DNA of 22,103 bases. It comes from a virus. Location: positions 1-22,103 of the IMG/VR virus record IMGVR_UViG_3300006754_000212. One strand, 5' to 3'. Below are positions 1 through 22,103 of this stretch, one piece after another. The position numbers and the translations under genes were made by a program. Positions within the stretch are counted from its first letter, which is position 1. Each line of letters begins with the position of its first letter. The notes under the pieces are model-generated. The model had not been told where the DNA came from, searched no databases, and was given only the letters and a program-made list of their open reading frames with translations.

Positions 1-25
1 AGGAATCTTATAGTTAAAATAGGGG

Positions 26-2548
26 ATGATGAAATTGAGTAAGTTAAGAGATTATATTGCATTAAACACCGATGATTTTGAGGAAAAATACGGTGAAGAA
101 TCTTTTGATGAAACTAAAGAGTTAGCAAGAAGAACTAATTATAGCCATAATTTAGTTATTCCTATAATGAGAGAACAAAGAAAAAAATTAATTGCTGAAG
201 GGGCTAGTGAGCAAAATGCCGATAAGAATATTAGAAGAATCCTCAAAAGAAAGGCATTTAGTGAAGAATTCATTATAAAATATATTTCTGCATTAAAAGG
301 GCCAAAGATAGAAGGATTCAAAGATTTAATAGAATCTTTTGATATTACTTATTACGGAAATCCTTTAAAAGCAAATGACTTAGAAGGAGAATTAAATACT
401 AATAAGTTAGTTATTCCTGATGGTATGGAAGATACAATAAAACAAACAATTAAAACCTTAGATATTGATGAAAAATATCAAGGGGCTGTAGAACAATTAC
501 TTGATGGATTAGATAAACCAAAAACCATGGTAAGTATCAAATATTCACCGTCAGATATTATAGACACAATAAATCCAGTCAAGACAAGTGACAGAAAAGA
601 GTTTTATGAATTTTGGGAAGAAATTCACCCAATATATGATGAACTGAAAAAAGCCATTGAAGAAGTATTGAGAGACTGGCAAGATGTCTCTAAAGATATA
701 TATGATAAGGATGAAGAAAATAAAGAATTGCATGGGCAATATAAAGAAACACTAGATTTACCTGATGTTTTCAAGGAAAGTGAACAATTTGTTGAGTTAG
801 AAAAGGAAATGATAACTCTAGCAAAACTATTCTCTAAGATGTCAGATAATATGAATTATGTTATTAAGACAGAACCGTTGTCCTTTAAATTACATAGCAG
901 GCATGATGATGAAATACATGATAATGTAATTGAGATGATAAAAGATGAAATATTAAGTTTACCTGTATTTAATCAAATTGATTCTACTACTGGAGCAGAT
1001 ACAGGAGAAGATGAATATCAACCTGATAATGAACCTCAACTATTTTCTGAGGGAGAAGGAGATGAGTCTAGTAAAACCTCAAATCCAGAGGGAATAGCAG
1101 ATTATGACCCAAGAGACCCTGAATCATATAATGCTCACACAGTAGAAGAAATAGAAAGAGCAGCAAGCCTTTATCAGACAATATACCAAGTAGACCCTCT
1201 TACCGCATTAACCCAATTTAAAAATAAATTCAAAAGAGGAGCATTTACTTCAAGAACTTATCAAAAATTTATGAGTCAAATGGAAGACCAAATGAAAGAA
1301 CTTCGTTCTGCTGACCCTGATATGATTGACCAATTATGGGAATTAATGGAAGACTTAAATGATGCAGCAGAAGAATTAGTTGATGCATCAGAAGATAAAT
1401 ATTGTGTTCCTCTTACTGCAGAAATGGTTAATATATTAAATAAATCTAAAGAGGAAAGCATAGATAATTTAAATGACATAGATAGTTTTCATAAAGAATT
1501 ACTAGAAAATATTCAAGACATAGTAGAAGTAGAAGATGATAAAAGTATGGCTCCCTGGATTACAGAATTTATTGATACAAGAGAAAGTGTATCTAGTAAA
1601 CACGGTTCAGAAGAAGGTGCAGAATCTACTCCTAGAATGGCTAGATACCAATTAGGAACAACAGGTATGCCAAGAACATTAGGTAAATACGCAGAATCTA
1701 TTACAGAGTTATTAAGAGTAGTCAACGAATATTATGTTATTCCAGCAGACAGTCATTATTTACCATTTGAATCTATACCTGCACATTTAGATACTAAATT
1801 TTTATCTCAAATTAAAATAATAGGCCCAGATAGTTTATATCAATTATTAGAATTTGGATTTTACAGTTTAAGTGCTCAAATGATAGATAGACATGAAGTG
1901 AATCATATTAACAAATACTTAAAAATAATGAAAAATCCAACAGAAGTTGATGTAACTGATGCTATTCAAATAACAGAAAATTTATTGGATGTTTTAGATG
2001 ATATATTTGATGAGAGATTCAAAGAAAATGATAGGAAACTTTTGGCTAAAGTTCTTATTGGAATTGCAAATAAAAATGATGTTGATACAAAAGATATTAC
2101 ATTAGATGGAGAATCTATTGATTCTCTTGCCAAAGGCTATAAAAGAAGTAGAGACACTTCTTCATATTTCTTATTAATAAAATTACTTAGACACTATAAA
2201 ACTTTATTCTTGAAAGACCCAAAAAAGAAAAAGGAAATGGATGAATTTTATGAATTATTAGAAGGAACCAGAAATCCACTATTATTATCATATCAAAGAG
2301 ATATATTAATCGCCCATGATGAGATACGAAAAATGAATAATAGACCAATACATTACGCATACAAAAGTTTAGAGGATTATGATGATATTACTAATACTAT
2401 AGATATAGTTAAATCTAAATATAAACAGGATATAACAGCAACAGAAATAACTTCAATAGTAACAGAATTAGATAGTTTTAATTCTATATCAAAAAAATAT
2501 GGATTAGGAGAAGAATTAGTATATCACATTAAGGGGTTATATAGATGA
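26..2548 (+). CDS. Large acidic protein of unknown function upstream of the packaging genes
   Basis: About 840 residues, rich in Asp, Glu and Lys, predicted mostly helical. I recognise no catalytic motif, signal peptide or membrane segment. A low-complexity acidic linker rich in D, E, G, S and T lies around residues 320-370. It separates an N-terminal part (about 1-310) from a C-terminal part (about 375-840), so the protein is probably two-domain. Tandem ATGs occur at 26 and 29. The only purine-rich leader (AGGGG at 21-25) is too close for a good ribosome-binding site, so the start is uncertain by one codon, and a further upstream start outside the window cannot be excluded. The next gene overlaps its stop as ATGA. 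Its place before terL suggests a virion or internal protein, but that is only context. Confidence 0.8.
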   Translation: MMKLSKLRDYIALNTDDFEEKYGEESFDETKELARRTNYSHNLVIPIMREQRKKLIAEGASEQNADKNIRRILKRKAFSEEFIIKYISALKGPKIEGFKDLIESFDITYYGNPLKANDLEGELNTNKLVIPDGMEDTIKQTIKTLDIDEKYQGAVEQLLDGLDKPKTMVSIKYSPSDIIDTINPVKTSDRKEFYEFWEEIHPIYDELKKAIEEVLRDWQDVSKDIYDKDEENKELHGQYKETLDLPDVFKESEQFVELEKEMITLAKLFSKMSDNMNYVIKTEPLSFKLHSRHDDEIHDNVIEMIKDEILSLPVFNQIDSTTGADTGEDEYQPDNEPQLFSEGEGDESSKTSNPEGIADYDPRDPESYNAHTVEEIERAASLYQTIYQVDPLTALTQFKNKFKRGAFTSRTYQKFMSQMEDQMKELRSADPDMIDQLWELMEDLNDAAEELVDASEDKYCVPLTAEMVNILNKSKEESIDNLNDIDSFHKELLENIQDIVEVEDDKSMAPWITEFIDTRESVSSKHGSEEGAESTPRMARYQLGTTGMPRTLGKYAESITELLRVVNEYYVIPADSHYLPFESIPAHLDTKFLSQIKIIGPDSLYQLLEFGFYSLSAQMIDRHEVNHINKYLKIMKNPTEVDVTDAIQITENLLDVLDDIFDERFKENDRKLLAKVLIGIANKNDVDTKDITLDGESIDSLAKGYKRSRDTSSYFLLIKLLRHYKTLFLKDPKKKKEMDEFYELLEGTRNPLLLSYQRDILIAHDEIRKMNNRPIHYAYKSLEDYDDITNTIDIVKSKYKQDITATEITSIVTELDSFNSISKKYGLGEELVYHIKGLYR

Positions 2549-2928
2549 ATTGGAAAGATACTTTAATAAAAGCACCAAGAGGTAGGGCTAGGGTTTTAAG
2601 TGTATTTAAGGTGTCAGAATTAGTTAGAGAAGCCACTAAAGAATGGTCAGATACAGTTACTATTGGTGAATCTTTTTATATGTTCAATGTTCGTAAAAAT
2701 ATAGTTCCTTTCTTAGAACCTAAAATTAGAGCACTATTAAAAGAAAATGATGAAGATAGACATATTACGAGAATAACCACACATTTTATGAATGCAAATT
2801 TTAAAGGATTAAAAATAGCAGAAAATTCAAAATTTGATAAAACAATGTTTAATGTATTGGTGAGACATCCTAATTGGATAGTTAAAGGTAGAAACCCCTC
2901 AAAAGCAGAATTCAAAAAGGTAGAGTGA
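2545..2928 (+). CDS. Small basic protein with N-terminal Trp motif, unknown function
   Basis: 127 residues, starting MNWKDTLIK. This is the first example in the window of an N-terminal M-x-W-x-x-x-L-(x)-K peptide seen on several neighbours. The peptide is followed by a short basic patch (KAPRGRAR). The remainder is a mixed helical domain with no family I recognise. The ATG overlaps the previous stop as ATGA, so translation is probably coupled to the large upstream gene. The stop TGA lies inside a GAGTGAT sequence that serves as ribosome-binding site for the next gene. It may be a virion-associated accessory protein, but this rests only on its position and the shared N-terminus. Confidence 0.8.
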   Translation: MNWKDTLIKAPRGRARVLSVFKVSELVREATKEWSDTVTIGESFYMFNVRKNIVPFLEPKIRALLKENDEDRHITRITTHFMNANFKGLKIAENSKFDKTMFNVLVRHPNWIVKGRNPSKAEFKKVE

Positions 2929-2932
2929 TTTA

Positions 2933-3193
2933 ATGAAACAATGGCTAATTCGTAAACTAATTTCATTCATGGGTAAATCCTATGTATGGTTAGATAAAAG
3001 AATAAAGCACGAAACTGGCCCAATAATGGGATTAGTAATTGATGATGATTTTGAAGCAATGAGTAGATATGAATTATGTTGTCACATAGAAGATAAATTC
3101 GAATTAGAAAGAGATTCCTTTTGGACATTACAATCTACTCAGAAGATTAGATGGTGTAGCCAAACTGCTAGAAACATATTGGATGAGAGATGA
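2933..3193 (+). CDS. Small protein of unknown function
   Basis: 86 residues. The N-terminus (MKQWLIRKLISFMGKSYVWL) is a basic amphipathic helix with Trp at position 4, which may be a loose relative of the Trp motif on neighbouring genes. The body contains four Cys residues but no clear zinc-binding spacing (CC pair, then isolated Cys). The ribosome-binding site is GAGTGATTTAATG, in which the upstream stop TGA is embedded. The end overlaps the next ATG as ATGA. No family recognised. Confidence 0.7.
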   Translation: MKQWLIRKLISFMGKSYVWLDKRIKHETGPIMGLVIDDDFEAMSRYELCCHIEDKFELERDSFWTLQSTQKIRWCSQTARNILDER

Positions 3194-3342
3194 ATTGGGA
3201 TATTGATTGGGATTATTGGAACGCACAACTTGAAGGGTTTAAACAACTTAAAAAGAAAAAGAAGATTTGGCGAGACCATAGGAATGAAACAAAGGAATTA
3301 GTAGATTTAATTTATGAATGGTATTGGAGTGAGGAAGAATGA
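3190..3342 (+). CDS. 50-aa Trp-rich micro-protein
   Basis: A 50-residue frame overlapping both neighbours by ATGA (start 3190 on the stop 3191-3193; stop 3340-3342 on the next ATG at 3339). It begins MNWDIDWDYWNAQ, then has a Lys-rich stretch (KQLKKKKKIW) and ends in an acidic tail, EWYWSEEE. It has six Trp in 50 residues. The double ATGA coupling, the lack of any other gene in the interval and the MNW start shared with neighbours argue that it is real. Function unknown. Confidence 0.7.
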   Translation: MNWDIDWDYWNAQLEGFKQLKKKKKIWRDHRNETKELVDLIYEWYWSEEE

Positions 3343-3974
3343 ATTGGTTTAGTATATTAAAAGGTGATAATTATCACCCCTCAATACGGGGCTTTAGAGA
3401 AAAAGCAAAAAAAATGCCACGAAATAGTGTCTATCCTTCACCTACAGATGAAAAAGAAGAAGAAACTATAATACCAACTAAGAAACCTCATTGGTCTAGA
3501 CTACATTTGCCTGACACTAATTATGGAACTATGACGGAAAGAGTGCCTAGACCTGAAGCACGTTCAGACCCTGATAATTCTCTTGAAAACCAAGATTATC
3601 CTAATTATGGTAGTAGTAACAAGGCTAACGCAAAACATAAAATTGAAGTTTTTTATTATCATTATAAGAAAAATGCAGGGCATGATAAGGAAACAGGAAA
3701 AAATCAACCATATCCATCTCGTGAAACTTTTGAGTTGGCCGGACAACCTATGAGTGAAGATGAATGGAAAGGTAATAAATATGCGTATAGAAATAAAAAT
3801 CGTAATTACATATGGGCTTTAGAGGAAATAAAATCAGATTCAAAACATGAGCGTAAAGATGGACAAAAGATACTAGATGATTATCATCCGATTAGTAGGG
3901 GTAGAATAGAGGATGGAGAACACTTTTATTCTTGGGAAGGTCAATTCGCAGATATGAAGAGGGATAGACAATGA
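3339..3974 (+). CDS. Hydrophilic protein with N-terminal Trp motif, unknown function
   Basis: 211 residues, starting MNWFSILKGDNYHPSIRG. The next 100 residues are Pro-, Asn- and Tyr-rich and look disordered (KKMPRNSVYPSPTDEKEEE region). The C-terminal half is charged and probably folded, with several Tyr and Trp. The N-terminal nine residues closely resemble those of the protein starting at 8761 (MSWFNTLKG), although the bodies of the two proteins are unrelated as far as I can see. Both ends are ATGA overlaps. Function unknown. The disordered stretch after the N-terminal peptide would suit a peptide that docks onto another structure, which is inference. Confidence 0.8.
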   Translation: MNWFSILKGDNYHPSIRGFREKAKKMPRNSVYPSPTDEKEEETIIPTKKPHWSRLHLPDTNYGTMTERVPRPEARSDPDNSLENQDYPNYGSSNKANAKHKIEVFYYHYKKNAGHDKETGKNQPYPSRETFELAGQPMSEDEWKGNKYAYRNKNRNYIWALEEIKSDSKHERKDGQKILDDYHPISRGRIEDGEHFYSWEGQFADMKRDRQ

Positions 3975-4321
3975 CGTGGATGGAAATATTAAAAGAGGAT
4001 ATAGAAATCCAATTTCCTGAAGAATGCTGTAGTGATTTATCTGCAAATATTATAGCAAGTTTTGGTAATACAGGAACTCCAGAATGGAATAAATGGATGA
4101 TGTTTGTTGTGAATTCAACACTTAATGGTGAGTGTGAAGAAGTGTTGGCAGAATTAAGTGAAATAGAAAATAAAGGAATAGATTACTTTCAAAATAAATA
4201 TTTAAATTTTACATTAACAGCAAGTCAAGAAAAAGATTTGTATTTGAAACTAAGAGAAATCTCTAGAGAATACGAATCATGTTTAGAAGATGCAACAATG
4301 CTTGACCATAGATTTCAATGA
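3971..4321 (+). CDS. Small helical acidic protein directly upstream of terL; weak small-terminase candidate
   Basis: 116 residues, predicted all-helical and acidic, starting MTWMEILKEDIE (Trp motif). Its place immediately before the large terminase gene is where many tailed viruses keep the small terminase subunit. I see no helix-turn-helix signature, so that assignment is positional only. The start overlaps the previous stop as ATGA. It ends nine bases before the terL ATG, and its terminal TGA leads into the AGGCGATAAGATG ribosome-binding site of terL. It contains a CC pair and two isolated Cys with no zinc pattern. Confidence 0.75.
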   Translation: MTWMEILKEDIEIQFPEECCSDLSANIIASFGNTGTPEWNKWMMFVVNSTLNGECEEVLAELSEIENKGIDYFQNKYLNFTLTASQEKDLYLKLREISREYESCLEDATMLDHRFQ

Positions 4322-4330
4322 GGCGATAAG

Positions 4331-5767
4331 ATGGAATTTGACCAAATAAACTTTTCTCATAGTATGGATATGGAATTATCTAAAAATTCTTTCCCATATT
4401 TCTTTAAGAATGTCTTAGGGATGATGTACCCTGAATATATGCAAGAATGGTTGGAAACAATGGAGAATACAGATAGGACAGTAATTGTTTGTAGTCGTGA
4501 CCATGGAAAATCTGTATTTATGCATTCATGGGTTGTTTGGAACTTAGTATTTCAAGAACCCCCATTCCAAATGTTATACATTTCATCTAACCAAAAGCAG
4601 ACTTTAGTGCATATGAGAGAGATTGATAGAATGTTTAACGTTCCTCAATTAAAGCAATTTAAACCATCAAGAGGATGGGCTATTGGTAACATCACATTAA
4701 CTAATGGTAATTCTGTTCTTGAAAGGTCAGTAGGTTCTCAGATTCGTGGGCTTCACCCTCAAGAAATTATTATTGATGACCCTTTGAAGGAGTTTAGTTT
4801 GGTTGGTATTCAAAGAGTTACTGATTGGTTCTTTGGTGATATGATACCTACACTTCACCATACAGCAAGTCTCAGAATGATAGGAACTCCATTTACATAT
4901 ACTGATATTTTCTCACAATTAGAAGAAAATCCAGCATACACTCTTAGAAAATATCCTTGTCTAGATTCAATGAATGAACCTCTTTGGCCAGAAAGATGGG
5001 ATTTAGATGCGCTAATGCAAAGAAAAGCAGAGATTGGTTCACTAAAGTTTACGAGAGAGTATTTATGTATACCGGTTTCAACAGGAACAGCCCTATTTGC
5101 CGCAGAACATTTATTAAAGGCAAAAAATGAACATGCTATACTTAAATTGGGCCATAGAAAAGAACAGGGGTATAGATATTATGTTGGTGTAGACCCTGCT
5201 ATATCTACAGATGGAGATTACAATGTAATTATGGTATTAGAAGTAGATGATAATCAAAATAAGACTGTTGTTCATGTAGATAGAGCCAAGAATGTTCAAT
5301 TTAGAGAGAATATTGACAAGTTGCGCTTAATTGCAAAGATTTTTGAACCGGAAGTAGTGCTTTATGAAACAAATACCTTTGCTAAAGCCTTTACTCAAGA
5401 ATTACGCTCTGTTACGGACATAAATGTTAGAGATTTTAACACTACTAGGAGAAAAAAGCAAGAAATCATCCTAAATCTCCAAATGAACTTTGAAAATGGA
5501 AAAATTCACTTACCTTATGCTGATAATAACAGTAAAAAACTGACTAATGCTCTTGTTGAAGAACTCTCTATGTTTTCTATTACAACATCGGGTAAATTTG
5601 AAGGTGTGGGCGCACATGATGACTTAGTTATGGGCCTTGCATTAGCAAATGCAGCCTCACAAACCCCCACAGAAGCCTTTATGCTCCTTGACGACATGGA
5701 GATATTTGATGGCCCTAGTTTGCCCCAAATGGGACTTCCACAAGGAATTATGGGACTGAATTTTTAA
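4331..5767 (+). CDS. terL: Terminase large subunit (packaging ATPase/nuclease)
   Basis: 478 residues, full length for the family. This is the motor that pumps viral DNA into the prohead through the portal and cuts it to unit length. The N-terminal ATPase carries a terminase-type Walker A (SRDHGKS, residues 55-61), Walker B (EIIIDDP, about 145-151) and motif III GTPF (185-188). The C-terminal RNase H-like nuclease shows its acidic residues in GVDPA (D288), LYETN (E346) and GAHDDLV (D430/D431). The ribosome-binding site is AGGCGAT four bases before the ATG. It is followed by a LAGLIDADG-type gene and then the portal. No intein or split is visible: the ATPase motifs and nuclease residues are contiguous in one frame. 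Confidence 0.96.
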   Translation: MEFDQINFSHSMDMELSKNSFPYFFKNVLGMMYPEYMQEWLETMENTDRTVIVCSRDHGKSVFMHSWVVWNLVFQEPPFQMLYISSNQKQTLVHMREIDRMFNVPQLKQFKPSRGWAIGNITLTNGNSVLERSVGSQIRGLHPQEIIIDDPLKEFSLVGIQRVTDWFFGDMIPTLHHTASLRMIGTPFTYTDIFSQLEENPAYTLRKYPCLDSMNEPLWPERWDLDALMQRKAEIGSLKFTREYLCIPVSTGTALFAAEHLLKAKNEHAILKLGHRKEQGYRYYVGVDPAISTDGDYNVIMVLEVDDNQNKTVVHVDRAKNVQFRENIDKLRLIAKIFEPEVVLYETNTFAKAFTQELRSVTDINVRDFNTTRRKKQEIILNLQMNFENGKIHLPYADNNSKKLTNALVEELSMFSITTSGKFEGVGAHDDLVMGLALANAASQTPTEAFMLLDDMEIFDGPSLPQMGLPQGIMGLNF

Positions 5768-5781
5768 GACAGGTGATGATT

Positions 5782-7104
5782 ATGGTTAATTTAAATGAAG
5801 AGTCTCTTAATGAGGAAATTGAAGAGAATGATGAAGAAACAGAGATATTAGAAACACTCAAACCTAAAGTCCAACAGTTGGAAGCATTGTCAGAAGAGTT
5901 AAATAGAGGGTGGTTAGATAATAAACCTATTAGAGACAATGAATCAATAGCAAAAGAATATGCAGAAAGGTTCGATATTAATTTAACTGACGCAAAGAAG
6001 CAATTATTTAATTTTCCTGATAAATATGAAATTCAAGGAAATGATATACCTACTATCATTAAAGAAATGAGAAAATATAGAAGGACATTAAAGGGAGAAA
6101 ATAAAATTCAATTTACTAATTCAATAGACAATGTAATAAGCGGATATTCTGACCATTTAGATAAATGCATTGATAGTATATATTGGATTAGAAAATATAA
6201 GATTCCATTAAATCAAATGAATAATAGTGAATATCACATTAGAAAATTAAACACTATTACAACAGAAGAAAATAAAAGAAACATTATTGATTTATTATGT
6301 AAATACTGGGAGTTAGATTTGAATAGGAAAAACATTAGTTATGGTGAAGAATATGCTTTACTAACCAAAAAGATGAGTTTGACTAAAAAGGCGTATAAAA
6401 AGGCTTTGAAAGATACAGTTATAGGCAGGTCACCTAAAGAGGAAATCCGTAAGGGTATACTAAAAGCAGTTTGTGAACACCCAGGCATTTCTTCCAGAGA
6501 AATACATGATTCACTTCCTAAGAAATTATATAATAGAACCTCTCCTATGATTATATCTAAACTCGCCAAAGACCAAAATATAACTAATGTTGATGGAGCA
6601 TATTACAAAATAAATGATGACATTAAGAAAAACATCTGGGCATATACAGCAGCATTTATTGATTCGGATGGATATATTACAATGGACAAAAATCATAATC
6701 CAAGAGTAGGTTTAGTAGCAACAGGAAATAGAGGTAAGGCATTTATGTTAGAAATGCATAAATCATTAGGAATGGGTAGGTTACATTTAGACCAAAAATC
6801 TCCACAAGATACTAGGCCAGTTAATAGATTAAACTTTTATTCAGCAGCAGAAGTTAAAAAATTACTTACCAAGTGTAGACCACATTTCAAAATGAAAGGG
6901 CCAAATGCAGATGTCCTTCTAGAATTAATTAAAATAAAGAAGAACGATAAAAAGAAAGATTGGTATAAAGGTAGAAAGGAAGAATTATTCAAATTAATGA
7001 AGTATCACAACCATAGTGACAACACTAGATTTGATTGGAAAGAATGGGATATTGATATTAATAACATAAATAAACTCATAGACAATAATAAAATGGAGGC
7101 ATAA
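5782..7104 (+). CDS. Winged-helix protein with C-terminal LAGLIDADG homing-endonuclease domain
   Basis: 440 residues from ATG 5782, chosen because AGGTGAT lies four bases upstream; GTG 5773 and ATG 5776 fall inside that site. An acidic N-terminus (1-45) leads into a helical domain of unknown type (about 50-210), a probable winged helix (about 222-276, ILKAVCEHPGISSREIHD...) and a LAGLIDADG-type C-terminal domain. The motif is AAFIDSDGYI (290-299), with D296 at the catalytic position. Only one LAGLIDADG copy is evident, so a homodimer or a repurposed DNA-binding domain is possible. The gene sits between terL and portal. It may be a free-standing homing endonuclease that inserted here, or a packaging or DNA-recognition protein derived from one. 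Confidence 0.8.
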   Translation: MVNLNEESLNEEIEENDEETEILETLKPKVQQLEALSEELNRGWLDNKPIRDNESIAKEYAERFDINLTDAKKQLFNFPDKYEIQGNDIPTIIKEMRKYRRTLKGENKIQFTNSIDNVISGYSDHLDKCIDSIYWIRKYKIPLNQMNNSEYHIRKLNTITTEENKRNIIDLLCKYWELDLNRKNISYGEEYALLTKKMSLTKKAYKKALKDTVIGRSPKEEIRKGILKAVCEHPGISSREIHDSLPKKLYNRTSPMIISKLAKDQNITNVDGAYYKINDDIKKNIWAYTAAFIDSDGYITMDKNHNPRVGLVATGNRGKAFMLEMHKSLGMGRLHLDQKSPQDTRPVNRLNFYSAAEVKKLLTKCRPHFKMKGPNADVLLELIKIKKNDKKKDWYKGRKEELFKLMKYHNHSDNTRFDWKEWDIDINNINKLIDNNKMEA

Positions 7105-7106
7105 AC

Positions 7107-8759
7107 ATGGTAGAAGAAAAGAGAAGATTCTCATTAGGTAATTTGTTTAGAAGACAAACACCTAAACCAAAAGACAAAGAAGTATTTAATCCTGGTATTC
7201 AGGAAAAGAATAATGCTTATATGATTACATCACCTATATTGTATCATGTAGCACAACAATCAGTAATCGTAAGAACATGCACTACACAGTTAAAGAATGA
7301 AATTTTCCGAAGAGGATATATTTGGGAAGAAAAGTTTGTTTCTAAGTGTAAGTCTTGTGGAGCAGAACACAAAGCACCAGTAGAAAAATGTAAAGATTGT
7401 GGGCAAATGAATCTAGTAAAACCAGACGCAAATCAATTAAAGTATGCAAATAAATTCTTAGATAAATATGTCAATAAATCAGAACAAATGTTTATAGATG
7501 TGCTAAAAGAATTAGAAGACGATTTGAATATTATGGATGATGCATATATCATAATAGTTAAGGAATATTTCTTAGATGCTAATGGAGATATTCGCATGCA
7601 TAAAATTAAAGAAATATATCGTGGTGACCCAGTTACTATGGCTCTATATACTGATGAAAATGGAACTAAAGGAACGGCTGGATTTACTTGTATTAAACAT
7701 AGAGATATGATTTCACAAGAAGATGGTAGCACCTGTGAATATTGTGCTAGTAAATTATATCCTGTGTATTATGTTAATAGAGCGCATGGAGAAGAACAAT
7801 ATTATCTAAAGGGTGAAGTATTACATTTCAGTAAGTATAACCCAAGTAGACTTTATGGTTTATCTCCAGTGCTAACATTATGGAATCATATTACTACTTT
7901 AATTGCTATGGAGAATTATGTAAACTCTTCTTATTCTAAGGCTAGAATGCCTAGAGGATTGTTGGCTGTTCAAACTAGAAATATTGATTCAATGAAATCC
8001 TTTTGGCGTGGAGTCAAAGAGAAGATGGAACAAGACCCACACTTCATTCCTGTTATGGGAATTGAAGCAGAAAATGGGAAAGGCTCTATTGAGTGGATTA
8101 AGTTCTTGGATAGTCTAAAGGAAATGGATTACATATCTGTTAAGGATGACCTTAGAGATAGAATATCAGGATTTTATGGAGTTAGCAAAGTATTCATGTC
8201 AGACAATTCTGCTAGTGGTGGACTGAATAATGAGGGTATGCAAATACTTGTTACTAATCGTGCAGTAGAGATGGCCCAAACAATATGGAATAATTATGTA
8301 TTACCATTTATAACTCAAGAATTTGGAGTGACTGATTGGGAATTAAAACTCCCACCATCTGAAGAAGAAGATGAAGTTGCTAAATTAAGAAAGAGAGAAA
8401 TACAAGTTCAAATAGCAGCATCAATTAAGAATTTAGGATTTGAAGTTGATATGGATGATGAAGGTAGATTTTCATATAAGAAGCCACCACCAGAAATAGA
8501 AGGTAAGCCTAAAGGACAAGATGAAGAAATTGAGCGTGACCCGTATGCTGGAACAAATATAGACCAATCACATATAGGTGAAATGATGGAAGGTGGAGCA
8601 GGTAAACCAACAATGGAAGAAGCAGGGCAACCTGCAAAGGTTAAGGCTACAAGAAACAAACCTTCTAGTGCAACAGGCCCAGATAAGAGATTTAGTGGAT
8701 TACCTGTTGATGCAGGCAATCAAAATGTGGATAAAAGAACCGAAAGGAGAGTAGGTTAA
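7107..8759 (+). CDS. Portal protein with zinc-binding insertions
   Basis: 550 residues. The portal forms the ring at the capsid vertex through which DNA enters and leaves. Portal-like signatures include LHFSKYNPSRLYGLSPVLTL (about 239-258), a following long-helix region, and YGVSKVFMSDNSASGGLNNE with the subsequent RAVE helix. Two zinc sites are visible: CKSCG...CKDCG (C81, C84, C95, C98) and C195-x2-H198...C210-x2-C213. The last 80 residues are charged, Pro/Gly-rich and probably disordered. The start has GGAGG seven bases upstream. Adjacency to terL supports the call. The exact portal subfamily cannot be decided by eye. Confidence 0.9.
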   Translation: MVEEKRRFSLGNLFRRQTPKPKDKEVFNPGIQEKNNAYMITSPILYHVAQQSVIVRTCTTQLKNEIFRRGYIWEEKFVSKCKSCGAEHKAPVEKCKDCGQMNLVKPDANQLKYANKFLDKYVNKSEQMFIDVLKELEDDLNIMDDAYIIIVKEYFLDANGDIRMHKIKEIYRGDPVTMALYTDENGTKGTAGFTCIKHRDMISQEDGSTCEYCASKLYPVYYVNRAHGEEQYYLKGEVLHFSKYNPSRLYGLSPVLTLWNHITTLIAMENYVNSSYSKARMPRGLLAVQTRNIDSMKSFWRGVKEKMEQDPHFIPVMGIEAENGKGSIEWIKFLDSLKEMDYISVKDDLRDRISGFYGVSKVFMSDNSASGGLNNEGMQILVTNRAVEMAQTIWNNYVLPFITQEFGVTDWELKLPPSEEEDEVAKLRKREIQVQIAASIKNLGFEVDMDDEGRFSYKKPPPEIEGKPKGQDEEIERDPYAGTNIDQSHIGEMMEGGAGKPTMEEAGQPAKVKATRNKPSSATGPDKRFSGLPVDAGNQNVDKRTERRVG

Positions 8760-8760
8760 T

Positions 8761-9198
8761 ATGAGTTGGTTTAATACACTTAAAGGATATAGAGCAAATT
8801 ATAACCCAGGACATTATGGGAGTATTCCTCAATTTTATCATTTCTTAACAAGAATATTTAAACCCGCCTCTCAACAAACACCACAGTATTTAGAGAAAAG
8901 ATTGGGTTGGGATGAAGTTTCTGATGATGAAAAATTGGAAATAAGAGACCATTTTTACGCTATGGATGATGAAAGAAAACAACAAGATGATACTCACCGC
9001 AATTGGAGAAGTAATTGGATTCCAGGAATATCTGTAGATTTTAATGATATAAATAATCCAGTAGTAGATAAGCACATGTTTGAAAAGTGGAGAAAAGCGA
9101 CTCTAGACACGGGTCAAAATGTGAGTCAATATCAGGATTCTACTTGGACTCAAAGAAGTACCTATAGGATGATTGAAAAATATTTAAAAAGAGATTGA
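8761..9198 (+). CDS. Small protein with N-terminal Trp motif, unknown function
   Basis: 145 residues, starting MSWFNTLKGYRANYNPGHYG. The first nine residues nearly match those of the protein at 3339. The body is hydrophilic, rich in Trp, Tyr, Asp and Arg, with no motif I can place. It follows the portal by one base (TAA, then T, then ATG). AAGGAG lies 11 bases upstream of the ATG, a rather long spacing. A head-completion or virion-accessory role is possible from position alone. Confidence 0.8.
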   Translation: MSWFNTLKGYRANYNPGHYGSIPQFYHFLTRIFKPASQQTPQYLEKRLGWDEVSDDEKLEIRDHFYAMDDERKQQDDTHRNWRSNWIPGISVDFNDINNPVVDKHMFEKWRKATLDTGQNVSQYQDSTWTQRSTYRMIEKYLKRD

Positions 9199-9202
9199 TA
9201 AT

Positions 9203-9400
9203 ATGACAAAAACAATAAGAGAATTAGAAAGGGAACTTTCTATAGCAAAGAAAAAGGAACGCATGGAAAATAGAAAAGACCATGTGAATAGAGACTTTGG
9301 ATTAATTGAATCTAAAGCAGTTAAAAAAGAAAGACCAACTTCAGGAGATACTCCTGATTATATTGCTCTTCCTAGCAAAAAGAAAGGAAAAGCCATCTAG
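9203..9400 (+). CDS. Short highly charged coiled-coil-like protein
   Basis: 65 residues, strongly basic. The N-terminal 25 residues (IRELERELSIAKKKERMENR) have a heptad-like pattern suggesting a helix or coiled coil. The C-terminal part is flexible and ends in KKKGKAI. It lies four bases after the previous gene and eight before the next. I see no good ribosome-binding site other than TTGATAAT, so it may be translated by coupling. Function unknown. Confidence 0.6.
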   Translation: MTKTIRELERELSIAKKKERMENRKDHVNRDFGLIESKAVKKERPTSGDTPDYIALPSKKKGKAI

Positions 9401-9408
9401 GTGATTTG

Positions 9409-10980
9409 ATGAACTTTATGGAAATATTATGGAAAGAACATGGTATGACCATAGCGAAAGCAACGACCACTTTAGGTGAGATAATGGATTATGTCGGTAA
9501 ACAAAAGTCTACATCTCTTGGTATGAGTAAAGTTGATTTAAGGGAAGCATTAACTAATTGGGGTAAAGAATATGATGAAAATGCAATGATATTTTGGACT
9601 GATAATGATATAAAGAAACCAGAAATGTTAATGGCAAGCCGCCCAAAAGATACAATTCCTCAAACGAGAAAAATACCAAAAATAAATAATAAATCATTTA
9701 TGATAGATGCATTACTTCAAATAAAAACACCAAATAATACAGTAATTATAGACAAATTAGTTGATTTATTATCTAAAGAAAAAACAGGCAGACAGAAAAT
9801 AATATCTGAAAGGGATAGAGATGATTATACTAAAACCGGTAAAAAGGGTGATGTTGAAATTAGAGAATATTCTGAACAAGAAAAAGCACTAGCCAGTTTA
9901 TTAAATGATATAGAGAAAGGATATAATTATAAAAAGAATAATAAACTATTGAGAGAACTCATTGAAAATAAAGTTTTAAGCAGTAATTATTTATCAACTA
10001 TTTCTAATGAGTTATTTAGTGAAAATAAAACTAAAAAGATACATCCTAGATTAATAGACAAATTAAAACAACCTAATATATTTAAAGCATTCATGGAATA
10101 TCTAAAATCCAAAGGAAAAAATTTACCTAGAACTTCTACTATGCGTGGCGCACTTAAAGTATTATCAGGCAAGAAAGCCGGAGGAAAAAGAATTCTTGAT
10201 GTTTTATTGAATAGACCAGAGGAATATAGATTTAATGAAGATATATATGATAATCACCTTACAACTATTAATTCATTCGTAAAGAAAAATATAGAAAATC
10301 TTGATAATACATTACAACCAATAAAGATTGATAATCAATGGAATTGGACAGATTTTTTGAGTGCAATAAGAGATAGATATAATTCTAATAGTAATTTGAC
10401 TATAGAAGAATTTGAAGGAAAGGAAATAGTTAAATTAATAAAGGAAGTATTAGAGGATATAGAAGATTTAAAACGCGCTCAAAAGGCTAAAGTAAAATTA
10501 ATAGAAATAGGTCAATCTAATGAAAAGAGTGGCACAATAAATAGTGATGATTATGATTCAACAATGGCAAGTATTGAAGTTCTAAAACAAACATATTATT
10601 TTAATAAACACATGGATGAAGCACAAAGAAAAACAGATGATAGTGCTCCTGGCAAATTAGAACAAATAAAGCCAAAGAAAACAAGTCCTGTGAATTTTCA
10701 ACAACAACAAATTTATAATGCATATAAAGACTATAAGAAGGCTATTTGGAAGGAACGCCAAGAATTAAAAGGACTCAGAGAAGAACTTGAAGAAAATGAT
10801 ACAGAGTTAAGTCGAACTTATGATAAAGAACAATTAAAATTAAATCCAAATTACATATCTAATGCTAAGTTGAAGGAAAAGATGAAGAAGACTAAATCTA
10901 GAATTGATAGAATGAGTAGAAGCATAGATAGATTAGAAGAGGATTATCCCGATATAACATTTAAGGAGGAAGAAGAATGA
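9409..10980 (+). CDS. Large Lys-rich helical protein with N-terminal Trp/Phe motif, unknown function
   Basis: 523 residues from ATG 9409, placed after a GGTGATTTG ribosome-binding site; the TTG at 9406 is part of that leader. It starts MNFMEILWKEHG, a Phe variant of the Trp motif, and carries an internal WNWTDFLSAI at about residues 310-320. The rest is Lys/Glu/Asn-rich and helical. The last 80 residues (KERQELKGLREELEEN onward) look like a coiled coil. No catalytic motif is visible. The stop overlaps the next ATG as ATGA. It could be an internal virion or scaffold-associated protein, which is inference from context only. Confidence 0.75.
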   Translation: MNFMEILWKEHGMTIAKATTTLGEIMDYVGKQKSTSLGMSKVDLREALTNWGKEYDENAMIFWTDNDIKKPEMLMASRPKDTIPQTRKIPKINNKSFMIDALLQIKTPNNTVIIDKLVDLLSKEKTGRQKIISERDRDDYTKTGKKGDVEIREYSEQEKALASLLNDIEKGYNYKKNNKLLRELIENKVLSSNYLSTISNELFSENKTKKIHPRLIDKLKQPNIFKAFMEYLKSKGKNLPRTSTMRGALKVLSGKKAGGKRILDVLLNRPEEYRFNEDIYDNHLTTINSFVKKNIENLDNTLQPIKIDNQWNWTDFLSAIRDRYNSNSNLTIEEFEGKEIVKLIKEVLEDIEDLKRAQKAKVKLIEIGQSNEKSGTINSDDYDSTMASIEVLKQTYYFNKHMDEAQRKTDDSAPGKLEQIKPKKTSPVNFQQQQIYNAYKDYKKAIWKERQELKGLREELEENDTELSRTYDKEQLKLNPNYISNAKLKEKMKKTKSRIDRMSRSIDRLEEDYPDITFKEEEE

Positions 10981-11324
10981 GATGGACATATGAACTTAGA
11001 AAAGAGGATAGTGATATTTTTGATAAGGCTAACCCAAAACAAAAGAAAAAGTTGAAGAAGTTATTACAATCAACTCAACCAACTGAATATATGGGTCAAG
11101 ACTTTACAAAGTTAGGTGACCTATTAGAAGAATTAAAAGGAATAGGTGTGAATAAATCATCTAAGAAAATGCAGAAAAAATTTGAAGCATTTGAAGAAAC
11201 AAACTTAGATATGGTTGCGGCTGCATCTGAATTAAGAAAAGAATATGAGATTCTATATCGCCAATTACGAGGGATGGTATATCCAAAGAGTAAGGGCGAC
11301 TTAGGAGATGAGAACAATGAGTGA
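10977..11324 (+). CDS. Small charged helical protein, unknown function
   Basis: 115 residues, starting MRWTYELRKEDSD (Trp motif variant). It is helical and Lys/Glu-rich, with a basic run KKKLKKLL and a C-terminal acidic tail. The ATG overlaps the previous stop as ATGA, and the end overlaps the next gene by eight bases. No recognised family. Because it joins two coiled-coil-like neighbours in one tightly coupled unit, it may act with them. Confidence 0.75.
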   Translation: MRWTYELRKEDSDIFDKANPKQKKKLKKLLQSTQPTEYMGQDFTKLGDLLEELKGIGVNKSSKKMQKKFEAFEETNLDMVAAASELRKEYEILYRQLRGMVYPKSKGDLGDENNE

Positions 11325-11556
11325 AGAAGATAGTGAAATGATGCTACTCTTGAAAGAGTTAGTAAACAAGGTAAAACAGTTAGAACAGGCTGTTTATGAT
11401 AAAGATAATCTTTTAATGAAATCTGGATATGTAGTAGTTAATTCTCCTACCCCTAGTGTTTCCGGTGGAGAAATTAATGTCGAAACCGATAAGATTGCAA
11501 AGATGGAATGGGAACAAATAAATGATATGGTTTCTAGAATAGAAGGTGGTTATTGA
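11317..11556 (+). CDS. Small coiled-coil protein with a scaffold-like C-terminal peptide
   Basis: 79 residues from ATG 11317, preferred over the in-frame ATG 11308 because GGAG at 11304-11307 is well spaced for 11317. Residues 5-32 form a likely coiled coil (LLLKELVNKVKQLEQAVYDK). A Ser/Pro/Gly linker follows, then a C-terminal helix KMEWEQINDMVSRIEGG. That C-terminus aligns residue by residue with the C-terminus of the scaffold protein (EMSWGDIHNVIAKFEE), which suggests both bind the same partner, perhaps the capsid protein. The stop TGA shares one base with the next ATG (TGATG). Confidence 0.75.
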   Translation: MSEEDSEMMLLLKELVNKVKQLEQAVYDKDNLLMKSGYVVVNSPTPSVSGGEINVETDKIAKMEWEQINDMVSRIEGGY

Positions 11557-11993
11557 TGGTAGAAAAAGTAACAAGAGAAGAAAGAATGGCGACATTAATG
11601 AAACAGGCAGCAGAAAAGGCAATAGAGATATTGAATGCTAATGATTTCAATGAAGATGATTTGTCTGGTGAAGATGTTAAGGTAAAGAAACCAAAGGCAG
11701 AAAAGGTTTCTGATGCTAAAGGCGGAGATGAACAAGCAGATAATAGAACAAGAGATGCTGTTGGTTCTGATGGTAACCAAGTAATGAAGGAAGAGCCCTA
11801 TAATGTTAATAGGGAAGGAGTAGAAGCATTAGAAGGACATGGACAATGCGATTTTCCACGTTGTCCTAAAGAGCCTAAATGGACTTGTCTTTATCATGCT
11901 GGCGGTATGTGTGAGTATCATTACAGAGAACTATCAAATAAAGACAAGATGTTTAATACAACACATCGCTGGGTTCCAATTAAAAAGAAGTGA
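11556..11993 (+). CDS. Zinc-finger protein, first of two paralogues
   Basis: 145 residues from ATG 11556 (TGATG overlap; the upstream TTG is rejected). A helical N-terminus and a disordered, charged middle precede a C-terminal zinc-binding domain. Its pattern is C98-x4-C103-x7-C111-x2-H114-x4-C119-x2-H122-x14-H137, ending HRWVPIKKK. The next gene carries the same domain with the same spacing (one ligand Cys instead of His) and the shared lead-in VEALEG, so the two are paralogues. The fold resembles B-box/treble-clef fingers by ligand spacing, but I cannot name the family. Role unknown: protein or nucleic-acid binding. Confidence 0.8.
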   Translation: MVEKVTREERMATLMKQAAEKAIEILNANDFNEDDLSGEDVKVKKPKAEKVSDAKGGDEQADNRTRDAVGSDGNQVMKEEPYNVNREGVEALEGHGQCDFPRCPKEPKWTCLYHAGGMCEYHYRELSNKDKMFNTTHRWVPIKKK

Positions 11994-11998
11994 TTAAA

Positions 11999-12259
11999 AT
12001 GAATTGGGAAAAAATTATTAAAGAAAACCCAGTAGAAGCACTAGAAGGAGTTTGGGGGACAATATCTACAATTGTAGAATGCGAATGGCCGCAATGTAAA
12101 AATGATGCTGATTGGATTTGTCATAAATGTAACATCGGTTTGTGTGAGAGTCATTTCAGATTAGGACAAAATTTGAAGTCCGTAAGCAATGACGGCTATC
12201 ATAAGTGGGTTAACAAGCATAATCCTACAAAAAAGCCATTTCCAAGAAAAAAGAAGTGA
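11999..12259 (+). CDS. Zinc-finger protein, second paralogue, with a 9-codon insert shared with a membrane-protein gene
   Basis: 86 residues from ATG 11999, with GTGATTAAAATG as ribosome-binding site; the GTG at 11990 belongs to that site. It begins MNWEKIIKENP (Trp motif), then VEALEG. Next comes WGTISTIV, encoded by a 27-bp segment identical to one in the gene at 18987, then the zinc domain: C28-x4-C33-x7-C41-x2-C44-x4-C49-x2-H52-x15-H68. Relative to the first paralogue, the hydrophobic segment replaces three residues (HGQ). The 20-bp stop/ribosome-binding/start sequence (AAAAAGAAGTGATTAAAATG) is repeated at both ends of the gene, consistent with tandem duplication. Confidence 0.8.
   Translation: MNWEKIIKENPVEALEGVWGTISTIVECEWPQCKNDADWICHKCNIGLCESHFRLGQNLKSVSNDGYHKWVNKHNPTKKPFPRKKK
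12051..12077 (+). repeat. 27-bp perfect direct repeat, copy 1 (in zinc-finger gene)
   Basis: Identical over 27 bases to 19090-19116, begins TTTGGGGGACAATATCT and contains the palindrome TACAATTGTA. It is read in the same frame as WGTISTIV in both genes. Confidence 0.9.
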
Positions 12260-12264
12260 TTAAA

Positions 12265-14778
12265 ATGGTCGGTTCTGGGGTATTCGGAAAAAAGACAGGT
12301 GCTATGGCGAAGCGTGTCCTTGACTTTTATGAGGACATACGCTATAAATATCTGTCTGCTGTAGAAGACCCTAAAGAATATGGTAATGAATGGAAGTCAG
12401 CAATTAAGACTATAAGAAATGATTTTGATTCACTTGGAGATTTTAGCGCGGAATTAAAAAAATACCTTGACGAGGACAATGTATTTAATGACGAGGTTAA
12501 TAATCCTCAATCAAATGCTGCTGAAAAATTATACAATTCAGTAAAGAAAATGCGCTTTAAATCAGATGAAATGAACGACCCCTTTGGTAAACAAATGGGG
12601 GATAAGGTAATTGAAACATTAATTAAGACTCCTTCTATTTATGCTATGTTCTTACACTACGCCCTACGCGCACATACGCATAGCATTAAAGAGGAATCTT
12701 GGGAAGCCCACGACCTAAAGCCTGATGAGATTACACAAGGGGCTAAGGGGTTAGACCTCAAATTAGATGATGTTCCTCTTTATATCATTGAACATTATGG
12801 AGATAATGCAGACACCACTAGAGTTAAAAGTAAGTTTAAGGGAGCACTAAATCTATTAGAACAAGTCTTCCTTGAATCGAATGATTCAGATAAGTGGGAT
12901 GAATTAATTGCTGTTCAAATAAAGAAGGATGATAAAGATGAGGATGAAAAAGAAGAGAAATCCGAAATTAATTTTATCGTTCCAAATAAACCAATGTATA
13001 GAATATTTGAAGTAAATGACATAAAAGAACTAAAGGGATTTAGTGGTGAATATTTAGTTCAAGAAAAATTTGATGGAATCAGAATACAAATCCATAAATC
13101 AGATAATAAGGCTAAAATCTATACTTACAATGAAAAGGATATTACAGATAAGTGTAAAGATATTGTCGAAAAAATAGAACAAAAAAGATTCGGTGATATG
13201 ATTTTAGATGCTGAATTAATTTTATATGATGGTGATGAACCATTACATAGAGCAGATACTATAGCCCATTTATTTAAGGGTAAATATAAGGATGCTACAC
13301 TTAAAGCAAGAGTTTTTGATATAATGAATCATGATGGTAAAGACCTTGCAGATGCACCACTTAGAGAAAGAATAAATATATTGTTTTATCAATTATCTCC
13401 TGGTTCATCAGACCTATTCAATTTCCCCTCAAAGAAAAATTCTAGAATTGCAGATTCAATTAAAGACATAGAAAAATATGGTAAAGATATAATGTCTTCT
13501 AAAACAGCAGAAGGAGTGGTAATAAAGGATATAGAATCAACATATTATCTTGGCAATAAAAAGAACCCAAAATGGATTAAGTGGAAGAAATTTGTAGATT
13601 TAGATGTTATTGTTTTAGATAAGAAAAAGACTAAATCTAATTTATATTCATACACTGTTGGGGTTGGCCCTCTAGATGGAGAACAAAGCAGGGAACATAA
13701 TGGAACAGAATTTGAAGGGAAAACATATTTACCTGTAGGTAAGGCTCTTAATACAAAACAATCAGTTGCTATTGGTTCAATCATTAGAGTTAAAGTAGAT
13801 GAAGTTAGAAGAAAGGGAACAGGTTATAGCCTTTATTCTGCAAAGGTAATTGAGATACCTGAAGTGGAAACACCAGAGAAATTAATAACTTTAGAACTTT
13901 TATCTAAGGAGGGAAGAAAATCACTTAAGTATGATATAGAAGATGCTTTACTTAAATATACAATAACTGATGGCATTCATGGCAAAGCAGATATTATAAT
14001 GAAATCTGATTATGAAGGATTTACCATCTATGGCTTTGAAGGAGATGAATTAATGCAGAAAAATGCTTTGGCTGATATGGATATGTGGAAGGAACAAATA
14101 ACTGAAATGATTAAATCCCACACTTCTGATGCGAGAGTTGCAATTAAGAATTTCTTAAATGAAGAAGGAAAACCAACAGAAGTAAAAGATATATTTGAGT
14201 TTATGGTTAAGAATAAACCAGAATTAACTGAAAAATTATGGGATGGACTATTTAATAAATTTTCAAAGTGGATAGATGATTATGATGATTTTATTCAAGT
14301 GTCTCCAACTACTTACAAAGATAATGATTTGAAAGTAATAAAAGATGAGGAACCAAAGAGTGATTCTGGTTCATATCGAATGTATGTTAGAAAGGATGAT
14401 AACATAGAATTTTTAATTAATTACAAAGATAAGGATATGATTTGGATAATTGATATTGAAGATACAGAAGACATATATAATTTGTTTGGTAAGGCAGGTA
14501 AGTTTCCTGCACAAATTGGAGAGAAGAGTCAACCTGATAAATTATTAGATAAAGGAGAAATAATATTTGGTGTTCAAAAGCATGGTTATCATGAATATAA
14601 AATCAATGGAGATAAATTCAAGACTAGACTACACTTTAGAGTGGTTCCTGTAAAGGATGAAGATAAATGGGTTGTATGGACTGGATTTAAACAGACGATG
14701 TTAGATTCAAAAGAAGACGAAGGCATATGGGATATTGCAAACGATAGGCATAAAAAGTTAGCCATGCAAATTGCCTAA
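12265..14778 (+). CDS. ATP-dependent DNA ligase with extra N- and C-terminal domains
   Basis: 837 residues from ATG 12265 (GTGATTAAAATG leader). Seals nicks in DNA using ATP through a lysyl-AMP intermediate. Motif I is EKFDGIR, with K268 as the predicted nucleophile. Further motifs are DAEL (E317), RVFDIMNHDGKDL (349-361), EGVVIKD (416-422) and KWIKWKK (436-442), followed by an OB-fold region to about 540. The first 240 residues are helical and could be a DNA-binding domain, ending in an acidic linker. The last 290 are unassigned; a segment near 760-800 (GVQKHGYHEYKING...LHFRV) faintly recalls LigD phosphoesterase domains, without proof. A ligase inside the head gene cluster, between zinc-finger genes and protease, is unusual. 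Confidence 0.9.
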   Translation: MVGSGVFGKKTGAMAKRVLDFYEDIRYKYLSAVEDPKEYGNEWKSAIKTIRNDFDSLGDFSAELKKYLDEDNVFNDEVNNPQSNAAEKLYNSVKKMRFKSDEMNDPFGKQMGDKVIETLIKTPSIYAMFLHYALRAHTHSIKEESWEAHDLKPDEITQGAKGLDLKLDDVPLYIIEHYGDNADTTRVKSKFKGALNLLEQVFLESNDSDKWDELIAVQIKKDDKDEDEKEEKSEINFIVPNKPMYRIFEVNDIKELKGFSGEYLVQEKFDGIRIQIHKSDNKAKIYTYNEKDITDKCKDIVEKIEQKRFGDMILDAELILYDGDEPLHRADTIAHLFKGKYKDATLKARVFDIMNHDGKDLADAPLRERINILFYQLSPGSSDLFNFPSKKNSRIADSIKDIEKYGKDIMSSKTAEGVVIKDIESTYYLGNKKNPKWIKWKKFVDLDVIVLDKKKTKSNLYSYTVGVGPLDGEQSREHNGTEFEGKTYLPVGKALNTKQSVAIGSIIRVKVDEVRRKGTGYSLYSAKVIEIPEVETPEKLITLELLSKEGRKSLKYDIEDALLKYTITDGIHGKADIIMKSDYEGFTIYGFEGDELMQKNALADMDMWKEQITEMIKSHTSDARVAIKNFLNEEGKPTEVKDIFEFMVKNKPELTEKLWDGLFNKFSKWIDDYDDFIQVSPTTYKDNDLKVIKDEEPKSDSGSYRMYVRKDDNIEFLINYKDKDMIWIIDIEDTEDIYNLFGKAGKFPAQIGEKSQPDKLLDKGEIIFGVQKHGYHEYKINGDKFKTRLHFRVVPVKDEDKWVVWTGFKQTMLDSKEDEGIWDIANDRHKKLAMQIA

Positions 14779-14784
14779 TGTCGC

Positions 14785-14800
14785 TGACTTCATATAGTCA
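14785..14800 (+). other. Short inverted repeat in the gap before the protease gene
   Basis: TGACT and AGTCA form a 5-bp stem around a 6-base loop, followed by five A and the AAGGAGAGGGGG leader of the protease gene. It lies in the 39-base gap after the ligase stop. It is short and could be chance. If real, it might affect access to the ribosome-binding site. Confidence 0.3.
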
Positions 14801-14817
14801 AAAAGGAGAGGGGGATT

Positions 14818-16029
14818 GTGTCCGAACTAGGTTTAGTGAAAAGCGATACTAATGGTGACTTTAACATATTAAAATCAGATGATTTAATTATTGGTGGGTA
14901 TGCTTCTATTGAAATTGTAGATAAACAAAATGACCTAATTACACTTGATGCACTTAATGAAGCAGTTAAGAAATATATGGAAGTCAAGAAATATAGAAAT
15001 GTAATGTCTAACCATTCAAATGTTCAAGTCGGAGATGTTATAGAAAAATATCGAGATAAAAATGGACAAGTTCATAAAACACAAGTAGATGATGTAGGAT
15101 TTTATGTTGTAATCAAATTAAGAGATGACATAGAAAAAGCAAAAGAAATTTCTAGAGGAATTAGAAAAGGAACATTACGCTCATTTAGTATAGGTGGACA
15201 AGCACTATCAAAAAGAAAGAAAACTAGCCCTGATATTGGCGAGTATAATGAAATAGATAAATTAGAACTCCATGAAGTCACAATTTGTGAAAAAGGAATA
15301 AACCCTGAAGCAAAATTTGACATTCTGAAGGAGGATAACGAAATGACCGAAAGATTGGAAAAAGCGTTGGAGGAACTTAACGACCTCATGAAGGAAGTTA
15401 ATGACCTTAAGAAAGAAGAAGGGGCTGACCCTGATTTGGATGGTAATGCAGAACTATTATCAGAAGAGCCAGATGAAGCCTCCGTAGAAGCAATGGACAC
15501 TGATGATGATTCATCAGATGCAGACGAAGACTCTGTAGAATCCATGAATAACTATGATGCAGAAACAAAGATGAGAAATGGGCCAGAAGGCCCGGTAGAA
15601 CATGGATATGGTGAAGATTTAGCCGCAGGGAAAAAGCATTCACAAGCAGGACAAGTAGGACAACTATACAAGGAGTGGACTAATAATGATTTCTCTACTT
15701 TAGACCTATCTGTTGAGAATGTAGAAAAGGCGTATGACGCTTTCAAGGCAGAACAACTTGAAAAGATGGCTTACGATACTTTGAAGTCCAAGTTCGCTGA
15801 AAGGTTTGCTAGTGAACAAACTGTCCGAAAGGCTAATGTTGCACGAAGCGAGTATGACGCAAAGAATGAGGTTGAAACCCTAAAGGAGGAGTTCGCTTCT
15901 CTTCGTAAGAGTCTAACCGAACAATCAAATGAGATTGTTAAGGCTCAAACAATAGAGGTTCCCGATTTTGATGTTAATGAAATGTCGTGGGGAGACATTC
16001 ATAATGTCATAGCAAAATTTGAGGAGTGA
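14818..16029 (+). CDS. Capsid maturation (prohead) protease fused to scaffold
   Basis: 403 residues starting at GTG 14818, behind a strong AAGGAGAGGGG leader. The N-terminal part (about 1-175) matches HK97/XkdF-type serine proteases: GGYASIEIVDKQNDLIT (26-42), probable catalytic His in SNHSN (H66), catalytic Ser in RSFSIGG (S124), and LHEVTICEKGINPEAKF (151-167). The C-terminal part is acidic and coiled-coil, typical of scaffold, and ends MSWGDIHNVIAKFEE. The protease would clear scaffold from the prohead once assembled. The gene directly precedes the major capsid protein. An internal start probably also makes the scaffold alone (separate entry). Confidence 0.88.
   Translation: MSELGLVKSDTNGDFNILKSDDLIIGGYASIEIVDKQNDLITLDALNEAVKKYMEVKKYRNVMSNHSNVQVGDVIEKYRDKNGQVHKTQVDDVGFYVVIKLRDDIEKAKEISRGIRKGTLRSFSIGGQALSKRKKTSPDIGEYNEIDKLELHEVTICEKGINPEAKFDILKEDNEMTERLEKALEELNDLMKEVNDLKKEEGADPDLDGNAELLSEEPDEASVEAMDTDDDSSDADEDSVESMNNYDAETKMRNGPEGPVEHGYGEDLAAGKKHSQAGQVGQLYKEWTNNDFSTLDLSVENVEKAYDAFKAEQLEKMAYDTLKSKFAERFASEQTVRKANVARSEYDAKNEVETLKEEFASLRKSLTEQSNEIVKAQTIEVPDFDVNEMSWGDIHNVIAKFEE
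15328..15345 (+). promoter_or_regulatory. Internal Shine-Dalgarno and start codon inside the protease gene
   Basis: AAGGAGGAT at 15328-15336 followed, eight bases after GGAGG, by ATG at 15343, in frame with the protease. It is the best ribosome-binding site in the window and lies at the protease/scaffold boundary. Confidence 0.75.
15343..16029 (+). CDS. Probable independently translated scaffold protein (nested in protease gene)
   Basis: 228 residues identical to residues 176-403 of the protease fusion, starting MTERLEKALEELNDLMKEV. It is acidic, with an N-terminal coiled coil, a disordered D/E/S-rich middle and a helical C-terminal half. It would be the core scaffold around which capsid protein assembles, in the manner of lambda Nu3 nested within gene C. 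Lysine codons change abruptly at this start: 4 AAG to 17 AAA before it, 15 AAG to 4 AAA after it. The latter matches the capsid gene (20 to 4). This suggests selection for higher expression of the nested product. That the two products coexist is inference. Confidence 0.7.
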   Translation: MTERLEKALEELNDLMKEVNDLKKEEGADPDLDGNAELLSEEPDEASVEAMDTDDDSSDADEDSVESMNNYDAETKMRNGPEGPVEHGYGEDLAAGKKHSQAGQVGQLYKEWTNNDFSTLDLSVENVEKAYDAFKAEQLEKMAYDTLKSKFAERFASEQTVRKANVARSEYDAKNEVETLKEEFASLRKSLTEQSNEIVKAQTIEVPDFDVNEMSWGDIHNVIAKFEE

Positions 16030-16034
16030 ATAAA

Positions 16035-17408
16035 ATGAGTTACATTAAGACAATGAAAGACTTAGAAGCCGCAACCTACGGAGTTCGTGGGGGAAGCGGT
16101 AATGCTTTGTTAAAGAGTGCAGGAGTTGTATCGTGGGGTTCTTCAGGAACAGGCCATGATACTGATGTTGCTGGTTTATCCGGTGCTTCAGGACTTGCTG
16201 ACTTGTATAACAGGGCTTATGGACAGAAAGTATGGTCTATGCTTAACCAAGAGGTTAATGCTTTGGCTATGTTGGCTAAGAGACCTTATACGACCAGTGG
16301 ATGGCGTGTATTGAAAAAGAGAGCAGAAGGTGGTTCAGGTTCAACCTTCGATGTTACATTAAGTGGCGCAGCAACATCTCGCGGTGTTGACGCTCCATCT
16401 GCTGATAATATCGGTGGTGTCGCTGAGAACGCATCTTTAGGAACTGGTAATGATATTCCGGCCATTACGCCAGAATACACAAAGTTATTCACCAGTCCAA
16501 AGACTGTGGCTCATTTGTTTGAGTTCTCAGAATTGGCTCTTGAGATGGCTAAGATTGATGACGGAGTAGGCGATTTACGCGCTTTAGTCCGTGAAGATAT
16601 GGGAAAGCATCATGCTGAGGTTCAGAATAAGATGCTTCTTATGCCATTAGAAGCCTATGACCAAGTAATCACTGGTAGCGATAACCGAGTAAATATCAAC
16701 AAGAATTACACTTCGTTGATGAAGGTTGTTGCTTCAAGTCAAGAAATGGAAGCAATGGTTGATGCGTCAATGTTGGATGATTCTACATCTAGCACTGGTG
16801 GTTTAACTGCTACTCTTAGCACCATTTATGGAGCAACAGACAGGCAATTAGTCAGCAACGCATATAATACATCATTCCTTGATGCTGAAGTAGATTTTGG
16901 TAGTGGATATGCAGCAGGTGATGCTCGCGTTCTAACGCTAACAGTCATTAATGACATGCTACGAAGACTACGAGAGAATGGCGGTTCGCCAAAGGTTATC
17001 TTAACTGGATATGATACTATTCAGCATCTAGGTGACTTGCTACAAGCACAAGAAAGGTTTATGGATAGAAAGGAAGTTATCCCTACTCATAATGGAGTGC
17101 GCGGTGTAAAGGGTAAAGAAGTCGGCTTTAGAGTTGCTACTTATTATGATATACCAATTATTCCATGTAAGGATATGCCTAAGACTGGAAATGGGTCTAA
17201 CAAGTTAAGTGATATGCTTATCCTTGATACAGACCACCTTTGGATGAGTGTGTTAAAGCCAACCCAATACTTTGAGGATGGTATAGACCATGGAAATCCA
17301 TTCGGTGTAGGAACACTAGGTAATCAGGCAATGTATCGAACAATTGCCGAAACTGGGTGTTCTTTCTTCAAGGGACAAGGTAAGATAACCAACCTAACGA
17401 GTGCATGA
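16035..17408 (+). CDS. Major capsid protein (HK97-like fold expected)
   Basis: 457 residues from ATG 16035, with GGAG eight bases upstream; the GTG at 16026 is part of that leader. It lies directly after protease-scaffold, the standard position of the major capsid gene. Sequence features fit: a Gly/Ser-rich N-terminus, RPYTTSGWRVLKKRA, a helix with EMAKIDDGVGDLRALVREDM (spine-helix-like), and a C-terminal region with FRVATYYDIPIIPCKDMP and LILDTDHLWM, resembling the strand pattern of HK97-type capsid proteins. Codon use is distinct, with AAG for 20 of 24 lysines, as expected for the most abundant product. It has no long cleavable N-terminal helical domain, consistent with a separate or nested scaffold. 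Confidence 0.85.
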   Translation: MSYIKTMKDLEAATYGVRGGSGNALLKSAGVVSWGSSGTGHDTDVAGLSGASGLADLYNRAYGQKVWSMLNQEVNALAMLAKRPYTTSGWRVLKKRAEGGSGSTFDVTLSGAATSRGVDAPSADNIGGVAENASLGTGNDIPAITPEYTKLFTSPKTVAHLFEFSELALEMAKIDDGVGDLRALVREDMGKHHAEVQNKMLLMPLEAYDQVITGSDNRVNINKNYTSLMKVVASSQEMEAMVDASMLDDSTSSTGGLTATLSTIYGATDRQLVSNAYNTSFLDAEVDFGSGYAAGDARVLTLTVINDMLRRLRENGGSPKVILTGYDTIQHLGDLLQAQERFMDRKEVIPTHNGVRGVKGKEVGFRVATYYDIPIIPCKDMPKTGNGSNKLSDMLILDTDHLWMSVLKPTQYFEDGIDHGNPFGVGTLGNQAMYRTIAETGCSFFKGQGKITNLTSA

Positions 17409-17419
17409 GGTGATTAAGT

Positions 17420-17776
17420 ATGGCATTAGCATATACGGTAACAACGCTTGCTGACCACAAAGGCATTACTGCTCCTAAAGCAGTTGGTGACGAATATGTG
17501 GTTGATGCGGTAATTGATGTAACTTCCCATGTTGCAGCGGGAGCAGTTATTCCTGCTACGCAATTTGGGCTTTCAACTATCCATGCAGCGTGTATTACAG
17601 GACATGAAGGTGCAAATCATCGTTATCCTAATATCGAAACAACAACAGCGGGGGCTTATGAGTCCTCTAAATCAATAGCATTAATGTTCACATCATTAGA
17701 TGGAACAAATGCTACAATTGCCGATGACGGTGATGTGACTTGTGCTGTGAGAGTTAGACTTTGGGGCAACCTTTGA
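17420..17776 (+). CDS. Small beta-rich probable head protein
   Basis: 118 residues, starting MALAYTVTTLADHKGI, with AGGTGATTAAGT before the ATG. It is rich in Ala, Thr, Val and Gly with alternating patterns typical of beta-sandwich structural proteins, and it lacks catalytic motifs. It sits 11 bases after the major capsid gene and just before a strong hairpin, so it is probably made with the capsid protein. A decoration (capsid-stabilising) protein or head fibre is the most likely role, by position and composition only. Confidence 0.7.
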   Translation: MALAYTVTTLADHKGITAPKAVGDEYVVDAVIDVTSHVAAGAVIPATQFGLSTIHAACITGHEGANHRYPNIETTTAGAYESSKSIALMFTSLDGTNATIADDGDVTCAVRVRLWGNL

Positions 17777-17785
17777 TTGTTATAT

Positions 17786-17820
17786 GTGGCCTTTGACCCC
17801 TTAACGGGGTCATTGGTCAC
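17786..17820 (+). terminator. Strong hairpin after the capsid and small head genes
   Basis: An inner 7-bp stem TGACCCC/GGGGTCA (17794-17800 with 17806-17812) closes a 5-base loop. An outer 6-bp stem GTGGCC/GGTCAC (17786-17791 with 17815-17820, one G-T pair) is separated from it by a 2x2 T-T internal loop. It fills most of the largest intergenic gap. There is no U-tract immediately after it, so a classical bacterial terminator is not indicated. mRNA 3'-end protection or processing of the capsid transcript, or partial termination, are alternatives. Confidence 0.6.
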
Positions 17821-17837
17821 TAAATAAGTGTAAACAT

Positions 17838-17851
17838 AGGTGATTAAGATG
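17838..17851 (+). promoter_or_regulatory. Example of the recurring AGGTGATTAAGATG ribosome-binding site
   Basis: AGGTGAT pairs with the ATCACCT near the 3' end of 16S rRNA, four bases before the ATG. Variants of this leader precede the genes at 4331, 5782, 9409, 11999, 12265 and 17420. A TAAATA element at 17821-17826, about 25 bases upstream of the ATG, could be an archaeal TATA box, but this is weak. Confidence 0.55.
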
Positions 17852-18217
17852 AGTAAAATAGAATTAAGTAGTAAGGGTTTTCCAGTAGTATTATCAACAA
17901 AATCTCACGCAAAGGTGGTTTTTGGAGAAAGTATTGAGATTGACCCAAAAGAAGCATTAGTTTATTTAGGTGATAATAGATTTAAAATAACTTTTGATGC
18001 TTTAGATAAGAAAATCCTCAAGACTTGCAATGAACATCAGACAGCATGGCTTCGTAAAGAATTCAATGTAAAGGGTGATATTGATAAAGTGTTAAGGAAA
18101 ATGTTCCCAGAAGTTAATACAATTAAAAAGGTTATGAAACCTATATTAAAAGAAAGGACAGAAGAATCAAAAAAGCCTAAGATTGCCAAAGAACCTAAGA
18201 AGGAAACGGCGGGTTAA
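17849..18217 (+). CDS. Small protein after the capsid hairpin, unknown function
   Basis: 122 residues from ATG 17849 (the upstream GTG at 17840 lies inside the ribosome-binding site). The N-terminal 50 residues look like beta strands (IELSSKGFPVVLSTKSHAKV). The middle is helical (DALDKKILKTCNEHQTAWL), and the last 30 residues are Lys/Glu/Pro-rich and flexible. I do not recognise a family. The position after the capsid genes suits a head-completion or capsid-associated protein. Confidence 0.75.
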   Translation: MSKIELSSKGFPVVLSTKSHAKVVFGESIEIDPKEALVYLGDNRFKITFDALDKKILKTCNEHQTAWLRKEFNVKGDIDKVLRKMFPEVNTIKKVMKPILKERTEESKKPKIAKEPKKETAG

Positions 18218-18259
18218 TATGCGTATCCCATCTTGGAGCATCCGAAGGAGAACTTAGTT

Positions 18260-18571
18260 ATGTCTGGTGGATGCAATAATACAGGTGTTTTAACTGTTTC
18301 AGGAAGTGGAACAGCATCAACTCAAGCCATTACTGGCCGTATTAGAATACAATCTATTAAGGTTAATAATGATGCAGCAGTAGATAAAACAGTAACTTTC
18401 TATGATGGAACAGCAAACAGTGCAACAAAGATAGCAGAAGTCCATGTAGGTGCAGTAAATCAAAATATTGATTACGACATGCATGGTTCAATTGCTATTA
18501 ATGGTGTATTTGTTGAAGTTTCAGGTAGTGGGAGTAATAGTGGGGTAAGTTTCTCGGTTCAATACTTTTGA
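18260..18571 (+). CDS. Small beta-rich probable structural protein
   Basis: 103 residues from ATG 18260, which has AAGGAG nine bases upstream; the TTG at 18233 has no such support. Sequence is Gly/Ser/Thr/Val-rich with alternating hydrophobics (GRIRIQSIKVNNDAAVDKTV, EVHVGAVNQNIDYDM, GVFVEVSGSGSNSGVSFSV), typical of a single beta-sandwich domain. It is likely a capsid decoration or virion surface protein, by composition and position only. It has one Cys, no catalytic pattern and no signal peptide. Confidence 0.75.
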   Translation: MSGGCNNTGVLTVSGSGTASTQAITGRIRIQSIKVNNDAAVDKTVTFYDGTANSATKIAEVHVGAVNQNIDYDMHGSIAINGVFVEVSGSGSNSGVSFSVQYF

Positions 18572-18579
18572 GGGATAAA

Positions 18580-18978
18580 ATGCCAGCACTAGAAAAAGAC
18601 ACAAAACTCGTAATGACGATATTATTCGTTGGCGCGATTAGCGGAACTAATGTTTACTTTTACGGTAAATATGGTAGTATGATTGCTTTTAATGAATATG
18701 CCCATGCTTTGATATTTGGGTTAATGACTATTGGAGCAATATTAGCAATGAAAGCAATATTTGATTTAGCATTAAATGATAAAATTGAAATGTTTTTAGT
18801 AGATAGAAGAATAGGAGCATACTGGGCTAAAAAGCAAAGAGATGCTGAACAGAGGGAAAAAATTCGTCAAAGTATGAATTCATATAACCCTGTGCAACCA
18901 CAATATATGCCTATTCCTCCACCTCCAAGACAAGAGGAGCCGAGAGTTCCCGCTTCGTTTTTGGCTCAAATTGAGTAG
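18580..18978 (+). CDS. Two-helix membrane protein
   Basis: 132 residues from ATG 18580 (AGGGAT leader; the TTG at 18568 is rejected). Two probable transmembrane helices lie at about 11-31 (LVMTILFVGAISGTNVYFYG) and 39-64 (YAHALIFGLMTIGAILAMKA). A charged helix follows (about 70-104), then a Pro/Gln-rich tail (YNPVQPQYMPIPPPPRQEEP). It precedes a second membrane protein and a small GTPase. It could be a virion membrane-interaction, lysis or superinfection-exclusion protein. Two helices and a charged C-terminus also occur in holins, but the long tail argues against a simple holin. Confidence 0.75.
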   Translation: MPALEKDTKLVMTILFVGAISGTNVYFYGKYGSMIAFNEYAHALIFGLMTIGAILAMKAIFDLALNDKIEMFLVDRRIGAYWAKKQRDAEQREKIRQSMNSYNPVQPQYMPIPPPPRQEEPRVPASFLAQIE

Positions 18979-18986
18979 TGAGGCAA

Positions 18987-19214
18987 ATGCTTGAAGCAAT
19001 TACAATGGGCTTTGATGAAACTACATTAGCGTATGACTTACAAAGAGCACATTCGGCTGATGTATGGTTTCTTAGGGCTAGATATTTTTTTTGGGGGACA
19101 ATATCTACAATTGTAGGCTTTCTTGTTGGACACGCATTACCCTTAATGGGAGTAAATGTATATAAAGAAACATGGGAGGGCTTCTGGAATTTTTGGCACC
19201 ATTTAGTAGGATGA
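18987..19214 (+). CDS. Small membrane protein sharing a 27-bp segment with a zinc-finger gene
   Basis: 75 residues from ATG 18987 (GTGAGG just upstream). A hydrophilic N-terminus is followed by one probable transmembrane helix (about 34-55, FFWGTISTIVGFLVGHALPL) and a Trp-rich C-terminus (YKETWEGFWNFWHHLVG), likely amphipathic. The WGTISTIV part of the helix is encoded by 27 bases identical to 12051-12077. It overlaps neither neighbour and is four bases before the GTPase gene. It could anchor the GTPase or act in membrane perturbation. Both are inference. Confidence 0.72.
   Translation: MLEAITMGFDETTLAYDLQRAHSADVWFLRARYFFWGTISTIVGFLVGHALPLMGVNVYKETWEGFWNFWHHLVG
19090..19116 (+). repeat. 27-bp perfect direct repeat, copy 2 (in membrane-protein gene)
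   Basis: Second copy of the repeat at 12051-12077. Here it encodes part of a transmembrane helix and looks native to the gene. Flanking bases differ on both sides (T/G before, G/A after). Confidence 0.9.
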
Positions 19215-19218
19215 TAGT

Positions 19219-19887
19219 ATGTCTATAATGACAGGCTTTGTTATCATCATGGCTGAAAAATTGGGTCATTTTTGGAGAAAAGTTCACGCTATTCCTTTTG
19301 GAGTATATGGCGCAACAAAAGTAGGAAAAACAACATTGCATCATCAAATGAGAACAAGAGGAGAAGTTCCAGATATTAAGAATAGAACTGTTGGAAGAGG
19401 CAGGGCTACCAGAAAGACTATTAAAATTGATGGAGACCAACATACAATCAAAACAGCAGATGTAGGAGGAGAAACACTTTATTGGGGCGAATGGCTTAAA
19501 GATATGAGAACCCGCAAAGTAAAATACATTATATTCATGATAGATGATAGACACATGGATAAACATTATGATATAGAACAACAGTTATGTTGGAGTTTTT
19601 TAGTTGATTCAATATGTTCTCCTTATTGGGATGCAATAAATAAAAGGAAAAGAAAAAAAGCACATGACTATCCAATTGCAGTAGGACTATGGGCAAATAA
19701 ATTCGATTTATGGAAAGACAAATATCCTTATGATGATATACAAAAGCACCCAATATTTGAATCATTTAAAGACGGTATGGCTAAATTAAATGATAGAGGA
19801 ATACCCTGTTTCAAATACATAGTAAGTGCAAAATCAGATTCAAAAATGGTATATAGAGGACTAGTAACAATGATGGAGGATTATTGA
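19219..19887 (+). CDS. Ras/Arf-like small GTPase
   Basis: 222 residues. All nucleotide-binding motifs of a TRAFAC small GTPase are visible in order: G1 P-loop GATKVGKT (31-38), a switch I candidate around T57/T65, G3 DVGGE (81-85), G4 NKFD (160-163) and G5 SAK (203-205). DVGG-E is closest to Arf, SR-beta and G-alpha types (DVGGQ), with Glu at the usual catalytic Gln position. This might lower or alter hydrolysis. The N-terminal 20 residues are hydrophobic to amphipathic and could bind membrane. Starting at ATG 19249 would remove ten of these residues, but that site lacks a ribosome-binding site. It follows two membrane-protein genes and overlaps the next micro-gene by one base. Confidence 0.85.
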   Translation: MSIMTGFVIIMAEKLGHFWRKVHAIPFGVYGATKVGKTTLHHQMRTRGEVPDIKNRTVGRGRATRKTIKIDGDQHTIKTADVGGETLYWGEWLKDMRTRKVKYIIFMIDDRHMDKHYDIEQQLCWSFLVDSICSPYWDAINKRKRKKAHDYPIAVGLWANKFDLWKDKYPYDDIQKHPIFESFKDGMAKLNDRGIPCFKYIVSAKSDSKMVYRGLVTMMEDY

Positions 19888-19949
19888 TGATAATAACTAA
19901 CAACTGTTCTATGGCTCCTGATTGCTATTGCAGGGAGTGTTTAGAATGA
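19887..19949 (+). CDS. 20-aa Cys-rich micro-protein
   Basis: Starts on the GTPase stop (TGATG, one shared base) and ends on the next ATG (ATGA). The product is 20 residues with four Cys in CSMAPDCYCREC, a plausible minimal metal-binding knuckle. Overlap at both ends supports translation. Alternatively it is a short coupling ORF that reloads ribosomes onto the next gene, whose GGGAG ribosome-binding site lies within it. Confidence 0.5.
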   Translation: MIITNNCSMAPDCYCRECLE

Positions 19950-20614
19950 GTATGCAATATAACCCTCCTTCATTAATTGGAGCAACTAATGCTCAAGTTG
20001 CTAATGCCTTTTTACCTCCTATAAAGTATGCTCGCGCTGCTGGAGGAATAATGAATTATGATTATAAAAGTTCTAAACCAAAGAAACAATTAAAAGAAAT
20101 GATTAAAATTCTTTGGCCGCAGAAAAAGAAATTCCTTAAGATTCCTTATAGTTTCCAATTCAATACAAGAGATAGATGTGTTGTTTGCGGAACACACAAA
20201 ATTTGGGAAGCATCTGACCCAACAAGACCACCATTACCCCTTCATAAAGTTAGGAAGGGTTATCCAATGCGAGGCACTTATTGTGATAAACATGCTAGAT
20301 TACACAAACAATATGAAATGTTAGAGCAACAAATAATAGCCGATGAACACGGCTTAGAATTTAAAAGGTTTGTTCCTACACCCAAAGTGCCTAAAATTTT
20401 ACAATCTGCACCGCTAACTTCATTAAGGCAATCGGACATCGAGGCATTGAGTGAGGTTGGCTGGACAATAAGACCCCCACAAATGCAATCAGAAACATTA
20501 GAAGATGAAATGTTTAGATTAACAATTGAAAGCCAATCAATCAATAAAAGAGTATTGAAATTAATCTCAGACGGCGCACAAGTAATTCCTCAAGTAATAG
20601 AGGAGGTAGAATAG
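19946..20614 (+). CDS. Zinc-binding protein of unknown function
   Basis: 222 residues from ATG 19946, chosen for GGGAG eight bases upstream and the ATGA overlap; the TTG at 19922 is rejected. The N-terminal 70 residues are Pro/Ala-rich then basic. A treble-clef-like zinc site follows: C78-x2-C81 ... C113-x2-H116, with H120 nearby. The remaining 100 residues are helical with acidic patches. The loop between the zinc pairs is Pro-rich (SDPTRPPLPLHK), a layout also seen in HNH-type proteins, but no HN catalytic motif is evident. Role unknown; it is coupled to the GTPase cluster. Confidence 0.75.
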   Translation: MSMQYNPPSLIGATNAQVANAFLPPIKYARAAGGIMNYDYKSSKPKKQLKEMIKILWPQKKKFLKIPYSFQFNTRDRCVVCGTHKIWEASDPTRPPLPLHKVRKGYPMRGTYCDKHARLHKQYEMLEQQIIADEHGLEFKRFVPTPKVPKILQSAPLTSLRQSDIEALSEVGWTIRPPQMQSETLEDEMFRLTIESQSINKRVLKLISDGAQVIPQVIEEVE

Positions 20615-20615
20615 A

Positions 20616-21350
20616 ATGGGTTTATTTGGAACAAGTAATAGTGCAATATCGAATCAGATAACGAATCAAGGACAGTCGGATTTTAAGGTAATGAATAACC
20701 TTTTAACCTTACAGGATAATCATGTGGAAGAGTTCTTTCAGTATCATGGAGAAGCATTTTTGAGTTCTCTTGAAAAATTAATGGAAGATGTAATAGAGAG
20801 AGTAGTAAGTCAAATGCTAGTTAAACTAAAATTTGTTAGTAATTCTAATGGTGAAATATCAGTCCATTCAGATGCATTAAGGGAATATGAAACAATAACT
20901 GCTGAAAATATTACATTAGACTTACAAACGCTTTTGGCTTCTGCATTAAATACTGAAGTTATTATGCAAAGAAAAATGGCTAAACAGCAATATTTAGAAG
21001 CACAAGGATTTACAACTAGTTCAGTCCCACAACAAGGTATGCCGCAAGGAATGCCGCAACAAGGTATGCCGCAACAAGGCATGTCAATGGGTAATCCTCA
21101 AGGATTAAACCCTAATCAAATTCAAGGAAGTAATGCTGGGGTTGCCGCGAATAATATGATGATGCAACAACAACAAGCATTCAATAATCAAAGTGGCTTC
21201 CCTGTTCCGCCATCAGGTTATGACCAAATGAATAACCCATATTGGATTGACCCTATGACTGGACAACCAACATATACCCCACCATCTAGCGGATTGGGCC
21301 TAGGAAATGCCATAAGTAAAGGTTTGGCTTGGGCTTCTTGGCTAGCATGA
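20616..21350 (+). CDS. Protein with M/P/Q/G tandem repeats, probable virion component
   Basis: 244 residues, with GAGGAGG about nine bases upstream of the ATG. It starts MGLFGTSNSAISNQ. Residues 20-130 are helical (VEEFFQYHGEAFLSSLEKLM and following). A low-complexity segment at about 138-165 consists of MPQQG-type repeats, then a Q/N/G/P-rich disordered tail. The C-terminal 20 residues (GLGNAISKGLAWASWLA) form a hydrophobic helix. The MGLFG start could be N-myristoyl-like only in eukaryotes, so I ignore it. No family recognised. Confidence 0.75.
   Translation: MGLFGTSNSAISNQITNQGQSDFKVMNNLLTLQDNHVEEFFQYHGEAFLSSLEKLMEDVIERVVSQMLVKLKFVSNSNGEISVHSDALREYETITAENITLDLQTLLASALNTEVIMQRKMAKQQYLEAQGFTTSSVPQQGMPQGMPQQGMPQQGMSMGNPQGLNPNQIQGSNAGVAANNMMMQQQQAFNNQSGFPVPPSGYDQMNNPYWIDPMTGQPTYTPPSSGLGLGNAISKGLAWASWLA
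21027..21083 (+). repeat. In-frame tandem repeat encoding MPQQG units
   Basis: Imperfect 15-base units of the form ATGCCGCAACAAGGT (one 12-base shortened copy, ATGCCGCAAGGA) encode QQG-MPQG-MPQQG-MPQQG-M. Near-identity of codons indicates recent slippage or expansion. Confidence 0.8.
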
Positions 21351-21360
21351 GTGGAATGAT

Positions 21361-22103
21361 ATGGATATAATTATACCTAAAAGTTTCAAGGTTCATAATA
21401 GAACCTATAATTTAGGCGATGCTGGCATAGAATTACAAAGAGAGAATTTAGAGGGGTCTCCCTCTAATCATTCATTATTTGTATATATGCTGAAATACCT
21501 TATGTCTCCTATGGATGGGGGATTGTCTGATATTTCAAATAGTATGAAAATACTATTGAAACCAGAAGTATTGGAGAAAGCATCGAGATATACACATGAT
21601 ATGGAAGTGGATGCAAAAGAATACAAAAAACATATTAAACACGCATGGGAAGAATTAAGCGAATCAGTCATGCATGATAATATTGAAACATTTGATGAAG
21701 AGGGCAATAAATTATCAAATGACGATGGAACACCCGCAACAAAAGAAATAGGAATTTTACATATATTAGAGAATCAATCATGGATTCAAGCAGATGAGAA
21801 AAAAATAATTAATTCTATGATTAGACAGATGCCTGAGAGTGGGAAAAAAGCACCATTTAATGAAATATTAGATACAGTGGATGCAACAGGAAAACCTCAA
21901 ATAGGCAGGATTGGACAACAAAAAATAATGGGATATAGAAAAGGTCAACGGTCTTCTAAATTATTTGATGCCGCAGGTAATAAAAAGCCTTTTTATCCCA
22001 TTTTAGATATTCTAAAAAATGCTGATGTTTCTACATCTGGAAATGAATCTACGGCTAGAATAAACAATAAGGTAATAATAGAATTAAAAGAGCATTCCAA
22101 GCC
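21361..22103 (+). CDS. Partial gene running off the window, unknown function
   Basis: Open from ATG 21361 to the window end (about 247 residues seen, no stop). Starts MDIIIPKSFKVHNRTYNLGD. A weak GGAATGAT precedes the start. It is mostly helical and charged. The early part is hydrophobic-rich (SLFVYMLKYLMSPMDGG), then acidic-basic helices, with a Gly/Lys/Arg-rich stretch (GQQKIMGYRKGQRSSK) further on. No family recognised. Its continuation outside the window may decide the function. Confidence 0.75.
   Translation, partial: MDIIIPKSFKVHNRTYNLGDAGIELQRENLEGSPSNHSLFVYMLKYLMSPMDGGLSDISNSMKILLKPEVLEKASRYTHDMEVDAKEYKKHIKHAWEELSESVMHDNIETFDEEGNKLSNDDGTPATKEIGILHILENQSWIQADEKKIINSMIRQMPESGKKAPFNEILDTVDATGKPQIGRIGQQKIMGYRKGQRSSKLFDAAGNKKPFYPILDILKNADVSTSGNESTARINNKVIIELKEHSK

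Follow-up and report, generated by a model that had tools for sequence, protein, structure and literature searches.

The stretch of viral DNA analysed here (the window: 22,103 nt, IMG/VR record IMGVR_UViG_3300006754_000212) is a piece of a tailed virus, a magrovirus of 90-100 kb, and encodes on its plus strand a small GTPase of predicted Ras-superfamily fold (positions 19219-19887, 222 aa, ATG start) with clade-wide conservation. The gene lies in a conserved block with two membrane proteins (TM1 and TM2), a zinc-type protein and a Q/M-rich protein, and its relatives form two deeply separated clades (clade 1 and clade 2). The block is best read as a putative GTPase module, bound to the membrane and acting late, that would serve membrane remodelling or egress. 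In its central form, to which we lean while giving it somewhat less than an even chance, this reading takes the GTPase as the core GTP-dependent switch working at the host cytoplasmic membrane late in infection, resembling ArvA and Arf in action and not by membership.

As the first-pass annotation had stated, the protein is a small GTPase of a tailed virus with all named G motifs intact: the P-loop GATKVGKT (G1, residues 31-38, positions 19309-19332), DVGGE (G3, residues 81-85, 19459-19473), NKFD (G4, residues 160-163, 19696-19707) and SAK (G5, residues 203-205, 19825-19833). Thr57 (19387-19389) is invariant, belongs to an RT motif common to both clades and is a candidate for the switch-I (G2) threonine. 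The start methionine is conserved across relatives. The G motifs are kept in all 81 clade-1 sequences aligned, and GxxxxGKTT, DxGG and NKxD in 227 of 227 distinct full-length relatives from both clades, so that they cannot be put down to chance; at G5, clade 1 retains SAK, where clade 2 mostly has ATR. The 227 distinct proteins are single-domain and 210-271 aa long. The gene is under purifying selection, the median dN/dS being 0.16 over 1,112 clade-1 GTPase pairs. Outside the G motifs, the invariant residues of both clades include W89, W92, D95 and R99, which follow switch II, and D109 and R111, just past the next strand; these are unusual for Ras proteins and are candidates for partner binding.

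The first-pass annotation had also stressed the glutamate after DVGG. It is present at residue 85, the Gln61-equivalent position, but it is not fixed in the family, which weakens that emphasis. Among distinct clade-1 proteins the position is E in 95 and Q in 26, among distinct clade-2 proteins Q in 75, E in 22, D in 8 and H in 1, and the E/Q label needs six changes on a tree of 165 rows. Since E and Q alternate within the family, Glu looks like a tolerated alternative and not the mark of a dead enzyme. Reports on Ras Q61E conflict, with increased intrinsic activity cited in one (PMC10515638) and a rate below wild type, like that of other Q61 mutants, in another (PMC6813200).

The AlphaFold2 model of the protein has the full small-GTPase fold (mean pLDDT 73, pTM 0.74), with low confidence at the P-loop and switch I; a second model from a more diverse alignment was slightly lower in confidence and gave the same fold and the same Foldseek outcome. 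The best PDB matches of the model were Rab33, Rab1 and KRas (probability 1.0), with E-values of about 1e-8 to 1e-7 for these and G-alpha and moderate TM-scores of about 0.5-0.7, depending on target length. The best 50 matches among the predicted viral structures of BFVD came nearly all from eukaryotic giant viruses and were GTPases, of Ras/Rab/Ran type or other, and the one clear tailed-phage protein among them was an adenylate kinase with a poor alignment. The first-pass annotation had proposed structure prediction and search as a check, and had held that homologues lacking NKxD/DxGG, or a match to a non-GTPase P-loop family, would speak against it; the homologues keep both motifs, and the best structural matches are small GTPases (Rab, Ras) rather than kinases or packaging NTPases. 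The P-loop region occasionally gives weak AAA and ATPase_2 matches, which could hint at a P-loop NTPase of kinase or packaging type that is no switch, or at a gene in decay, but with NKxD and DxGG kept throughout, a Rab/Ras fold match and the dN/dS given above, we regard this as improbable in the extreme.

Pfam and NCBIfam both point to a GTPase for the window protein, with no model of either above its cut-off (MMR_HSR1 19.9 bits against 21.9; small_GTP 21.8 bits, E 1.3e-4, against 42.5; SRPRB 13.9 bits against 25). The sub-threshold Pfam scores are spread over the five families MMR_HSR1, SRPRB, Roc, Ras and Arf, and a genome-level profile search gave no match to PF00025 (Arf) in the window. 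By its motifs and predicted fold the protein can be classed as a Ras-superfamily small GTPase, while membership in Arf or SR-beta is not demonstrated. With Arf, Sar and SR-beta it shares a DxGG[QE] G3, NKxD and an N-terminal helix; it differs from them in its scores, in lacking Gly2, in that Foldseek puts Rab and Ras first and in that Glu is common at the Gln position, and the Arf/SR-beta type first suggested for it is not supported. SRPRB is matched by 45 of 46 clade-1 members (best E 5.5e-5), which, together with the two membrane proteins directly upstream, would suit an SR-beta-like membrane receptor GTPase responsible for targeting or inserting the viral TM1 and TM2. The window protein falls below the Pfam cut-off, however, clade-2 GTPases have no SRPRB match in Pfam, no SR-alpha-like partner was seen in the module and the GTPases of most relatives have no transmembrane span as an anchor; we consider this explanation very unlikely.

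The hydrophobic N-terminus described at first is recovered as a predicted helix (residues 2-22 in the first AlphaFold2 model, 3-22 in the second; codons 2-22, positions 19222-19284), a candidate for membrane contact with a hydrophobic first half, but its hydrophobic moment is modest and not above that of shuffles (p about 0.12-0.14). S2, M4, G6, F7, I9 and E13 are invariant in clade 1; with Ser at residue 2 in all clade-1 members, the Arf-type Gly2 is absent.

The two membrane proteins were correctly placed next to the GTPase by the first-pass annotation. TM1 (18568-18978, plus strand, start probably ATG at 18580) is a membrane-hairpin protein with a charged helix and a Pro-rich tail; two TM segments are predicted in 50 of its 82 relatives and a single one in the other 32. 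TM2 (18978-19214, plus strand, start probably ATG at 18987) is a single-pass membrane protein. The reading frames of TM1 and TM2 abut, and TM2 ends 4 bases before the GTPase start. Downstream follow the zinc-binding-type protein with CxxC and TYCxxH (19922-20614, plus strand, start probably ATG at 19946), whose C86, C89, C121 and H124 are conserved at 100%, and the Q/M-rich protein (20616-21350, plus strand), the last gene of the conserved block; all gene starts other than that of the GTPase are approximate.

Relatives of the GTPase accounted for 97 of 102 pattern matches in one scan of IMG/VR and for 186 of 224 in another. The second clade, of at least 170 stretches, came to light through a divergent copy (L171, 32% identity), which ruled out a single-clade curiosity. 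GTPases of the two clades share about 31% identity and split on one fully supported branch of the tree; an archaeal-type chaperonin was found in 20 of 20 clade-2 viruses and 0 of 20 clade-1 virus records examined. A search for a third clade with the pattern DxGG[EQHD]xx[FY]WxxWxxDM placed 119 of 119 examined sequences, among the matches listed, in the two known clades. Neither clade's GTPase had a match among INPHARED phages at E<=1, and plasmids gave no GTPase match of note. The MAG that carries L171 (G021, labelled Maricaulis; L157, L166-L171) holds several magrovirus contigs, among them three GTPase copies and one chaperonin-PolB contig; it is most likely mis-binned, and its bacterial label was therefore not taken as the host.

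So that the sample did not depend on the GTPase, loci were chosen through the major capsid protein (MCP) and had to have at least 3.3 kb downstream (n = 52). GTPase, TM1, TM2 and zinc protein were each present in 52 of 52 of the MCP-drawn loci listed, and the Q/M-rich protein in 51. For clade 2, the GTPase was found in 39 of 40 TerL-drawn loci listed with enough upstream sequence; the remaining one is accounted for by a contig that begins inside the next gene. These locus sets are redundant and ocean-biased, with up to 80 loci per scan listed. With the GTPase in the core of both clades, a stray gene acquired from the host was ruled out as the main reading. In GTPase-selected loci the GTPase is 75% and the capsid protein 69% identical, a comparison biased by that selection.

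Both clades share the order TM1 (two-pass), TM2 (one-pass), GTPase, Cys/His zinc protein and Q/M-rich protein. In clade 1 the block follows the capsid protein and two to three small genes and precedes the tail genes, with the zinc protein directly after the GTPase; in clade 2 (TM1 about 180-230 aa, TM2 about 90 aa) a small AbrB-like gene stands between GTPase and zinc-type protein, and the block lies 6.9-9.1 kb before the terminase. The position of the module in the late cluster thus differs between the clades, and our main argument that its genes act together is that their order is kept while their place in the genome changes. In profile comparisons between the clades the GTPase reached a probability of 99.9%, the zinc protein 90% and the Q/M-rich protein a weak 47%, which supports probable homology of the first two and is suggestive for the third. 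Homology of TM1 and TM2 between the clades was not detectable by profile comparison; in both clades we read TM1 as a hairpin with charged helix and Pro-rich tail, and TM2 as a single span with a Trp-rich end. The small clade-2 gene (e.g. L174 8750-8944), present in 40 of 40 TerL-drawn loci listed, is named AbrB/SpoVT-like for its sequence resemblance.

The long relatives of the window virus are 90-100 kb in size with two opposed gene clusters, replication versus structural. They encode a split PolB, RFC, TFB, two ATP-dependent ligase-domain proteins, an ERCC4 nuclease and a pyrimidine-dimer glycosylase, and on the structural side an SU10-type capsid protein, an S78 protease, terminase and tail genes. 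This is the published magrovirus gene set (PMC10160649, PMC10768690). Judged against the same two papers, relative G009 (99,250 bases) has the characters of Magrovirales, namely a tailed-virus genome of 90-110 kb, PolB, ATP-dependent ligase, ERCC4 nuclease, DNA glycosylase, TFB, RFC and opposed replication and structural clusters; its family content was read from the best 25 of 32 Pfam and the best 25 of 40 PHROG families. Poseidoniales archaea are the magrovirus host according to the literature, from which we took over this assignment.

The nearest experimentally studied analogue of the viral GTPase, likened by description and gene context, would be ArvA of Haloferax volcanii (PMC10927574), which drives vesicle formation; this small GTPase carries an amphipathic helix at its N-terminus. 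Vesicle output falls about three-fold on ArvA knock-out and rises 3.5-fold on overexpression, and the operon also encodes a putative regulator and the Zn-ribbon protein ArvC (PMC10927574). Like ArvA/OapA of Haloferax volcanii and other Euryarchaeota, the viral protein is a single-domain small GTPase under 250 aa in an archaeal setting, with a predicted N-terminal helix as presumed membrane contact, links to MMR_HSR1 and Arf in Pfam and a zinc-type protein in its gene cluster. Unlike it, the viral gene is virus-encoded and has two membrane proteins upstream, and its module has no recognisable ArvB (DUF2073, directly downstream of ArvA); in clade 1 a Cys/His protein stands directly downstream, but without a match to DUF2072, the ArvC Zn-ribbon. 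Pfam searches of the neighbour families of either clade likewise gave no DUF2073, DUF2072 or known GAP/GEF. Because neither domain was found and the helix is no more amphipathic than shuffled sequence, we speak of a protein that works like ArvA and not of a member of its family.

In the switch reading that we favour, the GTP-bound form would dock on the membrane via the N-terminal helix and/or TM1-TM2, the Cys/His protein would serve as regulator or effector of the GTPase, and the complex would deform or condition the membrane for virion release or membrane-associated assembly. The membrane link proposed by the first-pass annotation is strengthened, since the order of membrane protein, membrane protein and GTPase is kept in two deeply diverged clades, but the function itself remains inferred. 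A more far-reaching version, in which a tailed archaeal virus has its own small-GTPase-driven budding or vesiculation machine (GTPase, TM1, TM2 and zinc regulator), parallel to ArvABC/Arf, for egress or vesicle-mediated spread, we regard as conceivable but rather unlikely.

Many otherwise unrelated late proteins begin with M-[STN]-W-x-x-[IVL]-[LVI]-K, in the window those at 3339-3974, 3971-4321 and 11990-12259 (similar starts at 2545, 8761 and 9406) and elsewhere proteins within L163 1-14543 and L160 6534-13921. Such starts were found in 11 of 113 ORFs of G009 and 16 of 65 in part of G003, and in none in one shuffle of each; clade-2 magroviruses have an analogous start, MNPFxxAWxLLK. The M-x-W-x-x-I-L-K start looks like a capsid-targeting tag that the prohead protease would remove, as far as can be judged from sequence.

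The location of the module, between capsid and tail genes on the same strand in clade 1 and 7-9 kb before TerL in clade 2, would also fit a role of the GTPase and its membrane partners as virion or assembly factors, e.g. as neck or internal proteins which, at the next host, attach to the membrane and aid genome delivery. We think this unlikely, for the tag just described, common on neighbouring late proteins, is absent from all five module proteins, and nucleotide switches are, to our knowledge, not usually found among the structural proteins of tailed viruses.

That the viral protein mimics, or serves as a decoy for, a small GTPase of the host (of the MglA, Rup or ArvA kind), rewiring host polarity, motility, division or surface or acting in superinfection exclusion or counter-defence, could be argued from the presence of such GTPases in archaea (PMC4316618, PMC10927574) and of viral Ras/Rab-type GTPases in giant viruses. 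Against it, both clades keep the gene in a fixed block together with four viral genes, unlike a sporadic accessory, and no MglB/roadblock (LC7) partner was recognised among the neighbours of the GTPase, which sets it apart from MglA; we hold this explanation to be quite improbable. MglA and Rup resemble the viral protein in being small GTPases of the Ras superfamily from prokaryotic settings; Group 1 Rup, too, are without the G3 glutamine (PMC4316618). The words virus and phage are absent from that survey of prokaryotic small GTPases. The Ras/Rab/Ran-like proteins of giant viruses in BFVD are likewise virus-encoded Ras-superfamily GTPases, but belong to eukaryotic viruses and have under 20% identity; we know of none in a conserved late-gene membrane module.

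Magroviruses, which infect archaea, are abundant in the surface ocean, and we know of no genes for their exit from the host or for lysis; a universally kept GTPase-membrane module offers a concrete, testable candidate for that exit. Its arrangement suggests that the virus may use it to act on the host membrane. Membrane control by small GTPases is otherwise known in eukaryotes and in cellular archaea, and gene content points to it in giant viruses. If fixed in tailed archaeal viruses, it would bear on vesicle biology in archaea and on how GTPase-driven membrane traffic arose. In the open literature we found no paper joining magroviruses with GTPases and none naming a Ras-like GTPase of tailed phages, which suggests that the GTPase-membrane-zinc arrangement is unreported in the searchable tailed-virus literature; key magrovirus papers lay outside the search and we do not claim a first report.

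Three further magrovirus genes were noted. A second ATP-dependent DNA-ligase-domain protein (window 12256-14778, 840 aa, KFDG motif) is encoded inside the structural cluster with portal and prohead protease on either side, while the replication cluster has its own ligase. A 443-aa protein with a LAGLIDADG-like stretch (IDSDGYI; window 5773-7104) lies between terminase and portal, at the same position as in G003 and G009. The replication cluster of G009 encodes a ThiF/E1-like protein (Pfam ThiF, E 1.5e-18), the match being assigned to the ORF at L161 8407-9033 from its GxGxxG start.
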